Assembly (NCBI RefSeq): GCF_014653155.1
Contig: NZ_BNAF01000011.1
Coordinates: 1-64,000 of the forward strand
Length of the DNA: 64,000 bases
Direction: 5' to 3'
Source: Sphingobacterium griseoflavum
GTDB lineage: Bacteria > Bacteroidota > Bacteroidia > Sphingobacteriales > Sphingobacteriaceae
The position numbers and the translations under genes were made by a program. Below the pieces are notes generated by a model that ran no database searches, was not told the origin of the DNA, and saw only the letters and a list, made by a program, of their open reading frames with translations. The first letter of the stretch is position 1. Each line of letters begins with the position of its first letter. Shown here piece by piece: positions 1-64,000 of this stretch.

Positions 1-47
1 TGGTGCCTTTCCCATGACTTTAAAGTACGAAAATTCAACCAAATAAA

Positions 48-80
48 AAAAGAGGCTATCCTTATGAGACGGGCTCTTTT
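48..80 (-). terminator. Possible carB terminator
   Basis: AAAAGAG (48-54) pairs with CTCTTTT (74-80). Read on the minus strand, the hairpin ends in a run of T after carB. The stem is only seven pairs and AT-rich. Its 3' arm, GGATAGCCTCTTTTTT on the minus strand, is identical to the arm of the terminator at 3726-3807. Confidence 0.45.
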
Positions 81-101
81 ATGCGATAGCTAGCTCAACC
101 T

Positions 102-2921
102 TTATTGCGCATTCAAAAACATAGATTTTTGGCTGTAAAGTTCTCGGAAAAACGGATCCTGCAGATCCTTGATGAAGCGAATAGCTTCGCCGGTAGATTT
201 CATCTCAGGCCCTAAGGTCTTGTCGACTTCGGGAAATTTAGAGAACGAAAACACCGGTTCCTTGATTGCATAGCCTTTCAACTTACGTTCGATCTTGAAA
301 TCTTTCAAGGTATTTACACCCAACATCACTTTTGTCGCGATATTGATATAGGGCACATCGTATGCCTTGGCGATAAATGGAACGGTACGGGAAGCACGTG
401 GATTGGCTTCGATCACGTAAACGTTTTCTCCTTTTACTGCGAATTGAATGTTCAACAGCCCCTTTACACTTAACGCTTTTGCCAACTTGATGGAATATTC
501 TTCCATCTTTTGTTGCACGGCATCAGACAAGCTGAATGGAGGCAAAACTGCAGATGAGTCGCCCGAGTGTATTCCGGCAGGCTCTATATGTTCCATCATA
601 CCTATGATATGCACGTCTTCTCCGTCACAGATCGAATCAGATTCTGCTTCTTCTGCGCGATCCAGGAAGTGGTCAATCAAAATTTGGTTTCCAGGAAGGT
701 TCTTCAATAGATTGACAACTGCCTTTTCAAGATCTTCGTCGTTGATCACAATACTCATGCCTTGGCCACCAAGTACATAAGACGGACGGACAAGTACCGG
801 ATAACCAACTTCATTGGCTACTTTAAGCGCCTCTTCAGCCGAGGTAGCCACCCCATATTTTGGATAGGGAATTTCCAGCTCTTTCAGCAGGTCGGAAAAG
901 CGACCGCGATCTTCCGCTAGATCCATGTTCTCGAATGACGTTCCGATAATTCTGATGCCCAATGCTTCCAACCGTTCCGCCATTTTCAAGGCTGTTTGTC
1001 CGCCAAGCTGAACGATAACGCCTTCTGGTTTCTCCATTTCAATAATTTCGCGCACATGCTCCCAAAATACAGGCTCAAAGTACAGCTTATCTGCCATGTT
1101 GAAGTCGGTTGATACGGTCTCTGGATTACAGTTGATCATGATGGCTTCAAATCCAGATTCTTTGGCTGCAATTAAACCATGCACACAAGAATAGTCGAAT
1201 TCAATACCTTGACCGATACGGTTAGGGCCAGATCCCAACACAATAATTTTTTTCTTATCAGAAACGATCGATTCGTTTTCTTCTTCGAAAGTCGAGTAGT
1301 AGTATGGTGTTTGCGCGGAAAATTCTGCCGCACAGGTGTCCACCATTTTATAGACGCGGTTAATGCCTAGCTCTTTACGACGCGCATATACATCGTCTTC
1401 CGATACATTACCCAGCAGCCAAGATATTTGCGCGTCCGAATAGCCTTTTTGCTTCAATGTTAGAAAGAAATCACGCGGTATATTGTTCAACTGGTAACGG
1501 CGAAGCTCTGTTTCTAAATGCACAAGCTCTTGGATCTGCAGCAAAAACCATTTATCGATACGTGTGACTTTACGAATTGATTCCAGTGGCACGCCTAGTT
1601 CGAACGCATCTTTGATATGGAAGATACGGTCGCCACTTGGATGTTCCAAGCTGTCCATGATCTCTTCCAAGTTGCGTAGCTGACGCCCATCGGCACCTAA
1701 TCCCGAGCGATTGGTTTCCAAGGACTGGCAAGCTTTCTGCAACGCTTCGATAAAGGTACGACCTATGGCCATGACTTCACCCACCGCTTTCATTTGCAGC
1801 CCTAATTCCTTATTCGCTCCTTTAAATTTATCAAAATTGAAACGTGGAATTTTTACGATGACGTAATCAAGTGTAGGTTCGAAGTAGGCGGATGTTGTTT
1901 TCGTTATTTGGTTCTGTAACTCATCTAGATTATAGCCGATCGCTAATTTGGCGGCGATTTTTGCAATGGGATAACCTGTTGCCTTGGATGCCAATGCTGA
2001 AGAGCGGGAAACACGTGGGTTTATTTCGATGGCAATGATATCCTCATTTTCAGGGTTTACAGAAAACTGTACGTTACATCCACCAGCGAAGTTGCCGATA
2101 GAGCGCATCATGCGGATAGCCTGGTTGCGCATATCTTGGTAACATTTGTCGCTTAAGGTCATGCCCGGCGCAACGGTAATGGAGTCTCCGGTATGGATTC
2201 CCATTGGGTCAAAGTTTTCGATGGTACAGATGATGATCACATTGTCATTGGTATCGCGGAGCAATTCCAATTCAAACTCTTTCCATCCTAGCACAGCCTG
2301 TTCTACCAACACTTCATGCGTAGGCGAAGCATGTAAGCCTCTGTTTAACGCGGCATCAAAGTCTTCCTTCCGATGCACGAAACCACCGCCTGTTCCAGCC
2401 AGCGTATAAGATGGACGGATAACAAGTGGAAATCCAATTTCCTGCGCAGCCTCTTTACCTTCCAAAAAAGAGTTGGCGATTTTTGACGGTGCCACACCTA
2501 CGCCGATGTCAATCATGAGCTGGCGAAATTCCTCCCTGTTCTCTGTTTTTTCGATAGCAGCAACATCCACACCGATGACTTGGATGTTATACTTCTCCCA
2601 TAGGCCGAGATTTGATGCTTCAATGCATAGGTTCAAGGCTGTTTGTCCACCCATTGTAGGCAAAACGGCGTCAATCTGCTGTTCCTGTAAAATTTTCTCG
2701 ATACTCTCACAAGTAAGCGGCAACAAATACACATGGTCTGCTATAACCTTGTCGGTCATAATCGTAGCAGGGTTCGAATTGATAATGGACACAGTGATGC
2801 CTTCCTCTTTCAGAGAAAGTGCTGCTTGCGATCCTGAATAATCGAATTCACAGGCCTGACCGATGACAATTGGTCCTGAACCGATGATTAAAACGGATTT
2901 AATGGAGGTGTTTCTAGGCAT
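102..2921 (-). CDS. carB: Carbamoyl-phosphate synthase large subunit, short form
   Basis: Makes carbamoyl phosphate from glutamine-derived ammonia, bicarbonate and two ATP, for pyrimidine and arginine synthesis, together with the small subunit CarA (not in this window). The 939-residue product has the two homologous ATP-grasp halves. The first begins with the [19 protein letters not shown] motif near residue 12, and the second repeats it as [18 protein letters not shown] near residue 560, after the helical oligomerisation region. It stops at about the point where the E. coli enzyme (1073 residues) starts its C-terminal MGS-like allosteric domain, so that regulatory domain is absent. The stop codon is clean and a hairpin follows, so it does not look like a frameshift. 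ATG start with a Bacteroidota-type -7 element upstream. Monocistronic by appearance. Confidence 0.97.
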
Positions 2922-3020
2922 TATTTTTCTTCTTCAAAAAATTAACTATCAATCTGTTGTGCAAGACAGAGCAACGAAACGTGCCTTTTAGTGAGGGATT
3001 CCGACTGCGTTGTCGGAGTG

Positions 3021-3028
3021 CAAAGTTA
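3021..3028 (-). promoter_or_regulatory. Putative carB promoter (-7 element)
   Basis: On the minus strand this reads TAACTTTG, matching the Bacteroidota -7 consensus TAnnTTTG. It lies about 100 bases before the carB ATG. The leader contains a small hairpin (CCGAC/GTCGG, 3003-3016 on the plus strand). A clear -33 TTTG was not found, so the call rests on the -7 match and position. Confidence 0.5.
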
Positions 3029-3206
3029 CATTAAATTTATTAAAATGTATGTCTTTTTTGAAAGTTTACGGCACGATTTATGTTTACTGTTTCTCGCTCA
3101 AATACCAACCGTAACAGGATAAGTTATTTCGTTGGTTTTATTGATCATATGGATGCGTTTACAATTACATTAAATAAACTGTGTTATTCATTTCAAATTA
3201 AAATTT

Positions 3207-3704
3207 ATGAAAAAATCCATCTTAGCTCTTGTAGCTCTATTTTTCACTGTAGGTGCGTTCGCGCAAGATTACAAAAATTCAATAGGTATTCGTTTGGGAA
3301 GCGGCTATTACGATATGGTCGGCGTATCTTTTAAAACGTTCATCACCCAACCAGGAGCATTGGAATTCAACGCTGGATTTGATACAGACCGATTTGTGGG
3401 AGACAACTTCACCAACGTATCTTTCTCGGGTACTTATCAACATCACTTTCCTATCGGCAACATCCAAGGTTTTAAATGGTTTGTCGGCGGTGGGGCTGTG
3501 CTATCGAATACCTTTTCTGATTTCGATGAAGTAAAAGGATTCAATGTTGGGATTTATCCTACCGGCGGTGTTGATTATAAGTTGAAGAATGCACCATTTG
3601 CGTTTTCCGCTGATATCCGCCCAACAATCCATGTTGTTAACGGAGCAGGCTATTACAACAACTTTTACGCGAACGGCGGTGTAACGGCACGTTATACGTT
3701 CTAG
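3207..3704 (+). CDS. Small outer-membrane beta-barrel protein
   Basis: The 165-residue product begins with a signal peptide (MKKSILALVALFFTVGAFA, predicted cleavage before QDY). The rest alternates polar and aromatic/hydrophobic residues in short strands separated by glycine-rich turns, and the last residue is Phe (ARYTF), as is usual for outer-membrane barrels recognised by the Bam machinery. The length suits an eight-stranded barrel. It resembles the porin-family outer-membrane beta-barrel proteins common in Sphingobacteriaceae, but the ligand or function cannot be told from sequence. It stands alone between divergent carB and convergent GH20. Confidence 0.8.
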   Translation: MKKSILALVALFFTVGAFAQDYKNSIGIRLGSGYYDMVGVSFKTFITQPGALEFNAGFDTDRFVGDNFTNVSFSGTYQHHFPIGNIQGFKWFVGGGAVLSNTFSDFDEVKGFNVGIYPTGGVDYKLKNAPFAFSADIRPTIHVVNGAGYYNNFYANGGVTARYTF

Positions 3705-3725
3705 TCATCTACTGCGCCAACTTAT

Positions 3726-3807
3726 AAAAAGAGGCTACTCCAAAAAAGCAGTGCCCCCAAAAAGTTAGACACTTTCTGTGGGCACTGCAAATGGATAGCC
3801 TCTTTTT
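3726..3807. terminator. Bidirectional terminator with nested inner hairpins
   Basis: Outer stem AAAAAGAGGCTA (3726-3737) pairs with TAGCCTCTTTTT (3796-3807), continued by TCC/GGA after one bulged base. Inside lies a second perfect stem, GCAGTGCCC (3748-3756) with GGGCACTGC (3780-3788). Inside that is a third, AAAGT (3761-3765) with ACTTT (3771-3775). It sits between the convergent barrel gene and hexosaminidase gene, so it can end both transcripts. The inner part looks like an insertion into the loop of an ordinary terminator. Confidence 0.8.
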
Positions 3808-3814
3808 TATACTG

Positions 3815-6064
3815 TTAATAAACGACAATCTCGTCGGTAAACAAAAATCCTTTTTGGACATTTGTCGCTACAATCTTAACATATCTCGCCATTTGCGGCT
3901 TTTCGAGTTTTATCTCAAAGGTCTTGAACGTTAAACGTGGATTGCTTTGGTCATCTTGGTTTTTCAAAGAGCCTACTTCGCGATAGTTCTTTCCATTGTC
4001 GGAGAGAAATACCTTAAATTCGCCGGGAAAGAACACGCCCGGTCCGGGGATTTGCATAAAGCGCATGGCAACGGATTTAATTTCTTCCCGTCGCTCAAAA
4101 TCAATATACGCATCGAAATTTTTGGTAAAGCCCTGCCATTGCCCATCATGGTAGCTTAACCCGCCCATGACGCCGTTGGTCAATGTCAATTCTTTTTCTG
4201 CCGGATATCCTTCCCAGTTATTGTTATAAAAAACCTTTTTTCCAATGGCCTTATGGATATCCAACTTTATTTCTTCTACAGGGCTGACCCGAGCGGAGTC
4301 GATGAACGAGGCTGCCTTGATCAGTGTGGTCGTGGTAAAATCTATGGGATTGGTGTATGGTGTAGAATGGTGCGAGGGTGTGGAACCATCTGTTGTATAG
4401 TAAATGTTCGGTGTGAGCTGTTCGGAAGTCAGGGTCAAGGTGTTGCTAAGACGTTCTCTATTAAATAAAACCTCGGACATCACGTTATAGGAAGGACGAT
4501 AATAGTTTACATCCCACCGTTGTAAGAGCTTGTAATGATGTTGCAGCCGCTTCTTGAAATCCATCCAGTTCCGCGCTTCCTGCGACGTCCAATTCACCTC
4601 AGCCAACGCTAGGGCCCGAGGGAAGGCCATATATTCGACATGTTGATAGGTGGGCATGTATTCGGTCCATAGATTGGCCTGCGCCCCAAGGATATGTTTT
4701 GCCTTATCTGTCTCCAATTCCTTCGGGACGGGGTTGTACGCATAAACTTTGTCTAGGGTCAAATAGCCTCCCATCGCTTCCGGTTGGGTTCGGGGATCGG
4801 TTTGGTAGTTGTCGAAATAGAGGTAGTTGCCCGGCGTCATAACTACGTCATGGCCCATATTGGCAGCCTTGATGCCTCCGTCTTCTCCGCGCCAGCTCAT
4901 CACGGTTGCACCTTTGGTAAGGCCCCCTTCCAAAATCTCGTCCCATCCGATTAGCTTTCTCCCTTTTCCTTGTAAGTATTCATCCATCTGTCGGATGGCG
5001 TAACTTTGCAGCTCGTCTTCATCTTTCAATCCTACTCGCTCCTTCAGTGCTTGGCATTTAGCGCAGGCTTTCCAATGCTTCTTCTCGGCTTCATCGCCGC
5101 CGATGTGTATATACTCCGAAGGGAAAATCGCCAAGACCTCATCCATCACATTTTTCAGAAAAGTGAAGGTTTCTTCATTGCCGATACAGAATTCTGACTG
5201 CGTATAAGGCTTGCCTGAGCAGGCTAGTTGCGGGTATACAGCAAGCACCTCTTCGGAATGTCCAGGCATTTCGATCTCGGGGATGACGGTGATGCCTTTT
5301 TGCGCGGCATAAGAAACAAGATCCTTGGCTTCTGCTTGTGTATAGAAGCCACCGCTGGCGTTAGGTGTTCCTTCCTGCACATATTGGCGCCCATTGTCCA
5401 TCCATTCCTTCCAAACGGTATGCGTACGCCATGCGGCCTTTTGTGTCAACTCGGGGTATTGTTTAATTTCCAAACGCCAACCCGCTCCATCGGTTAGGTG
5501 CCAATGAAAGTAATTAAACTTATAGAGGGCCATGATATCTATAAATTTTTTCACGAAAGACATGGGCATGTAATGGCGTGATACATCCAAATGCAGACCA
5601 CGGTAGCTGAAACGGGGCTTGTCGTCGATCGTGAGCTGTGGCAGCAGGGTTGGATCGTCTGATAACATACCCATCTGAATCAGCGTGTATATGCCTTGGA
5701 TCATTGCTTTTGGGTCGTTGGCTTTGATAAGGATTCCCGAAGCATCAATTTGGAGCCGGAAGGCATCGGCGGCTATTTTGTCGGCCGCCTCGGCGGGAAA
5801 AAGTCGTATGCCATGCTGCACCTTCTTATTTACTTTCTTCACAATCTCCAAGGGAGCTGTCTGCAATTGCGGGTACTCCTGCAGCAAGGCACTGGCTTGA
5901 ACAAATGCTTCGGTGCTGTATAATGCAATTTGCGGCGCTATTTGAAAAGTTCCCTCGGCATAGGTTACTTTGTCAGGTTTGGGGATCAAATTTAACTGCT
6001 CTTTCTGCGCTTCACTAAGTAGAGGATACAGTAAAATCAAAGCAAGTATTGGAATAATTCGCAT
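3815..6064 (-). CDS. Beta-N-acetylhexosaminidase, GH20 family
   Basis: Exported glycosidase that removes terminal N-acetylglucosamine or N-acetylgalactosamine from glycans. The 749-residue protein has an N-terminal signal peptide (cleavage near residue 19), a GH20b-like domain (about 25-150) and the catalytic TIM barrel (about 150-500) with FHWHLTD at 186-192, PEIEMPGH at 262-269 and the catalytic Asp-Glu pair D324-E325 in HIGGDEA. After it come a chitobiase C-terminal-like segment (YYTTDGSTP) and a C-terminal discoidin-like carbohydrate-binding region. No retention signal beyond the signal peptide is obvious, so periplasm or outer-membrane face are both possible. Substrate could be peptidoglycan, chitin or host glycans. 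Confidence 0.95.
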   Translation of the reverse strand: MRIIPILALILLYPLLSEAQKEQLNLIPKPDKVTYAEGTFQIAPQIALYSTEAFVQASALLQEYPQLQTAPLEIVKKVNKKVQHGIRLFPAEAADKIAADAFRLQIDASGILIKANDPKAMIQGIYTLIQMGMLSDDPTLLPQLTIDDKPRFSYRGLHLDVSRHYMPMSFVKKFIDIMALYKFNYFHWHLTDGAGWRLEIKQYPELTQKAAWRTHTVWKEWMDNGRQYVQEGTPNASGGFYTQAEAKDLVSYAAQKGITVIPEIEMPGHSEEVLAVYPQLACSGKPYTQSEFCIGNEETFTFLKNVMDEVLAIFPSEYIHIGGDEAEKKHWKACAKCQALKERVGLKDEDELQSYAIRQMDEYLQGKGRKLIGWDEILEGGLTKGATVMSWRGEDGGIKAANMGHDVVMTPGNYLYFDNYQTDPRTQPEAMGGYLTLDKVYAYNPVPKELETDKAKHILGAQANLWTEYMPTYQHVEYMAFPRALALAEVNWTSQEARNWMDFKKRLQHHYKLLQRWDVNYYRPSYNVMSEVLFNRERLSNTLTLTSEQLTPNIYYTTDGSTPSHHSTPYTNPIDFTTTTLIKAASFIDSARVSPVEEIKLDIHKAIGKKVFYNNNWEGYPAEKELTLTNGVMGGLSYHDGQWQGFTKNFDAYIDFERREEIKSVAMRFMQIPGPGVFFPGEFKVFLSDNGKNYREVGSLKNQDDQSNPRLTFKTFEIKLEKPQMARYVKIVATNVQKGFLFTDEIVVY

Positions 6065-6200
6065 GTCTAATTCTCGTATTAGTTTGATGGTGCAAATATT
6101 ACAAAATATTTCGTTAGCGCATGGACAGAGTTTTGCACGAACGGTGGAATATGATATTGGAACTACAATTCAGATAGCGGTTTTTTAGCAAATTAATGAT

Positions 6201-6208
6201 TAACTTTG
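6201..6208 (+). promoter_or_regulatory. lipA promoter -7 element directly before the start codon
   Basis: TAACTTTG matches the TAnnTTTG consensus. It ends only four bases before the lipA ATG, which places the expected transcription start at or next to the A of the ATG, so the transcript may be leaderless. There is a T-rich stretch at the -33 position (6181-6186) but no exact TTTG. Confidence 0.5.
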
Positions 6209-6212
6209 TGAC

Positions 6213-7094
6213 ATGATTGAACTTCCTGTAATCCCCGTCACGGAAACACAACGCAAGCCAGATTGGTTGCGTGTGAAATTGCCCGTAGGAAAAGAGTATC
6301 GTCATGTGAGAAGTCTAGTTGACGAGCATAAGCTGCATACCATTTGCGAAAGCGGTAATTGCCCAAATATGGGTGAATGCTGGGGCGCTGGTACAGCAAC
6401 ATTTATGATCTTAGGGAATATCTGTACACGCTCTTGTTCGTTTTGTGCGGTGGCAACAGGCCGTCCAAAAGCGGTTGATCTGGACGAGCCCAATCGGGTC
6501 GCCAACTCTGTGAAATTGATGCAGGTAAAGCATTGTGTGATTACATCGGTGGACCGTGACGATTTGAAAGACGGAGGCTCTACCATTTGGGCGGAAACGA
6601 TCCGTGCTATACGGCGCGAAAGTCCAGAAACGACTTTAGAAACCCTCATTCCAGATTTCAAGGGGCAATGGGACAATTTGGAACGGGTGATAGCCGTCCG
6701 GCCAGAGGTTGTTTCCCATAATTTGGAAACCGTTCGTCGATTGACGCGAGAGGTCCGTATCCAAGCAAAATATGAACGATCGTTGGAATGTCTCCGTCGT
6801 ATTTCAGCGGCAGGACTGCGTACAAAATCAGGTATCATGCTAGGCTTCGGAGAAACGGAAGAAGACGTCGTGGAAGCCATGCAGGATCTTTATGATGTTG
6901 GTGTTCATATTTTGACGATTGGACAGTACCTACAGCCGACGAAAGCACACCATCCGGTCGTTGAATGGATCACACCGGCGCAATTTGAGAAATATAAAGA
7001 AATAGGATTGCAGATGGGATTCAAGTACGTGGAATCAGGGCCATTGGTACGTTCCTCTTACCATGCGGAAAAGCATCTGTTCGATATGCAATAA
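6213..7094 (+). CDS. lipA: Lipoyl synthase
   Basis: Radical-SAM enzyme that inserts two sulfur atoms into protein-bound octanoyl groups to make lipoyl cofactor for pyruvate and 2-oxoglutarate dehydrogenases and the glycine cleavage system. Both iron-sulfur clusters are visible: the auxiliary cluster cysteines C45, C50 and C56 ([12 protein letters not shown]) and the radical-SAM CxxxCxxC at C71, C75, C78 (CTRSCSFC). The C-terminal RSSYHAE motif with the serine ligand of the auxiliary cluster is present near residue 282. At 293 residues it is full length. No LipB or LplA is in the window. Confidence 0.98.
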
Positions 7095-7117
7095 TATGAC
7101 ATCGCTGTTAAAAGTAT

Positions 7118-7148
7118 AGCCCCGACTAATTTCTGCCGGGGCTTTTTT
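7118..7148 (+). terminator. lipA terminator
   Basis: AGCCCCG (7118-7124) pairs with CGGGGCT (7137-7143) and is followed by six T, 24 bases after the lipA stop. A classic intrinsic terminator. Confidence 0.85.
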
Positions 7149-7272
7149 ATGGACGTTTTACTGTTTGTTCACGATATAGCCGGACTTGTATTGCTTACAG
7201 GTGCAGCATTCATTTAACATGGTTGCAATGCTGCTAAGCCAAGATGCAATCCTAGTGAGATGAGAAATACGG

Positions 7273-8916
7273 TTATTTTTTTGAATAGACCGTTTCGCCG
7301 GCGATCACCGTGCGCAAGGTCTTGATCCGCCTTATTTTGTCTAGGGCAACCTCCATGATATCCTCGTCCAGTATCACAAAATCCGCATCTTTGCCGCGTT
7401 CTATACTGCCGCGTTGCCGCTCTTGGAAGCAGGAATATGCTGCCCAGATCGTCATTCCGCGCAAAGCCTCTTCGCGCGACAAGGCATTTTCGATTTGAAA
7501 ACCTCCCTGCGGAAACCCGCTATTATCGACACGGGCTACGGCAGCGTGAAACCCGTAAAGCGGATTGAAATGTTCTACTGGAAAATCGCTGCCAAGAGCA
7601 ATCATACCATATTGTTTCAGGAGACTTTTGTAAGCATAAGCTCCCTTGATCCGCTCGGGACCCAAACGCTCATGAGCCCATGCCATATCGGATGTGGCGT
7701 GGGTAGGTTGTACGGAAGGGATGATGTGATACTGCGAAAATTTCACAAAATCTGCTGCTGCGATTACCTGCGCATGTTCTATGCGCCAACGTCTTTTTTG
7801 CGGTTGTTTGAGGTACTTTCCGTATGTGTCGAGCATCAGTCTATTGGCAGAATCGCCGATAGCATGGGTATTGACTTGAAAGTCAGTGGCCGCCAGTCTT
7901 TTTACGACAGCATCGAACTGTTCGGGACTGTACAATAAAAATCCGCGTGTGGGGGCATCGTGGTAATGATCAAGCAGACATGCGCCCCGCGACCCGAGCG
8001 CTCCGTCGGCCATTAACTTGATCGATCTGATCGACAGCCGATCAGACTGATAAAAGCCTTCGTTAAGGTATTTCTCAATACTGTTCGGGTTACCCGCGAT
8101 CATTGCGTAATCCCGTATGGTTAGCGAATCCTGTTGATAAAATTTTTTGAGGTAATCCAGCTGTTCCATCGTCAGACCGGCGTCCACGATGGAAGTCAGT
8201 CCCACTGAAAAGAGGGAGTCCTGTGCCCGTCGTAGCCGCAGCAGCAATGAACGCTCCTCTGGGAGAGGGATATGTTGTGCGACCAAGGACATGGCATTGT
8301 CCACCAAAACGCCGCTTGGACGCCCTAAGCTATCGCTTACGATAAGTCCGCCTTCCACTCGGAAAAGGGAATCGATCTGCGCTAATTCCATCGCTTTACT
8401 GTTTACAAGTGCGGCGTGGTAGTCAATGCGTGATAGAAAGATAGGGGTGTTCGGGAAATATTTGTCTAGACTGTCTTTTGTCGGGAATCCGGCAATGCCC
8501 CATTTATGCTGATCCCATCCGCCTCCGATGATCCATTTCCTTTCTGGATAGGCATCTTGGTAGATTTTTAGTTTTTCAACCACTTCGCTGAGCGACCTTG
8601 TGTTGCTTAAATCTACTTGGTCAAGCAAATCTGCAAACATAAAGAAGTGTGCATGGGCATCGTAAAATCCGGGGTATATAGCTTTACCTAAGGCGTTGAT
8701 GCGATCTTTGGCGACATACTTGCGTTGTATCTCCTTACTTGTGCCCATATCGACAAAAACGCCATTTTTTATAGCGAGTGCCTCGTAAATAGTAAAGCTG
8801 GAGTCCACTGTATATATCTTCGCGTTGTAGACGATCAGGTCGACTTCTTTGTTGGTCGTACAGGACGAAAGCAGCGTGGCAGCATAGAGCAAGAAAAGGG
8901 AATAGATCAATCGCAT
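7273..8916 (-). CDS. Amidohydrolase lipoprotein, YtcJ-like
   Basis: The 547-residue protein starts with a lipoprotein signal (LLSSC, lipidated Cys19), so it is expected on the periplasmic side of a membrane. The metal-dependent amidohydrolase fold (Amidohydro_3, YtcJ/exoenzyme family) is shown by the N-terminal beta-sandwich part with YNAKIYTVD, the metal-binding DAHAHF near residue 90, a long TIM barrel with VNTHAIGD and ALGSDFPVE, and the C-terminal GKDADFVILDEDI segment typical of the family. Substrates of YtcJ-like proteins are mostly unknown (amides, formamides). It has the same orientation as the bacilliredoxin gene but is separated from it by a terminator. Confidence 0.9.
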   Translation of the reverse strand: MRLIYSLFLLYAATLLSSCTTNKEVDLIVYNAKIYTVDSSFTIYEALAIKNGVFVDMGTSKEIQRKYVAKDRINALGKAIYPGFYDAHAHFFMFADLLDQVDLSNTRSLSEVVEKLKIYQDAYPERKWIIGGGWDQHKWGIAGFPTKDSLDKYFPNTPIFLSRIDYHAALVNSKAMELAQIDSLFRVEGGLIVSDSLGRPSGVLVDNAMSLVAQHIPLPEERSLLLRLRRAQDSLFSVGLTSIVDAGLTMEQLDYLKKFYQQDSLTIRDYAMIAGNPNSIEKYLNEGFYQSDRLSIRSIKLMADGALGSRGACLLDHYHDAPTRGFLLYSPEQFDAVVKRLAATDFQVNTHAIGDSANRLMLDTYGKYLKQPQKRRWRIEHAQVIAAADFVKFSQYHIIPSVQPTHATSDMAWAHERLGPERIKGAYAYKSLLKQYGMIALGSDFPVEHFNPLYGFHAAVARVDNSGFPQGGFQIENALSREEALRGMTIWAAYSCFQERQRGSIERGKDADFVILDEDIMEVALDKIRRIKTLRTVIAGETVYSKK

Positions 8917-8952
8917 AAAAAGGATTTAAACACGCATAAAAATAATAAAAAA

Positions 8953-8981
8953 GAGGCTTTCCGAAAAATTAGGAAAGCCTC
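8953..8981 (-). terminator. Terminator after the bacilliredoxin gene
   Basis: GAGGCTTTCC (8953-8962) pairs perfectly with GGAAAGCCTC (8972-8981). On the minus strand the stem is followed by a run of T. It resembles the arms of the terminators after carB and the hexosaminidase gene. Confidence 0.85.
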
Positions 8982-9008
8982 TCCATTCAAAAAATCAAAA
9001 AATCAGAA

Positions 9009-9419
9009 CTAGCAGTACTCGTCAAAGGCGGCGATCAAGTTGTCTGCAATCATCTGTGCTGGACGTCCTTCGATCATATGTCGCTCGATCATATGTACTA
9101 ATTTTCCATCTTTAAACAGCGCCATTGCCGGAGACGATGGCGGATAGGGTAGCATGTAATCGCGCGCTTTATCAACGGCTTCTTTTTCCATGCCAGCAAA
9201 TACCGTTACCAACTTAGCCGGTTTTTTTCCGTTTTCTACCGCAAAACGAGCTGCTGGGCGCGCATTGGCCGCAGCACAACCGCAAACGGAATTGACCACG
9301 ACGAAAACTGTTCCCTCGGCCGGGATAGCCGTATCAACATCTTCAACGGTTTTTAATTCTTCGAAGCCTGCGTCAACTAACTCTTGACGCATGGGCGCTA
9401 CTAAATATTCTGGATACAT
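9009..9419 (-). CDS. Bacilliredoxin, BrxA/BrxB family
   Basis: Thioredoxin-fold protein of 136 residues that, in Firmicutes, removes bacillithiol from S-bacillithiolated proteins. It carries the family's CGC active site in NSVCGCAAANARP (C46 and C48) and the conserved PPSSPAMALFKDGKLVHMIERH stretch, and it ends with another cysteine (C136). The fit to the BrxA/BrxB (DUF1094) family is strong. That this organism uses bacillithiol itself is an inference; no bsh genes are in the window. It is divergent from ahcY, with separate predicted promoters in the 218-base gap. Confidence 0.92.
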   Translation of the reverse strand: MYPEYLVAPMRQELVDAGFEELKTVEDVDTAIPAEGTVFVVVNSVCGCAAANARPAARFAVENGKKPAKLVTVFAGMEKEAVDKARDYMLPYPPSSPAMALFKDGKLVHMIERHMIEGRPAQMIADNLIAAFDEYC

Positions 9420-9503
9420 CTCTTTTTGTTAAAATGTCTAAATTACAATAAATAAATTGCCTGGATAGCCAAAATGCGGTGCACGGCTACATGCTCTTCG
9501 TAA

Positions 9504-9534
9504 CAAAGATAAGGCATTACGTAGCTTGAATCAA
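9504..9534 (-). promoter_or_regulatory. Promoter of the bacilliredoxin gene
   Basis: On the minus strand a TTG (9532-9534) is followed after 20 bases by TATCTTTG (9504-9511), matching the Bacteroidota -33/-7 pattern. The leader is about 80 bases. Confidence 0.6.
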
Positions 9535-9586
9535 GACGGCATCCTCAAGATAATGTCAGATTTGATGCGAAAGGCTACCAAGTTGC

Positions 9587-9617
9587 TTTGAAATCAACCT
9601 TGTATAGGTTATTTTTG
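9587..9617 (+). promoter_or_regulatory. ahcY promoter
   Basis: TTTG (9587-9590), a 19-base spacer and TATTTTTG (9610-9617), a full match to the Bacteroidota housekeeping promoter. The expected start is about 16 bases before the ATG at 9638. Confidence 0.75.
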
Positions 9618-9637
9618 TAAGTAAAATATAAAACATT

Positions 9638-10954
9638 ATGTCTTCTACAGAAACGAAGTATGTACCTTACAAAGTGAAAGATATCTCTTTGGCAGCGTGG
9701 GGTAGAAAAGAAATAGAACTGGCGGAAGCAGAGATGCCAGGATTGATGAGTCTTCGCCGAGAATTTGGCGCTTCAAAGCCTCTGCGCGGTGCTCGTATTG
9801 CCGGATGTTTACATATGACTATCCAAACGGCGGTTTTGATCGAAACATTGGTGGAACTCGGTGCCGACGTATCTTGGTCGTCCTGCAATATCTTCTCTAC
9901 GCAAGATCACGCTGCAGCGGCCATTGCGGCGGCAGGAATTCCTGTTTACGCTTGGAAAGGGATGAACGAAGAAGAATTTAACTGGTGTATCGAGCAAACC
10001 TTATTTTTCGGAGAGGAACGGAAGCCCCTCAATTTGATTTTGGATGATGGTGGTGATTTGACGAACATGGTCTTCGATGAGTTTCCCGAATTGATCGACG
10101 GAGTGAAAGGGTTATCGGAAGAAACAACGACTGGCGTGCACCGTTTGTATGAACGTATGAAGAACGGTACGTTGCACGTACCTGCTATCAACGTTAATGA
10201 TTCGGTCACCAAGTCGAAATTTGATAATAAATATGGTTGCCGGGAAAGCTTGGTAGACGCTATACGTCGGGCTACCGACCTTATGCTTGCCGGTAAAGTA
10301 GCTGTCGTAGCTGGATATGGAGATGTCGGCAAAGGCTCGGCGGAATCATTACGCTCTGCCGGAGTGCGGGTTATCGTGACGGAGATCGATCCGATCTGTG
10401 CGCTACAAGCCGCAATGGAAGGTTATGAAGTGAAGAAAATGGCTGATGCCGTGAAAGAGGCCAATATTGTTGTAACGACCACAGGCAACCGCGATATCAT
10501 ACGGCCAGAACATTTCAAAGCGATGAAAGATAAGACTGTTGTGTGCAATATCGGCCACTTTGACAACGAGATCGATGTCGCTTGGTTAAACAGTAACCAT
10601 GGTGATAGCAAGGTAGAAATCAAACCACAGGTGGACAAATACACCATCGATGGAAAAGATATTATCTTATTGGCAGAAGGCCGTTTGGTAAATCTTGGCT
10701 GCGCAACGGGGCACCCGTCTTTTGTGATGTCTAACTCGTTCACCAACCAAACGCTGGCTCAGCTTGAGCTGTGGACCAACACGGATCAATACGGCAAGGA
10801 AGTATATACGTTGCCCAAGCATCTGGACGAAAAAGTAGCGCGGTTACACTTGCAGCATATCGGTGTGGAACTCGATACCTTATCAGCAGAGCAAGCGAGG
10901 TACATCGGTGTAGCCGTTGAAGGTCCCTATAAGCCTGAAGCATATCGGTATTAA
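9638..10954 (+). CDS. ahcY: S-adenosyl-L-homocysteine hydrolase
   Basis: Cytosolic NAD-dependent enzyme that splits S-adenosylhomocysteine to adenosine and homocysteine, clearing the product inhibitor of methyltransferases. The 438-residue product shows the conserved substrate-domain segments ([32 protein letters not shown]), the NAD-binding GYGDVGKG at 226-233 and the C-terminal [10 protein letters not shown] that completes the neighbouring subunit's cofactor site. Length and ends match the family. It is monocistronic: own promoter upstream and a strong hairpin terminator downstream. Confidence 0.98.
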
Positions 10955-10968
10955 GCGATCAATAAAAA

Positions 10969-11005
10969 GAAGACCTAAGTTTCTGCCAGAAAGGCTTAGG
11001 TCTTC
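10969..11005. terminator. Bidirectional terminator, ahcY and the nicotinamide riboside kinase gene
   Basis: GAAGACCTAAG (10969-10979) pairs with CTTAGGTCTTC (10995-11005) between two convergent genes. The A-rich and T-rich flanks are short. Confidence 0.75.
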
Positions 11006-11011
11006 AATAGT

Positions 11012-11566
11012 TTAATAGTAGCGGCTGCAGCGAGCTAGTGCATTTTCTAAGCGTTTGCCGTCTAGGCCCGATATGACCGTATATTTAGCCGAAATGGCAT
11101 CCAATTCTTTTTTCCAAATTTCCATAAAGTGGGCACGGTCGTTTGGGAAATCGCGTAAAGGATCATCCTGCCAAGGCAGGTCGATGTCCATTAAAAGGTA
11201 CAGGTCATATTCCCTCGACCTGATTTCATTCGTGACCTCTTTCGGCGTATCCCCAAAAAGATGATCACACCAAATTTTTACGGTCAAGATGGTGGTATCA
11301 CAGATCAGGATGTTTTGCTTGGCGAGCGGTACCAGCGCATCCTCAAGTGCCAGTTGACCATAAAACATGTTCACTTCATCTTGCAATGTATACTGCCTGT
11401 TCAATCCCTCACAGTAATAGCGGGCATATTCGGGTACGCAAACTGTGCCGATATGATTGGCCAGATTGCGTGCGACCGTAGATTTTCCGGTAGATTCGGG
11501 ACCAACGACGGCGATTTTTACGATCGAATCTTTATGCACAGTGTTTTTTCTCTTGTTTATACGCAT
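11012..11566 (-). CDS. NadR-like nicotinamide riboside kinase (AAA_28 ATPase)
   Basis: Predicted to phosphorylate nicotinamide riboside to nicotinamide mononucleotide. The Walker A motif is VVGPESTGKST. Downstream, PEYARYYCE, ICDTTILTVKIWCDHLFG and the PWQDDPLRDFPNDR segment match the C-terminal kinase domain of NadR. The helix-turn-helix and adenylyltransferase domains of full NadR are missing. It lies directly downstream of pnuC, the transporter for the same substrate, which supports the assignment. The start is uncertain: ATG at 11566 overlaps the pnuC end by 35 bases, and a GTG at 11539 would overlap it by only 8. I give the ATG. Confidence 0.85.
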   Translation of the reverse strand: MRINKRKNTVHKDSIVKIAVVGPESTGKSTVARNLANHIGTVCVPEYARYYCEGLNRQYTLQDEVNMFYGQLALEDALVPLAKQNILICDTTILTVKIWCDHLFGDTPKEVTNEIRSREYDLYLLMDIDLPWQDDPLRDFPNDRAHFMEIWKKELDAISAKYTVISGLDGKRLENALARCSRYY

Positions 11567-12146
11567 GTTGCCACTCACGATAGCCATTCCATGCAATAAT
11601 AGTAAAAGCTACATAAAGTATAGCAGTTAACGCCAAATCTTTATGTAGATAGAGTGGAATGTACAACAGGTTGACCACGATCCATAACAGCCAATTTTGT
11701 AGTACCCTGCGGGTCAGTAGAAATTGCGCAACAAAACTCATTGCCGTACATAGACCATCCATGTAGGGGACGTCAGAATTTGTTGCGTAGCGCAGGATCG
11801 TTCCGATGAGCAAAGCCAAGGACAGCGTAAGGATTGCGATGTAAAGCTGTTGTCTGTTGGTAAGTTTTGTCACAGGCACCAAATCTTTCTTGTCGGCAGA
11901 ACCCCAATAGTGCCAGCCGTAAATTGCCGTAAAAAGGAAGTAAAGCTGTAAGACGGCATCGCCATACAGACGGTTTTGGTAAAAAAGATAGGCGTATATT
12001 GAAACACTTACTATACTGACTGGCCAATTCAAGATGTTTTGACGGGCAGCCAAGTGGACGCACATAAATCCCGTTATGGTGGCCAACCATTCCAGAAGGC
12101 TGGTGGAAAGAAATTGCTGATAGAAAGAGGTGAAAAGTTCAGGCAT
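11532..12146 (-). CDS. pnuC: Nicotinamide riboside transporter PnuC
   Basis: Inner-membrane facilitator that takes up nicotinamide riboside, which is trapped by phosphorylation. The 204-residue protein has about seven hydrophobic segments and the PnuC family features: an N-terminal EWLATITGFMCVHLAARQNILNWP stretch, YGDAVLQLYFLFTAIYGWHYW and a WLLWIVVNLLYIPLYLHKDL near the end. The lysine-rich C-terminus (YKQEKKHCA) is cytosolic. It is coupled by overlap to the kinase gene downstream, forming a two-gene NAD salvage unit. Confidence 0.93.
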   Translation of the reverse strand: MPELFTSFYQQFLSTSLLEWLATITGFMCVHLAARQNILNWPVSIVSVSIYAYLFYQNRLYGDAVLQLYFLFTAIYGWHYWGSADKKDLVPVTKLTNRQQLYIAILTLSLALLIGTILRYATNSDVPYMDGLCTAMSFVAQFLLTRRVLQNWLLWIVVNLLYIPLYLHKDLALTAILYVAFTIIAWNGYREWQHAYKQEKKHCA

Positions 12147-12205
12147 ACCTTTAAATGACGTTTAAAGATACACTTTCATTCGAAATGTGTGCTAAACCTA
12201 GGCTC

Positions 12206-12679
12206 CTATTGTACGATTTTGTTTGCGCAATTCGTACTGGCGAACGATTCCGGTTTAGCTTTGAATTGGAAACCCATGCCCATAATATAACCCATTGCCT
12301 CTTTTAGCGCTACATTGGATTCAAAATTGGGATTGGTGTTGATGTCGACATGTACTTCCAGATCGATGTGATATTGATCCAAAAGCGGGCAGAGTAGATA
12401 AGCGATGTCGATGGATTTTTGGACTTCAGTCAGCATGCGTTCTTTGATGCTTTGCCGTTGGGTCTTTCTATCGCGATGGATGAACATGAAGCCTCCTTTG
12501 TGCTCGCGCAGGAAAACGATTACCGTAGCAAACTCAATGATTCCTCGCTTGACTTGGGAATCTGTTCCTATGTAAACTTTCAATTTGTTACCTAGGTGAG
12601 TTTCTGCTTTGATAATCTCTTCAACGGCCTCGTTTATCGAGGAACGAATTGTCTCGCCATTGTATTTTTGCCAAACCAT
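12206..12679 (-). CDS. RNase H-like fold protein, DUF458 family
   Basis: The 157-residue product has the DUF458 (YkuK-like) RNase H-like pattern. VYIGTDSQ near residue 36 supplies a likely catalytic aspartate, followed by beta-strand-rich sequence (EFATVIVFL, GGFMFIHRDRK) and a second acidic strand, LEVHVDINTNPNFES. Homologues are described as predicted ribonuclease H-like proteins without an established substrate. It lies between upp and pnuC on the same strand with 60-80 base gaps, so it may be co-transcribed with them, though no functional link is evident. Confidence 0.8.
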   Translation of the reverse strand: MVWQKYNGETIRSSINEAVEEIIKAETHLGNKLKVYIGTDSQVKRGIIEFATVIVFLREHKGGFMFIHRDRKTQRQSIKERMLTEVQKSIDIAYLLCPLLDQYHIDLEVHVDINTNPNFESNVALKEAMGYIMGMGFQFKAKPESFASTNCANKIVQ

Positions 12680-12757
12680 AATGATAAATTATTTGAGATA
12701 AATTTACTGATAAATAGTGCATTGCGTTTTTTTGTGCGTGTTAAATTTCTGTTATTA

Positions 12758-13405
12758 TTAAGCTTCTTTGTTGCCATAAGCCAAGTCGCCGGCGTCGCCA
12801 AGTCCGGGAACAATATAGGCTTTGGAGGTCATCTCTTTATCCACGGCACCCACCCAGAGGTGAGCGTCTGGCAGAAATGCGCGTACATGTTCTATGCCTT
12901 CTTCAGAAGCGATCACTACCGCGATATGTAATTCTTTGATAGCATATTCGGCGAGCAGCTCTTTACAGCATAGCACCAAACTTTGACCGGTTGCCAGCAT
13001 AGGATCTGCAATGATCACCACGCGGTTATCCAGATTCGGTGTATTGCTATACTTTTTATGGATTTCAATTTCTCCGCTTTTTTTGGTGTGCCTGTATGCC
13101 GCGATAAATGCGCTATCTGCACGGTCGAAGACATTAAGCAACCCCTGGTGAAAAGGTAGTCCAGCACGGATAATCGTCGCTAGGACAGGCTGTTGTTCCA
13201 ACACGTTATGGGAAGCAACACCCAGCGGCGTATCCACGGAACTTGGCGTAAATGCAAGTGTCTTACTGATTTCATAGGCTGTAATCTCGCCCAGACGTTC
13301 TAAATTTCGACGGAAACGTAAGCGATCTTTTTGGATATTGATGTCGCGCAACTCTACTAAATAGTGATTGGCGATACTATTTTCTTTGGTCAGAATCGTT
13401 ACCAT
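12758..13405 (-). CDS. upp: Uracil phosphoribosyltransferase
   Basis: Salvage enzyme that makes UMP from uracil and PRPP in the cytosol. The 215-residue product contains the PRPP-binding loop VVIIADPMLATGQS (catalytic-loop aspartate D134), the LATIIRAGLPFHQG segment that shapes the active site and the C-terminal YIVPGLGDAGDLAYG uracil-recognition stretch. It is full length and clearly a member of the Upp family. It may lead a minus-strand salvage group with the RNase H-like gene, pnuC and the nicotinamide riboside kinase gene. Confidence 0.96.
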   Translation of the reverse strand: MVTILTKENSIANHYLVELRDINIQKDRLRFRRNLERLGEITAYEISKTLAFTPSSVDTPLGVASHNVLEQQPVLATIIRAGLPFHQGLLNVFDRADSAFIAAYRHTKKSGEIEIHKKYSNTPNLDNRVVIIADPMLATGQSLVLCCKELLAEYAIKELHIAVVIASEEGIEHVRAFLPDAHLWVGAVDKEMTSKAYIVPGLGDAGDLAYGNKEA

Positions 13406-13536
13406 ATCGTGCTCTGTTGAGGTGTTTTTACTAATTTACGAAAAGCCTTTCAATATTTGTACCACGAACATGACAGTCTACCGATAAAGGTTTATTCTTT
13501 TTTAAGTATTTTTAAGCTTTAATCACAAGGATTTGA

Positions 13537-15582
13537 ATGAAATTTAGCTTAACATCGGAATATAAGCCAACAGGAGACCAGCCGCAGGCCATAAAGGAAT
13601 TGGTAACGGGTATAGCACAGGGTGAGCAGTACCAAACGTTATTGGGCGTAACCGGATCTGGAAAAACGTTTACCGTGGCAAATGTTATTCAGGAAACACA
13701 GCGACCAACGCTCATATTGAGCCACAACAAGACATTGGCAGCACAGCTATACGGGGAGTTCAAGCAGTTTTTTCCCGAAAATGCGGTGAATTATTTCGTT
13801 TCGTACTACGACTATTACCAGCCAGAGGCATTTATCGCATCTTCTAATACCTACATTGAGAAAGATCTGGCCATCAATGAAGAGATCGAGAAACTCCGTT
13901 TGGCGACCACGAGTTCGCTGATGTCAGGACGGCGGGATATTGTGGTGGTGTCGTCGGTGTCCTGCATCTATGGTATGGGTAATCCGGAAGATTTTTCGCG
14001 ATCGATATTTCGTTTTGCGGTAGGCATGACGATTAGTCGTAATGCTTTTCTACATCGTCTCGTGGAAATATTGTATGCCCGTACCACAGCCGACTTCAAG
14101 CGAGGTACGTTCCGCGTAAAAGGGGATATTGTCGATGTGTATCCGGCGTATCTGGACCATGCATTTCGCATTTCTTTTTTCGGCGATGAGATTGATGAGA
14201 TAACGGAGATAGATCCTGTTTCGGGAAAGACCATCTCAAAAACGGAAGATATAGCCTTGTTTCCCGCTAACCTGTTCGTAACGCCAAAAGACAAATTCAC
14301 CAAATCTATTTGGGAGATTCAAGATGAGTTAATGCAGCGGAAGTCACAATTGGAAGAGGATGGAAAGATGCTGGAGGCTAAACGGCTGGAGGAGCGCGTG
14401 AACTATGATTTGGAAATGATGCGCGAACTGGGCTACTGTTCTGGTATTGAGAACTATTCACGATTTTTTGACGGACGGCAGCCGGGCATGCGTCCCTTCT
14501 GTCTGTTGGACTATTTTCCAGAGGATTATCTATTGGTGATCGACGAAAGCCATGTCACACTTCCGCAGTTGCGCGCCATGTATGGCGGAGATCGCTCTCG
14601 TAAGGTTTCGCTCGTCGAACATGGTTTCCGTTTGCCGGCTGCCCTGGACAACAGACCGTTGAATTTTCCTGAATTTGAGTCGCTTACCAACCAGACGATT
14701 TATGTTTCGGCGACGCCAGGCGATTACGAATTGCAGCAAACAGAAGGTGTAGTCGTGGAGCAGGTTATCCGTCCTACGGGACTGTTGGATCCCGTGATCG
14801 AGATCCATCCGGCCATCAATCAGGTGGATGATCTGTTGGAAGAAGTGGACAGAACGATAAAGGAGGGGGGGCGTATCTTGGCAACAACGTTGACCAAACG
14901 CATGGCAGAAGAGTTGACAAAATATATGAGTCGATTAAACATCAAAGTGCGGTATATCCATTCCGAAATCAAGACCTTGGAACGGGTTGAGATTTTAAGA
15001 GGACTGCGTTTGGGAGAATTCGATGTGCTTGTCGGTGTTAACCTCTTGCGGGAAGGGCTGGACTTGCCCGAGGTCACCCTTGTCGCTATATTGGATGCTG
15101 ATAAAGAGGGTTTCTTACGTTCGGAACGATCGTTAATACAGACTATCGGCCGGGCGGCACGAAATGACAAAGGGCGCGTAATTATGTATGCAGATCAAAT
15201 GACAGATAGCATGCGCATTACCATTGATGAAACCAATCGGCGTCGGGAAAAGCAAATTGCCTACAACACCGAGCATGGAATTACGCCGCGCACCGTCGGA
15301 AAAACGAGGGAAGAAATCTTGGAGCAGACTTCCGTTGCAGACTATAAGGCTGGCGAAGCGAAAGCCTATGTAGAGCCGGATGCTGCAACGTTGATTGCTG
15401 CAGATCCGGTGATGGAGTATTTGGGCGACAAAGATTTGCGAAAAGCGATTGAAAATGTGCGGAAGCAGATGGAGAAGGCGGCGAAAGAGATGGACTTTCT
15501 GTCGGCAGCCAAGCTTCGTGATGAGATGTTTGCTATGGAGAAGCTCTATGAAGACCGATTTGGAAAAGAATCAAGGACCTAA
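13537..15582 (+). CDS. uvrB: Excinuclease ABC subunit B
   Basis: Damage-verifying helicase-like subunit of nucleotide excision repair. It loads with UvrA and recruits UvrC, whose gene is also in this window at 31.9 kb. The 681-residue protein has Walker A GVTGSGKT at 37-44, the beta-hairpin region with SYYDYYQPEAF at 89-99, helicase motifs (DESHVTLPQ, YVSATPGDYEL, GVNLLREGLDLPE, QTIGRAARN) and the C-terminal UVR domain that binds UvrC (about 640-675). It lies opposite the small lipoprotein gene with only six bases between the stops, and no terminator is seen between them. Confidence 0.98.
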   Translation: MKFSLTSEYKPTGDQPQAIKELVTGIAQGEQYQTLLGVTGSGKTFTVANVIQETQRPTLILSHNKTLAAQLYGEFKQFFPENAVNYFVSYYDYYQPEAFIASSNTYIEKDLAINEEIEKLRLATTSSLMSGRRDIVVVSSVSCIYGMGNPEDFSRSIFRFAVGMTISRNAFLHRLVEILYARTTADFKRGTFRVKGDIVDVYPAYLDHAFRISFFGDEIDEITEIDPVSGKTISKTEDIALFPANLFVTPKDKFTKSIWEIQDELMQRKSQLEEDGKMLEAKRLEERVNYDLEMMRELGYCSGIENYSRFFDGRQPGMRPFCLLDYFPEDYLLVIDESHVTLPQLRAMYGGDRSRKVSLVEHGFRLPAALDNRPLNFPEFESLTNQTIYVSATPGDYELQQTEGVVVEQVIRPTGLLDPVIEIHPAINQVDDLLEEVDRTIKEGGRILATTLTKRMAEELTKYMSRLNIKVRYIHSEIKTLERVEILRGLRLGEFDVLVGVNLLREGLDLPEVTLVAILDADKEGFLRSERSLIQTIGRAARNDKGRVIMYADQMTDSMRITIDETNRRREKQIAYNTEHGITPRTVGKTREEILEQTSVADYKAGEAKAYVEPDAATLIAADPVMEYLGDKDLRKAIENVRKQMEKAAKEMDFLSAAKLRDEMFAMEKLYEDRFGKESRT

Positions 15583-15588
15583 GCCACC

Positions 15589-16014
15589 TTACTTCTTTTC
15601 CTCATAAAGCATTTCATCTTGATGAATGAGCGACCAACAATGGTTTTCCTGCGCGAGGGTGTACTGCTTGTTTTTATATAGCAGGGGTGAAACGCTGTCC
15701 AAGAGAATGCTTTCATCTTCTTCTTTTAAAAAGAGCTCGGCCTGATGCTTTGTCGAATCAATCAGTACAAAAGCGGCGGTTTCAAAGCTAGTCGATGTGT
15801 CTGTCACATTCATGGTAATGGCTTCTTCCCAAGGCCGGATACAGTTTTCTCTCACTTTAGACCAGGTATAGCCGGCGGAAGCCAAGCACCCATTATCATC
15901 TTTATCGCCCCCCAGCTGGGCTAAGTTTGACGTATTGCTGGATTTACTGTTGTCCTTCCTCCCATGACAGGCAGTTAGCGACAACGTGACGAGTAGCAGA
16001 GCCATATATTTCAT
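15589..16014 (-). CDS. Small lipoprotein, unknown function
   Basis: The ATG at 16014 gives 141 residues beginning MKYMALLLVTLSLTAC, a lipoprotein signal with lipidated cysteine at about residue 16. A TTG 66 bases upstream is open but would bury this signal. The mature part carries the motif GCLASAGYTWSKVRENCIRPWE with two spaced cysteines, a pattern found in small secreted lipoproteins of Bacteroidota, and is otherwise rich in acidic and polar residues. No enzymatic motif is seen. Its stop faces the uvrB stop at six bases. Function unknown. Confidence 0.75.
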   Translation of the reverse strand: MKYMALLLVTLSLTACHGRKDNSKSSNTSNLAQLGGDKDDNGCLASAGYTWSKVRENCIRPWEEAITMNVTDTSTSFETAAFVLIDSTKHQAELFLKEEDESILLDSVSPLLYKNKQYTLAQENHCWSLIHQDEMLYEEKK

Positions 16015-16161
16015 AGCATTTCTTTTTGTTCTAAGAATGAACCGCAAACGATGCCAAAGTGTTTTCTTAAATTGCGGCAATAGTTTACTTTTTTATAAAA
16101 AAGCTTGTTACATTTACATTTGTTTAATTAAACCCTATAATAGTTGTCAAATTGTTAATAA

Positions 16162-17196
16162 ATGAAGAAGCCGGTATTGGTTATTAAGTTTGGGTCAGCC
16201 TCCATAACCACAAAAGAGGGCGATATCGACGAGCGGATCGTGCTGGAGATTGCACGCCAAACGGCCCAGCTTCAAAAGCACTATAACATTGTATTGGTAT
16301 CATCGGGTGCTGTTGCTGCAGGCAAGAAATTCTTGGTAAACTATGCGGGTAGTTTGTCAGAACGCAAAGCTGCTGCTGCCATCGGCAATCCGCTATTGGT
16401 GCGCACATACAGCACCTACTTTAAGCCTTTTAAAATCGCTTTGGCGCAAAGCTTGTGCGAGCGGCAGCATTTTGCCAATAGGGAGCAGTTTTTGCAGCTT
16501 AAAGATACCTACCAAGAGTTGTGGAAAAACAACGTTATTCCCATCGCCAACGAGAATGATGTGGTCAGCAATAAAGAACTGAAGTTTTCCGACAACGATG
16601 AGCTTGCGACGCTGATCGCTGTAGGATTTGGCGCAGAGCAAATCCTGTTCAGTACGTCCGTTCCCGGCGTTTTGGATGAAAAGGGCGTTGTCGTTCCTGA
16701 AATTCGTACAATAGATAGGGAAGTGCTGTTATTGGCCCGTAAGGAAAAATCGGCCGCTGGGCTTGGCGGCATGACATCCAAGCTGAATTTTGCACGCTTG
16801 GCTAACCAAATGGGGATTCAGGCCGTTATTTTTAGTATGCTGACAACCGATGGAATTCTGAAAGCCGTGCGCGGAGAGACGGGAACAATATGCCGGCCAC
16901 AGCAAAAGAAAGTTTCTTCGCGAAACAAATGGATGGCAAGCGGAAGCTTGATCAAGGCGCTGGTACACGTTGACGCCGGTGCCGTGAAGGCTATCCAAGA
17001 TAGAAAGAGCCTATTGGCGGTTGGTATTGTGGCCGTAAATCAACGTTTGGAAATGGGCGAGGTTTTCCAGATCTGCGACGCCAACGGAGTGGTTTTCGCA
17101 GTAGCAAAAGCGAAGATCGATGTGGTAGACCTGCCATCAATTCATAAAAAGAAAAATATGGCGGTGGCGCATGCGGATGATATTGTCCTGCTATAA
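16162..17196 (+). CDS. proB: Glutamate 5-kinase
   Basis: First step of proline synthesis: phosphorylates glutamate to gamma-glutamyl phosphate, which is handed to ProA (next gene, 33 bases on). The 344-residue protein has the amino-acid-kinase fold (IKFGSASIT at the start, VLVSSGAVAAG, NENDVVSNKELKFSDNDELA) and GGMTSKLNFARLA. From about residue 255 it has a C-terminal PUA domain with SLLAVGIVAVN and GEVFQICD. The first loop has SAS where E. coli has a GSS type. A TACATTTG at 16115-16122 could be its -7 promoter element. Confidence 0.95.
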   Translation: MKKPVLVIKFGSASITTKEGDIDERIVLEIARQTAQLQKHYNIVLVSSGAVAAGKKFLVNYAGSLSERKAAAAIGNPLLVRTYSTYFKPFKIALAQSLCERQHFANREQFLQLKDTYQELWKNNVIPIANENDVVSNKELKFSDNDELATLIAVGFGAEQILFSTSVPGVLDEKGVVVPEIRTIDREVLLLARKEKSAAGLGGMTSKLNFARLANQMGIQAVIFSMLTTDGILKAVRGETGTICRPQQKKVSSRNKWMASGSLIKALVHVDAGAVKAIQDRKSLLAVGIVAVNQRLEMGEVFQICDANGVVFAVAKAKIDVVDLPSIHKKKNMAVAHADDIVLL

Positions 17197-17229
17197 CGGA
17201 TCAAAAAATGCTGTTGATAGGAAGAAGAT

Positions 17230-18480
17230 ATGAAAGATAATATTCAGTTCGAATTAAAAGCTGCATATGCGGCGACGAGAGAAGCAAAGCGATTATCCGA
17301 TGAGATGAAACGTAAGTTGCTCTATGGGATATCCACCTCGCTAAGCGAACATGCGGATGCTATACTTGTTGAAAACAAGCGGGATTTGGACCGTATGGAT
17401 CCCGAGGATGCTCGATATGATCGACTATTGCTTACAGCAGATCGTATTCACTCCTTGGCAGAAAGTATGCGGCAGGTTGCGGAGTTAGCGGATCCTACAG
17501 GTGTTATGTTATCGCATAAAATACTTGACAATGGCTTGAACGTCGAAAAGAAAACGGTTCCTTTGGGCGTTGTTGCGGTCATCTATGAGTCGCGGCCGAA
17601 TGTTACCGTGGATGTCGCCGCCTTGTGTATCCGATCGGGCAATGTCTGTTTACTACGAGGGGGATCGGATGCCTGGTATACTAATGTGATGTTGGTAAAG
17701 ATTATACAGGACGTGCTCGCTCAGCTCGGATTGTCGCAAGATGTTGTACAGCTACTTCCTGCGGATCGTAAATTTGTACATGAACTGCTTACGGCAACGG
17801 CCCATGTCGACATCATCATTCCGCGCGGTTCCCAGGCGCTGATCGAATTTGTTCGGGAGCATGCAAAAGTTCCCGTTATCGAAACTGGCGCCGGCGTGTG
17901 CCATACCTATGTCGAAGAAACGGCCGATCTGCACAAAGCGGCGCAGATTGTTGCCAATGCGAAAATCTCAAGACCCTCGGTTTGCAATTCGTTGGATACC
18001 GTACTGGTGGATAAATCTGTAGCACCAGCTTTTGTGGCACTGCTGGTCCCTTACTTCGAAAATTATGGCGTACGTGTTTTTTGTGATGCAGATGCCTATC
18101 GTTTGTTCAAATCGCTGGACTATCCGCTTTTGGAGCACGCAACTGATGCAGATTTTGGTCGCGAATTTCTATCCTTGCAATGTTCGGTGAAGCTTACTTC
18201 ATCTTTTGATGAGGCGCTGGCTCACATTGGCCAGTATTCGTCAAAACATTCCGAATGCATCGTGTCGGAGGATGCGGAGAAGATTGCTTTTTTTATGGAC
18301 ACAATTGACGCCGCTGCGGTGTATGCCAATGCGTCTACCCGTTTTACCGACGGCGGTGAGTTCGGCTTAGGGGCCGAGATCGGTATATCTACGCAAAAGC
18401 TACATGCACGTGGCCCTTTTGCGTTGGAGAAGTTGGTCACCGAGAAATGGTATGTTACCGGAGATGGACAAATAAGATAG
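17230..18480 (+). CDS. proA: Gamma-glutamyl phosphate reductase
   Basis: Second step of proline synthesis: NADPH-dependent reduction of gamma-glutamyl phosphate to glutamate semialdehyde. The 416-residue aldehyde-dehydrogenase-fold protein shows VPLGVVAVIYESRPNVTVDVAALC, LLRGGSDA, IPRGSQALIEFV, the catalytic cysteine in SRPSVCNSLDT and the closing GGEFGLGAEIGISTQKLHARGPF motif. It sits in an operon with proB and is followed after three bases by a third gene of unknown function. Confidence 0.97.
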   Translation: MKDNIQFELKAAYAATREAKRLSDEMKRKLLYGISTSLSEHADAILVENKRDLDRMDPEDARYDRLLLTADRIHSLAESMRQVAELADPTGVMLSHKILDNGLNVEKKTVPLGVVAVIYESRPNVTVDVAALCIRSGNVCLLRGGSDAWYTNVMLVKIIQDVLAQLGLSQDVVQLLPADRKFVHELLTATAHVDIIIPRGSQALIEFVREHAKVPVIETGAGVCHTYVEETADLHKAAQIVANAKISRPSVCNSLDTVLVDKSVAPAFVALLVPYFENYGVRVFCDADAYRLFKSLDYPLLEHATDADFGREFLSLQCSVKLTSSFDEALAHIGQYSSKHSECIVSEDAEKIAFFMDTIDAAAVYANASTRFTDGGEFGLGAEIGISTQKLHARGPFALEKLVTEKWYVTGDGQIR

Positions 18481-18483
18481 TAT

Positions 18484-18891
18484 ATGGGAATTCGATATGA
18501 GAAAGATACGATCCTCAACTGGGTCAATGAGATGGCGAAATTTTTGCGCCTTTTGGTAGATAAACATGAAGCCTTCGAAGAGCCTGTCGATTTAGCACCT
18601 ATAGAAAATGGCTATCGTGAATTCTTTAGAAAGGAACGTTCGTGGATGATAACAGCGTCGGAAGAAGAACTGAAGTCGTATGTCGATGACGCATTACATC
18701 TTGAACAGATACGTCCATTGGCTTTGCTTCTTCTTCGGGATGCTTTGCTGGTTCGGGATGCTGCCGAAAAACGGCAATTATTGCAACACGCTAAATTTTT
18801 GTTCGGCTACGTGTCGGCGAAGTCGGGTAGTTTCTCCTTCGAGGATTACGGTAATTTGGCGACGATCGACAGCCTACTTGCTTCGAATTAA
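18484..18891 (+). CDS. Unknown protein, third gene of the proBA operon
   Basis: I do not recognise this 135-residue product. It starts three bases after the proA stop, so it is almost surely translated from the proBA transcript. It is predicted to be mostly alpha-helical, soluble and acidic, without signal peptide or cysteines, with hydrophobic heptad-like runs (RPLALLLLRDALLV). It looks like a small helical-bundle or TPR-like protein. A role tied to proline synthesis is only suggested by position. Confidence 0.75.
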   Translation: MGIRYEKDTILNWVNEMAKFLRLLVDKHEAFEEPVDLAPIENGYREFFRKERSWMITASEEELKSYVDDALHLEQIRPLALLLLRDALLVRDAAEKRQLLQHAKFLFGYVSAKSGSFSFEDYGNLATIDSLLASN

Positions 18892-18903
18892 ATAGATGAG
18901 GAA

Positions 18904-18928
18904 AAGGAAACGCATATCCGTTTTCCTT
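18904..18928. terminator. Possible terminator between the proBA operon and the acyl-CoA dehydrogenase gene
   Basis: AAGGAAACG (18904-18912) pairs with CGTTTTCCTT (18919-18928) with one bulged base. It lies between converging genes and touches the acyl-CoA dehydrogenase stop. No long T run, so moderate at best. Confidence 0.45.
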
Positions 18929-20063
18929 ACTTCAATATATCGCGTGCAATCACCAAGCGCTGTATTTCCGATGTGCCTTCATAGATTTGTGTGATTTTCG
19001 CGTCGCGCATCATGCGCTCCACATGGTATTCTTTCACGTACCCGTATCCTCCATGTATCTGCACCGCCTCAACTGTCGTTTTCATGGCTACTTCTGAGGC
19101 AAACAGTTTGGCCATGGCTGCCTCCTTGGCATATGCCTTACCATGATCTTTAAGCCAGGCCGCTTTGTAGGTAAGGAGCCGTGCGGCCTCTATCTCCACT
19201 TCCATATCGGCCAATTTAAATTGAATAGCCTGATGTTCGCAAATGGGTTTGCCAAATGTTATTCGCTCTTTGGAGTAGGCTAAAGCCAATTCGTAAGCTC
19301 CGGCAGCAATACCAAGTGCCTGTGCCGCAATCCCGATGCGTCCTCCGTCCAAAGTTCTCATCGCAAATTTGAAACCGAAGCCATCGTCAGCAATTCTGTT
19401 TTCCTTTGGAACCTTTACATCGCTGAATAATAGGGAGTGGGTGTCCGAACTTCTGATACCAAGCTTGTTCTCTTTTGGGCCTATCGTAAATCCGTCCATG
19501 CCCTTATCTACGATAAGTGCGTTTATCCCGCGGTGCCCCTTTTCAGGATGCGTCTGTGCGATAACGAGGTAGATGTCCGCATTTCCGCCATTTGTTATCC
19601 AGTTTTTGGTGCCGTTTAGTAGGTAATGGTCTCCTTTATCGATTGCTGTCGTGTGCTGTGAAGTGGCATCCGATCCTGCTTCCGGTTCAGAAAGCGCGAA
19701 AGCGCCCAGTTTTTCACCTGATGCCAAGGGGCGGAGGTACTTTTCTTTTTGTACCTCGTTTCCAAAAGCCTGCAGCCCATATAAAACCAGCGAATTATGA
19801 GCAGACATAATCACGCCAACCGAAGCATCGATCTTTGAAATCTCTTCGATGGCGATGGCGTAGGCTAAGGTGTCCATGCCCGCTCCACCATACTGTTCTT
19901 CTACCATCATCCCCATGAAACCCAGCTCGCCCATTTGTTTCACGGATGAAAAGGGAAACATGGCCTTTTCGTCCCGCTCGATGGCGCCCTCCCGTAAAGA
20001 TTTTGCAAATTCTCGAGCTGTCTGCCTGATAAGTTCGTGTTCCTCGTTTAGTTGAAAGTACAT
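18927..20063 (-). CDS. Acyl-CoA dehydrogenase
   Basis: FAD enzyme that introduces the alpha,beta double bond into acyl-CoA, passing electrons to electron-transfer flavoprotein. The 378-residue protein has the family signatures: GAFALSEPEAGSDA, the FAD-binding YLLNGTKNWITNGG, the RITFGKPICEHQAIQFKLADM segment and, near the C-terminus, QIHGGYGYVKEYHVERMMRDAKITQIYEGTSEIQ with the catalytic-base glutamate in YEG. The ATG at 20063 is chosen over an in-frame non-ATG start 51 bases upstream because MYFQLNEEHELIRQTAREF is the usual N-terminus. Chain-length specificity (short-chain/branched type) is inferred only. Confidence 0.93.
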   Translation of the reverse strand: MYFQLNEEHELIRQTAREFAKSLREGAIERDEKAMFPFSSVKQMGELGFMGMMVEEQYGGAGMDTLAYAIAIEEISKIDASVGVIMSAHNSLVLYGLQAFGNEVQKEKYLRPLASGEKLGAFALSEPEAGSDATSQHTTAIDKGDHYLLNGTKNWITNGGNADIYLVIAQTHPEKGHRGINALIVDKGMDGFTIGPKENKLGIRSSDTHSLLFSDVKVPKENRIADDGFGFKFAMRTLDGGRIGIAAQALGIAAGAYELALAYSKERITFGKPICEHQAIQFKLADMEVEIEAARLLTYKAAWLKDHGKAYAKEAAMAKLFASEVAMKTTVEAVQIHGGYGYVKEYHVERMMRDAKITQIYEGTSEIQRLVIARDILK

Positions 20064-20167
20064 AATCGCTCTATATTTAGTAATCAAATATAAGTAATAA
20101 TAATATGCTTGCATAGTAAATTTATTGTAATGTTTGGTGATTTATTTTCAATACGTGGGGCTAATAT

Positions 20168-20197
20168 TTTGAAAATTAAAATAATCTACTAAATTTG
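20168..20197 (+). promoter_or_regulatory. Peroxiredoxin promoter
   Basis: TTTG (20168-20171), an 18-base spacer and TAAATTTG (20190-20197) match the Bacteroidota promoter. The expected start is about 25 bases before the ATG. The -7 element lies inside a perfect inverted repeat. Confidence 0.75.
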
Positions 20198-20205
20198 TAG
20201 ATTAT
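20181..20205. promoter_or_regulatory. Operator-like perfect inverted repeat over the -7 element
   Basis: ATAATCTAC (20181-20189) and GTAGATTAT (20197-20205) are perfect nine-base arms around the seven-base centre TAAATTT, which is part of the -7 element. A dimeric repressor bound here would block transcription. The 25-base length and AT-rich core recall Rrf2/IscR-type sites, which is only a resemblance. Confidence 0.6.
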
Positions 20206-20228
20206 AGGTAAGACATAAAAACAACGAT

Positions 20229-20864
20229 ATGAGTTTAAGACTAGGAGATATTGCGCCTAATTTTCAGGCGGAGACATCGGTAGGGCCGATTGATTTCTAC
20301 GAATATATTGATGGGGGATGGGCCGTGTTGTATTCACATCCATCGGATTACACCCCGGTTTGTACGACAGAATTGGGCAGGACAGCACAATTGAAATCAG
20401 AGTTCGAAAAGCGCAACGTAAAGGTGTTGGCATTGAGTGTAGACTCCGTAGAGGATCACCTCAATTGGATCAAAGATATCAACGAAACGCAAAATACCTC
20501 GGTAGAGTTTCCGATTATCGCGGATAAGGATCGTTCCATAGCCGAGTTGTATGATATGATCCATCCAAATGCCTCGGTGACGGCGACAGTGCGTTCGGTT
20601 TTCATTGTTGGACCAGATAAAAAAGTGAAGCTGACACTGACATACCCTGCATCGACAGGACGCAATTTTAACGAGATTTTACGGGTTATCGACTCCCTGC
20701 AATTAACGGATGAATATTCGGTTGCAACACCAGCAGATTGGTCAGACGGACAGGATGTGATCGTGGTGCCGGCAATCAAGACCGAAGATATACCCGCGAA
20801 ATTTCCGAAAGGGTTCACGGAAATCAAGCCGTATTTGCGGGTGACACCACAGCCGAATAAATAG
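20229..20864 (+). CDS. Peroxiredoxin, 1-Cys Prx6 type
   Basis: Thiol peroxidase that reduces hydrogen peroxide and organic peroxides. The 211-residue product has the peroxidatic cysteine C45 in HPSDYTPVCTTELG, the supporting arginine in TVRSVFIVGPD, and the Prx6-type C-terminal dimerisation extension (about 160-211). No second cysteine is present, so it is a true 1-Cys form and needs an outside thiol to resolve the sulfenic acid. It is monocistronic, under a promoter with an operator-like palindrome, and ends at a strong hairpin terminator. Confidence 0.95.
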   Translation: MSLRLGDIAPNFQAETSVGPIDFYEYIDGGWAVLYSHPSDYTPVCTTELGRTAQLKSEFEKRNVKVLALSVDSVEDHLNWIKDINETQNTSVEFPIIADKDRSIAELYDMIHPNASVTATVRSVFIVGPDKKVKLTLTYPASTGRNFNEILRVIDSLQLTDEYSVATPADWSDGQDVIVVPAIKTEDIPAKFPKGFTEIKPYLRVTPQPNK

Positions 20865-20878
20865 GGAGCTGCATAGGA

Positions 20879-20917
20879 AAAATAAGAGCGCGAATCATCA
20901 ATCCGCGCTCTTATTTT
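20879..20917. terminator. Bidirectional terminator, peroxiredoxin and protease genes
   Basis: AAAATAAGAGCGCG (20879-20892) pairs perfectly with CGCGCTCTTATTTT (20904-20917) between the two convergent genes, with T-rich ends in both directions. Confidence 0.88.
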
Positions 20918-20923
20918 AAGCGG

Positions 20924-22018
20924 TTAATAGACTTTCACGATATAAATATATTCTTGAAGACGCTTGATCTGCTCGGTACGATTCAGGCTGCTCAAGCCAT
21001 TACGGTTGCTCAATACAATATTTCCTTTCAAGGCGTCAGCAGGAATGCTGTTCAACGTTTCGAGAAGGGCCTTGGTTTTGATGGCAAAAGCAGCACCATC
21101 AATACCTTTTTGCTTACCGCTGATAATTCCAATAACATGGCCGTCTTTATCCAGAACCGGACCACCGCTATTTCCAGGATTGACCGGTATGGATATCTGA
21201 TAAGCTAGCGTATCCCCTGCATATCCTGTCGATGAGCTAAGATACCCCTGCCCGTATACGGCTTCATCGCGCGGGAACCCGATGGTATAGATATCTTCTC
21301 CCAAATCAGAGTCCTGTTTCTTAAAAGTATACGGAATATTTTTGCTCGATTTAAACGTCGAGTCACTGATATGGAGAATGGCCAAATCTTTCTCCGGGTT
21401 GGTGAAAATAATATCTGCTTTGAAGGATTGTCCGCGGTGGTTTTGCAGATGTACGGAGTCTGCCCCTGTTATAACGTGGTAGTTTGTCACCACATAACCG
21501 TCACGCGTGATCATAAAACCTGTAGCACCAAAATGCATAGTCTCTGTATGATCTTTACCGCTTTTTATATTCTTGATCGCTGCATTGTGTGCATTGACGT
21601 TACGTTTGACGGTGTTCATGTCACGGCGTAAGGCGCTGTAATCAGTAGTTGTCTTTTTAAGGTTGCGATAATAGCCTGTCAGCCAAAGTGTAGAAAAAAC
21701 AGAAACAATGGCGATCGTTGCAGCAACAGCAGCATTCAGCTGCACCTTCCGCCACAGTCGGATAATTTTAGCAGGTTCCTTGATTTCGCTTTCCTGTGCG
21801 TATTTTATTGCATTTTTGTTCAATCTTTCTTTGAAAACCAATCTGGCGTCTGCTTGTTTAAGACGCTGCAGAAATGCTTTGTGCTCCGCAAAAACAGCAG
21901 CGTAAGCAGGGTACTCTACGCAGTATTTTTCAAATGCTGACTGCTCTTCGGGCGAAAGTTCGCCGCGGAGATATTGATCTGCCCATTCTATAAATTCTTG
22001 TTGCCTTAAGCCTTCCAT
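20924..22018 (-). CDS. Membrane-anchored trypsin-like (HtrA-type) protease with anti-sigma-like N-terminus
   Basis: The 364-residue protein has three parts. Residues 1-60 resemble the cytosolic N-terminus of Bacteroidota anti-sigma proteins (WADQYLRGELSPEEQSAFEKY then EYPAYAAVFAEH), without a zinc-binding Cys/His set. A single membrane helix follows at about 92-115, then a charged, likely coiled segment. The S1C trypsin-like domain has its catalytic triad visible: H181 in VTNYHVITGA, D211 in PEKDLAILHI and S284 in VNPGNSGGPVLD. No PDZ domain is present. It lies 13 bases after the sigma factor gene, so the two form an operon. The ATG at 22018 is used; an upstream in-frame start would overlap the sigma gene. 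A regulator of the adjacent sigma factor is the natural inference. Confidence 0.88.
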   Translation of the reverse strand: MEGLRQQEFIEWADQYLRGELSPEEQSAFEKYCVEYPAYAAVFAEHKAFLQRLKQADARLVFKERLNKNAIKYAQESEIKEPAKIIRLWRKVQLNAAVAATIAIVSVFSTLWLTGYYRNLKKTTTDYSALRRDMNTVKRNVNAHNAAIKNIKSGKDHTETMHFGATGFMITRDGYVVTNYHVITGADSVHLQNHRGQSFKADIIFTNPEKDLAILHISDSTFKSSKNIPYTFKKQDSDLGEDIYTIGFPRDEAVYGQGYLSSSTGYAGDTLAYQISIPVNPGNSGGPVLDKDGHVIGIISGKQKGIDGAAFAIKTKALLETLNSIPADALKGNIVLSNRNGLSSLNRTEQIKRLQEYIYIVKVY

Positions 22019-22031
22019 GACACGTTTTACC

Positions 22032-22601
22032 TTACTTTTTAAAAAAAACTTTTTTGAGCCGCTGCAGACACTTGTATTTCTGATTTTTCGCGTTATCGGG
22101 ATTGGTGTATCCAAATTTTTCGCATATATCTGTCATCGAGGCGCTTTTAATATAATAATCATGCAAGATCGTTTTACATGGTTCTCCAAGCATCAAAAGC
22201 GCACCCTCCATTTGAAGCAGGTTTGCCTCGGTAACCATATGCTCCTCGATAGCATCTTCAGCTGCCAGTGAGTCCTCTAGTTGATCAAGCTGATCTTTAT
22301 AATATTTAGATTCTCCACGCGTGAGTTGCTTTAACCACAATCTTTTGGAAATCGCGTACAGAAAAGTTTGCAGCTTACTGCTCAATTCAAAATCGCCGCT
22401 AATCACTTTGTCATAAAGTACCATTACGGTTTCCTGAAAGATATCTTGGGCCTCTTCTCTGCTTCCCTGGTTATTGATAACCATTTTCGCGATGGTGGGG
22501 TAATATAGCGTGTATAACTTATGAATTGCCAAGTTATCGCCAGATTCCATACCACGAAGGATTTCCAAATCAATGTTTGTATCGCTTTTATCCTTACTCA
22601 C
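22032..22601 (-). CDS. ECF-type RNA polymerase sigma factor
   Basis: The 189-residue product has sigma region 2 (LYTLYYPTIAKMVINNQGSREEAQDIFQETVMVLYDKV, then FLYAISKRLWLKQL) and a C-terminal region-4 helix-turn-helix (LLMLGEPCKTILHDYYIKSASMTDICEKFGYTNPDNAKNQKYKCLQRLKKVF). It belongs to the extracytoplasmic-function group and lacks regions 1 and 3. The start codon is GTG; no in-frame ATG lies nearby that would keep region 2 whole. It is followed by the anti-sigma-like/protease fusion. Upstream, past a structured 222-base gap, is the GldJ-like gene on the same strand. Confidence 0.92.
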   Translation of the reverse strand: MSKDKSDTNIDLEILRGMESGDNLAIHKLYTLYYPTIAKMVINNQGSREEAQDIFQETVMVLYDKVISGDFELSSKLQTFLYAISKRLWLKQLTRGESKYYKDQLDQLEDSLAAEDAIEEHMVTEANLLQMEGALLMLGEPCKTILHDYYIKSASMTDICEKFGYTNPDNAKNQKYKCLQRLKKVFFKK

Positions 22602-22704
22602 TTATTAATACCTTTTAAGCTAAATAGTAACCTTCGTATAGACGTTTTTTTTTCTTTTTTATTATTGTTTGCTCGATAAAAAGGATGTGTCGGAACAAAC
22701 AACT

Positions 22705-22805
22705 GGCAGACCAGCCTGTGCCGGTTTAGGGCGTTATATAAACCGCCATAGACAGTCGGTTGCTCCTATTCCGTATATAGAAGGAGCTGAGAGAGACCCT
22801 GTCTA
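22705..22805 (-). other. Structured intergenic segment before the sigma factor gene
   Basis: Three hairpins follow each other. TAGACAG (22749-22755) pairs with CTGTCTA (22799-22805) and encloses GCTCCT (22762-22767)/AGGAGC (22782-22787). GGCG (22730-22733) pairs with CGCC (22744-22747) around TTATATAA. GGCA (22705-22708) pairs with TGCC (22719-22722). No gene or T-run terminator is seen. It could be the 3' end of the GldJ-like transcript or a leader of the sigma operon. Confidence 0.4.
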
Positions 22806-22823
22806 CGACGAAAAGTCAAATTG

Positions 22824-24356
22824 CTAGGGCGTAGAAACGCGTCTTGCTCTGGTTTTCGCTGTTCCCTGTGTGGGGCCAAAAACATTGCCTACCATAGTCA
22901 TTGCACAGCGGAACCCCGTCATCGCGCTGGATTCATCTTGCTGCATAAAACGACGCGTTGCCGGGTTCAACCAATAGGCGCGGTCGTTCCAAGAGCCCCC
23001 TTTAAAAACACGACTTTTATTATTGACCAAGGTCGTTTTTCCATAAAGTTCCTCCATTTCCTCATCCTCTGCGCCACGCGCGTCATATTGGTAAGCGGCC
23101 GTTTGCAGATCGGTACTACGTTGCGCTTGGAGCTCTTCCCATGTTTGTTTCCGCGGAGCCTTTGCCGGTACTTTTATTGGGCGGCCATACTTATCTTTCG
23201 CCAAGATACGACCTTCAGCGTCTTCATATTGGTTGTCCACGAAGACATTACCACGGAAGGGATTGAAGTCTTCAAAATCTTCGAAAGAAAGTTGCCGGTA
23301 TACATCATTTACCCATTCATTGACATTCCCTGCCATATTGTATAAACCAAAGTCGTTAGGTGCGTAGCTCATAACAGGAACGGTGATATCACCACCATCG
23401 TTTAGATCGCCTGCTACACCCATATTGTTGCCACTCGTGATCTTGAAGTTGGCCAACATCCGTCCCTGGTTTTTTCTTTTGTCCGATCGAACACCCAGCC
23501 CACTCCAAGGATAGATCCGGCTATCTTCAATATTGCCAGCTACCGTATTGCCTATAAGTCCGAGTGCTGCATATTCCCACTCTGCTTCGGTGGGCAGGCG
23601 ATAAGGTTGCTTTAAAATGCCATCTTCCATCCGCACCGTGCGACGGCCGTCCGATGCTGCGCCCGGTCTGTTGTCTTTGGGCATATTGGGGCCGTCAATT
23701 CCAGCGCCTTTCAACTGGCCATTCAGATAAATTTCTGTATTAAAAGCGTCGCCAGTACCACGCTGATTTGCTTTCGTTTCGTAATCGACAAGTACGCCAG
23801 AACGGCGTAGTATATGCTCGTTGACTCTATCAGTTCGCCATTGGCAATAAGCATTCGCCTGTTCCCACGACACCCCAACTACCGGATAATCTTGGAATGA
23901 TGGATGACGGAGGTAAAGGTTTACATAAGGCTCGTTATACGAGAGCGGATGCCGCCAAACTAGGGAGTCGGGCAGTGCGTCGTAATACAGTTTGCCATCC
24001 TCGGGAAAATTCTGGGCAATCCAATGCAGATATTCCAGCCAATCCGCGTTGGATACTTCTGTTTCATCGATATAGAAAGATGCTACGGTAACCCGGCGCT
24101 TTAAATTGTCATGTGCATAGCCAAGATCTTCGTTTAAACTTCCACCCATTACGAATGTTCCGCCTTCTACAGCCACCAAGCCCGGGCCAGGAGTTTCTTT
24201 TACTTTTCTATTTATCTGCAAGCCCCCGTTGTAGGAGTCGTTGTAGGCTACGCCGGTTTTTGGAGACACGTCTTTCCTAGCCCTTTTGCTCTTGCAGGAA
24301 TGGAATGTAGCCATGGCGGATAAAATTACCAACAGGAAGAAGATCTTTTTTAACAT
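22824..24356 (-). CDS. GldJ-like gliding-motility/T9SS lipoprotein (SUMF1 fold)
   Basis: The 510-residue protein starts with a lipoprotein signal (lipidated Cys in ATFHSC, near residue 21). The mature part opens with TGVAYNDSYNGG and PGPGLVAVEGGTFVMGG, then carries a formylglycine-generating-enzyme/SUMF1 fold: VVGVSWEQANAYCQWR, YRLPTEAEWEYAALG, GLYNMAGNVNEWVND and VFKGGSWNDRAYW. This order and the long insertions match GldJ (and its relative GldK), outer-membrane lipoproteins needed for type IX secretion and gliding in Bacteroidota. They are not thought to act as sulfatase activators. ATG 24356 is used because it gives the cleanest signal peptide; another ATG lies 21 bases upstream. GldJ rather than GldK is my judgement. 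Confidence 0.82.
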   Translation of the reverse strand: MLKKIFFLLVILSAMATFHSCKSKRARKDVSPKTGVAYNDSYNGGLQINRKVKETPGPGLVAVEGGTFVMGGSLNEDLGYAHDNLKRRVTVASFYIDETEVSNADWLEYLHWIAQNFPEDGKLYYDALPDSLVWRHPLSYNEPYVNLYLRHPSFQDYPVVGVSWEQANAYCQWRTDRVNEHILRRSGVLVDYETKANQRGTGDAFNTEIYLNGQLKGAGIDGPNMPKDNRPGAASDGRRTVRMEDGILKQPYRLPTEAEWEYAALGLIGNTVAGNIEDSRIYPWSGLGVRSDKRKNQGRMLANFKITSGNNMGVAGDLNDGGDITVPVMSYAPNDFGLYNMAGNVNEWVNDVYRQLSFEDFEDFNPFRGNVFVDNQYEDAEGRILAKDKYGRPIKVPAKAPRKQTWEELQAQRSTDLQTAAYQYDARGAEDEEMEELYGKTTLVNNKSRVFKGGSWNDRAYWLNPATRRFMQQDESSAMTGFRCAMTMVGNVFGPTQGTAKTRARRVSTP

Positions 24357-24535
24357 AAGCTGATCTATTACTATCATAGGGTAGAGTTATGGACTGACCA
24401 ATCAAAAGTAATAAATAAATGTTATTATGTATAGCGTGGGGACGGGTAAATGATTTTTTTTGTGGTGTGGCATAGCATGCAAAACACCATATGTGTAGAT
24501 TGCTGATATTTCGTGTACAATCGCCGATTATTATA

Positions 24536-24543
24536 TAAGTTTG
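24536..24543 (+). promoter_or_regulatory. ispF promoter -7 element directly before the start codon
   Basis: TAAGTTTG fits TAnnTTTG and ends four bases before the ispF ATG at 24548, the same spacing as at lipA. This again suggests a leaderless message. Confidence 0.5.
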
Positions 24544-24547
24544 CAAG

Positions 24548-25027
24548 ATGAAAATAAAGGTAGGTTTTGGTTTTGATGTTCACCAAATGAAGATCGGGCA
24601 TCCGTTTGTGCTGGGAGGCGTCACGCTAGACCATTATGCAGGGGCTTTTGGGCATTCGGATGCGGACGTGCTGGTACATGCGATTTGTGATGCTATCTTG
24701 GGAGCTGCAAACTTGGAAGATATCGGTTATCACTTTCCGAATACCGACCCCAAGTGGAAAGGGATCAGTAGTCTTGTATTGTTAAAAGAATGCGTTCGTT
24801 TGATAGCGGAAAAAGGCTTCGCGCTTGGTAATATCGATGCGATGCTCGTACTGGAAGCTCCAAAAATAAAGGCTTACATACCAGAAATGAAAGCATATCT
24901 TGCCGATGTCACCGGGTTGGAGATCGACGACATTTCCATTAAAGCGACAACGAACGAAACGATGGGTTTCATTGGGCGCAAAGAGGGCGTTGTGGCTTAT
25001 GCGGTGTGCCTTATCTCGAAGCCTTAG
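24548..25027 (+). CDS. ispF: 2-C-methyl-D-erythritol 2,4-cyclodiphosphate synthase
   Basis: Fifth step of the MEP isoprenoid pathway: cyclises the CDP-methylerythritol phosphate intermediate and releases CMP. The 159-residue product has the zinc ligands D10 and H12 (GFGFDVHQ) and H44 (DVLVHAICDAILGAANLEDIGYHFP), and the conserved IKATTNETMGFIGRKEGVVAYAV near the end. It is a normal full-length stand-alone IspF. Its last 17 bases overlap the end of the convergent MFS gene. Confidence 0.98.
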   Translation: MKIKVGFGFDVHQMKIGHPFVLGGVTLDHYAGAFGHSDADVLVHAICDAILGAANLEDIGYHFPNTDPKWKGISSLVLLKECVRLIAEKGFALGNIDAMLVLEAPKIKAYIPEMKAYLADVTGLEIDDISIKATTNETMGFIGRKEGVVAYAVCLISKP

Positions 25028-26231
25028 TTTTTTGAAAATAAGCAAAGGCGATAAAGAAAGCGCTGAGGGTCATGGCTCCTCCCGTTACAAACGGTGCGCC
25101 GGGAAAATAGTATGGATTGCTAGCTGTTGTGAAAAATGCGAATAAGTTACTCATTAGCAGTGGTCCGATAATCGCTGTTAGGCTAACCAGCGAAGCCACT
25201 CCGCCCTGTATTTGCCCTTGCTCGTTACTAGGGGTAAGGTTCGAGATCATGCTTTGCATGGCTGGGCCAGCGATACCCCCGCAAACATACAGCACGCTGA
25301 AAGCGTATAGCGACCACGTCGCCGTTGCTAACCCCATAAGCGGGAGGGAAATGCTATGCAGGGAAAGGCCAACCAGAATAGATCGCGGTAAACCAAGTTT
25401 CGGTATCGTTACACGTAATAACCCAGCCTGCACAATGGTCAGCAATGTGCCGATGAAACCGAGGGATAGCCCTACCATCTTCTCGGTCCACTGAAATTTT
25501 TCCATCGTGTAGTAAGACCAGGTGCTTTGCACGGCATGTGCTGCGAGATTGACCAAGAATATGCAGCTTACCAATGCATAAATCTGCGGATATTTTTTCA
25601 TATGTTGAAAAGCTCCTACAGGATTAGCTCTCCGCCATGAAAATCCGCGACGGTGATCGGCCGGTAGGGATTCAGGAACGGCAAAGTATCCATAAACCAA
25701 GTTCAATAAACTGAGCGCTCCAGCCGCAAAGAATGGGACGCGCGATCCAAATTGACCAAGCAGTCCGCCAATAACGGGTCCAATAATAAATCCGAGACCG
25801 AAAGCAGCGCCAAGAAGACCGAAGTTTTGTGCTTTCTTAGCAGGACTGCTGATGTCAGCAATGTACGCGGCCGCCACAGTGTGGCTTGCCCCCGTAATGC
25901 CGGCAATAAGCCTTCCTAAAAATAGCCATCCAATAGATGGGGCAAATCCCATCAATACATAGTTGACACAAAATCCCAATAAAGAGAACAGCAAAACAGG
26001 CCGACGGCCATAGCAGTCGCTGAGATTTCCGAGGACAGAAGCAAAAATAAACTGGGTAAATGCGTAACAGAACATCAGCCATCCACCATAGCGCGAAGCA
26101 TCACTAAGATCACCATGAATCAACTCCTTGATAAGGGCCGGCAGAACGGGGATGATAATACCCAGCCCGACCGTATCAATAACTACGGTCAAAAAAATAA
26201 AAAATAAGCCTGATTTTTTTCTATGTGGCAT
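25011..26231 (-). CDS. MFS transporter, TetA-like drug/H+ antiporter family
   Basis: The 406-residue protein has about twelve hydrophobic helices. Helix 1 carries VVIDTVGLGIIIPVLP, the DHA1/TetA signature. The loop between helices 2 and 3 has GNLSDCYGRRPVLL, the MFS motif A. RLIAGITGASHTVAAAYIADISSPAKKAQNFGLLGAAFGLGFIIGP matches the proton-coupling motif C region of TCR/Tet efflux pumps. Tetracycline resistance itself cannot be claimed; many chromosomal relatives have unknown substrates. The ATG at 26231 (MPHRKKSGLFF) is preferred to a TTG twelve bases upstream. Confidence 0.9.
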   Translation of the reverse strand: MPHRKKSGLFFIFLTVVIDTVGLGIIIPVLPALIKELIHGDLSDASRYGGWLMFCYAFTQFIFASVLGNLSDCYGRRPVLLFSLLGFCVNYVLMGFAPSIGWLFLGRLIAGITGASHTVAAAYIADISSPAKKAQNFGLLGAAFGLGFIIGPVIGGLLGQFGSRVPFFAAGALSLLNLVYGYFAVPESLPADHRRGFSWRRANPVGAFQHMKKYPQIYALVSCIFLVNLAAHAVQSTWSYYTMEKFQWTEKMVGLSLGFIGTLLTIVQAGLLRVTIPKLGLPRSILVGLSLHSISLPLMGLATATWSLYAFSVLYVCGGIAGPAMQSMISNLTPSNEQGQIQGGVASLVSLTAIIGPLLMSNLFAFFTTASNPYYFPGAPFVTGGAMTLSAFFIAFAYFQKTKASR

Positions 26232-26441
26232 GAAGGTATCCAACAGTATAACTTTTTTTCTAAAATAGTGTTTTAATCTGTAGTCCTTAGAATAAATAGA
26301 TAAACAAAAGTTATACAGGCAGCGCCAGAAGCGGAATGTTCATTTTTAAAAGGAATTTAAGTAGAAATTCTACGAATAATGGTATTTTTGTAACAACGAC
26401 GATCGCTGAACGATAAGCCTAAAAAGAGACGTCTACGCTGC

Positions 26442-29400
26442 ATGAAAATGATATTTGAAAAACTCTCGGGGCATCGGTTCCTCTTTTCCCTTGTGCTGAT
26501 AAGCTGTTGCCTGATGCTGATCTCCTCTTGCCGGTTGTTTAGGGGAAAGCCAGCAGTTGCCCGTCAGGGACAGGAAGATACCTTAAAAACGGATTTCTTC
26601 CAAAATTTGACATCCCGGTATAACATACTTCATCACGCCAACATGATGTTGGAACAGGAAACAAATGCCATTTTTCATGCTTTGGAAAAGAATTACCAGA
26701 TTCGTCTGTCGGTATTTGATGAGCCCACGACAAGCGGAGATCCACATAAGATGATGGATTCGCTGATTCAAAAAGCCTACAAGATAGTCAATGACAAACA
26801 GGCGAGCAAGTATGTCAATGATGCCATTTTCCTTATCGGAAAAGCTTACTACTATAAGGGAGCGTATTACACTGCGGCAGCATTTTTCGATAAGCTGATC
26901 CGTGATCGCCGACCCGAACAAAAGTCATTTGGCGCGTTGGCCTACGCGTGGAAATCCCGTGCGCTGCTTCAGCTAGGAAAAGAGGAAGCTGCTGGGCTGG
27001 CGGTAGACTCTGCATTTATGGTGCTAGACGATCACGCAAAAACCAAGACATTCGTATATGCGGCGAAGGCTAACCACCTTGTGCGTATTGGCAAAGAACA
27101 AGAAGCAATTCCATTTTTAGCGTATGCCCTTTCCACCAATGGCCGGCATGGCGACCGTTATCGATGGAAGTTTCTGCTCGCTCAGCTATATCGGGATACG
27201 GAAAACGAGAAAGCTTTGGTTTTATTCAATCAATTGTCGAGGAGCAATGTGCCTTTTGATATGGCCTTTGAAGCAGGTCTGCAATCGGCTTTTCTGACGC
27301 AATCGAAGGATACAACCAACTTGGCACAGCGGGCGAAGCCATTTTTTAAGATGTTGAAAGAAGGCAAAAATGATGGTTATCGCGATCAGATATTATTCGA
27401 AATAGGTAAAATTTACCTAGCGGGTGGCGAAGAGGAACATGCTGTTCGTTATTTCAACAAGGCGTTGAAGGATGTGGATAGCAATCCTTACCAGCAGACA
27501 GAAACCTTTCTAGTGATGGCGGATTATTTCTTTTCTAAAAAGCAATATCAAAAGGCTCAGCGCTATTACGATAGTATCGCTACCATCTTGCCACAGAACT
27601 ATACCGATGTGAACAAACTGCGGAGAAAGCTTGCTTTTATGAAGGAGCTTACCGCATTGTATCAGGAGAACATGTGGCAGGATACGTTGATTGCGCTCGG
27701 CGAGATGCCTGACAATGTGCGGCTTGCTGTGGTGGATTCCTTGGCGAAACAATCGTTAACTGCGCGTGAGCTGTTCATCGTCCAGCAAAAAAAAAGGAAC
27801 GGAGGTACAAAAAAGGAATCATCGACCAATAGAAATGCATGGTCTAGTTTGCAAGGCGCCGCCCCGGCCCAGCAGCCCGCATCCATCTTTGCCGATAGCC
27901 GTTTTTACTTTAACAATCAGGACGCACGTCTTTTAGGGCTATCAGCATTTAAGAAGCGATGGGGAGGTAGGCAATTGAAAGATGGTTGGCGTTTTTCAGG
28001 AGATCCCGATGGACAGGCTATGGAGACACAACCTTTCCTGACAAATGATTCGGATGCCGTAGAGCAGGTCTTACAGGTTGCCGGCCAAGACAGTTTGCAG
28101 CAATTTCGACAGCGCTATTTAGATGCGATACCCATAACAGCCGAGGACTTTGGAAATAGCCGCCGAAAGATTCACGATAATATGATCGCCATCGGTAATA
28201 TCTACCGTGACTATATACGAAATAACGCCCAAGCGATAGAGGCTTATGAAGCCTTATTAAAACGCTTTCCAGATACCGAGGTTGCATCGGAGATCTATTA
28301 CGCGCTATTTCGAATGTACGATAGCGTCGATCAAGTGAAAAGTGCGTACTATAAAGAGAAGTTGACGGATAGGTATCCAGGCAGTATACATGCCATGGTT
28401 GCGAAGGATCCGCATTATATGGAGAAGAGAAATCGCGAGAAGAGCACCATGGACCGGGCTTTTGAACGTCTTTTTACGCTTTATACGAATGGAGAACATA
28501 CCGCGGTGATAGAACAAGCGACGGAGGTGCTCGCGGGAACATCGCGAGCAAGCCAAATGGCCTCGCAGGTGGCCTACTTAAAAGCACTTTCTATTGGTCG
28601 CGTAGGTCGGGTTGAAGATTTTATGGGGGCTTTGCAAGAAATTATAGAGCATTATCCTGCAGATAGTCTCGTGGTACCATTGGCGCGCGAACATAAAAGG
28701 TATATGGTGCACCACCCCGAACTATTTGCTAACAGGGTGAATGCGTTGCAGGACAAAGACAAACAGCGCGTCGCTTTTGTGGACGAACCGGATATGACAC
28801 CATGGCCGGCGTTACGTATAAATGGCGACTATAGAACAGCCTCGCCATTGGCCAGTTCCTACAAAGACCAACTTGCAGAACAAAAGGCTGCCGAGCCCCA
28901 AGATGGAGCGATAAAAAAAGAAGTCGCGGTGCTGTGGGCTGAAGAAAGAAAGGAGGCTTCGCCGAAAATCACTACGGAAAGCATAGCAGGCAGAAAGGCT
29001 GGTTTGTCGGCGGTGAATGCGGGTATATTATCTTCAAATCTGGTTTCTTCAAGGATAGATTCTATAAATATGGAGGAGGAGCGCTCTTCGGTCCGGTTGG
29101 ATGCATCCGCCACTGGCGCACCGATAAAGACGACAAGTAAGTTTGACAACGTAGGAAGCCTCCAGGGAAAAATTACCAACACTGGACAGATGCGTATCGA
29201 CTTTGGAGCAAACGACTACCGCGACAAAAAATTGTTCCCCGATACAGCGACTTACTATTTTGTGGTCAATGTTATGGATCCGGCCGTAAATCTTGCACCT
29301 AGCCGGTATGGCATCGGCCAGTTTAACCGTTCACGGTATGCACGGTCTACGATTAGCCACCAACTCAGCTTGGTGAATGCGGAAAACCAGTTATTATGCA

Positions 29401-29585
29401 TGGGGCCTTTCGAAACTTTTGAAGAAGTTAAAACTTATGAAACGAGAATCTTACCTTTGTTACCTGAAATCATGAAAGTGCCACAAGAAGATTACAACAG
29501 CTTTATCATAACAAGAGAAGCAATTGGCACGTTAACTGATGGGATACAGATTAAAAACTATCATCAGGTTTACGAAGAGCAATAA
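26442..29585 (+). CDS. SprE/PorW-like TPR lipoprotein, type IX secretion
   Basis: A large periplasm-facing lipoprotein (1047 residues; lipidated Cys in LISSCRLF near residue 30). Right after the signal is the N-terminal motif typical of the SprE/PorW family (FFQNLTSRYNILHHANMML). Many tetratricopeptide repeats follow (for example IFLIGKAYYYKGAYYTAAAFFDKLI, ILFEIGKIYLAGGEEEHAVRYFNKAL, YRDYIRNNAQAIEAYEALLKRFP), then a low-complexity polar region and a conserved C-terminal domain (TYYFVVNVMDPAVNLAPSRYGIGQFNR). SprE/PorW connects the T9SS motor/attachment parts in Flavobacterium and Porphyromonas. It lies 19 bases before the penicillin-binding protein gene, so the two are probably co-transcribed. 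A TATTTTTG at 26383-26390 may be the -7 promoter element. Confidence 0.85.
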   Translation: MKMIFEKLSGHRFLFSLVLISCCLMLISSCRLFRGKPAVARQGQEDTLKTDFFQNLTSRYNILHHANMMLEQETNAIFHALEKNYQIRLSVFDEPTTSGDPHKMMDSLIQKAYKIVNDKQASKYVNDAIFLIGKAYYYKGAYYTAAAFFDKLIRDRRPEQKSFGALAYAWKSRALLQLGKEEAAGLAVDSAFMVLDDHAKTKTFVYAAKANHLVRIGKEQEAIPFLAYALSTNGRHGDRYRWKFLLAQLYRDTENEKALVLFNQLSRSNVPFDMAFEAGLQSAFLTQSKDTTNLAQRAKPFFKMLKEGKNDGYRDQILFEIGKIYLAGGEEEHAVRYFNKALKDVDSNPYQQTETFLVMADYFFSKKQYQKAQRYYDSIATILPQNYTDVNKLRRKLAFMKELTALYQENMWQDTLIALGEMPDNVRLAVVDSLAKQSLTARELFIVQQKKRNGGTKKESSTNRNAWSSLQGAAPAQQPASIFADSRFYFNNQDARLLGLSAFKKRWGGRQLKDGWRFSGDPDGQAMETQPFLTNDSDAVEQVLQVAGQDSLQQFRQRYLDAIPITAEDFGNSRRKIHDNMIAIGNIYRDYIRNNAQAIEAYEALLKRFPDTEVASEIYYALFRMYDSVDQVKSAYYKEKLTDRYPGSIHAMVAKDPHYMEKRNREKSTMDRAFERLFTLYTNGEHTAVIEQATEVLAGTSRASQMASQVAYLKALSIGRVGRVEDFMGALQEIIEHYPADSLVVPLAREHKRYMVHHPELFANRVNALQDKDKQRVAFVDEPDMTPWPALRINGDYRTASPLASSYKDQLAEQKAAEPQDGAIKKEVAVLWAEERKEASPKITTESIAGRKAGLSAVNAGILSSNLVSSRIDSINMEEERSSVRLDASATGAPIKTTSKFDNVGSLQGKITNTGQMRIDFGANDYRDKKLFPDTATYYFVVNVMDPAVNLAPSRYGIGQFNRSRYARSTISHQLSLVNAENQLLCMGPFETFEEVKTYETRILPLLPEIMKVPQEDYNSFIITREAIGTLTDGIQIKNYHQVYEEQ

Positions 29586-29604
29586 AATCGTTTTCGACAA
29601 TAAA

Positions 29605-31851
29605 ATGAAAAGAGAATCAAAGCAAAGTAAATTGACCGCAGAGGACATCAAGCGATATACATTCAATTTTTGGAAGGTGTTTTTTGCTGTCATTTTGATC
29701 GGTGTATTGTTCATCGCGAGTGTTCGTTTTGGCGTTTTTGGGAAGCTTCCTTCTTTTCAGGAGCTGGAGAACCCAAAGAGCAACCTCGCTTCAGAAATAC
29801 TGTCCGACGACCTTCAGGTATTAGGCACATACTATCGCCACAACCGTTCGAATGTCACATACAGCGAGTTGTCACCCTATTTGATCCAAGCGCTTATCTC
29901 TACAGAAGACAAACGTTTTTATGACCATTCCGGCATCGACTATTCGCGTACCATCACGTCGGTATTCCACACGTTGTTTGGCAACAAACAGGGCGGGAGC
30001 ACGATTACCCAGCAGTTGGCACTGAATTTATTTTCAGAGCGCCGTGAACGGAATACCTTCAAGCGCGTCATGCAGAAATTTCAGGAATGGATAACGGCTG
30101 TGCGGTTGGAAAGGAGCTATACAAAAGAAGAAATCATTACCATGTATTTCAATACGGTAGATTTTGGGTATAAAAACACTTACGGCATCAAGTCGGCAGC
30201 GCGTACTTTCTTTAGCACGACGCCCGATAAGCTCGCTCCCGAAGAAGCGGCAATATTGGTGGGGATGTTAAAAGGTCCCTCGGTGTATTCGCCGGTACGT
30301 TTTCCAGATAATGCTACGGTGCGCAGAAACACCGTACTAAACAACATGGCCAATCAAAATTTTCTGACAGCAGATCAGTTGGCCAAAGCGAAGGGCAATC
30401 CGATTAAGCTTAGGCTGAGTATATCTAGCTATGGGGAAGGACTAGCGCCATATTTTAGGGCGATTCTGAAAGACGAGATAAAGAAAGCATTTAAAGAGCT
30501 TTCTATTACGAAAGGGGATGGCACTCCCTATGATTTGGATCGGGATGGTCTTCGGATATATACGCCAATCAATTACAGTATGCAGCAGTATGCAGAACAG
30601 GCGCAAAAGGAATGGATGATGAAACTGCAGCGGGATTTTGACCGGCAGTATCGCAATTCAGATCCTTTTCGGGGCGATAATGCCAAGCTCCTCGTTAAAG
30701 GGATGCGTAATTCTGATCGGTACAGGGCGCTTAAGGAGTCTGGCTTTTCGGAGGATGATATCCGGAAGGAATTCCAAAAAAAGGTGCCCATGACGCTGTT
30801 TACCTATAGGGGAAATGTCGATACCGTCATGACACCAATGGATTCTATTCGCTATAACAAGCTTTTCCTGCGCAATGCGGTGATGTCGATGGAACCAAAG
30901 ACAGGGCATATCAAAGCGTGGGTAGGCGGTATTAATTTTGAGCATTTTAAATTTGACCATGTCAAACAGGCGCAGCGCCAAGTTGGTTCGACGGCAAAGC
31001 CTTTCACCTACGCTACGGCGATCGATAACGGTTATTCCCCTTGCTTTACCGTGCCCAATCATATGCAAACGTACGGCAACTGGACGCCGCGTGGCACAAC
31101 GCAGGGCGGGGATCCCATTACCTTAAAAAATGCACTCAAATATTCCCAAAACTTTGCGACGGCCTATGTAATCAACGAGGTCACGGCGCAGAATGTAGCT
31201 ATGCTTACGAAAAAGATGGGTATTACCTCGGATGTGCCCAACTACCCATCTATCGCGTTAGGATCATACGAAGCCAATGTATTTGACATGGTAGGTGCCT
31301 ATTCGGCATTCGTCAATCAAGGAACTTGGATTGAACCTACCATGATTTTACGTGTCGAAGATAAAAATGGAACGGTTATTTACGAGAAGATGCCCAAAGT
31401 GGTAAAAGCTTTGAACAGCGAATCTGCTTACATCATGGTAAATATGTTGAAGGGCGTTGTGGATGGTGGAACAGGATCTCGTGTCAGAAGGGCAGAATAT
31501 GGTGGGCTTACCAACCCAATGGGCGGCAAAACCGGTACGACGAACGACAATTCTGATGCGTGGTTTATTGGTATTACGCCGGATTTGGTAACGGGGGTAT
31601 GGACGGGAGCTGAAGATCGTGGCATTCGTTTTCACAGCATGGCATCTGGACAAGGAGCAGCGGCAGCCCTGCCTATTTTTGGATTATATATGAGAAAGGT
31701 ATATGATGACAAGAAGCTGCACTATACGCAGGAAGATTTTCCGTTGCCGCCCGGAGGGCTAACGAGAGAGTTGGATTGTAGCAAATATCAGCCGTTCCAT
31801 GGCAGTTCCGTGGATGAAGTTCAGTTGGACGACGATAGATTAGGTTTTTAA
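29605..31851 (+). CDS. Penicillin-binding protein 1A (bifunctional)
   Basis: Class A PBP that polymerises and cross-links peptidoglycan at the inner membrane. The 748-residue protein has one N-terminal membrane helix (about 22-42). The GT51 glycosyltransferase domain has the catalytic glutamate E101 in STEDKRFYDHSGID and GGSTITQQLALNLF. The transpeptidase domain has active-site serine S462 in GSTAKPF, SQN at 514 and KTGT at 642. The ATG at 29605 is chosen because earlier in-frame starts overlap the SprE/PorW-like gene. A hairpin terminator follows the stop. Confidence 0.95.
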   Translation: MKRESKQSKLTAEDIKRYTFNFWKVFFAVILIGVLFIASVRFGVFGKLPSFQELENPKSNLASEILSDDLQVLGTYYRHNRSNVTYSELSPYLIQALISTEDKRFYDHSGIDYSRTITSVFHTLFGNKQGGSTITQQLALNLFSERRERNTFKRVMQKFQEWITAVRLERSYTKEEIITMYFNTVDFGYKNTYGIKSAARTFFSTTPDKLAPEEAAILVGMLKGPSVYSPVRFPDNATVRRNTVLNNMANQNFLTADQLAKAKGNPIKLRLSISSYGEGLAPYFRAILKDEIKKAFKELSITKGDGTPYDLDRDGLRIYTPINYSMQQYAEQAQKEWMMKLQRDFDRQYRNSDPFRGDNAKLLVKGMRNSDRYRALKESGFSEDDIRKEFQKKVPMTLFTYRGNVDTVMTPMDSIRYNKLFLRNAVMSMEPKTGHIKAWVGGINFEHFKFDHVKQAQRQVGSTAKPFTYATAIDNGYSPCFTVPNHMQTYGNWTPRGTTQGGDPITLKNALKYSQNFATAYVINEVTAQNVAMLTKKMGITSDVPNYPSIALGSYEANVFDMVGAYSAFVNQGTWIEPTMILRVEDKNGTVIYEKMPKVVKALNSESAYIMVNMLKGVVDGGTGSRVRRAEYGGLTNPMGGKTGTTNDNSDAWFIGITPDLVTGVWTGAEDRGIRFHSMASGQGAAAALPIFGLYMRKVYDDKKLHYTQEDFPLPPGGLTRELDCSKYQPFHGSSVDEVQLDDDRLGF

Positions 31852-31867
31852 TAGACGATCTTTTCAT

Positions 31868-31910
31868 TGCCGAACAGTAGATTTAACGAAATTTGTTGTT
31901 CGGCATTTTT
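31868..31910 (+). terminator. Terminator after penicillin-binding protein 1A
   Basis: TGCCGAAC (31868-31875) pairs with GTTCGGCA (31898-31905), followed by five T. It lies only seven bases before the uvrC start, so uvrC must have a promoter within or upstream of the hairpin, or be reached by readthrough. Confidence 0.7.
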
Positions 31911-31916
31911 GTTTAT

Positions 31917-33716
31917 ATGGAGTTATTTGATTACAAAGAAGAACTAAAGAGGATACCGCATAAACCAGGCGTCTATCAGTATTTCGACAAAAACAACGAG
32001 CTGATATATGTAGGCAAAGCGAAGGATTTGCGAAACAGGGTAGGCTCTTATTTTGTGAACGATAGCCAGCTAAACAGCAAAACGAGGGTGCTCGTGCGCA
32101 AGATCAATCGGATAGCGTTTACGATTGTGGATACGGAGATTGATGCCTGGCTGTTGGAAAATAACTTGATCAAAAAGCACAAGCCTCGCTACAACGTGAT
32201 GCTGAAAGATGACAAAACCTACCCTTGGATTGTTATCAAGCAGGAACATTTTCCACGTGTTTTTTGGACTCGAAAGTACATCAAAGATGGATCACGCTAC
32301 TATGGGCCCTACGCTTCAGTCGGTATGATGCACATCATATTAGACATGATTCGCGAGTTGTTCCCTTTGCGTACTTGTAACCTAAATCTTGCGCCAGAAA
32401 ATATCGCCAAGGGGAAGTATAAGGTCTGTTTGGAGTATCAAATAGGAAATTGCAAAGGTCCTTGTGAAGGTTACCAGGGCGAAGAAGACTATAACCAAAA
32501 TCTTTCTGATATAAAAGATATATTGAACGGGAAAATTTCGGTCGTGACGAACCGTTTGAAAGGACAGATGACTGATGCGGTGAATGGGTTGAATTTTGAG
32601 ATGGCGCATCGCTTGAAAAGCAAACTAGACAAGCTGTCCAACTATCAAAGCAAATCGACTGTGGTCAGTTCGTCCATTACAAATGTGGATGTCTTTAATA
32701 TAGCGGCTGATGATAGCTATGCTTTTGTGAATTATTTGAAAGTGGCGCACGGGGTTGTGATACAAACGCAGACCCTAGAAATGAAAAAACGTTTGGACGA
32801 ATCGGTAGAGGAGTTGCTTGCTTTAGCCATTCCCGAAATACGAAGCCGATTTAAAAGCACGTCCAGGGAGATTATTGTTCCTTTCGATATTCATATCGAA
32901 GAACGGGAAGATCTGAAGTTTACGGTCCCTAAAATGGGAGAGAAGCGCAATTTGCTTGACCTTTCCTACAAAAACGTCGCCTATTTCAAGAAGGAACGTA
33001 TGTTGCAGTACGAGCGTTTAAACCCGGAAATAAAAACAGAGCGGGTTCTCAAGCAAATGCAAAAGGATCTGCGCATGAATGTTTTGCCGAGGCATATAGA
33101 ATGCTTTGATAATTCGAACATACAAGGTAATTTTCCTGTTTCCGCAATCGTTGTGTTCAAGGATGCGAAGCCGTCCAAGAAAGACTATAGACATTTCAAT
33201 GTGAAGACCGTCATCGGGCCAAATGATTTTGCGACCATGGAAGAAGCGGTATTCAGACGCTACCGTCGCCTGTTGGATGAAGACCAAAGCTTGCCCCAGC
33301 TGATCATTATCGATGGAGGGAAAGGTCAGTTAGGAGCCGCTTTGAAGAGCCTGAAATTGCTCGGCATAGAGAAGAAGGTGACGATAATCGGCATCGCAAA
33401 GCGATTGGAAGAGCTCTATTATCCAGGGGATCAATATCCTCTTTATTTGGACAAGAAGTCTGAAACGCTACGAATCATCCAGCATCTGCGGGACGAGGCA
33501 CATCGATTCGGGATTACTTTCCACAGAAACCAGCGCAGTCGTAAAACATTCGTTTCGGAACTGGAGAATATACCCGGTATAGGCAAAACTTCGGTAGAGA
33601 AACTTCTGAAACTATTCAAGTCCGCTAAAAGAGTGAAGGAAGCAACGGAAGACGAATTGGCAAAAGTGCTTAATCAAAAACAAGTTAAAGCACTCCGCCA
33701 GTATTTCGAGGGTTAA
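31917..33716 (+). CDS. uvrC: Excinuclease ABC subunit C
   Basis: Makes the 3' and 5' incisions in nucleotide excision repair after UvrB marks the lesion. The 599-residue protein begins with the GIY-YIG nuclease domain (PGVYQYFDKNNELIYVGKAKDLRNRVGSYF), followed by the UVR domain that contacts UvrB, the RNase H-like second nuclease (HIECFDNSNIQGNFPVSAIVVF, LIIIDGGKGQLGAA, HRFGITFHRNQRSR) and C-terminal helix-hairpin-helix motifs (LENIPGIGKTSVEKLLKLFKS). The ATG at 31917 is taken because the earlier in-frame start at 31893 falls inside the preceding terminator hairpin. Confidence 0.97.
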   Translation: MELFDYKEELKRIPHKPGVYQYFDKNNELIYVGKAKDLRNRVGSYFVNDSQLNSKTRVLVRKINRIAFTIVDTEIDAWLLENNLIKKHKPRYNVMLKDDKTYPWIVIKQEHFPRVFWTRKYIKDGSRYYGPYASVGMMHIILDMIRELFPLRTCNLNLAPENIAKGKYKVCLEYQIGNCKGPCEGYQGEEDYNQNLSDIKDILNGKISVVTNRLKGQMTDAVNGLNFEMAHRLKSKLDKLSNYQSKSTVVSSSITNVDVFNIAADDSYAFVNYLKVAHGVVIQTQTLEMKKRLDESVEELLALAIPEIRSRFKSTSREIIVPFDIHIEEREDLKFTVPKMGEKRNLLDLSYKNVAYFKKERMLQYERLNPEIKTERVLKQMQKDLRMNVLPRHIECFDNSNIQGNFPVSAIVVFKDAKPSKKDYRHFNVKTVIGPNDFATMEEAVFRRYRRLLDEDQSLPQLIIIDGGKGQLGAALKSLKLLGIEKKVTIIGIAKRLEELYYPGDQYPLYLDKKSETLRIIQHLRDEAHRFGITFHRNQRSRKTFVSELENIPGIGKTSVEKLLKLFKSAKRVKEATEDELAKVLNQKQVKALRQYFEG

Positions 33717-33722
33717 CTGCGA

Positions 33723-34601
33723 TTAATCCTCGTAGCCAAATTTTTTCAAGTAGTTCTTTTTGCTCCTCCAATCCGGGATCACCTTCACAAACATCTCTAA
33801 AAATACCTTGCCGCCGATAAATTCTTCCATATCCTGCCGAGCATATGTGCCCACCTTTTTGATCATGGCTCCGGCTTTGCCGATGATGATGTTTTTTTGA
33901 GAGTCACGCTCGACAATAATTTCTGCAGCGATGCGGGTGATATTGGCCTCTTCTTTATAGGAAGTAACTACAACCTCGGTACTGTAGGGGATTTCTTTAT
34001 CGTAAAGTTTGAAAATCTTTTCGCGAATCATCTCCGCCATGAAAAATCGCATGTTTTTATCGGTCAATTCATCTTTCTCATAATAGGGAGCGTGTTCGGG
34101 AAGCTTTTCCTTGATATACTGCATAATGCCTGTTACACCATGGTCTTTCAGCGCCGAAATGGCAAATATCGCATCCGGATTCAGCTTTTCTTGCCAAAAT
34201 TCGATTTTAGCTTTAACTTCCTCTTCTGATGATTTGTCAATTTTATTGATGAGCACAGCCACAGGAGATGATGTTTTCCGTAGCCTTTCGATTACATCAT
34301 TCTCATCGTACTTTTCGTGAATATCAGTAACGAAGAGAATAACATCAGCGTCAATTAGGGAGCCTTGCACAAAGTTCATCATGGATTCCTGTAAAGAATA
34401 ATTCGGTTTTATGACGCCGGGTGTATCTGAAAAAACGATTTGATGGTCCTCATCGTTCACAATGCCAATAATTCGGTGTCTAGTAGTTTGTGCTTTAGGT
34501 GTGATAATCGACATCTTCTCACCTACTAATGCGTTCATTAAGGTGGACTTACCCGCGTTGGGTTTCCCGATGATACTGACGAATCCTGCTTTGTGCGACA
34601 T
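33723..34601 (-). CDS. era: GTPase Era
   Basis: Ribosome-assembly GTPase that binds the 3' end of 16S rRNA. The 292-residue product has the G1 loop GKPNAGKST at 12-20, G3 DTPG in VFSDTPGVIKP, G4 NKID and G5 SAL, then a C-terminal KH RNA-binding domain with the NIIIGKAGAMIKKVG loop. Full length. It is convergent with uvrC (six bases between stops) and divergent from the predicted promoter of the initiator-tRNA region. Confidence 0.97.
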   Translation of the reverse strand: MSHKAGFVSIIGKPNAGKSTLMNALVGEKMSIITPKAQTTRHRIIGIVNDEDHQIVFSDTPGVIKPNYSLQESMMNFVQGSLIDADVILFVTDIHEKYDENDVIERLRKTSSPVAVLINKIDKSSEEEVKAKIEFWQEKLNPDAIFAISALKDHGVTGIMQYIKEKLPEHAPYYEKDELTDKNMRFFMAEMIREKIFKLYDKEIPYSTEVVVTSYKEEANITRIAAEIIVERDSQKNIIIGKAGAMIKKVGTYARQDMEEFIGGKVFLEMFVKVIPDWRSKKNYLKKFGYED

Positions 34602-34616
34602 TTTATCTTGTTTTTA

Positions 34617-34648
34617 TTTGGAATACAAAGAAACAAATAATATCTTTG
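34617..34648 (+). promoter_or_regulatory. Strong promoter ahead of the small ORF and the tRNA array
   Basis: TTTG (34617-34620), a 20-base spacer and TATCTTTG (34641-34648), a full match to the Bacteroidota consensus. The predicted start near 34653 gives a transcript covering the small ORF at 34666 and the three tRNA genes. Confidence 0.7.
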
Positions 34649-34665
34649 TACTCCAATTAAACGGG

Positions 34666-34788
34666 ATGTTATCTTGCGCTACGCATACAGAAAAGCGCAA
34701 TTTTAAAAAAGACAGAACAAATTGGAGTGCCGAAATCAACGGTCTTCGTTTGAAGAGGTTGAAGAAAGCGATCGAGCGCGAGGCCTGA
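34666..34788 (+). CDS. Possible small basic protein, 40 residues
   Basis: ATG at 34666, 18 bases after the -7 element of a good promoter. The product is 40 residues long and strongly basic (EKRNFKKDRTNWS near the middle, LRLKRLKKAIEREA at the C-terminus), which would form an amphipathic helix able to bind nucleic acid or ribosome. I do not recognise it. The ORF may be only the untranslated leader of the tRNA transcript. The promoter, the start position and the unusual amino-acid make-up are the only support. Confidence 0.4.
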   Translation: MLSCATHTEKRNFKKDRTNWSAEINGLRLKRLKKAIEREA

Positions 34789-34849
34789 TTGATAAAATTT
34801 GACATCAAAGTGGAGTTTTTTTGACTTTCACTATGCCATAAAAATATAT

Positions 34850-34922
<73 letters not shown>

Positions 34923-35003
34923 CTAAAGAGCTAGGCGTGAAGTCTAGCTCCAAGAAATTAAATGAGCGGTGCGCGATGTATCGCTGCGTAGATAAAAATA
35001 TAT

Positions 35004-35076
<73 letters not shown>

Positions 35077-35157
35077 CTAGAGAGCTAGGCGTGCAGTCTA
35101 GCTCCAAGAAATTAAATGAGCGGTGCGCGATGTATCGCTGCGTAGATAAAAATATAT

Positions 35158-35230
<73 letters not shown>

Positions 35231-35235
35231 CACCG

Positions 35236-35262
35236 AAAGCCCCGAGGAAACTCGGGGCTTTT
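35236..35262 (+). terminator. Terminator of the initiator tRNA array
   Basis: AAAGCCCCGAG (35236-35246) pairs with CTCGGGGCTTT (35251-35261) around a GAAA loop and is followed by T-rich sequence. A textbook intrinsic terminator. Confidence 0.92.
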
Positions 35263-35431
35263 TATTTGCCGTCAATTTTTGGTTCAGGTCGAGATAGGCG
35301 TTTTTGTCGGCTTGCAAACTTGACTAGATGTCTGGTTCCCGCTTTAGGGCAAGTCTTTATGAACGTGCAGGCATTGCGTTGCTGCTGGTACGCATACCCA
35401 ATTTATCGGGCAGGCTGTTTGCTTGATAAAA

Positions 35432-35444
35432 GCGCAATCGTTTG
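35432..35444. promoter_or_regulatory. Palindromic box upstream of the DUF3472 gene
   Basis: GCGCAATCGTTTG lies 62 bases before the ATG at 35507. Its first twelve bases recur exactly upstream of susC (36918-36929). The core resembles LacI-family half sites (AAnCGnTT). The rest of the 35231-35506 gap holds the tRNA terminator, the tRNA 3'-end repeat and no gene. Confidence 0.45.
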
Positions 35445-35506
35445 ATTGACGTTTTCATTTTGGGAAGTCAGCATTCCTATTTATGTTTATCTAAATAAAC
35501 TTAAAT

Positions 35507-36832
35507 ATGGATGCCAACATCTTAAAACATACCTTCCTCATATCTTTCTTTTTATTGATCGTTTCGACATCTATCGGCAAACCTATCCTGTCTAAATTTG
35601 ATGTTGCTGATACGTCTTTCTATCCAGTTCCGCTAGCAGGCAATGCATTTTTAACCATCAAGCCAACAGGTGCTACCGAGCAGATTAGAAATAGCGGCCT
35701 TATCGGATGGAGCAACGCAGCCAGCGTTGTCAGCGTCTATTTTCGCGTCAACGAACGCGCTGAGATCCGCCTAAAGTTGAGGGCAAGGGTTGCATCAGAT
35801 GCCAATTCCAGTAAAATCACCGTCACCGTAGCAGGAGTCGCCAAAGAAATCGATTTATCGGGAACGGAATTTCAAGATTATGAGGTGGGCACTTTCTCTG
35901 TTCCGGAAGGTTACGTCAAGGTGGATCTGCAGGGAAAAGCCAGATCAGGCAATTATTTTGCGGAGGTATCACACCTTGTTGTAGACGGCAGCTTTCCCAA
36001 AGCGCAAATTATCTACAGTAACGATCCGTCCTTTTATTATTGGGCACGCCGAGGGCCTTCCTGCCATATGGCTTATGTAGTTCCCACTACGGATCCTGTA
36101 CAATATTATTACGGAGAACTTACCGTTCCCGAGGGAGAGGACGCGGTTGGTTCCTATTTTATGAGTCATGGATTTTCTGAGGGATATTTTGGGATACAGG
36201 TGAATTCGGACCGGGAGAGGAGAATACTATTTTCGGTGTGGAGCCCTTATGCTACAGATAATCCGGCTGACATTCCAAAACATCTACGTGTTACGCTGAA
36301 CAAAAAAGGTACGGATGTGCATACGGGCGAATTCGGGAATGAGGGATCTGGGGGACAAAGTTATTTTAGGTATAGTTGGACTGCTGGAACGACGTACAGG
36401 TTTCTGTTGAAAGCGCAACCTGATTTGAACGGCGCAACGGACTATTCCGCGTGGATATATTTGGACGATAGCGGAGGCTGGTTTTTGATCGCAAGTTGGA
36501 AGCGACCGGATACGGATAAGTACCTGACGGGATTCCATAGCTTTCTTGAAAATTTTGATCCCAATCAAGGTCACATCGGACGTAAAGTGCTTCTATCCAA
36601 CCGATGGGTCCGAACGGTTTCAGGTCAATGGTTGGCGGTAAATACCGCACGCTTTACAGTAGATGCAACCTATAACGCTTCGCAGCGTATCGATGCGATA
36701 GGAGGCACGTTAGATCATGCTTTTTTTCTGCAGAATGGTGGTTTTTTTTCACGGGTCGTCACGCCAGGAAGCACATTCAGCATGACAGCGCCCGCTGCTG
36801 CCCCGTGCATCGATTTCGATAATCTACCCTAA
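35507..36832 (+). CDS. Secreted DUF5077/DUF3472 domain protein
   Basis: The 441-residue protein has an N-terminal signal peptide (TFLISFFLLIVSTSIG). Residues about 30-160 form a beta-rich carbohydrate-binding-like domain (DUF5077: FRVNERAEIRLKLRARV, YVKVDLQGKARSGNYFAEVSHLVVDG). About 165-345 is the DUF3472 domain, with the recognisable SYFMSHGFSEGYFGIQVNS and ERRILFSVWSPY. No catalytic residues can be named. In other Bacteroidota such proteins sit in polysaccharide-utilisation regions. Here it precedes SusC/SusD and shares a palindromic box with them, which suggests a surface role in binding or processing a glycan. Confidence 0.8.
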   Translation: MDANILKHTFLISFFLLIVSTSIGKPILSKFDVADTSFYPVPLAGNAFLTIKPTGATEQIRNSGLIGWSNAASVVSVYFRVNERAEIRLKLRARVASDANSSKITVTVAGVAKEIDLSGTEFQDYEVGTFSVPEGYVKVDLQGKARSGNYFAEVSHLVVDGSFPKAQIIYSNDPSFYYWARRGPSCHMAYVVPTTDPVQYYYGELTVPEGEDAVGSYFMSHGFSEGYFGIQVNSDRERRILFSVWSPYATDNPADIPKHLRVTLNKKGTDVHTGEFGNEGSGGQSYFRYSWTAGTTYRFLLKAQPDLNGATDYSAWIYLDDSGGWFLIASWKRPDTDKYLTGFHSFLENFDPNQGHIGRKVLLSNRWVRTVSGQWLAVNTARFTVDATYNASQRIDAIGGTLDHAFFLQNGGFFSRVVTPGSTFSMTAPAAAPCIDFDNLP

Positions 36833-36895
36833 CTAATTAAGGAACGGCGGACGCTGACTCCTTTTTCTTCACTTTTTTGTGACAGAGACTTTTCC

Positions 36896-36930
36896 GCGCA
36901 AACGTTTGTGTTGATTTGCGCAATCGTTTT
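36896..36930. promoter_or_regulatory. Two palindromic boxes upstream of susC
   Basis: GCGCAAACGTTTG (36896-36908, containing the perfect palindrome CAAACGTTTG) and GCGCAATCGTTTT (36918-36930) start 22 bases apart, two helical turns. The pattern suits two dimers of a LacI-type regulator on one face of the DNA. Downstream, TAGATTA/TAATCTA (36983-36999) is a further perfect inverted repeat of seven-base arms. Confidence 0.5.
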
Positions 36931-37029
36931 CGTTTAATAGTGAATTTATCGTGAGGTTACTTTACGTTAACTTGGCGACCACTAGATTATGGTAATCTAA
37001 TCGTTCAACAAAACCTTAAAAGTAATTTT

Positions 37030-40000
37030 ATGATAAAGAGATCTACAAATCCTTTGTTCATCAGTAAAAGTGTTCGGTTGGCTTCAGTGCTTTTCATAGG
37101 CGCTTTGGTTCACTCGGATCAGGTATTGGGAAATAGTAGCAGCTTGTATTGGAGCACTTCGCACCAACAAACGGTAACGGGACGTGTGACGTCAAGTAGC
37201 GGCCCGGTATCTGGTGTTACGGTATCAGTTCAGGGCAACCCAGCATTGGTGACCTCAACAGATGAACAGGGTAACTTTTCCCTTGCTGTCAACAAAGGCG
37301 ATGTGCTGGTGTTTACGGCCATAGGATATTCGTCCCATACGCAAGTGGTAGATGGCCTTACCATGCAGGTTTCACTGGACGTTGCTGACCAATCGCTGGA
37401 AGAAGTGGTGGTGGTTGGTTACGGAACACAGAAAAAAGAGAGTTTAACGGGGGCGTTAACATCTGTTAAGGGAGATGAGTTACGTGATATCACTACGGCG
37501 TCAGTAGAAAATATGCTTAACACAAAGGCTCCCGGTGTCTATGTTGCTCCAGGGTCTGGGCAGCCCGGTTCGCGTGGCGCAGTGGTGATCCGCGGACAAG
37601 CAACCCTTAGTGGTACGACCAGTCCTCTTTGGGTAATCGATGGTGTGATCATCGGGACATCAGCAGGGGATCTGAATCCCGATGATGTCGAGTCGATGAC
37701 GGTACTCAAAGATGCTGCTTCCACAGCGGTTTACGGTTCGCAAGGTGCCAACGGTGTGATTGTTGTTACGACCAAGGGTGCTAAGACCGGAAAAACGACC
37801 ATCGAACTGTCTTCTAAAGTTGGTTTCAATCAGTTGACTAATGGCAACTTGGAAATGATGAACGGCGAAGAGCTCTATGACTACTATAGCTCGTTTGCAA
37901 ATGCAAGCACAATCGCCTTTCCCCGATGGAACGAAGACCTCCGAAACAGTAATTTCGATTGGTGGGACGTTGCGACGAGAAATGGATTTACCCAAAACCA
38001 TAATGTTACGCTTCAAGGTGGTACAGAAAGCCTCCAATCCTTACTTTCGATCGGCTTGTACGATGAAAAAGGTGCTGTCAAGGGGTATGACTTTACGCGA
38101 TACAACGTCCGCTTTCGGCAGAGCTATAAGCCTTTAGCGTGGCTGACCATAAAGCCTTCATTTGTTGGCGCGCGACGTGGCGTCGCGGACAGGCAATATT
38201 CTACGACAGCGATGTATTCGAATTTTCCTTGGGATAGCCCATTCGATAGCGAAGGGAACTTGGTGCCACATCGTTACAGCGGCTGGGTAAATAGCGCAAG
38301 TACAAATTATCTCTACGATTTGCAGTGGAACAATTCTACAAATACAAATTATGAATTGATGGGGAATCTTGATTTTGATGTGAAATTGACAAATTGGTTG
38401 ACTTTCTCATCGGTCAACAACTATCGTTACAACAGTTATTCTTCCAGCGGTTATACAGATCCCCGTTCCAATGGAGGGCAGAGTGTAGGCGGAAGGCTAA
38501 CGGAATATCGCACTGAATTTGCGAGGCGATATACCAGCCAAATTCTTCGCGCTGATAAAACATGGGGTTTACACGCCGTTAATGGTGTGTTGGTATACGA
38601 GTTTAATGATTACGCCGCCAAAACACTGGATGTGTATGGAACTGGATTTATTCCTGGTTTCCAAGTGTTGGATGTCGTCAACAGACCGGAACGTACGCGA
38701 GGTAAGATTAATGAATGGGCGGTAGAGTCGTTGTTATCCAATATGCATTATTCCTATGACAATAGATATTTGGCACAAGTTTCATTTCGCAGAGATGGAG
38801 CGTCAAATTTCGGCGACAATGCAAAATATGGCAATTTCTTCTCAGTAAGTGCTGGCTGGAATATAAACAATGAGCAGTGGTTCAAAGCGGATTGGGTAGA
38901 TGCCTTCAAGTTAAGGGCAGCGTATGGCTCTGTCGGGAATCGTCCTAGCGCATTGTACCCGCAGTATAATCTTTATTCCGTATCAGCTACGTCAGGGTAT
39001 AATGAGAGTCCTGGGGCGCTCATCAGCCAAAAGGGAAATCCTGACCTCACTTGGGAAAAAACATATACCACTGGGGTGGGAGTTGATGCATCAGTTTTAA
39101 ATAACCGTGCCCGCGTGACGCTAGATTATTACATGAAGAATACGGATAATATTCTTTATCAGGTGCCCGTTACGGGGACTGTAGGCATCACGAACATTTG
39201 GCGAAACATTGGCGAAATGCGAAATACAGGGCTAGAGCTGGCCATTGGTGGTGATCTTGTTAGAAATGCAGATTGGTTATGGAGTGTCGACTTGAATGTT
39301 GGCCACAACCGTAACCAACTTACGCAGCTTTACCCGACGAAAGACGCCGCTGGGAATTTTGTCGTGCGTCCGATTATTGTGGGTGATGGTTTGGGTATTG
39401 CGGGATCGTCGCAGCGTATTCTCGAACCGGGCCTTCCAGTGGATACATACTATCTAAAGGAATGGGCTGGAGTGAACCCCGAGAATGGAGCGCCCATGTG
39501 GTATAGGGTGCAACGGGATGCAGATGGAAATGAAATTTCCCGTTCGACGACTTCAAATTATTCTGAAGCAACATTCGAAAAGTTGGGCAATGCGGCGCCC
39601 GATATTTTTGGTGGATTTTCCACGGCATTACGCTATAAAAATATAGATTTAGGTGCTGTTTTCGGTTATTCTATCGGTGGTCAAATCTACAATTACGCGC
39701 GTCAAGAATATGATGCCGATGGAACATATACGGATCGAAACCAAATGAAATTGATGCCAGGTTGGAGTCGCTGGGAAAAGGAAGGTGACATGGCTACACA
39801 TCCTATAGCAAAGTACAACAATCGGGACGGTGGTAATCAAGCGTCTTCGCGTTTTATCGAGGACAGCGATTTCCTACGGCTGCGTTCGCTGACCCTAGGC
39901 TATAGTTTTAAGTTGAGCCAATACAATATTAGAAGCTTGCGTGTTTATTTCGCCGGAGAGAACTTGTTTGTCTTGACTAAATATTCAGGCGTCGATCCCG

Positions 40001-40128
40001 AATTGCCCATCAGAGATGCCGATGAAGCGAGTTTAGGCGAACCCGTTGGTGCTTTGCTTGGATCGACCGGCCCATCAGTTTATCCAGCTACTCGACGTTT
40101 CATGCTAGGCTTTAATCTTTCATTCTAA
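37030..40128 (+). CDS. SusC/RagA-family TonB-dependent outer-membrane transporter
   Basis: Imports large ligands, usually oligosaccharides, across the outer membrane with energy from TonB. The 1032-residue protein has a signal sequence, a carboxypeptidase D-like N-terminal extension (VTGRVTSSSGPVSGVTVSVQGNP to IGYSSHTQVV, about 45-120), the TonB box region EEVVVVGYGTQKKESLTG, the plug domain (VIRGQATLSGTTSPLWVIDGV, LKDAASTAVYGSQGANGVIVVTTK) and a long beta-barrel ending in Phe (LGFNLSF). It lies 14 bases before its SusD partner. The glycan cannot be inferred because no glycoside hydrolase is adjacent. Confidence 0.97.
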   Translation: MIKRSTNPLFISKSVRLASVLFIGALVHSDQVLGNSSSLYWSTSHQQTVTGRVTSSSGPVSGVTVSVQGNPALVTSTDEQGNFSLAVNKGDVLVFTAIGYSSHTQVVDGLTMQVSLDVADQSLEEVVVVGYGTQKKESLTGALTSVKGDELRDITTASVENMLNTKAPGVYVAPGSGQPGSRGAVVIRGQATLSGTTSPLWVIDGVIIGTSAGDLNPDDVESMTVLKDAASTAVYGSQGANGVIVVTTKGAKTGKTTIELSSKVGFNQLTNGNLEMMNGEELYDYYSSFANASTIAFPRWNEDLRNSNFDWWDVATRNGFTQNHNVTLQGGTESLQSLLSIGLYDEKGAVKGYDFTRYNVRFRQSYKPLAWLTIKPSFVGARRGVADRQYSTTAMYSNFPWDSPFDSEGNLVPHRYSGWVNSASTNYLYDLQWNNSTNTNYELMGNLDFDVKLTNWLTFSSVNNYRYNSYSSSGYTDPRSNGGQSVGGRLTEYRTEFARRYTSQILRADKTWGLHAVNGVLVYEFNDYAAKTLDVYGTGFIPGFQVLDVVNRPERTRGKINEWAVESLLSNMHYSYDNRYLAQVSFRRDGASNFGDNAKYGNFFSVSAGWNINNEQWFKADWVDAFKLRAAYGSVGNRPSALYPQYNLYSVSATSGYNESPGALISQKGNPDLTWEKTYTTGVGVDASVLNNRARVTLDYYMKNTDNILYQVPVTGTVGITNIWRNIGEMRNTGLELAIGGDLVRNADWLWSVDLNVGHNRNQLTQLYPTKDAAGNFVVRPIIVGDGLGIAGSSQRILEPGLPVDTYYLKEWAGVNPENGAPMWYRVQRDADGNEISRSTTSNYSEATFEKLGNAAPDIFGGFSTALRYKNIDLGAVFGYSIGGQIYNYARQEYDADGTYTDRNQMKLMPGWSRWEKEGDMATHPIAKYNNRDGGNQASSRFIEDSDFLRLRSLTLGYSFKLSQYNIRSLRVYFAGENLFVLTKYSGVDPELPIRDADEASLGEPVGALLGSTGPSVYPATRRFMLGFNLSF

Positions 40129-40142
40129 AATTATTTAAACAG

Positions 40143-41858
40143 ATGATAAAAAAAATATGTATAGCGCTGCTGGCTTGTGCCAGTATTGCTTCTTGTGATA
40201 TCGATCGCTTTCCTTACGGTTCAATGGATACGGATCGGATAGAAAATGATCCAGACGCGTATATTGAATCCTTATTAAATGGAACTTATGCGCAGTTGAA
40301 AACATGGTCTGACCCGATGCATCGCTGTGGCGAATACGCCGGTGATAATATCATGATTCGAGGATCCTCCACTGATGCTTTCTATGAATTTATATCTTTC
40401 TCCCGTACGCCCAATAATGGTCGACTCAATCAATTCTGGAATGCGGGATATAAAGCCATTGCACAATCTTCCAATATCATCAATATGTTTGAAGAAGGCC
40501 GGAATGCGGAGTTCGACAATAAATTGGGAGAGTGTTATTATATCCGCGGTCTGATGTATTTTTATTTGGTTCGTGCTTATGGAAGACCATTCTATCAAAA
40601 TCCTAGTGTCAATTTGGGCGTTCCTATTGTCAATGGAACACCGGAAGATGTCGTTAACCTCGAATTACCTGATAGAGCCACTGTTCAGCAAACTTACGAA
40701 CAAATTATTGCGGACTTGCTGAAAGCGGAGGAAATGTTAACCATCGACAATGGGCCAATCTATGCTTCAAAAGGAGCCGCTCAAGCCTTGCTGTCCCGCG
40801 TGTATCTTTACATGAGTGGTACGTACGATTCTCCAAACTCGCAATATGCACAATTGGCGGTGGAATACGCAGATAAAGTGATTAATTCAGCGAATTATGC
40901 GCTGCTTCCCCGAGATCAATTCATGCAATATAATACCTATACGCCAGAGAATAATCCGGAAACTATTTTTGCGGTTAAACGCGTAGCATCTGAATTTTCA
41001 GGCGCCGATCATTTTTATGGTGTAGGCGGTATGTACGCAAATATTGGAGGAATGGGTTGGGGAGAAATGTATGCTAGTGCGAAATACATCGATTTGCTTA
41101 ACGAAACTGGTCGTAATGATTGGCGCCCGGAGAAATACAGGATTGTGGATGCACGTGCTGCTTTTATTGAGCCAACCTACAGTCGAAATGCGAGCACAGG
41201 AGCGTTCACAGAAGTGTTTCGTTTTATAAAACAGGATCCAGCAAACGGCTTCAATTATGTTCAGGCACCAGTCACGCGTAGCGGTAATGTAATAACTTGT
41301 CGTGACGGAGATCAGACCTATACATTGTCTGCCGTTGACGCTGCGCAGGAAATTTACAGCATCAACTATAGTGATAACAGGACGTACATTGGCGTGCTTG
41401 ATAATTTTATTACACTGAACAGAGTTTATCCACAGTTTTACATCACCAAAGCCTCACGAGAGGGAGAAGATTCTCATTTACATTCACCCGTTATTAGCCG
41501 TTTGGGCGAGATTTATCTAAACAGAGCTGAGGCGTATGCAAAACTTGGTAACTACCGTGCTGCCCTTACAGATTTGAATCTTATTCGAACACGCTCCATC
41601 GTAAACGGATCTTATGCCTCGCTTGATGCGTCCAATGCCAATGCAAGGATCGATAAAGAACGCCAATTGGAACTGGCTTATCAAGCAGAGCGAAGTTATG
41701 ATGTTTTTCGTAACGGGGGTTCACTTACAAGGTCTTATCCTGGTCCGCAGATACAGAATGAAAGTATTGCGGCGAGTGATTTCCGGGTAGTGTATTTCAT
41801 TCCGCAGGATGCCATAAACTCCTATCCTGGAACATTGACACAAAATCCGACACAGTAG
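40143..41858 (+). CDS. SusD/RagB-family nutrient-binding outer-membrane lipoprotein
   Basis: Surface lipoprotein that caps the SusC pore and binds the ligand. The 571-residue product begins with a lipoprotein signal (lipidated Cys19 in ASIASCD) and shows SusD-like helical/TPR features: NLINMFEEGR-like helices (SSNIINMFEEGRNAEF), GECYYIRGLMYFYLVRAYG, KGAAQALLSRVYLYM and the C-terminal RLGEIYLNRAEAYAKLGNYRAALTDLNLIRTR, then ELAYQAERSYDVFRNG. Typical length. It ends the SusCD operon, and a hairpin terminator lies 35 bases downstream. Confidence 0.97.
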   Translation: MIKKICIALLACASIASCDIDRFPYGSMDTDRIENDPDAYIESLLNGTYAQLKTWSDPMHRCGEYAGDNIMIRGSSTDAFYEFISFSRTPNNGRLNQFWNAGYKAIAQSSNIINMFEEGRNAEFDNKLGECYYIRGLMYFYLVRAYGRPFYQNPSVNLGVPIVNGTPEDVVNLELPDRATVQQTYEQIIADLLKAEEMLTIDNGPIYASKGAAQALLSRVYLYMSGTYDSPNSQYAQLAVEYADKVINSANYALLPRDQFMQYNTYTPENNPETIFAVKRVASEFSGADHFYGVGGMYANIGGMGWGEMYASAKYIDLLNETGRNDWRPEKYRIVDARAAFIEPTYSRNASTGAFTEVFRFIKQDPANGFNYVQAPVTRSGNVITCRDGDQTYTLSAVDAAQEIYSINYSDNRTYIGVLDNFITLNRVYPQFYITKASREGEDSHLHSPVISRLGEIYLNRAEAYAKLGNYRAALTDLNLIRTRSIVNGSYASLDASNANARIDKERQLELAYQAERSYDVFRNGGSLTRSYPGPQIQNESIAASDFRVVYFIPQDAINSYPGTLTQNPTQ

Positions 41859-41892
41859 TCTTTTAAGGCTTCCCTGAACATTCAGGAACTAT

Positions 41893-41924
41893 AAAATGGC
41901 TTTGCAACAGTGCAAAGCCATTTT
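41893..41924 (+). terminator. SusCD operon terminator
   Basis: AAAATGGCTTTGCA (41893-41906) pairs perfectly with TGCAAAGCCATTTT (41911-41924) around an ACAG loop, ending in five T. Confidence 0.92.
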
Positions 41925-41958
41925 TGTGAATACCACTAAATAATCGTTTATTTTATTG

Positions 41959-41966
41959 TAACTTTG
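41959..41966 (+). promoter_or_regulatory. der-cysS promoter (-7 element)
   Basis: TAACTTTG matches TAnnTTTG, 58 bases before the der ATG. No convincing -33 TTTG at the right distance. Confidence 0.5.
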
Positions 41967-42024
41967 TGGGCTTGAACAAAAAGTAAGTTGCCGTGAGGTA
42001 ACGTTTTTAACACCGAATATAGTT

Positions 42025-43329
42025 ATGGCAAATATCGTTGCAATCGTAGGGCGTCCAAACGTTGGAAAGTCCACTTTATTTAATCGTTTAACAGAGAGTA
42101 GAAAAGCTATTGTTGATGACTTTAGCGGGGTTACTCGCGATCGTCATTACGAAACGGCAGAATGGATCGGTAAAAAATTTACTGTAATCGATACGGGTGG
42201 TTTTGTGCACGGATCCGACGATATTTTTGAAGAAGCGATACGAGACCAGGTTCACATTGCGATTGAAGAGGCTTCGGTGATCGTTTTTATGGTTGATGTT
42301 ACCACGGGCATTACCGATCTAGACGATGAAATAGCAGACTTATTAAGACGTAGTTCGAAACCAGTTTATGTAGTTGCCAACAAGGTAGACCACGCAAAGT
42401 TGCACCACGATTCTGCCGAGTTCTATGCTTTTGGTTTGGGAGAGGTATACAACATATCATCTGCTACGGGGTCGGGTACCGGGGAGCTTTTAGATGCGGT
42501 CGTTTCTCATTTTCCTGAACAAGAAGAGGAGGAGGATGATGCGCTGCCAAAGTTTACCATCGTGGGGCGGCCCAACGTTGGGAAATCTTCCTTAACAAAC
42601 GCCCTACTTGGTGTTGATCGGAATATTGTGACAGAGATTGCCGGAACTACCCGAGATTCCATCCGCATACATTATAAGCAGTTTGGGCATGAGTTTCTGC
42701 TAATTGATACCGCTGGTCTGCGAAGGAAATCGAAGGTTAATGAGGATATCGAATTCTATTCGGTTATGCGGACCATCAAAGCATTGGAAGATTCTGATGT
42801 TGTTATCCTCATGTTGGATGCCAACGATGGCATTGAAGCACAGGATATCAATATTTTCCATTTGGCAGAGAAGAACAAAAAGGGCATTATGATTGTCGTA
42901 AACAAATGGGATACCATTGAAAAAGACCATAAGACGTCAAAGGAGTTTGAAGCCAAAATCAAGGAAAAAATAGCGCCATTTAGCGACGTGCCGATAATTT
43001 TTACCTCGGTTACAGAAAAGCAGCGTATTTTCAAAGTCGTGGAAACGGCGATGGAGGTGTATCAAAATAAAACAAAAAAGATATCTACCTCCAAGTTGAA
43101 CGATGTGATGTTGGAAATTATCGAAAATTATCCACCACCGTCCACCAAAGGTAAATATATCAAGATCAAATACGCGACGCAATTGCCTGGTAGATCACCT
43201 ATGTTTGCGTTTTTCTGTAATTTGCCACAATATATAAAAGATCCCTACAAGCGTTTTGTGGAGAATAAGTTGCGCGACAACTTCGACTTCAAAGGCGTTC
43301 CCATTCAGATTTATTTTAGACAGAAATAA
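42025..43329 (+). CDS. der: GTPase Der (EngA)
   Basis: Double-GTPase needed for 50S ribosome assembly. The 434-residue protein has two G domains in tandem, each with its own P-loop ([12 protein letters not shown] at 8-19 and [12 protein letters not shown] near 180), DTGGF/DTAGL switch motifs and NKVD/NKWD specificity motifs, and then a C-terminal KH-like domain (about 350-434). An acidic linker (EQEEEEDD) joins the two G domains. It is followed by cysS after 19 bases. Confidence 0.98.
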
Positions 43330-43348
43330 GCGGCTTAGCTAAAAATTC

Positions 43349-44821
43349 ATGGAAAACAATCTTGTCCTTTATAATACGTTAACACGAACGAAAGAGAAGT
43401 TTGAACCGTTAAATGCCCCTTTCGTTGGAATGTATGTTTGCGGACCCACGGTATACAGCGATGTGCATCTAGGAAATTGTCGCACCTTCGTGTCCTTTGA
43501 TCTTATTTTTCGATACCTCTTGCATTTGGGCTTTAAGGTTCGTTACGTACGTAATATCACGGATGCAGGACATTTGGAAGGCGACCGTGATGAGGGCGAT
43601 GATAAATTTGCGAAAAAGGCAAAATTGGAACAGCTGGAACCCATGGAAATCGTGCAGAAGTATACATTGGGCTTTCACGACGTGTTACGCCTATTTAATA
43701 CCTTGCCTCCCAGCATCGAGCCAACGGCTACGGGCCATATTTCAGAACAGATCGAGATGGTTAAGCAAATCATCGATAATGGATTTGCTTATGAATCCAA
43801 TGGTACGGTGTATTTTGATGTCGAAAAGTATGTGCAGAGCAACGACTATACGGTGTTGACCAACCGTAAGTTGGAAGATATGTTAAACAATACGCGTGAG
43901 CTGGGCGGTCAAGACGAAAAGCGGGGGCGTTTGGATTTTGCACTTTGGATAAAAGCTAAACCGGAGCATATCATGCGCTGGCCTGCTCCTTGGAGTGTGG
44001 GCTTTCCGGGCTGGCACATCGAGTGTTCGGCGATGAGCAGCAAGTACCTTGGTGCACAGTTTGATATCCATGGCGGGGGTATGGATCTGGCAGCAACACA
44101 CCACACCAATGAGATTGCCCAGTCTGAAGCTTGCAACCATGTTCATCCAGCCAAGTACTGGATGCACACTAATATGTTGACCGTTAATGGTGCGCGGATG
44201 TCCAAATCAGCGGGCAATGGCTTTTTGCCCCATCAATTGTTCACTGGTGATCATCCCTTACTAACCAGAGGGTATTCGCCTATGTCCGTTCGTTTCTTCA
44301 TGATGCAGGCGCATTACCGTAGCACGTTGGATTTTTCCAATGAAGCGTTAGATGCTGCAGATAAGGGCTATAAACGCTTGATGTCTGCTATAGCTTTGTT
44401 GGATAAGATGAAGGCTACGGATTCCAAGCCTTCGAGCTTCGATTGCGCAGCTACAAGGGATCGTTGCTACGCCGCGATGAACGACGATTTCAATAGTCCG
44501 GTTTTGATCGCCGAATTATTTGAGGTGGTACGATTTGTGAATGCAGCGTACGATGGAAAAGCAAAAATTGACAGTCAGACCATTACCGAAATAAAGTCTT
44601 TAATGCAGCATTTTGTATGTGATATTTTGGGATTGAAAGATGATCTATTGACGCAGGATAACGGAAGTTTAGATGAGCTTATGCAAATTATCATCAATAT
44701 CCGTAATGAAGCTAAAGCAAATAAAGATTTTACGACCTCCGATCGGATCCGTGAAGAACTCAGTGCAGCTGGTATTCAATTAAAAGACAGCAAGGACGGA
44801 ACACTTTGGAATAAGATTTGA
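43349..44821 (+). CDS. cysS: Cysteinyl-tRNA synthetase
   Basis: Charges tRNA-Cys. The 490-residue class I synthetase has the N-terminal YVCGPTVYSDVHLGNCRTFVSFD, combining a zinc-ligand cysteine and the HLGN form of the HIGH motif. It has the zinc-site FPGWHIECSAMS and HTNEIAQSEA, the KMSKS equivalent RMSKSAGN and the C-terminal helical anticodon-binding region. Transcribed with der and probably with the NTF2-like gene 24 bases downstream. Confidence 0.98.
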   Translation: MENNLVLYNTLTRTKEKFEPLNAPFVGMYVCGPTVYSDVHLGNCRTFVSFDLIFRYLLHLGFKVRYVRNITDAGHLEGDRDEGDDKFAKKAKLEQLEPMEIVQKYTLGFHDVLRLFNTLPPSIEPTATGHISEQIEMVKQIIDNGFAYESNGTVYFDVEKYVQSNDYTVLTNRKLEDMLNNTRELGGQDEKRGRLDFALWIKAKPEHIMRWPAPWSVGFPGWHIECSAMSSKYLGAQFDIHGGGMDLAATHHTNEIAQSEACNHVHPAKYWMHTNMLTVNGARMSKSAGNGFLPHQLFTGDHPLLTRGYSPMSVRFFMMQAHYRSTLDFSNEALDAADKGYKRLMSAIALLDKMKATDSKPSSFDCAATRDRCYAAMNDDFNSPVLIAELFEVVRFVNAAYDGKAKIDSQTITEIKSLMQHFVCDILGLKDDLLTQDNGSLDELMQIIINIRNEAKANKDFTTSDRIREELSAAGIQLKDSKDGTLWNKI

Positions 44822-44845
44822 TTGTAGGACGACAAAAATGTATTA

Positions 44846-45715
44846 ATGAAATTAACAAAAATTTATTCGCTTGTCGTACTTTATGCCTTTTTCGCGTCGC
44901 TATCAAGCGTTCAAGCGCAGCTTCCGGATAAAGTAGGGGGGCTCATCCGAGCCGATCGGACGGCGGCGAATATCGCCAAAACTGCCGGTACGCATGAGGC
45001 GCTGATGTCCATTGTCGATAAAGAATCCACCTTGTATGTTCCTTCGCCCGTCAACGCCGTAAACTACCTAAGCAATCGACCTAATCTTCCTGATGTATTG
45101 ACATGGCAGCCTAATTTCGCGCTGGTGTCTAAAAGTCAGGACTGGGGCGTTACTTCTGGTCCCATGGAATTTCAGAAGATAGGTGTCATCAAGCGTTACG
45201 GGCAGTATCTGACGGTGTGGCGAAGAGATAGAAAAGGGAATTGGAAAGTCCACCTGCGTGCAGAGGTAGAAAACTTTGGGAAAGGTACCAAATCAGACTT
45301 GGTTTTTTACGAGCCTGATGATTCCTGGTATCTTAAGCACCGGTCCAAGGTACGTCTCCAGCAACGTGAAGAGGTAGTCACACAAAGTGATGAACTCTTT
45401 TCGACGATTTTAAAAGCAGATAATGAAGCAGCTTTTAATGAATTCCTATCAGACGACGTACGTTATTATTATCCTTGGGAACCCGAAATGGAGGGTAAGA
45501 AAAACGTACTGGCTTTTTTAAAGAAAAAACGTATAGAAATTACGACAGAACCTACGGGCGTTGGGCGGGCCTATAGTGGCGAGTATGCTTACACTTCCGG
45601 CACGGCAAATGTCCGTTCAAAAGAGAAGGTCGTGAAATTCAACTATATCCGGATTTGGCAATTGAAGGACGATTATCAATGGCGCGTGCTGGTGGAGATG
45701 ATGTTCGAACGCTAG
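44846..45715 (+). CDS. Secreted protein with two NTF2-like (DUF4440/SnoaL) domains
   Basis: The 289-residue product has a signal peptide (SSVQA cut before QLPDK). The mature part falls into two similar halves. About 30-150 has ESTLYVPSPVNAVNYL, WGVTSGPMEFQ and YLTVWRRDRKGNWKVHL. About 180-289 has LKADNEAAFNEFLSDDVRYYYPWE, YSGEYAYTSGTANVR and YIRIWQLKDDYQWRVLVEM. Each matches the cone-shaped NTF2/SnoaL fold with its terminal WxxxGxWKV-like strand. No catalytic residues can be assigned; such exported tandem proteins are common in Bacteroidota and of unknown function. Confidence 0.8.
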   Translation: MKLTKIYSLVVLYAFFASLSSVQAQLPDKVGGLIRADRTAANIAKTAGTHEALMSIVDKESTLYVPSPVNAVNYLSNRPNLPDVLTWQPNFALVSKSQDWGVTSGPMEFQKIGVIKRYGQYLTVWRRDRKGNWKVHLRAEVENFGKGTKSDLVFYEPDDSWYLKHRSKVRLQQREEVVTQSDELFSTILKADNEAAFNEFLSDDVRYYYPWEPEMEGKKNVLAFLKKKRIEITTEPTGVGRAYSGEYAYTSGTANVRSKEKVVKFNYIRIWQLKDDYQWRVLVEMMFER

Positions 45716-45791
45716 TTTTCGGTCATATGGGTTGTATTGGAAAGCAGTGGGCGCAGCATATAAATGCACGTTACGACTATTTCAATCCAAT

Positions 45792-45827
45792 AAAAAAGCT
45801 GATCATTTTCTGATGATCAGCTTTTTT
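45792..45827. terminator. Bidirectional terminator, NTF2-like and SurA-like genes
   Basis: AAAAAAGCTGATCA (45792-45805) pairs perfectly with TGATCAGCTTTTTT (45814-45827) between two convergent genes, giving a T run for both directions. Confidence 0.93.
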
Positions 45828-45846
45828 ACTGGTGGTTTATGTTGCC

Positions 45847-47214
45847 TTATTTCTTGGCGAGGCTTTCGTCAGTTATCCACAGTTTAAGCTCGTCGCACGC
45901 CAAAAAATCCGGGTTGATATCAATAAAGGTATTATCTTTTCTAGCTTCGAACCATTCGCTTAAACTTCGATTTATTTTATCCTGCTTTGCTGCCTCTTGG
46001 ATCTTGGCAAAATCCTGCTCAAGATTTGCCTTATGTGGTGCAATACGGGATTTCAGATACATAAACTTGTAGACTTGGTTGCCTGTTCGATCTTTGGACA
46101 GGAAGGCCTTGGAATATTGGCCTACTTGCAAGGGGTCAATAGCCGTGAAGGTCTCCCGGTCTAGTTGGTCCATTGCAATTAGGCTTGAGCGGTCTTCCTC
46201 ATTGACAATCATCCCTCCTGTGTATTTCGTTTCATTGTTGTCCGAATAAGTAGAGGCCGCGAGGTGAAAGCTCAATTTGCCTTGTTCTACTTTGTCATAT
46301 ATGCTGTCAATTTTCGCCTTAGCGCGTTGCAGACTGGCGTTTGTAGGTTTTGTTTTGATCAGTACGTGGCGTACATTCACCTCTTCCCCACGACGCTGTA
46401 AAACTTGTAGAAAGTGAAACCCATACATGGTCTCAAAGACCGGAGATACTTCGCCTTCCTTCAATTTAAAGGCCATCGCCGAGAACTCCTTCACATAACT
46501 GTCTCGCGTGGCGAAGCCCAGTTCGCCACCATAAGGAGCGGAGCCATCCTCCGAATAGAGCCGTGCCACGGTGCCGAAGTCCGAGCCGTTAACAACCTGC
46601 TGACGATAACCTTCTGCCTTTTGTTTGAATTGCTCTTTCTCTTCTTTTGTTAAAACGGGGTTGATGACAATCTCGCCCACCTCTACTTCCGTGTTGAAAT
46701 ATGGTAAACTATCTTGGTTCAATCCGGTAAAATAGCTTTTGACTTCCTGTGGCGTAACATTAATGGTCGTTACGATGTTTTGCTGCATTTTCTGCGCTTT
46801 CAATTGTTCGCTGATACTGGGACGCATTTCTTCTTTATATTGAAGTAACGATCGGTTCAAAAACTCTTCTAAACGTTCTTTGCCACCCGCTTGTCTCACC
46901 ATCATTTGCATCCGTCTGTTCAAGTTGTCGTCCACCTCGGCCTCGGAAACCTCGATAGAGTCAATAATGGCCTGTTGAGAGAGGAGTTTTTGGGTGACAA
47001 GCTGCTGCAACAGATAACATTTCATGTTGTCATTGGGCTTCTCGCCCTGTGCCAAATATTGCGCATATTGCATTTCGATATCCGACTGGAGGATAATACC
47101 TGATCCGACTGTCGCCACCACACGGTCCACCAGTCGACTCTGCGCACCTGCAATCTGCAAACCACATACAGCAATGATCATTGCTGCCAATAAATTTATG
47201 TATTTTTTAATCAT
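45847..47214 (-). CDS. SurA-like periplasmic peptidyl-prolyl isomerase
   Basis: Periplasmic chaperone for outer-membrane proteins. The 455-residue protein has a signal peptide (cut near AGAQ, residue 25) and an N-terminal SurA-type helical region that opens with VDRVVATVGSGIILQSDIEMQ. Two parvulin domains follow. The first, about 170-275, has EVGEIVI, LYSEDGSAPYGGELGFATRD and GFHFLQVLQRRG. The second, about 280-380, has VRHVLIKTKP and STYSDNNETKYTGGMI and is less conserved. The layout matches Bacteroidota SurA paralogues, several of which usually occur per genome. Confidence 0.92.
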   Translation of the reverse strand: MIKKYINLLAAMIIAVCGLQIAGAQSRLVDRVVATVGSGIILQSDIEMQYAQYLAQGEKPNDNMKCYLLQQLVTQKLLSQQAIIDSIEVSEAEVDDNLNRRMQMMVRQAGGKERLEEFLNRSLLQYKEEMRPSISEQLKAQKMQQNIVTTINVTPQEVKSYFTGLNQDSLPYFNTEVEVGEIVINPVLTKEEKEQFKQKAEGYRQQVVNGSDFGTVARLYSEDGSAPYGGELGFATRDSYVKEFSAMAFKLKEGEVSPVFETMYGFHFLQVLQRRGEEVNVRHVLIKTKPTNASLQRAKAKIDSIYDKVEQGKLSFHLAASTYSDNNETKYTGGMIVNEEDRSSLIAMDQLDRETFTAIDPLQVGQYSKAFLSKDRTGNQVYKFMYLKSRIAPHKANLEQDFAKIQEAAKQDKINRSLSEWFEARKDNTFIDINPDFLACDELKLWITDESLAKK

Positions 47215-47236
47215 AGAGTCTCTCTTTTGCGCCGTG

Positions 47237-47244
47237 CAAAATTA
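47237..47244 (-). promoter_or_regulatory. Promoter (-7 element) of the SurA-like gene
   Basis: Minus strand TAATTTTG followed by CAC, 22 bases before the ATG. The same TAAnTTTGCAC word is found at the carB and acs promoters. No clear -33. Confidence 0.5.
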
Positions 47245-47446
47245 TCAGAAAATAACGGGAATAACATGCTCTTTCTGAGATAATTTTTCGGTAATTATAC
47301 ACTTCAAATGTACTAAATCTTTGCGCGCTAAATTATTAAAAATGTTAAAAAATCATTTTTCTTTAACCATATTTAACAGCTTCGTTGTTATTATAGTTGT
47401 GGTAAATAATATGTAACTTGGGATATTTACTACATGTCGATCATAT

Positions 47447-48538
47447 ATGAGAACGTTAATCATTGTTTTACTTAGTTTTTTTATGCTGAAATCTACTGCA
47501 CAAGAAATCCCCATGTTCGTGGGGACTTACACGAACAAAGGGAGTCAAGGAATTTATCTATACATGTTTGATAGTGAGACTGGCGACGCGGTGCTTTACG
47601 CAGCCACGGCCGCACAAGATCCCTCATTTTTGGCACGTTCGGAAGATGGTAATATGTTGTATGCTGTCCGTGAACAGGACGCGGAAACCGCCGAAGTCGC
47701 TGCCTATACCTTTGATGGGGACCTCCTTTCTTTCGTTAACAGTCAGCCTACCGGCGGCGGCGCCCCGTGTCACGTTGTGGTAGGGAGAAAGCATCCTTTA
47801 GCGCTTGTTTCAAACTATGGTGGAGGCTCTTTAGCGGTATTTAAATTGGATGACAATGGCGCGTTGGGGGAAAGGATTCAGCTCATCCAGCAGGAAGGGC
47901 AAGGCCCAGATAGCGATCGTCAAGAAGCATCTCATGTGCATTCGGCATTTTTCACCGCGGATGAAAAACGGGTGTTTGTGCAGGATTTGGGTGCTGATCG
48001 CGTGACCATATATCGTGTGTCGCATGAACGAGATCAATACAAACTGGTTGAAGAAACAGTTATTGCTACACCTCCAGGCGGAGGGCCGCGTCATTTGATA
48101 CTGGACCAAGCAGAAAAGAACTGCTATGTTTTGCTGGAAATGAAAGCGCAAATTGCCCGTTATAGAAAAGAGAAGGATGACTGGAAGCTCGTGGACACTG
48201 TTTCGATCAATGCCGATGGATTCGCCGGCGAAAATGGGGCAGCTGAAATAAAGTTTTCACCGGATTATAAGTTCGTGTATGCAAGCAATCGAGGAGAGGC
48301 CAATAGTATTGCTCTTTTTGAAGTTGGTAAGTCTGGCGAATTGCTCAAAAAAGAAGTATATGCCGTGGAGGGTAAAGAGCCGCGCAACTTCAATATCAGC
48401 CCCGATGGAAAATTTTTATTGGTTGCCAATCAGGGTACGGATGATATCGTGGTTTTTCGTCGTGACCTAAACAGCGGCGAACTGGAAGATACCGGAAAAA
48501 AGATTGAGGTATCTACGCCTGTCTGTATTATATTTTAG
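47447..48538 (+). CDS. Secreted lactonase-family beta-propeller protein (6-phosphogluconolactonase-like)
   Basis: The 363-residue product has a signal peptide (cut after KSTAQ) followed by a seven-bladed propeller of the Pgl/YbhE (Lactonase, PF10282) type: MFVGTYTNKGSQGIYLY, DPSFLARSEDGNMLYAVRE, GGGAPCHVVVGRKHPLALVSNYGGGSLAVF, SHVHSAFFTADEKRVFVQDLGADRV, GGGPRHLIL and GKEPRNFNISPDGKFLLVANQGTDDIVVF. The signal peptide makes a cytosolic pentose-phosphate role unlikely. It more probably acts on sugar lactones in the periplasm. Confidence 0.88.
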   Translation: MRTLIIVLLSFFMLKSTAQEIPMFVGTYTNKGSQGIYLYMFDSETGDAVLYAATAAQDPSFLARSEDGNMLYAVREQDAETAEVAAYTFDGDLLSFVNSQPTGGGAPCHVVVGRKHPLALVSNYGGGSLAVFKLDDNGALGERIQLIQQEGQGPDSDRQEASHVHSAFFTADEKRVFVQDLGADRVTIYRVSHERDQYKLVEETVIATPPGGGPRHLILDQAEKNCYVLLEMKAQIARYRKEKDDWKLVDTVSINADGFAGENGAAEIKFSPDYKFVYASNRGEANSIALFEVGKSGELLKKEVYAVEGKEPRNFNISPDGKFLLVANQGTDDIVVFRRDLNSGELEDTGKKIEVSTPVCIIF

Positions 48539-48540
48539 AC

Positions 48541-48583
48541 GTTGCGTACATCAGCAGTGACGCAACAGCGCGTTTGCGTCACT
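48541..48583. other. Overlapping alternative hairpins between convergent genes
   Basis: AGTGACGCAA (48556-48565) pairs perfectly with TTGCGTCACT (48574-48583). The same central bases can instead pair upstream: GTTGCGT (48541-48547) with ACGCAAC (48560-48566). Only one can form at a time. There is no T run. The first hairpin covers the mnhG stop codon. Confidence 0.5.
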
Positions 48584-48998
48584 CGGTTTCTTCTTCGGTT
48601 TTCGCAATGTTGCGGTCTGTGGACTGATTTTTTTCTGCCTCATCCTCCTCACTTTCCAATTCGTGGGTCTCTTCATTGTACATCCCTTCCAGCTCATCGA
48701 TTACGGTATCTTTCCAAAGTGGGGTGCCGGTAAAATAAGCTGCGCGTCCTATCATATGTGCAGCGATCGGCGCGGTAATGATCAGGAAAAATATAATGGC
48801 AATAGCTTTTGTCGTGACCGAAACGTCCGGAAACATGATCGCAGCGCATATGAGAAGGAGTCCGACACCTAAAGTCGACGCCTTGACCGTAACAGACAAT
48901 CGCAAATAGAAATCAGGCATGCGTAGGATGCCGATAGACGCGAATAATATCGATAGGACACCTATCGTACTGATTATAGCTAATATAATATCAATCAT
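48579..48998 (-). CDS. mnhG: Na+/H+ antiporter subunit G (MrpG/MnhG)
   Basis: Small membrane subunit of the Mrp antiporter. The 139-residue product (ATG 48998) has three membrane helices with the family core SIGILRMPDFYLRLSVTVKASTLGVGLLL, then ITAPIAAHMIGRAAY. After residue about 95 it carries an unusually long acidic tail (EEDEAEKNQSTDR), making it longer than typical MrpG (about 120). The start overlaps the mnhF stop as ATGATTGA, so translation is coupled. The final gene of the operon. Confidence 0.93.
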   Translation of the reverse strand: MIDIILAIISTIGVLSILFASIGILRMPDFYLRLSVTVKASTLGVGLLLICAAIMFPDVSVTTKAIAIIFFLIITAPIAAHMIGRAAYFTGTPLWKDTVIDELEGMYNEETHELESEEDEAEKNQSTDRNIAKTEEETE

Positions 48999-49266
48999 TT
49001 TTCTGTTTTTCTGTGTAATAGGCAAAGGCTACCGTGCCTAAAAAAGCAATAAGGGCAAGTATAATGGCAACATCCAACAATACAGCTTGATTGGAACGTA
49101 TGCTGTAGACGGTGATGATACCGATCCCGGTGGTGATAATTAAATCCAAAGCGATAACCCGGTCAACCAGCGTAGGCCCCTTAAATAGCCGAATGAATAC
49201 CAACATAACGGCGATGGATAGCACGGGAAGAATAACGTAGTCAAAATATGTTTCGAGTGTAATCAT
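48991..49266 (-). CDS. mnhF: Na+/H+ antiporter subunit F (MrpF/MnhF)
   Basis: The 91-residue product has three membrane helices and the conserved RLFKGPTLVDRVIALDLIITTGIGII motif of MrpF. In the Mrp complex the F subunit helps form the sodium path beside the proton-pumping modules. The start overlaps the mnhE stop by four bases (ATGA). Confidence 0.94.
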   Translation of the reverse strand: MITLETYFDYVILPVLSIAVMLVFIRLFKGPTLVDRVIALDLIITTGIGIITVYSIRSNQAVLLDVAIILALIAFLGTVAFAYYTEKQKND

Positions 49267-49739
49267 CGTAGAATTGCTAATAACCTTCTTTCGAGTCCTG
49301 TTTTGGTCTGTCTGACGAATGTTTCGGGATCCGTAAGGTACATCACGTGGATATAGATTGTTTTTTTGTCATCACTGATATCAATAATCAGGGTGCCCGG
49401 CGTCAGCGAGAGCATGGTACTTAACAGATTAATTTCAAAATCCGTAGAAGCGTTCAGTGGATATCGAACGATCCCAGGTTTAAAGAAATATTTGGGCGTA
49501 ACAACATCGAACGCTACCTGTATATTTGCTTTGATGACTTGGTATAAGAAATAAAATATAAAGCTGATGATCTTCGGGACACGGTAGAAATACCGTTGAT
49601 CCAGTTCGTTTCGATTCATGATCCACAGCACGAAAAAACCGAGCATAAACCCAAACAAAAAATTTGTGTAATACATGGATCCCGTGAGCGCTACCCAAAT
49701 TGCCGATAGCAACAGGTTCATTAAAAAGTATTTAATCAT
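49263..49739 (-). CDS. mnhE: Na+/H+ antiporter subunit E (MrpE/MnhE)
   Basis: The 158-residue product has N-terminal membrane helices (FLMNLLLSAIWVALTGSMYY, FLFGFMLGFFVLWIMNR) and a cytosolic C-terminal domain with LLSTMLSLTPGTLIIDISDDKKTIYIHVMY, the MrpE signature. Starts three bases after the mnhD stop. Confidence 0.94.
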   Translation of the reverse strand: MIKYFLMNLLLSAIWVALTGSMYYTNFLFGFMLGFFVLWIMNRNELDQRYFYRVPKIISFIFYFLYQVIKANIQVAFDVVTPKYFFKPGIVRYPLNASTDFEINLLSTMLSLTPGTLIIDISDDKKTIYIHVMYLTDPETFVRQTKTGLERRLLAILR

Positions 49740-49742
49740 ATG

Positions 49743-51254
49743 CTAGTTCGTTTTATCTCCCAAGACGGCTTCGATATACTCCGAGTTATCCATCAGTTGA
49801 GAGGAAATTTTATCCGTTATATTGATAATTGCTTCTGCATTTAATCCTACATAAAGTGTGACGACGCCTAAAATCAGAATGGGTAAAACCATCAATAGTT
49901 TTCTGTAGGGGCGCATCGGCGCAAAGCGATCGTCGAGAAGATCTTCCTGCGGAGGGTTTTTCCAAAACACTTGCGACCACATCTTGGCGATAACGTACAG
50001 CGTTATGAAACTTCCAATAATCAAGGCTGCAGCGAAAAAGTAATGGTGCATTTCAAAAGCGCCCTGAAAAAGGAATATCTTTGGCCAAAACCCCGACAAC
50101 GGTGGTATACCGACCAAAGAAAACAGCACGATGGCAATCATCAACGATATTTTCGGATAGTCGCGATAAAGACCACCTAATTTTCCCATATCTAGGGTTC
50201 CGCGTAGTTGACGGATCAAACCTGCTATTAAGAACATATTTGTTTTGACCATGATATCATGTATAAGATAGAACACGGTTCCCATTAACGCTATCTTCGT
50301 AAACATCGCTATACCGCCGACCATAAAGCCGATGTGACATACTATCAGATAGGAAAAAAGCCTGCGTACATTTGTTTTTATGAGCGCTCCAAATGCTCCG
50401 GTGATGATGGTCATGACAGCAATACCCATAAGTAACGTTCGCGTGAAGTCGTCGGGAATGAAAATCAGGCTCAGGACGCGTATAAGTGCATAGATACCAA
50501 CCTTCGTCAACAACCCCCCGAATGTAGCTGCAACAGCAGATGGAGGCGTGTGGTAGGAGGATGGCAACCAATAGTACAAAGGGAATACGGCAGACTTAAT
50601 GCCGAAGCCAATAATGAAAAAGCAGGAGGTGATGCCCACTAATGTTTTGTTTTGGACCAGTTGGATCTTAAGTGCGAGATCTGCCATGTTGAGTGTGCCG
50701 GTTATCCCGTACAAAATCCCGATTCCAGTCAAGAAAAACATGGAAGCCAAGATGTTCATAGCCATATACTTGACGGCTCCCTCCAATTGCGCTTTCCGCC
50801 CTCCTAACGTCATCAACACAAAAGATGATATGATGATGACTTCGAAAAACACGTATAAGTTGAAGATATCACCCGTGAGGAAGGCTCCCTGCAACCCCAT
50901 AATCAAGAAGTGGAAAATCGGGAAATAACCGTAAAGCATGCGTTGTCTGCTCAGGCTTACCGAAGAGAACAACGATACGGCGACGCCTGCTATGGATGTC
51001 AAGAGAACGAGCGTCGCACTGAAGGCATCGGCAACGAAGACGATGCCGAAAGGTGCATCCCAATTTGCAGCGTTCATCGTTAAGATACCATCTGCCTGCA
51101 CACGCGTAAACAGGCGTATCGCAACGAGCAGACCAATGATGCTGCCTCCGACGCTTAGAAAACGCTGCGTCACGGTTTTTCGCCAAAACATCAGTTGGGC
51201 AATAGCCGTAAAAAGCTGTACAAAAATAGGAGCCAAAATATGGTTGTCTATCAT
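49743..51254 (-). CDS. mnhD: Na+/H+ antiporter subunit D (MrpD/MnhD)
   Basis: Large proton-translocating subunit related to complex I NuoM/NuoN. The 503-residue protein has about fourteen membrane helices. Key stretches: a glutamate in YVFFEVIIISSFVLMTLGG (helix 5), the lysine in GFGIKSAVFPLYYWLPSSYHTPPSAVAATFGGLLTKVGIYALIRV (helix 7-8) and the later DIMVKTNMFLIAGL. The last four bases of mnhC overlap its start. Confidence 0.95.
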   Translation of the reverse strand: MIDNHILAPIFVQLFTAIAQLMFWRKTVTQRFLSVGGSIIGLLVAIRLFTRVQADGILTMNAANWDAPFGIVFVADAFSATLVLLTSIAGVAVSLFSSVSLSRQRMLYGYFPIFHFLIMGLQGAFLTGDIFNLYVFFEVIIISSFVLMTLGGRKAQLEGAVKYMAMNILASMFFLTGIGILYGITGTLNMADLALKIQLVQNKTLVGITSCFFIIGFGIKSAVFPLYYWLPSSYHTPPSAVAATFGGLLTKVGIYALIRVLSLIFIPDDFTRTLLMGIAVMTIITGAFGALIKTNVRRLFSYLIVCHIGFMVGGIAMFTKIALMGTVFYLIHDIMVKTNMFLIAGLIRQLRGTLDMGKLGGLYRDYPKISLMIAIVLFSLVGIPPLSGFWPKIFLFQGAFEMHHYFFAAALIIGSFITLYVIAKMWSQVFWKNPPQEDLLDDRFAPMRPYRKLLMVLPILILGVVTLYVGLNAEAIINITDKISSQLMDNSEYIEAVLGDKTN

Positions 51255-51607
51255 AGATCTTCTTCCTCCGGTGTGTTTAAATCATCTAAATCGTCTGAGT
51301 CCACCAGCGCATACACTCTTTTCAGGAGAACAATTGCAAAGGACGTAAGTGCGAAACTGATGACGATAGCAGTTAAAATTAGGGCTTGGGGTATAGGGTC
51401 TGCGTAGATATCTTGGAATACCTTGTAGGCTTCGTTGATCACAGGAGGACTTCCTTTCGTAATTTTACCCAACAAAAAGATTAAAATATTAGTGCCATTC
51501 CCCAACAGCATGATGCCCAAAAGTAGCTTCACCATGCTTCGGCGTAAAATAAGGTAAACGCCGCTCGCATACAATAAGCCTATGATGATAACCAGTAGTA
51601 ATTCCAT
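51251..51607 (-). CDS. mnhC: Na+/H+ antiporter subunit C (MrpC/MnhC)
   Basis: The 118-residue homologue of NuoK has three membrane helices: GLLYASGVYLILRRSMVKLLLGIMLLGNGTNILIFLLG and DPIPQALILTAIVISFALTSFAIVLL. These are the MrpC/NuoK features, including the conserved DPIPQALILTAIVI. A C-terminal acidic end (DSDDLDDLNTPEEEDL) follows. Overlaps mnhD by four bases and lies one base after the mnhB stop. Confidence 0.95.
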   Translation of the reverse strand: MELLLVIIIGLLYASGVYLILRRSMVKLLLGIMLLGNGTNILIFLLGKITKGSPPVINEAYKVFQDIYADPIPQALILTAIVISFALTSFAIVLLKRVYALVDSDDLDDLNTPEEEDL

Positions 51608-51608
51608 A

Positions 51609-52019
51609 TTATTGTTCTAATGCTATGGTAAACAAAATGGTGAGCACAACCCCAATGACGACCAAATATACCCCTAAGTCAAAAAATAGGGCCGACCCGA
51701 TCATGCCAATGACCGGAATTGGCTCCTCAAACCAAAGCCCAGTCATAGGCGGCAAACCAAGTAGCAGCGGCGCGACAACGCTTAACGTAGAGATTGCCAA
51801 ACCAATTGGGATTAGGGATAGGGGCTTATAGCGCAATATCTTCATGGTGCTTGCTGTGCCATTGGCAAAACTATGGAGTACAAAAGCAATAGAGGCCACC
51901 AATCCGCCTACAAAGCCCCCTCCGGGATAGTAATGTCCCCTTAGCAGCAGAAAAAACGAAAACAATAAGAGGATCGGTAGTAGATACCGCGTTGCTGTCT
52001 GTAATATCGCACTTTTCAT
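51609..52019 (-). CDS. mnhB: Na+/H+ antiporter subunit B (MrpB/MnhB)
   Basis: The 136-residue product has four membrane helices with the MrpB motif [30 protein letters not shown] and a C-terminal [25 protein letters not shown]. Preceded by mnhA after 43 bases. Confidence 0.94.
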
Positions 52020-52062
52020 ACATTCTTACTTTATAACGCCATTTCAAAAACAGGCGCTGCTT

Positions 52063-54372
52063 TTACTCTTTTTCTGATGATTTTAAACGTAACCTAATCA
52101 AACTGTAGACGCCGATTGCCGCGATGGATAATACAACCGTTTCGAACATGGTGTCAAGACCGCGGAAATCCACGAGAATAGTATTGACCACATTTTTGCC
52201 CTTGGCCAGCAAATATGAATTTTCGCCGTAGAAACTGCTGATCTCTGTGACATTGGGTTCTTGCAACACTCGCAGGGCAATGAGGGAAAGGATAACACCA
52301 AAGCCCAGCGCCACCACGGCATCACGAAGCTGTAGCCAGCGGCTTGTGATATTGATAAAGCTTGGGAGTTTGTACAAAACCAATACAAACAACACGGTAG
52401 TAAGGGTGTCGATGGTGAACTGTGTCATCGCCAGATCGGGTGCGCTGTAGAATACGAACATCAAACAGATGCAATAACCAATGACACTCGTAGATACCAC
52501 CGACGTCAAGCGAGAGCGCGTCGTCACAATAATATATAAAGCACCCAAAAGCATGGCTACAATTCCGACTTCATACCAAGATAATGGTGTTAGGCTGTCC
52601 CATTTAATGTGTATGGGTCCGCTGATCCACAATTTATAGCCCAATAAGATTTCGGCAAAAACGATAATCTTAATGTGATAGGAACGCAGGTAACCATTGT
52701 GGAATGTTTGCGTATACCAATTTGATAGCCGCATCGTGGATCTTCCTATGATGGAAAATATACGCTGTGGCGCAATACTATTGAGGCGCTCTACCGCGGC
52801 AAGCTTTCGTTCACTTGGCTTATTAAAGAAGTAAACCACTATACCTATCAAGAGGGTGGCCAAGCTCAGTAGCAGCACGGTGTTAAAGCCGTGCCATATT
52901 TTTAAATGCATGGCAGTATCTGTCTGTACGATGGCATTTGCTGCTTGATAATTGAAAATATCCCCGATATAACCCGGGAAGACGCCAAATATTAAACCCA
53001 AACTACCTAAGATCAGCGGTGGAATCCACATGGACGGATATGGAAGGTGTACGTTAGCGAAGCCAGGTGGGAGTTTTCCCGTGAAAGGCTTTAGACCGGC
53101 CATAAAACCCGCCGCCACCAAACCAATGTTCGTGATCACGGCTAGGGCGGTAAGCCATAGCGTCCAATTTGTCTTGTAATGCAAAGTAGCTTCGTAAATT
53201 AGGTCTTTGCCTATAAAGCCAAAAGTTGATGGAAGCCCGGCACTAGACAGCGCGGCCAGCAAGGCTGCGATAAATACAGGAAAGAGCACTTTTCGCAGAC
53301 CGCCCAATTTGGTGAGGTCACGGGTGTGTGTTTCGTGATCGATGATGCCGGTGACCATAAAAAGCGTAGCCTTGTAAAGCGCGTGCACCAAAATGAAAAC
53401 GGCCGCTGCGATGATCGCTTCCTGCGTTCCGAGCCCTAAAAGAAAAGTTAAAACACCCAGCGCTGATATGGTCGAATAGGCAAGAATTCCTTTCAAGTCG
53501 ACCCGAAAAAGTGCATGTATGGCCGCAAATACCATCGTGAATCCCCCGACAATCAGCAGGGTATTATTCCAAATTTCTGTATGGCCGAGTATTGGCGTAA
53601 AGCGTGCTAGGAGATATATTCCAGCTTTCACCATGGTTGCAGAATGCAGATAGGCAGAAACGGGCGTCGGCGCTTTCATCGCCCCCGGCAACCAAAAGTG
53701 GAAGGGAAACTGCGCCGACTTTGTAAAGGCGCCAATAAATATCAAACCAACAATCAGTGGATATTGGGGGTGGTCGACGATGAGATCATGCTTTGTGAAA
53801 AGCTCGCTAATCATGAATGTGCCTGCAATATGACCCATATAAATAAGGCCGGCAAGCAAGAAAAACCCTCCCAAACCCGTGATGCTCAAAGCGCTTAAAG
53901 CGCTGTCCCGGGAAGCTTTACTGTCGTTGTTAAACCCAATTAAGAAGAAGGAGCTGATGCTGGTAAGCTCCCAAAAAACAAATAGGGTAAGGATGTTGTT
54001 TGAGAGTACTACGCCCAGCATGGCGCTCATGAAAAGTAACAAATAGGCAAAAAACCTATCAAAATATGGATGCCCCTTTAAATAAGTCCTGCCGTAAAAG
54101 AAGATGGCTGTACCGATGCCTGTAATCAGTAGAGCAAAGAGAAGCGACAGGCCATCCAGTCGAAAATCCAAGTTGACACCTAAACTGGGAACCCAATCCA
54201 CATGTTGCACCAAATTCGTTCCGCCCAAGATGGTAGGGATATGCAGTAGGTAAAACACAAAAAGAAGTACAGGTACCAAAGGGAGCACGATACTCCATTT
54301 TGCTTTAACCAGCTTGCCAAAAGGAATAAGAAGGCTCGATGTTATTAACCCTGTTAAAACAGTAAATAGCAT
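52063..54372 (-). CDS. mnhA: Na+/H+ antiporter subunit A (MrpA/MnhA), with fused MrpB-like end
   Basis: Largest Mrp subunit, related to complex I NuoL. The 769-residue protein has about 20 membrane helices. The proton-channel half has LFVFWELTSISSFFLIGFNND (conserved glutamate), FTKSAQFPFHFWLPGAMKAPTPVSAYLHSATMVKAGIYLLARF (lysines and histidine) and VHALYKATLFMVTGIIDHETHTRD. The C-terminal part (about 590-769) has the DUF4040 and MBH-like segments (YSAPDLAMTQFTIDTLTTVLFVLVLYKLP, VVNTILVDFRGLDTMFETVVLSIAAIGVY) that are fused to MrpA in this family. First gene of the operon A to G, which is complete and in canonical order. Confidence 0.96.
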   Translation of the reverse strand: MLFTVLTGLITSSLLIPFGKLVKAKWSIVLPLVPVLLFVFYLLHIPTILGGTNLVQHVDWVPSLGVNLDFRLDGLSLLFALLITGIGTAIFFYGRTYLKGHPYFDRFFAYLLLFMSAMLGVVLSNNILTLFVFWELTSISSFFLIGFNNDSKASRDSALSALSITGLGGFFLLAGLIYMGHIAGTFMISELFTKHDLIVDHPQYPLIVGLIFIGAFTKSAQFPFHFWLPGAMKAPTPVSAYLHSATMVKAGIYLLARFTPILGHTEIWNNTLLIVGGFTMVFAAIHALFRVDLKGILAYSTISALGVLTFLLGLGTQEAIIAAAVFILVHALYKATLFMVTGIIDHETHTRDLTKLGGLRKVLFPVFIAALLAALSSAGLPSTFGFIGKDLIYEATLHYKTNWTLWLTALAVITNIGLVAAGFMAGLKPFTGKLPPGFANVHLPYPSMWIPPLILGSLGLIFGVFPGYIGDIFNYQAANAIVQTDTAMHLKIWHGFNTVLLLSLATLLIGIVVYFFNKPSERKLAAVERLNSIAPQRIFSIIGRSTMRLSNWYTQTFHNGYLRSYHIKIIVFAEILLGYKLWISGPIHIKWDSLTPLSWYEVGIVAMLLGALYIIVTTRSRLTSVVSTSVIGYCICLMFVFYSAPDLAMTQFTIDTLTTVLFVLVLYKLPSFINITSRWLQLRDAVVALGFGVILSLIALRVLQEPNVTEISSFYGENSYLLAKGKNVVNTILVDFRGLDTMFETVVLSIAAIGVYSLIRLRLKSSEKE

Positions 54373-54501
54373 GCAGTCTTTAAATTGTAATTATTGGAAA
54401 TGGTATAAAAATAGTAAAAAATGGGGATATTTCCGCGGTAAATTTTGCATTTCTTAAGTAAGGCGCAATTCTTTTGACGGTAGGGGGTAGGAAGGGATTA
54501 A

Positions 54502-54530
54502 AATAAAAACGCGCTGGGCGCGTTTTTATT
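54502..54530 (-). terminator. acs terminator
   Basis: AATAAAAACGCGC (54502-54514) pairs with GCGCGTTTTTATT (54518-54530). On the minus strand the T run follows. It sits directly at the acs stop and upstream of mnhA. Confidence 0.88.
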
Positions 54531-54532
54531 TT

Positions 54533-56449
54533 CTATTTGTGAATTGCGGTTGCTCCGTCGATGATGGAGTCTACCACAGAAGGATCCTGTAACGTAGAGG
54601 TGTCGCCCAGGTTTGCCGTTTCACCTTCGGCGATTTTGCGAAGTATGCGGCGCATAATTTTGCCGGAGCGTGTTTTCGGCAAGTCCGATACGAACTGGAT
54701 GATATCTGGTTTTGCGATCGCGCCGATGATACGTGTGATAGTCTGTAGGATATCTTTACGCGTGCTTTCTTCGTCGATATGATGGTTTGCAATCACATAA
54801 GCATAGATACCTTGTCCTTTTACAGGATGTGGGTAACCGACGATGGCCGATTCGACAACGTCAGCGTGCATATTGATTGCATTTTCGACTTCTGCCGTAC
54901 CAATCCGGTGCCCGGAAACATTGAGAACATCATCCACACGCCCTGTAATCCTATAATATCCTTCAGGACTGCGATAGCAGCCATCACCTGTAAAATACTT
55001 GTTCTCATAGGTTGAAAAGTAGGTCTGCTTACAGCGTTCGTGGTCGCCCCAGGTGGTGCGAAGCATGCCCGGCCACGGGAATTTTATGCATAGATTCCCC
55101 GAAACATCATTGCCCTCTATTTCTTGCCCGTTTTCATCCATTAAACAGGGCTGTACACCGGGCAGTGGTAACATGGCATAACCGGGGATGGTCGGGGATA
55201 TGCCGGCCAAAGGAGAAATCAAGATCCCTCCATTTTCCGTTTGCCACCAGGTGTCGGCTATAGGCGCTTCGCCTTTTCCCACCTTATCGTGATACCAGTG
55301 CCAAGCCTCTTCATTGATCGGTTCGCCTACAGAGCCCAGTTTTTTAAGACTGCTTAAATCTTTTCCATCAATATAATCGTCCCCGAAAGCCATCAATGAA
55401 CGGATGGCGGTGGGCGCGGTATAGAGCGTGTTCACTTTGTACTTTTCCACAATATCCCATAATCTTCCCGCATCTGGGTAGGTTGGTGTGCCTTCAAACA
55501 ATAGCGACGTAGCGCCCTGTGATAGGGGACCGTAGACAATGTAGCTATGTCCAGTGATCCAGCCGATATCTGCCGTGCAGAAATACACCTCGCCCGGTTG
55601 GTATTGAAAGACGTTAGAAAATGTGTATCCAGTATAAACCATATAACCGCCAGTCGTGTGCACGACACCTTTGGGCTTGCCCGTAGACCCCGATGTATAA
55701 AGAATGAAGAGTGGGTCTTCGGCGTCCATCTCTTCTGCTGGGCAGGGCGGGTTGCCCTGCGTTTCGACCTTTTTAATCTCGTCTTCCCACCAGACATCGC
55801 GACCTTTGATCATCGATACAGGTGTTCGCGAGCGCGTCAGTACAATGACACGTTCCACGGATTTGCATTGCATCAAGGCATCATCTACGATAGATTTAAG
55901 CTCTAATACCTTGCCGGCACGATAGCCGCCATCAGACGTGATGACCAATTTGCATGCTGCATCGCTGATGCGATCGGCGATGGACTGTGCAGAGAATCCA
56001 CCGAATACCACCGAGTGGATAGCGCCGATACGTGCACAAGCCAACACCGCAATCACCAATTCCGGAACCATGGGTAGGTAAATACAAACCCGGTCGCCTT
56101 TTCCGATATTATTGTTTTTCAGTACGTTGGCAAAAGTTTCTACCTTATCCAAGAGCTGTTTGTAACTTAATATCCGGTGTGCTTCGTTCGGATCGTTGGG
56201 CTCCCAAATGATGGCAGGCTTGTCTCCATAATTATAAATATGGCGATCTAGGCAATTTTCTGTGATATTCACGCGGCCACCTTCAAACCATTTAATGCTT
56301 GGTTCCGTAAAGTTCCAGCTCAGGACATTTGTCCATTTTCTCTTCCAAAAGAAATGTTCTGCAATTTCTCCCCAAAATGCAGCTGGATTTTCGACGCTAT
56401 GTTTATAGACGTCCTGATATTCCTCAAAACTTTTAATCTGTAGGTTCAT
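54533..56449 (-). CDS. acs: Acetyl-CoA synthetase
   Basis: Activates acetate to acetyl-CoA through acetyl-AMP. The 638-residue protein shows the AMP-forming-ligase P-loop YTSGSTGKPKGVVHTTGGYM, the acetyl-pocket TADIGWITGHSYIVYGPL, DTWWQTENGG, the FTGDGCYRSPEGYYRITGRVDDVLNVSGHRIGTAEVENAI hinge region and the C-terminal TRSGKIMRRILRKIAEG, whose lysine is the known regulatory acetylation site. The ATG at 56449 (MNLQIKSFEEYQ) is used; a TTG 15 bases upstream is open but unlikely. Confidence 0.97.
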   Translation of the reverse strand: MNLQIKSFEEYQDVYKHSVENPAAFWGEIAEHFFWKRKWTNVLSWNFTEPSIKWFEGGRVNITENCLDRHIYNYGDKPAIIWEPNDPNEAHRILSYKQLLDKVETFANVLKNNNIGKGDRVCIYLPMVPELVIAVLACARIGAIHSVVFGGFSAQSIADRISDAACKLVITSDGGYRAGKVLELKSIVDDALMQCKSVERVIVLTRSRTPVSMIKGRDVWWEDEIKKVETQGNPPCPAEEMDAEDPLFILYTSGSTGKPKGVVHTTGGYMVYTGYTFSNVFQYQPGEVYFCTADIGWITGHSYIVYGPLSQGATSLLFEGTPTYPDAGRLWDIVEKYKVNTLYTAPTAIRSLMAFGDDYIDGKDLSSLKKLGSVGEPINEEAWHWYHDKVGKGEAPIADTWWQTENGGILISPLAGISPTIPGYAMLPLPGVQPCLMDENGQEIEGNDVSGNLCIKFPWPGMLRTTWGDHERCKQTYFSTYENKYFTGDGCYRSPEGYYRITGRVDDVLNVSGHRIGTAEVENAINMHADVVESAIVGYPHPVKGQGIYAYVIANHHIDEESTRKDILQTITRIIGAIAKPDIIQFVSDLPKTRSGKIMRRILRKIAEGETANLGDTSTLQDPSVVDSIIDGATAIHK

Positions 56450-56461
56450 ATTTTTTCGGTG

Positions 56462-56493
56462 CAAAATTATGATGCATTATTCAATACGGACAA
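56462..56493 (-). promoter_or_regulatory. acs promoter
   Basis: Minus strand TTG (56491-56493), a 21-base spacer and TAATTTTG (56462-56469), followed by CAC. Matches the Bacteroidota pattern and lies 12 bases before the ATG. Confidence 0.6.
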
Positions 56494-56591
56494 TTATTTA
56501 TCAAAACATGTCCGTATCGGATATAGATAGGCTAATTTAGTTTTTTTTGCCATCATTAACAATCTTTTTGCGCGATAAATGGGAAGAGAGA

Positions 56592-57509
56592 ATGTTGCAT
56601 TTGACAAAATTACTATCTTTAAAATATATGAATGCACTACGGCATGGCTACTACTTTTTAATTTACACCAATTTGCTGATAGCCTGTGCAGCCATGGCAC
56701 AATGTGCGTTGACCTATATATTTTTTTCGGCTCCGTTCGATTATGCAATGATCGCCATTGAGGGTGCGGCAACCCTTTTGTTGTACAACTTCAGCCTCGT
56801 CCTTTCCCGTCCCAAAGATCCCAGCAAGTCGCTGTACAGAAGGACCCGTTGGGTGTTTAAAAACGAATGGGTCTTGTGGATGAACAGTTTCTTGGCGGTA
56901 TCGGTGCTCGCTTACTCCGTTTTTAAGATCCACGTCTACAGTTTGCTTTTTTTGGGCATTATTGGCTTGTTTAGTATCGCTTACTCGTTTCCTATATTGC
57001 CTTACCGTGGCAAAATAGTGGGCCTGCGCCAGCTTCCTGCCATGAAGATTTTTCATATCGCCTTGGTATGGACATTAAGTTCCGTACTGTTGCCTGCTTT
57101 TGAGCTACATCTAAATGGGGGGGCGATAGAAGCACCTAAGTTGTTCGCACTCTTTGCTTTGAAGTATGTTTTTCTCTTGATTTGTACGCTACCATTTGAT
57201 ATCCGGGACATCAGACAGGATTCGTATTACCACCTTAAAACCATCCCGAGTATAATCGGAGCCGAGCGTGCCATTACACTGTGCTACATTCTGCTCGGTT
57301 TGCATAGCGTCGCCCTACTCACGACGACCTTTCCCTGGTCAATCAAAATCGGCGTGCTTACCACAAATTTGCTGATCGGCATTGTCTTCCGTACGATTGT
57401 TTTTCGCCACAGAGAGCATTACCATAGTGCATACCTCTTGGATTTTGCATTGGTGCTGCAATTTACGCTGGTGATGTTCGCGGTCAGTCTTTTTGCAATG
57501 TGGCGATGA
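56592..57509 (+). CDS. Divergent UbiA-family integral membrane protein
   Basis: About 305 residues with eight or nine membrane helices. TLPFDIRDIRQDSYYHLKTIPSIIGAERA near residue 200 is the second aspartate-rich motif and following helix of UbiA prenyltransferases. In the place of the first motif (NDxxDxxxD) it has LLLYNFSLVLSRPKDPSKS, without the aspartates. It may therefore have lost or altered prenyl transfer. The start is uncertain: ATG 56592 is the first ATG and has an upstream purine stretch; ATG 56628 (MNALRHGYYF) is also plausible. Its end overlaps the convergent dehydrogenase gene by 26 bases. Confidence 0.72.
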   Translation: MLHLTKLLSLKYMNALRHGYYFLIYTNLLIACAAMAQCALTYIFFSAPFDYAMIAIEGAATLLLYNFSLVLSRPKDPSKSLYRRTRWVFKNEWVLWMNSFLAVSVLAYSVFKIHVYSLLFLGIIGLFSIAYSFPILPYRGKIVGLRQLPAMKIFHIALVWTLSSVLLPAFELHLNGGAIEAPKLFALFALKYVFLLICTLPFDIRDIRQDSYYHLKTIPSIIGAERAITLCYILLGLHSVALLTTTFPWSIKIGVLTTNLLIGIVFRTIVFRHREHYHSAYLLDFALVLQFTLVMFAVSLFAMWR

Positions 57510-58419
57510 TTTTATCCGCGAGTATTGCCGATAATTTATAGTAGCTTTCGAAGGTCCAGCCAGCAACATGTGGACTTAACAGCACGTTATCCCTACTGCA
57601 TAGATCGTTGTACCAATCCTGTTGGCCTAACATAGGGAATTTTTCTACCGGTAGAACATCAAATGCGGCTCCTAAAATCCTTCTCTCATCCAAATAATGG
57701 AGTACCGCGGGGATGTCTACGATACCACCACGGGCGCCCATTAAGAAGAATATGGGTTTGCGAAAGTGGAAAAGGTATTCCTTATCGACCATTCCTGTCG
57801 TTTCTCGAGTCAAGGGAATATGAAAGCTCAAGATATCGGCCTGTTTGACTACCTCTTCCATAGAAACTTCACGCACATATGGATCGGAAAAACCGGTTTT
57901 ATACTTGTCGTAAGCGATGACTTGCACCTCAAAGCCCGAGAGTTTGCGTGCCATAGCTTGTCCGTTGTGGCCATAGCCAATCAGTGCGACTGTACGTCCC
58001 TTAAGCTCGTAACCGCGATTTTCCTCCCTACGCCATTTGCCCGCGCTGATTTCGCGGTGCCCACGGTTCAAGTTGTTCATTAAACTGAGCAACATACCGA
58101 TCATGTGCTCGCCAACGGCATCTCTATTTCCTTCATTGGCTGGTATTAACTGTATGCTTTTGCGGTGGGCATAGGCTTCGTCAATATTGTCCATACCGGC
58201 GCCGGCTCTTGCAATGAAACGCAATCGAGAAGCTTTGTCGATAAAGTCTTCGTCTACTTGAAACTTCGAGCGTATAATCAAACCCGTATAATCCGCGATA
58301 ATAGATGCAGCTTGTGATTTGTTCAATGCCGGTTGATAGTCAAAAGCAATTTTTGCAAGGCGTAGCTTTTCCAACAATACTTCATGTACATCATCAACAA
58401 TTAAGATAGCGTCTCCCAT
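57484..58419 (-). CDS. D-isomer specific 2-hydroxyacid dehydrogenase
   Basis: NAD-dependent oxidoreductase of the SerA/D-lactate dehydrogenase group. The 311-residue protein has the cofactor loop GYGHNG at 148-153 and the catalytic set R230 (GARGGIVD), E259 (DVLPVEK) and H284 (SPHVAGW). IARAGAGMDNID binds substrate. There is no ACT or other regulatory domain, and it is shorter than E. coli SerA (410). It could be a phosphoglycerate dehydrogenase or a dehydrogenase for another hydroxy acid; no serC or serB neighbour helps. The FAD monooxygenase gene ends two bases before... its start, so the two are likely co-transcribed. Confidence 0.87.
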   Translation of the reverse strand: MGDAILIVDDVHEVLLEKLRLAKIAFDYQPALNKSQAASIIADYTGLIIRSKFQVDEDFIDKASRLRFIARAGAGMDNIDEAYAHRKSIQLIPANEGNRDAVGEHMIGMLLSLMNNLNRGHREISAGKWRREENRGYELKGRTVALIGYGHNGQAMARKLSGFEVQVIAYDKYKTGFSDPYVREVSMEEVVKQADILSFHIPLTRETTGMVDKEYLFHFRKPIFFLMGARGGIVDIPAVLHYLDERRILGAAFDVLPVEKFPMLGQQDWYNDLCSRDNVLLSPHVAGWTFESYYKLSAILADKIIATLQKD

Positions 58420-58421
58420 TA

Positions 58422-59579
58422 TTATTTATTAATAGCCATAAAATCTTCGTTTAATAGTTTGCGCAATTGGAGCTGCTTGAGTTTTTCCGGTAGGATCCGC
58501 ATCAGCGCATTGCGAGCAGCGATGAGGAAAGGGTTTTCCCATTGCGCAACTTGTCCGATCTGCCAAGAAGTACGGGTGATATAGCGTGTGCGCGCTAGTC
58601 GGCGTTGGTTGAAGTGTTGAAATGCGGCAGTGGGTATGGTATTCTGCTTAAGCTCATCCACTAACACGGCAACATCTTCTATAGCTTGGCACGCTCCCTG
58701 CCCTAAATTAGGTGTGGTGGCATGTCCCGCATCGCCAATAAATAAAATTCTGCCGTAATTGAGCTGTGCTAACGGCTTTATATCGACAATGTCGTTCCAC
58801 AAGAGCTCCGCATCTGAAGTTTGTGTCAATATTTGTCGGATCGTCTCATGGTAGCCCGAGAAATGCGTCAGGAGATCTTTCACTTGAAAATTTCTAAAGA
58901 TGGGGTTGTCCGCTACCGAATTGATGCAGGCATACCAATAGAGCTTATTGCCCACAAGTGGCGTCATGCCGAAACGCCCTTTTGCTCCCCATGTTTCCGA
59001 CCCATGTTGAAGCTGTAGACTGCTGTTGTCGATAATGGCACGCCAACAGGTGTAACCCGCATAGCGAGGTACGGCATTCGGGAGCAATTGCTGTCGAAGA
59101 CGGGATTTTACTCCATCGGCCACAATCAAAGCGTCAGCTTCCACCGAGCTGCCATCATCGAAATGTATGCGAACCCTTTCACCATCCTGACGGGCATGGA
59201 CGGCTTCCCTGCCCAAGATTACCGTATCTGCGGGAAGTTTGTTCAGTAAAAATGTATGGAGATCTCCGCGATGAACGGCGAAATTTTTCTGCTGTAGGTT
59301 TTGGGTAATACTATCCGTATCGGGTGCGGCCAATATACCGCCATATTGATCCAGAATATTATAGGAATCTAGGAAATGGCCGATCTGCTCGACGCCCGCA
59401 CGCAGACCAAGGTAGTCGAACGCTTGCATGGCGTTTGCTGCAAGACCAAAGCCGGCACCGATTCCGCGCAGTATCGGTGCACGTTCGTAGACGATAGCGT
59501 TTATGCCGATGCTTCGAAGACCAATTGCTGCCGTCAGTCCGGCAACACCACCGCCAATAATAGCAAATTCCGTCTTCAT
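58422..59579 (-). CDS. FAD-dependent monooxygenase
   Basis: Aromatic-hydroxylase-type flavoprotein of 385 residues. The N-terminal FAD-binding motif is IIGGGVAGLTAAIGLRSIG (7-25). The DG motif is VADGVKSRLR (near 155), and the second FAD motif is FIGDAGHATTPNLGQGACQAIEDV (near 282). Overall it resembles the HpxO urate hydroxylase and zeaxanthin-epoxidase-like group. The substrate is not evident. It lies between rsmA (eight bases upstream) and the hydroxyacid dehydrogenase (two bases downstream), probably in one minus-strand operon. Confidence 0.9.
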   Translation of the reverse strand: MKTEFAIIGGGVAGLTAAIGLRSIGINAIVYERAPILRGIGAGFGLAANAMQAFDYLGLRAGVEQIGHFLDSYNILDQYGGILAAPDTDSITQNLQQKNFAVHRGDLHTFLLNKLPADTVILGREAVHARQDGERVRIHFDDGSSVEADALIVADGVKSRLRQQLLPNAVPRYAGYTCWRAIIDNSSLQLQHGSETWGAKGRFGMTPLVGNKLYWYACINSVADNPIFRNFQVKDLLTHFSGYHETIRQILTQTSDAELLWNDIVDIKPLAQLNYGRILFIGDAGHATTPNLGQGACQAIEDVAVLVDELKQNTIPTAAFQHFNQRRLARTRYITRTSWQIGQVAQWENPFLIAARNALMRILPEKLKQLQLRKLLNEDFMAINK

Positions 59580-59587
59580 AAAATCGT

Positions 59588-60367
59588 TTAGAGCGCTCCG
59601 CTTATTTCCCTAGTCAAGATTTCAAAATCTTTTACCGACAGGCGTTCTGCACGCAAGTCATACAAGGGGTTTTCGCTCATACGCTCTTTTGGAATGACGG
59701 CTGATAAGGAGTTGCGTAAAGTTTTTCGACGTTGGTTAAAGGATGCCTTGACCACGCGCCAGAATAATTTTTCGTCGCAATCCAGTGCTACCCGTTCATT
59801 TCGAGTCATTTTCATCACGCCGGATAGTACTTTGGGTGGTGGATTGAACGCACCGGCCTTTACGGTAAAGAGGTACTCGACATCATAGTAGGCCTGAAGG
59901 AAAACACTCAGAATACCGTACTCTTTGCTGCCGGGCTTTGCCACGCAACGTTCGGCAACTTCTTTTTGAAACATACCGGTCATCTGTATGACCCTATGGC
60001 GCTCATCTAAAATTTTAAAAAGTATTTGTGAAGAAATGTTGTACGGGAAGTTTCCGATAATGGCCATTGTCGAACCGAAATATCTATCGAAATCTAACGC
60101 TAGAAAATCCCCATGGATCAGCCGCTGTTCCAGTTGCGGATATTTCTCCGCTAGATAGGCGACAGATTCATCATCTACGTCGATCATCCAGGTTTCGTAA
60201 GCTGCTTTCTCTAATAAAAAATCAGACAAAACGCCCATTCCCGGTCCGACCTCCAGTACCTGTGTGAATCCAAGTGAGGGATCCAAGGCCTCTACGATCT
60301 TCTGTGCGGCATTTTTATCGTTGAGAAAATGTTGTCCAAGATGTTTTTTTGCGCGTACTGTACTCAT
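59588..60367 (-). CDS. rsmA: 16S rRNA (adenine1518-N6/adenine1519-N6)-dimethyltransferase
   Basis: Methylates two adjacent adenines in the 3' hairpin of 16S rRNA during ribosome assembly. The 259-residue protein has KKHLGQHFLND at the start, the SAM loop VLEVGPGMGVLSDFLLE (37-53), the catalytic NFPYNIS (106-112) in place of the more usual NLPYNIS, and the C-terminal helical domain with FNQRRKTLRNSL. First gene of a likely operon with the monooxygenase and hydroxyacid dehydrogenase. Confidence 0.97.
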   Translation of the reverse strand: MSTVRAKKHLGQHFLNDKNAAQKIVEALDPSLGFTQVLEVGPGMGVLSDFLLEKAAYETWMIDVDDESVAYLAEKYPQLEQRLIHGDFLALDFDRYFGSTMAIIGNFPYNISSQILFKILDERHRVIQMTGMFQKEVAERCVAKPGSKEYGILSVFLQAYYDVEYLFTVKAGAFNPPPKVLSGVMKMTRNERVALDCDEKLFWRVVKASFNQRRKTLRNSLSAVIPKERMSENPLYDLRAERLSVKDFEILTREISGAL

Positions 60368-60381
60368 ATCGGTGATTTACG

Positions 60382-60389
60382 CAAAGATA
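60382..60389 (-). promoter_or_regulatory. rsmA promoter (-7 element)
   Basis: Minus strand TATCTTTG, 14 bases before the rsmA ATG, giving a leader of about 10 bases. No exact -33 match. Confidence 0.5.
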
Positions 60390-60636
60390 AGCATCTTCGG
60401 CTTGCCACCGACTAAAAATCCATTTTATTCTACTCCTTGTTGTGCTCGTCGACCATCCGAGTTCTACAAATCTATGTAGGATACAGTAAAAGATGAAAAG
60501 GAGACAACGAAAATACTTAAAAATGGGGCAAGCGAATGACCGCAAGATACTCCTTATCTGTTTTGTAAGCACCCGGATAAAACATAAAACGTGAGATTAC
60601 CTGCTTTTCACGCTAAGATTTGACATTATTTTTCGT

Positions 60637-60644
60637 TATTTTTG
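60637..60644 (+). promoter_or_regulatory. pdxA promoter (-7 element)
   Basis: TATTTTTG matches TAnnTTTG, 20 bases before the pdxA ATG. A TTTG at 60619-60622 is somewhat close (14-base spacer). The rest of the 60368-60664 gap shows no convincing gene. Confidence 0.5.
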
Positions 60645-60664
60645 AAGGATTAAAGTGAACAGTT

Positions 60665-61720
60665 ATGCTTGAAAAATTAAAAATTGGTATTACCATCGGC
60701 GATGTCAACGGAGTTGGTTTGGAAGTGATTATTAAGTCGTTGATGGACAATCGCGTTTTGGAATATTTTACGCCAATTGTTTACGGTAATACGAAAGTGG
60801 CTTCATTTCATCGGAAGGCTATTGGCATACAGGATTTCAGCTTTAATGTGATTCATAGTGCTGATCAAGCGAACCCTAAGCGCGCCAATATGATCAATTG
60901 CTGGCAAGAAGATGTAAAGATCACGCTCGGTGAACAAAATGAAGTGGGGGGCAAATACGCTTTTCTATCCTTGGATAAAGCCGTAGAAGATCTTCGTGCC
61001 GGTACCATTGACGCCTTAATTACCGCCCCGATCAATAAACATAATATCCAGCAGGAAGGCTTCAACTTTCCCGGACATACAGAATTTTTGCAGTCGAAAA
61101 TGGACGCGAGCGACGTGCTTATGTTTATGATTGCAGACGAGCTGCGTATCGGCGTCGTGACAGGGCATATTCCTGTTAAAGATATCGCGGCATCCATCAG
61201 TGTAGAAGCTATCGTACAAAAGCTGAAGATGATGAACGATAGTTTACGTAAAGATTTTTGGATTCAAAAGCCGAAGATTGCTGTGCTTGGTTTAAATCCC
61301 CATGCCGGCGATAACGGTCTGATCGGAACTGAAGATGACGAAATTATCAAACCTGCCATACAGCAGGCAAAGGAAGAAGGGGTGTTTTGTTTCGGTCCTT
61401 ATCCTGCAGATGGTTTTTTTGCGGGCGATGCTTTTACCAAGTTTGATGGGGTCTTGGCTATGTATCACGACCAAGGACTTATACCTTTCAAGCATATTGC
61501 CTCGCGCAAAGGAATTAATTTTACAGCGGGCCTGCCGATCGTGCGCACCTCTCCGGACCACGGAACGGGCTATGATATTGCCGGTAAGAATATGGCCTCT
61601 CATGAGTCATTCCTCGAAGCTATTTTCGCCGCTGTGCATATCGTCGAACGTCGGCGTGAGCAAGCGATTCTTGCCGCAAATCCGCTAGCCTTCCGTCGTC
61701 TATCTAAAGATCGCGATTAA
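60665..61720 (+). CDS. pdxA: 4-hydroxythreonine-4-phosphate dehydrogenase
   Basis: Oxidises 4-phosphohydroxy-threonine on the route to pyridoxal phosphate. The 351-residue product has KIGITIGDVNGVGLEVIIK at the start, ITAPINKHNIQQEGFNFPGHTEFL (metal-binding His), LGLNPHAGDNGLIGTED, MYHDQGLIPFKH and TSPDHGTGYDIAGK, all hallmarks of PdxA. It is the usual length for Bacteroidota. PdxJ, its partner, is not in the window. The gene stands alone, with its own predicted -7 element. Confidence 0.97.
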   Translation: MLEKLKIGITIGDVNGVGLEVIIKSLMDNRVLEYFTPIVYGNTKVASFHRKAIGIQDFSFNVIHSADQANPKRANMINCWQEDVKITLGEQNEVGGKYAFLSLDKAVEDLRAGTIDALITAPINKHNIQQEGFNFPGHTEFLQSKMDASDVLMFMIADELRIGVVTGHIPVKDIAASISVEAIVQKLKMMNDSLRKDFWIQKPKIAVLGLNPHAGDNGLIGTEDDEIIKPAIQQAKEEGVFCFGPYPADGFFAGDAFTKFDGVLAMYHDQGLIPFKHIASRKGINFTAGLPIVRTSPDHGTGYDIAGKNMASHESFLEAIFAAVHIVERRREQAILAANPLAFRRLSKDRD

Positions 61721-61789
61721 ACTAGACATCTTGCCATCGTATTTGCTGGTGCTGGATAAATATGCGCTCTATCATGGCGATAGAAAGAT

Positions 61790-61806
61790 GATCCGCTATG
61801 CGGTTC
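61790..61806 (+). terminator. Weak candidate pdxA terminator
   Basis: CCGC (61793-61796) pairs with GCGG (61800-61803), with GA/TC added across one mismatch, followed by TTATTTTAT. A short stem, so low confidence. Confidence 0.35.
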
Positions 61807-61872
61807 TTATTTTATCCGCCTCTTTTATTAAATAATCATTATTTTTGACCATTGATAGGCTTAGGCCTAGAA

Positions 61873-63300
61873 ATGATTGCTATGCGAGAAAATTTACAAC
61901 ACCCTATATTTCAGATAATCAGAGATTTAGCGGATAGGGAGCAGGTGGACTGTTATGTTATTGGTGGCTATGTTCGTGATCGTATTATGGGCAGGCCGTT
62001 TAAAAATGACGTGGATGTTGTGGTTGTTGGAAGCGGTATAGATTTCGCAAGTAAGCTCGGCGAGCAGTTACATACCAAAGTAGCCGTTTACAAGAATTTC
62101 GGCACTGCTATGCTGGTACACGACAACATCAATATTGAGTTTGTGGGGGCCCGGAAAGAATCTTACCGATCAAACTCCCGTAACCCTTCTGTGGAAGATG
62201 GCACATTGGAAGACGATCAGCATAGACGCGATTTTACCATCAATGCGATGGCTTATGGATTGAATGCACAAAATTTCGGGCAGTTGCTGGATCCCTTCCA
62301 TGGTCGTCAAGACATCGAACTGCGAACTATCCGTACACCGCTGGATCCAGATATTACGTTTTCAGACGATCCATTGCGCATGATGCGGGCCGTCCGTTTT
62401 GCCTCACAATTGGGTTTCAAGATTGATGCACTCGCACTCGCATCGATGGTATCCAAGGCCGAGCGTATACAGATTATATCGAAAGAACGTATAATCGAAG
62501 AGTTGAATAAAATTGTTCTTTCCCCGAAGCCATCCGTTGGTTTTCGATATCTTTTCGATACGGGTCTATTGAAGTTGATCTTCCCCGCGATGCAAGACCT
62601 CCACGGGGTGGACGTCATCGACGGACGGGGGCATAAGGACAACTTTTACCATACCCTTGAAGTGTTGGATAACATCGCGGAATACAGTTCCGATCTGTGG
62701 TTACGTTGGGCTGCTATCATGCATGATATTGCAAAGCCGGCCACCAAAAGGTTTGATAAGCGAGCGGGATGGACCTTTCACGGACACGAGGATCGTGGTG
62801 CCAAAATGGTGCCTAAGCTTTTTGCAGAATTAAAGCTGCCGTTAAATGATAAGATGAAGTTCGTGCAAAAATTGGTACAGCTGCACCTTCGTCCGATTGT
62901 CTTGGCACAGGATATCGTTACTGATTCTGCTGTCCGCAGGCTCCTCTTTGATGCGGGGAACGATATCGATGCCCTGATGGCTTTGTGCCATGCGGATGTG
63001 ACGACCAAAAACGCGTACAAGAAAAGGAAATATCGAGACAACTTTGAATTGGTCAAACAAAAGTTGCGCGATGTGGAAGAACGTGATCAGATCCGAAACT
63101 GGCAACCACCGGTGACAGGCGAGGACATTATGGAGCTGTTCGATTTGAAGCCCGGCCGCATCATTGGTAAGATCAAAAACGCGATGCGAGAGGCTATTCT
63201 AGAGGGAGATGTTGCCAATACGCGGGAGAGTGCCCTGAAGTTTGTCCTTCAGCAAGGTGAAAGTTTGGGACTCGTCCGTAAGAACACCGCGAAGCTTTAA
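61873..63300 (+). CDS. CCA-adding tRNA nucleotidyltransferase with HD domain
   Basis: Adds or repairs the 3' CCA of tRNAs. The need is plain here because the three initiator tRNA genes in this window do not encode CCA. The protein (about 475 residues) starts with the nucleotidyltransferase head: GGYVRD at 31-36, catalytic aspartates 46 and 48 in KNDVDVVVVG, RRDFTINAMAY and DPLRMMRAVRFASQLGF. An HD domain follows with GHKDNFYHTLEVLDNI and WAAIMHDIAKP, as in Bacteroidota members of the family. ATG 61873 is used; ATG 61882 (MRENLQHPIF) fits homologues equally well, and a TTG at 61852 is open. Confidence 0.94.
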   Translation: MIAMRENLQHPIFQIIRDLADREQVDCYVIGGYVRDRIMGRPFKNDVDVVVVGSGIDFASKLGEQLHTKVAVYKNFGTAMLVHDNINIEFVGARKESYRSNSRNPSVEDGTLEDDQHRRDFTINAMAYGLNAQNFGQLLDPFHGRQDIELRTIRTPLDPDITFSDDPLRMMRAVRFASQLGFKIDALALASMVSKAERIQIISKERIIEELNKIVLSPKPSVGFRYLFDTGLLKLIFPAMQDLHGVDVIDGRGHKDNFYHTLEVLDNIAEYSSDLWLRWAAIMHDIAKPATKRFDKRAGWTFHGHEDRGAKMVPKLFAELKLPLNDKMKFVQKLVQLHLRPIVLAQDIVTDSAVRRLLFDAGNDIDALMALCHADVTTKNAYKKRKYRDNFELVKQKLRDVEERDQIRNWQPPVTGEDIMELFDLKPGRIIGKIKNAMREAILEGDVANTRESALKFVLQQGESLGLVRKNTAKL

Positions 63301-63359
63301 TTTTTTAAAATTTATTGTATTTTTATCCTTCGGTAAAAAACTAAACGATACAACAAAGA

Positions 63360-63947
63360 ATGGCTATTTACAGATTTCGAGTGACTTTTGAGGATTATGA
63401 GGATATCTACCGTGAAATTGATATGCCCTCAAAAGGTACATTTTTAGCGCTTCATGAGGCAATTCATCAATCGACAGGCTACAAAGCAGATGTTTCTTCT
63501 TCTTTCTATGTCAGTAATGACCAATGGAAGAAAGGCACGGAAATAGCACTTCTTCCTTCATCACGAAAAGCCGATACGGGCGTTCTGTTGATGGAAACCA
63601 TCCGCCTGAGCAAATTTATTGATGACCCACACCAAAAGTTCTATTATATATACAATTTTGACCGTCCTTATGATTTTCACGTTGAGCTGGTCAAGATCCT
63701 GAAAGAAGAGGATGGCAAAGTCTATCCTTTGATCTCGCGGGTGGTGGGCGATGCTCCGAAAAACGCTTCTGCAGCAAACTTCCCGTTATCCACTGGTATA
63801 GACGACGATGATGAGGATGAGGAGATTACAACCGACGAGACCGAATATGGCGTAGATGACGAAGAGGAATTCGATATGTTCGATGATGGTGAAAGTGAAG
63901 GCGAAGAGCAAAGCGAACAGAAAAGTGGGTACGAGGATGAATTTTAA
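63360..63947 (+). CDS. pRiA4b ORF-3-like protein with acidic tail
   Basis: The 195-residue protein opens with YRFRVTFEDYEDIYREIDMPSKGTFLALHEAIHQSTGY and SSFYVSNDQWKKGTEI, the IS1096 TnpR-like/plasmid pRiA4b ORF-3 family fold. It continues with FYYIYNFDRPYDFHVELVKI. From about residue 145 the chain is extremely acidic (DDDDEDEEITTDETE and further Asp/Glu runs). The family name comes from a plasmid ORF and says nothing about transposition here; chromosomal copies are widespread and of unknown function. The final 53 bases of the window hold no gene. Confidence 0.82.
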   Translation: MAIYRFRVTFEDYEDIYREIDMPSKGTFLALHEAIHQSTGYKADVSSSFYVSNDQWKKGTEIALLPSSRKADTGVLLMETIRLSKFIDDPHQKFYYIYNFDRPYDFHVELVKILKEEDGKVYPLISRVVGDAPKNASAANFPLSTGIDDDDEDEEITTDETEYGVDDEEEFDMFDDGESEGEEQSEQKSGYEDEF

Positions 63948-64000
63948 TCATTTATCAACGTGCAACACATACAGCAAATGCCTTAAGTTAATTACTTAAG

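Follow-up and report, generated by a model that had tools for sequence, protein, structure and literature searches.

The window, that is, the whole stretch of 64,000 nucleotides of Sphingobacterium griseoflavum DNA that was analysed, carries on its minus strand a gene for an ECF sigma factor of 189 amino acids (P0002; 22032-22601, GTG start) and, 13 bases behind it, one that encodes a protein of 364 amino acids (P0001; 20924-22018, with the ATG at 22018 and the stop codon ending at 20924). P0002 matched the TIGR02937 sigma70-ECF model (E = 1.9e-15) and was assigned a Sigma70_r2 domain by Pfam. P0001, hereafter the fusion protein, combines an anti-sigma-like helical domain, a membrane helix and an HtrA-type protease domain in one chain. 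The coordinates hold for the arrangement given in an earlier note on this DNA, which had placed an ECF sigma gene and an anti-sigma/protease fusion gene, in that order, in one operon. A longer, TTG-started ORF reaching 22114 was rejected as the start of the fusion gene, because it runs into the sigma gene and lacks conservation. Downstream, a bidirectional, terminator-like inverted repeat with A/T flanks (20879-20917, assigned to neither strand; −23.5 kcal/mol, z −7.0) separates the operon from the convergent peroxiredoxin-like gene, and this strong repeat could terminate both convergent genes. By inspection, the convergent neighbour (20229-20864, plus strand) looks like a 1-Cys peroxiredoxin and the upstream neighbour (22824-24377, minus strand) like a lipoprotein of the GldK/FGE-sulfatase type. 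At the corresponding locus of one Sphingobacterium genome (L033, 902-1476), the sigma factor is represented by two overlapping ORFs of 135 and 60 amino acids, a split that is due to a frameshift or a sequencing error.

The N-terminal domain of the fusion protein resembles anti-sigma factors

Residues 1-80 of the fusion protein (21779-22018, minus strand) make up the anti-sigma-like helical domain. The HxxxCxxC zinc motif (ZAS) is absent from P0001 and from its aligned relatives. By profile-profile comparison (hhalign), the N-terminus matched 29 canonical anti-sigmas of the same family with an E-value of 3.8e-7 and the whole fusion profile matched canonical Bacteroidota anti-sigmas with an E-value of 2.5e-8; the best value among 20 column-shuffled control profiles was 0.014. 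The canonical anti-sigmas of the Sphingobacteriaceae (NF052375) share with the fusion protein the N-terminal helical pattern LELYVLGDLSPEE..EVE..A..YPE...EL.EIE, detected by profile comparison, but have another outer domain, without a protease. The NF052375 “anti-sigma factor” model itself matched residues 15-132 of the full protein (1.2e-4, under its cut-off) and, when 42 diverse N-termini were scanned singly, the commonest family models were zf-HC2 (15) and NF052375 (11). An AlphaFold2 model of residues 1-91 (pLDDT 83), searched with Foldseek against 350,542 PDB chains, ranked RsiW first and second, RslA fifth and the partner of SigK twenty-third, each with a non-significant E-value. A Pfam KIF9 match on residues 24-75 (0.003) and PPAR matches obtained among PDB sequences with the N-terminal profile (0.01) were dismissed as chance helical matches. 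As in class I anti-sigmas (ASDI), an anti-sigma-like helical N-terminus, predicted to be cytosolic, is encoded by a gene adjoining that of its ECF sigma factor. The earlier note had called the N-terminus anti-sigma-like and had suggested that its first ~90 residues be compared with anti-sigma domains; the similarity was found by profile comparison, and the Foldseek ranking of the AlphaFold2 model and the family models point the same way.

The same domain also occurs outside the fusion. The sister sigmas and their partners (L237-L256) bring together an anti-sigma domain, a membrane helix and varied outer parts. At 14 of 20 sister-sigma loci, the next gene encodes the same N-terminal domain and membrane helix with different outer domains, so that only the outer module differs, and the N-termini of proteins adjoining sister sigmas matched that of the fusion protein in hhalign with an E-value of 1.3e-18. 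These partners probably make up a broad anti-sigma family, modular in build and so far poorly described. If the N-terminal domain were not an anti-sigma, the gene would encode a membrane protease merely co-transcribed with the sigma factor, and it would be unsurprising that no anti-sigma family model from Pfam or NCBIfam attains its curated cut-off on P0001. However, the profile comparison, the family counts and the structure ranking contradict this reading and, above all, so does the presence of the same domain in the same position next to sister sigmas, where the outer parts are unrelated, which leaves it very improbable. We consider it highly probable, from these comparisons, that the N-terminal domain is an anti-sigma.

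The outer part carries an HtrA-type protease domain with an invariant catalytic triad

A single membrane helix (residues 94-114; 21677-21739, minus strand) was delimited by Kyte-Doolittle hydropathy and conservation. The hydropathy maximum of 1.92, at residues 96-114, marks the sole hydrophobic segment of the fusion protein. Entropy and triad counts were obtained from 123 unique full-length fusion sequences, in which the membrane-helix region (residues 92-115) had an entropy of 1.70 bits. It is followed by a conserved coiled segment, YSALRR.MN..KR (residues 125-151; 21566-21646, minus strand), predicted as a helix at low confidence, whose residues 127-151 had a mean entropy of 1.65 bits, the anti-sigma domain being less conserved (1.9-2.9). 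This coiled segment is a candidate site for regulated cleavage or for subunit contact. The AlphaFold2 model of the full-length protein, which is weak (mean pLDDT 65.5, with residues 77-164 below 50), shows helices at residues 6-17, 23-35, 37-76, 86-113 and 125-151 and then a beta-rich domain.

Residues 163-316 (21071-21532, minus strand) were assigned to an HtrA-type (S1C) serine protease without PDZ from Pfam, NCBIfam and PDB relatives. Pfam Trypsin_2 matched residues 165-298 (E = 2.4e-24), the best NCBIfam model on the protease was TIGR02037 (9.8e-26, under its cut-off), and the relatives in the PDB were MucD, AlgW and DegS. The catalytic His181 (21476-21478) and Asp211 (21386-21388) and the nucleophile Ser284, within GNSGG (21167-21169), all read on the minus strand, are each present in 123/123 sequences. 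Pfam detected no PDZ domain in the fusion protein, and the 48 residues left after the protease part could not accommodate one. Hundreds of genomes retain the architecture, at 41-87% identity, and the triad is exceptionless, so that the observation cannot be put down to chance. Judged from the sequence, the product of the fusion gene is quite likely an active protease. Thus far the domain reading of the earlier note stands in each of its parts: the one membrane helix coincides with the hydrophobic peak, the coiled segment past it is recovered as a conserved predicted helix in a low-confidence part of the model, the His-Asp-Ser triad is intact, the numbering of Ser284 as nucleophile is correct and the lack of a PDZ domain agrees with both Pfam and the short C-terminal remainder.

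The sigma and fusion genes are conserved as a pair

Survey of Bacteroidia genomes located the fusion in 93 of 94 genomes of the same genus, in 227 of 236 good genomes of the same family and, in a sample of the class, in 51 of 296 genomes belonging to ten families, one of these 51 having a shortened N-terminus. An orthologous sigma gene lies directly upstream in 50 of the 51 fusion genomes of the class sample; in the remaining one, the contig ends there. When the sigma factor was searched in 17 genomes with absent or broken fusion matches, the sole ortholog lay at a contig end, and the remaining matches were distant paralogues scoring below 100 bits. Within the family, genomes devoid of the fusion have no orthologous sigma either, save for this one at a contig end. 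The pair is therefore not restricted to this strain, a point on which the earlier note had made its reading depend, and sigma and fusion are inherited together. The sigmas adjoining the fusion group together in one clade (SH-aLRT 99), which is compatible with one origin of the fusion. In another genome (G533, family f66), a fusion gene without the first 40 residues (L171, 3617-4624) is accompanied by the sigma gene and the promoter; the shortening could come from the gene start or from a frameshift.

The operon is preceded by a conserved motif, a predicted ECF promoter

A predicted autoregulated ECF promoter, GGTTAC-N16-TATTAA (22605-22632, minus strand), was recognised as a conserved motif, with GGTTAC at 22627-22632 and TATTAA at 22605-22610 on the same strand, separated by a spacer of 16 nt. 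Of 91 unique regions upstream of sigma genes, all 91 contain GGTTAC and 81 the strict motif; GGTTAC-N16-TATTAA is the sole conserved DNA upstream of the sigma gene, and the site described here is its sole strict match in the window. The predicted promoter ends 3 nt before the GTG of the sigma gene, a spacing shared by nearly all Sphingobacteriaceae loci, and with the −10 element so close to the start codon the sigma mRNA would probably be almost leaderless.

Genome wide, the strict pattern gave three matches in this genome versus four for the reversed control, which rules out a large strict-motif regulon here. One match is the operon's own, and the other two lie, by inspection, in or beside genes for outer-membrane SusC/SusD-like proteins; the operon's own site was the only convincing strict site in this genome and in two others of the genus. 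Across 22 whole genomes, most matches to a stricter form fell at the sigma/fusion locus, and the scattered rest was about as numerous as the reversed-pattern control. Being conserved upstream of the sigma gene and concentrated at this locus, GGTTAC-N16-TATTAA is a good candidate for the sigma factor's own promoter. As far as the motif allows us to predict, the sigma factor very likely autoregulates its operon, the pair apparently turning itself on, and its strict regulon seems limited in size and confined to the locus. The motif also renders the regulon directly testable.

With no convincing strict site in these three genomes other than that of the operon itself, the fusion protein would be the main predictable product of the sigma factor. 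The protease could accordingly be the output of the response, acting in quality control, with the anti-sigma part as a feedback brake and with another site-1 protease or a conformational change releasing the sigma factor; exported relatives of the protease without the anti-sigma part, described below, are in line with this possibility. On the other hand, conservation of the juxtamembrane region is more readily explained by a regulated cut or a subunit contact than by a free tether, lipoproteins are further predicted targets in most other genera, and the genome-wide counts cover strict sites, beyond which the regulon may be larger. Taking both sides into account, we regard a role of the protease as output as unlikely, although it is the main rival of the model given below.

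Small lipoprotein genes share the promoter motif in other genera

In other genera, genes for lipobox proteins of 60-88 amino acids lie behind the same predicted promoter, which is often divergent. These small lipoproteins contain simple, low-complexity and often heptad-like repeats (DTT, VDSAAAK, DTTVVDTT), are frequently lysine-terminated and resemble small lipoproteins of the Braun type. A lipoprotein gene with the promoter was found at 18 of 20 family loci outside Sphingobacterium and at 10 of 20 loci in other families (28/40 together). In contrast, none was found within about 3 kb in the 64 Sphingobacterium loci, though the fusion is kept there, nor in control loci (0). Tandem copies reach up to three (locus L110, in the set L101-L119 and L171-L189).

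The presence of such putatively co-regulated neighbours raises the question of whether the protease domain binds or cuts a separate partner, for example an envelope protein that has stalled or one of the small lipoproteins nearby, its binding state then being relayed through the coil to the anti-sigma domain with no self-cleavage. A precedent for binding is RsgI9 of Clostridium thermocellum (structure 7sjy), an anti-sigma whose S1C-peptidase-like outer domain is described as binding cellulose and not as performing the cutting step; its self-cleavage is carried out by a separate periplasmic domain (PMC12203970). Structure 7sjy was among the Foldseek matches of the full-length model, but RsgI9 belongs to a SigI/RsgI system, and no RsgI match on the fusion protein was obtained from Pfam or NCBIfam. 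An invariant triad would, however, be needless in a pure binding domain, and the fusion is retained in Sphingobacterium loci with no lipoprotein nearby. Sensing through a separate partner is hence distinctly improbable.

A model for release of the sigma factor

Release of the sigma factor by the fusion protein's own protease, the reading to which we give a modest preference, would proceed as follows. The N-terminal helices would hold the sigma factor in the cytoplasm, as homology and gene pairing suggest, while the membrane helix would place the HtrA-type protease in the periplasm, consistent with the topology and with relatives bearing signal peptides. Envelope damage, probably sensed as misfolded protein or as a freed peptide, would switch the protease on. 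The protease would then cleave its own juxtamembrane segment or that of a neighbouring subunit, in the way that DegS makes the site-1 cut in RseA, and the RseP homologue encoded in the same genome (244 bits, over the cut-off) would cut the membrane helix and release the sigma factor. The latter would transcribe its own operon from the GGTTAC-N16-TATTAA motif and, in most other genera examined, would also drive expression of one to three very small, repeat-rich lipoproteins encoded next to it. Because the anti-sigma carries its own protease, inhibitor and probable trigger would be one chain, and self-transcription would yield more sigma factor, protease and inhibitor, that is, amplification with built-in braking.

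Our confidence differs among the parts of this model. A membrane anti-sigma from which the sigma factor is freed through a self-cleaving protease and RseP, in an autoregulated operon, is what we find modestly probable. Release by self-cleavage as such is finely balanced, with doubt slightly prevailing, since the protease might free the sigma factor while leaving its own chain intact, or might serve some other purpose. The broader proposal of a widespread one-chain switch that has a site-1 protease of its own, cleaves itself or a partner subunit and commands a response consisting mostly of itself and one to three lipoproteins is more tentative still. If the protease does perform the site-1 step in cis, the fusion would represent a minimal transmembrane stress switch and, were the model true, a clean system in which to examine the activation of an HtrA protease devoid of PDZ.

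Relationship to known systems

In the sigma-E pathway of Escherichia coli, the anti-sigma RseA and the HtrA site-1 protease DegS are separate proteins, and the contrast that the earlier note drew with this two-protein scheme is fair. In both systems, one ECF sigma factor is paired with a membrane anti-sigma and with a periplasmic serine protease of the HtrA type, and an RseP homologue is present here; in the fusion, however, both functions would reside in one chain without PDZ, so that peptide sensing through a PDZ domain, as in DegS, would be impossible. The curated DegS model TIGR02038 scored 60.4 bits on the fusion protein versus a cut-off of 422.95. HtrA (S1C) proteases usually bear at least one C-terminal PDZ domain; the fusion protein shares their trypsin-like domain and His-Asp-Ser triad but not the usual PDZ.

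RsgI9 and the Dma/Reo proteins are nearer in concept than RseA/DegS. Dma/Reo proteins (EcfO-Reo and Das1-Dma1, from Bacteroides and Phocaeicola) are one-chain anti-sigmas with exchanged outer modules (PMC13088901, PMC9308784, PMC13114119). As here, a Bacteroidota ECF sigma gene is followed by a gene for a one-chain anti-sigma composed of a cytosolic domain, a membrane helix and a swapped outer module, and the envelope-stress output includes lipoproteins. In contrast, their C-terminus is an outer-membrane beta-barrel, where the fusion protein has a protease and a tail, and their lipoprotein targets (NigD) are of another kind. In the papers searched, which included few subscription papers, no fusion of an anti-sigma with a trypsin-like protease was found for Bacteroidetes or Bacteroidota, which is weak evidence of absence. 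Module-swapped Bacteroidota anti-sigmas and the S1C-like domain of RsgI9 are thus known, and the anti-sigma/protease fusion appears to be new; the GGTTAC-N16-TATTAA promoter and the neighbouring lipoproteins are additions beyond the earlier note.

Control of Bacteroidota ECF sigmas is poorly explained, and the pair described here is conserved and single-copy in whole Bacteroidia families. A class I anti-sigma neighbour has been detected for 6% of Bacteroidetes ECFs versus 32% over all phyla (PMC7406223). The fusion provides an instance of a divergent class I domain, joined to a protease, that curated models match below their cut-offs.

Exported protease relatives have a related C-terminal tail

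The C-terminal tail (residues 347-364; 20927-20980, minus strand; consensus RTEQIKKLQDYIYIVKVY), defined by entropy and predicted fold, is the best-conserved part of the fusion protein (1.05 bits) and is modelled by AlphaFold2 as a helix (347-357) followed by a strand (358-363). A restriction of this tail to the anti-sigma fusion was ruled out, because relatives of the protease with signal peptides carry a related one; the tail is therefore a feature of the protease subfamily rather than of the connection with the sigma factor. These relatives are Bacteroidia proteins of 350-750 amino acids (L150-L169) that have the same protease and a related tail, with no related sigma gene adjoining. Many of them have signal peptides, and their N-terminal parts vary and include MORN repeats.
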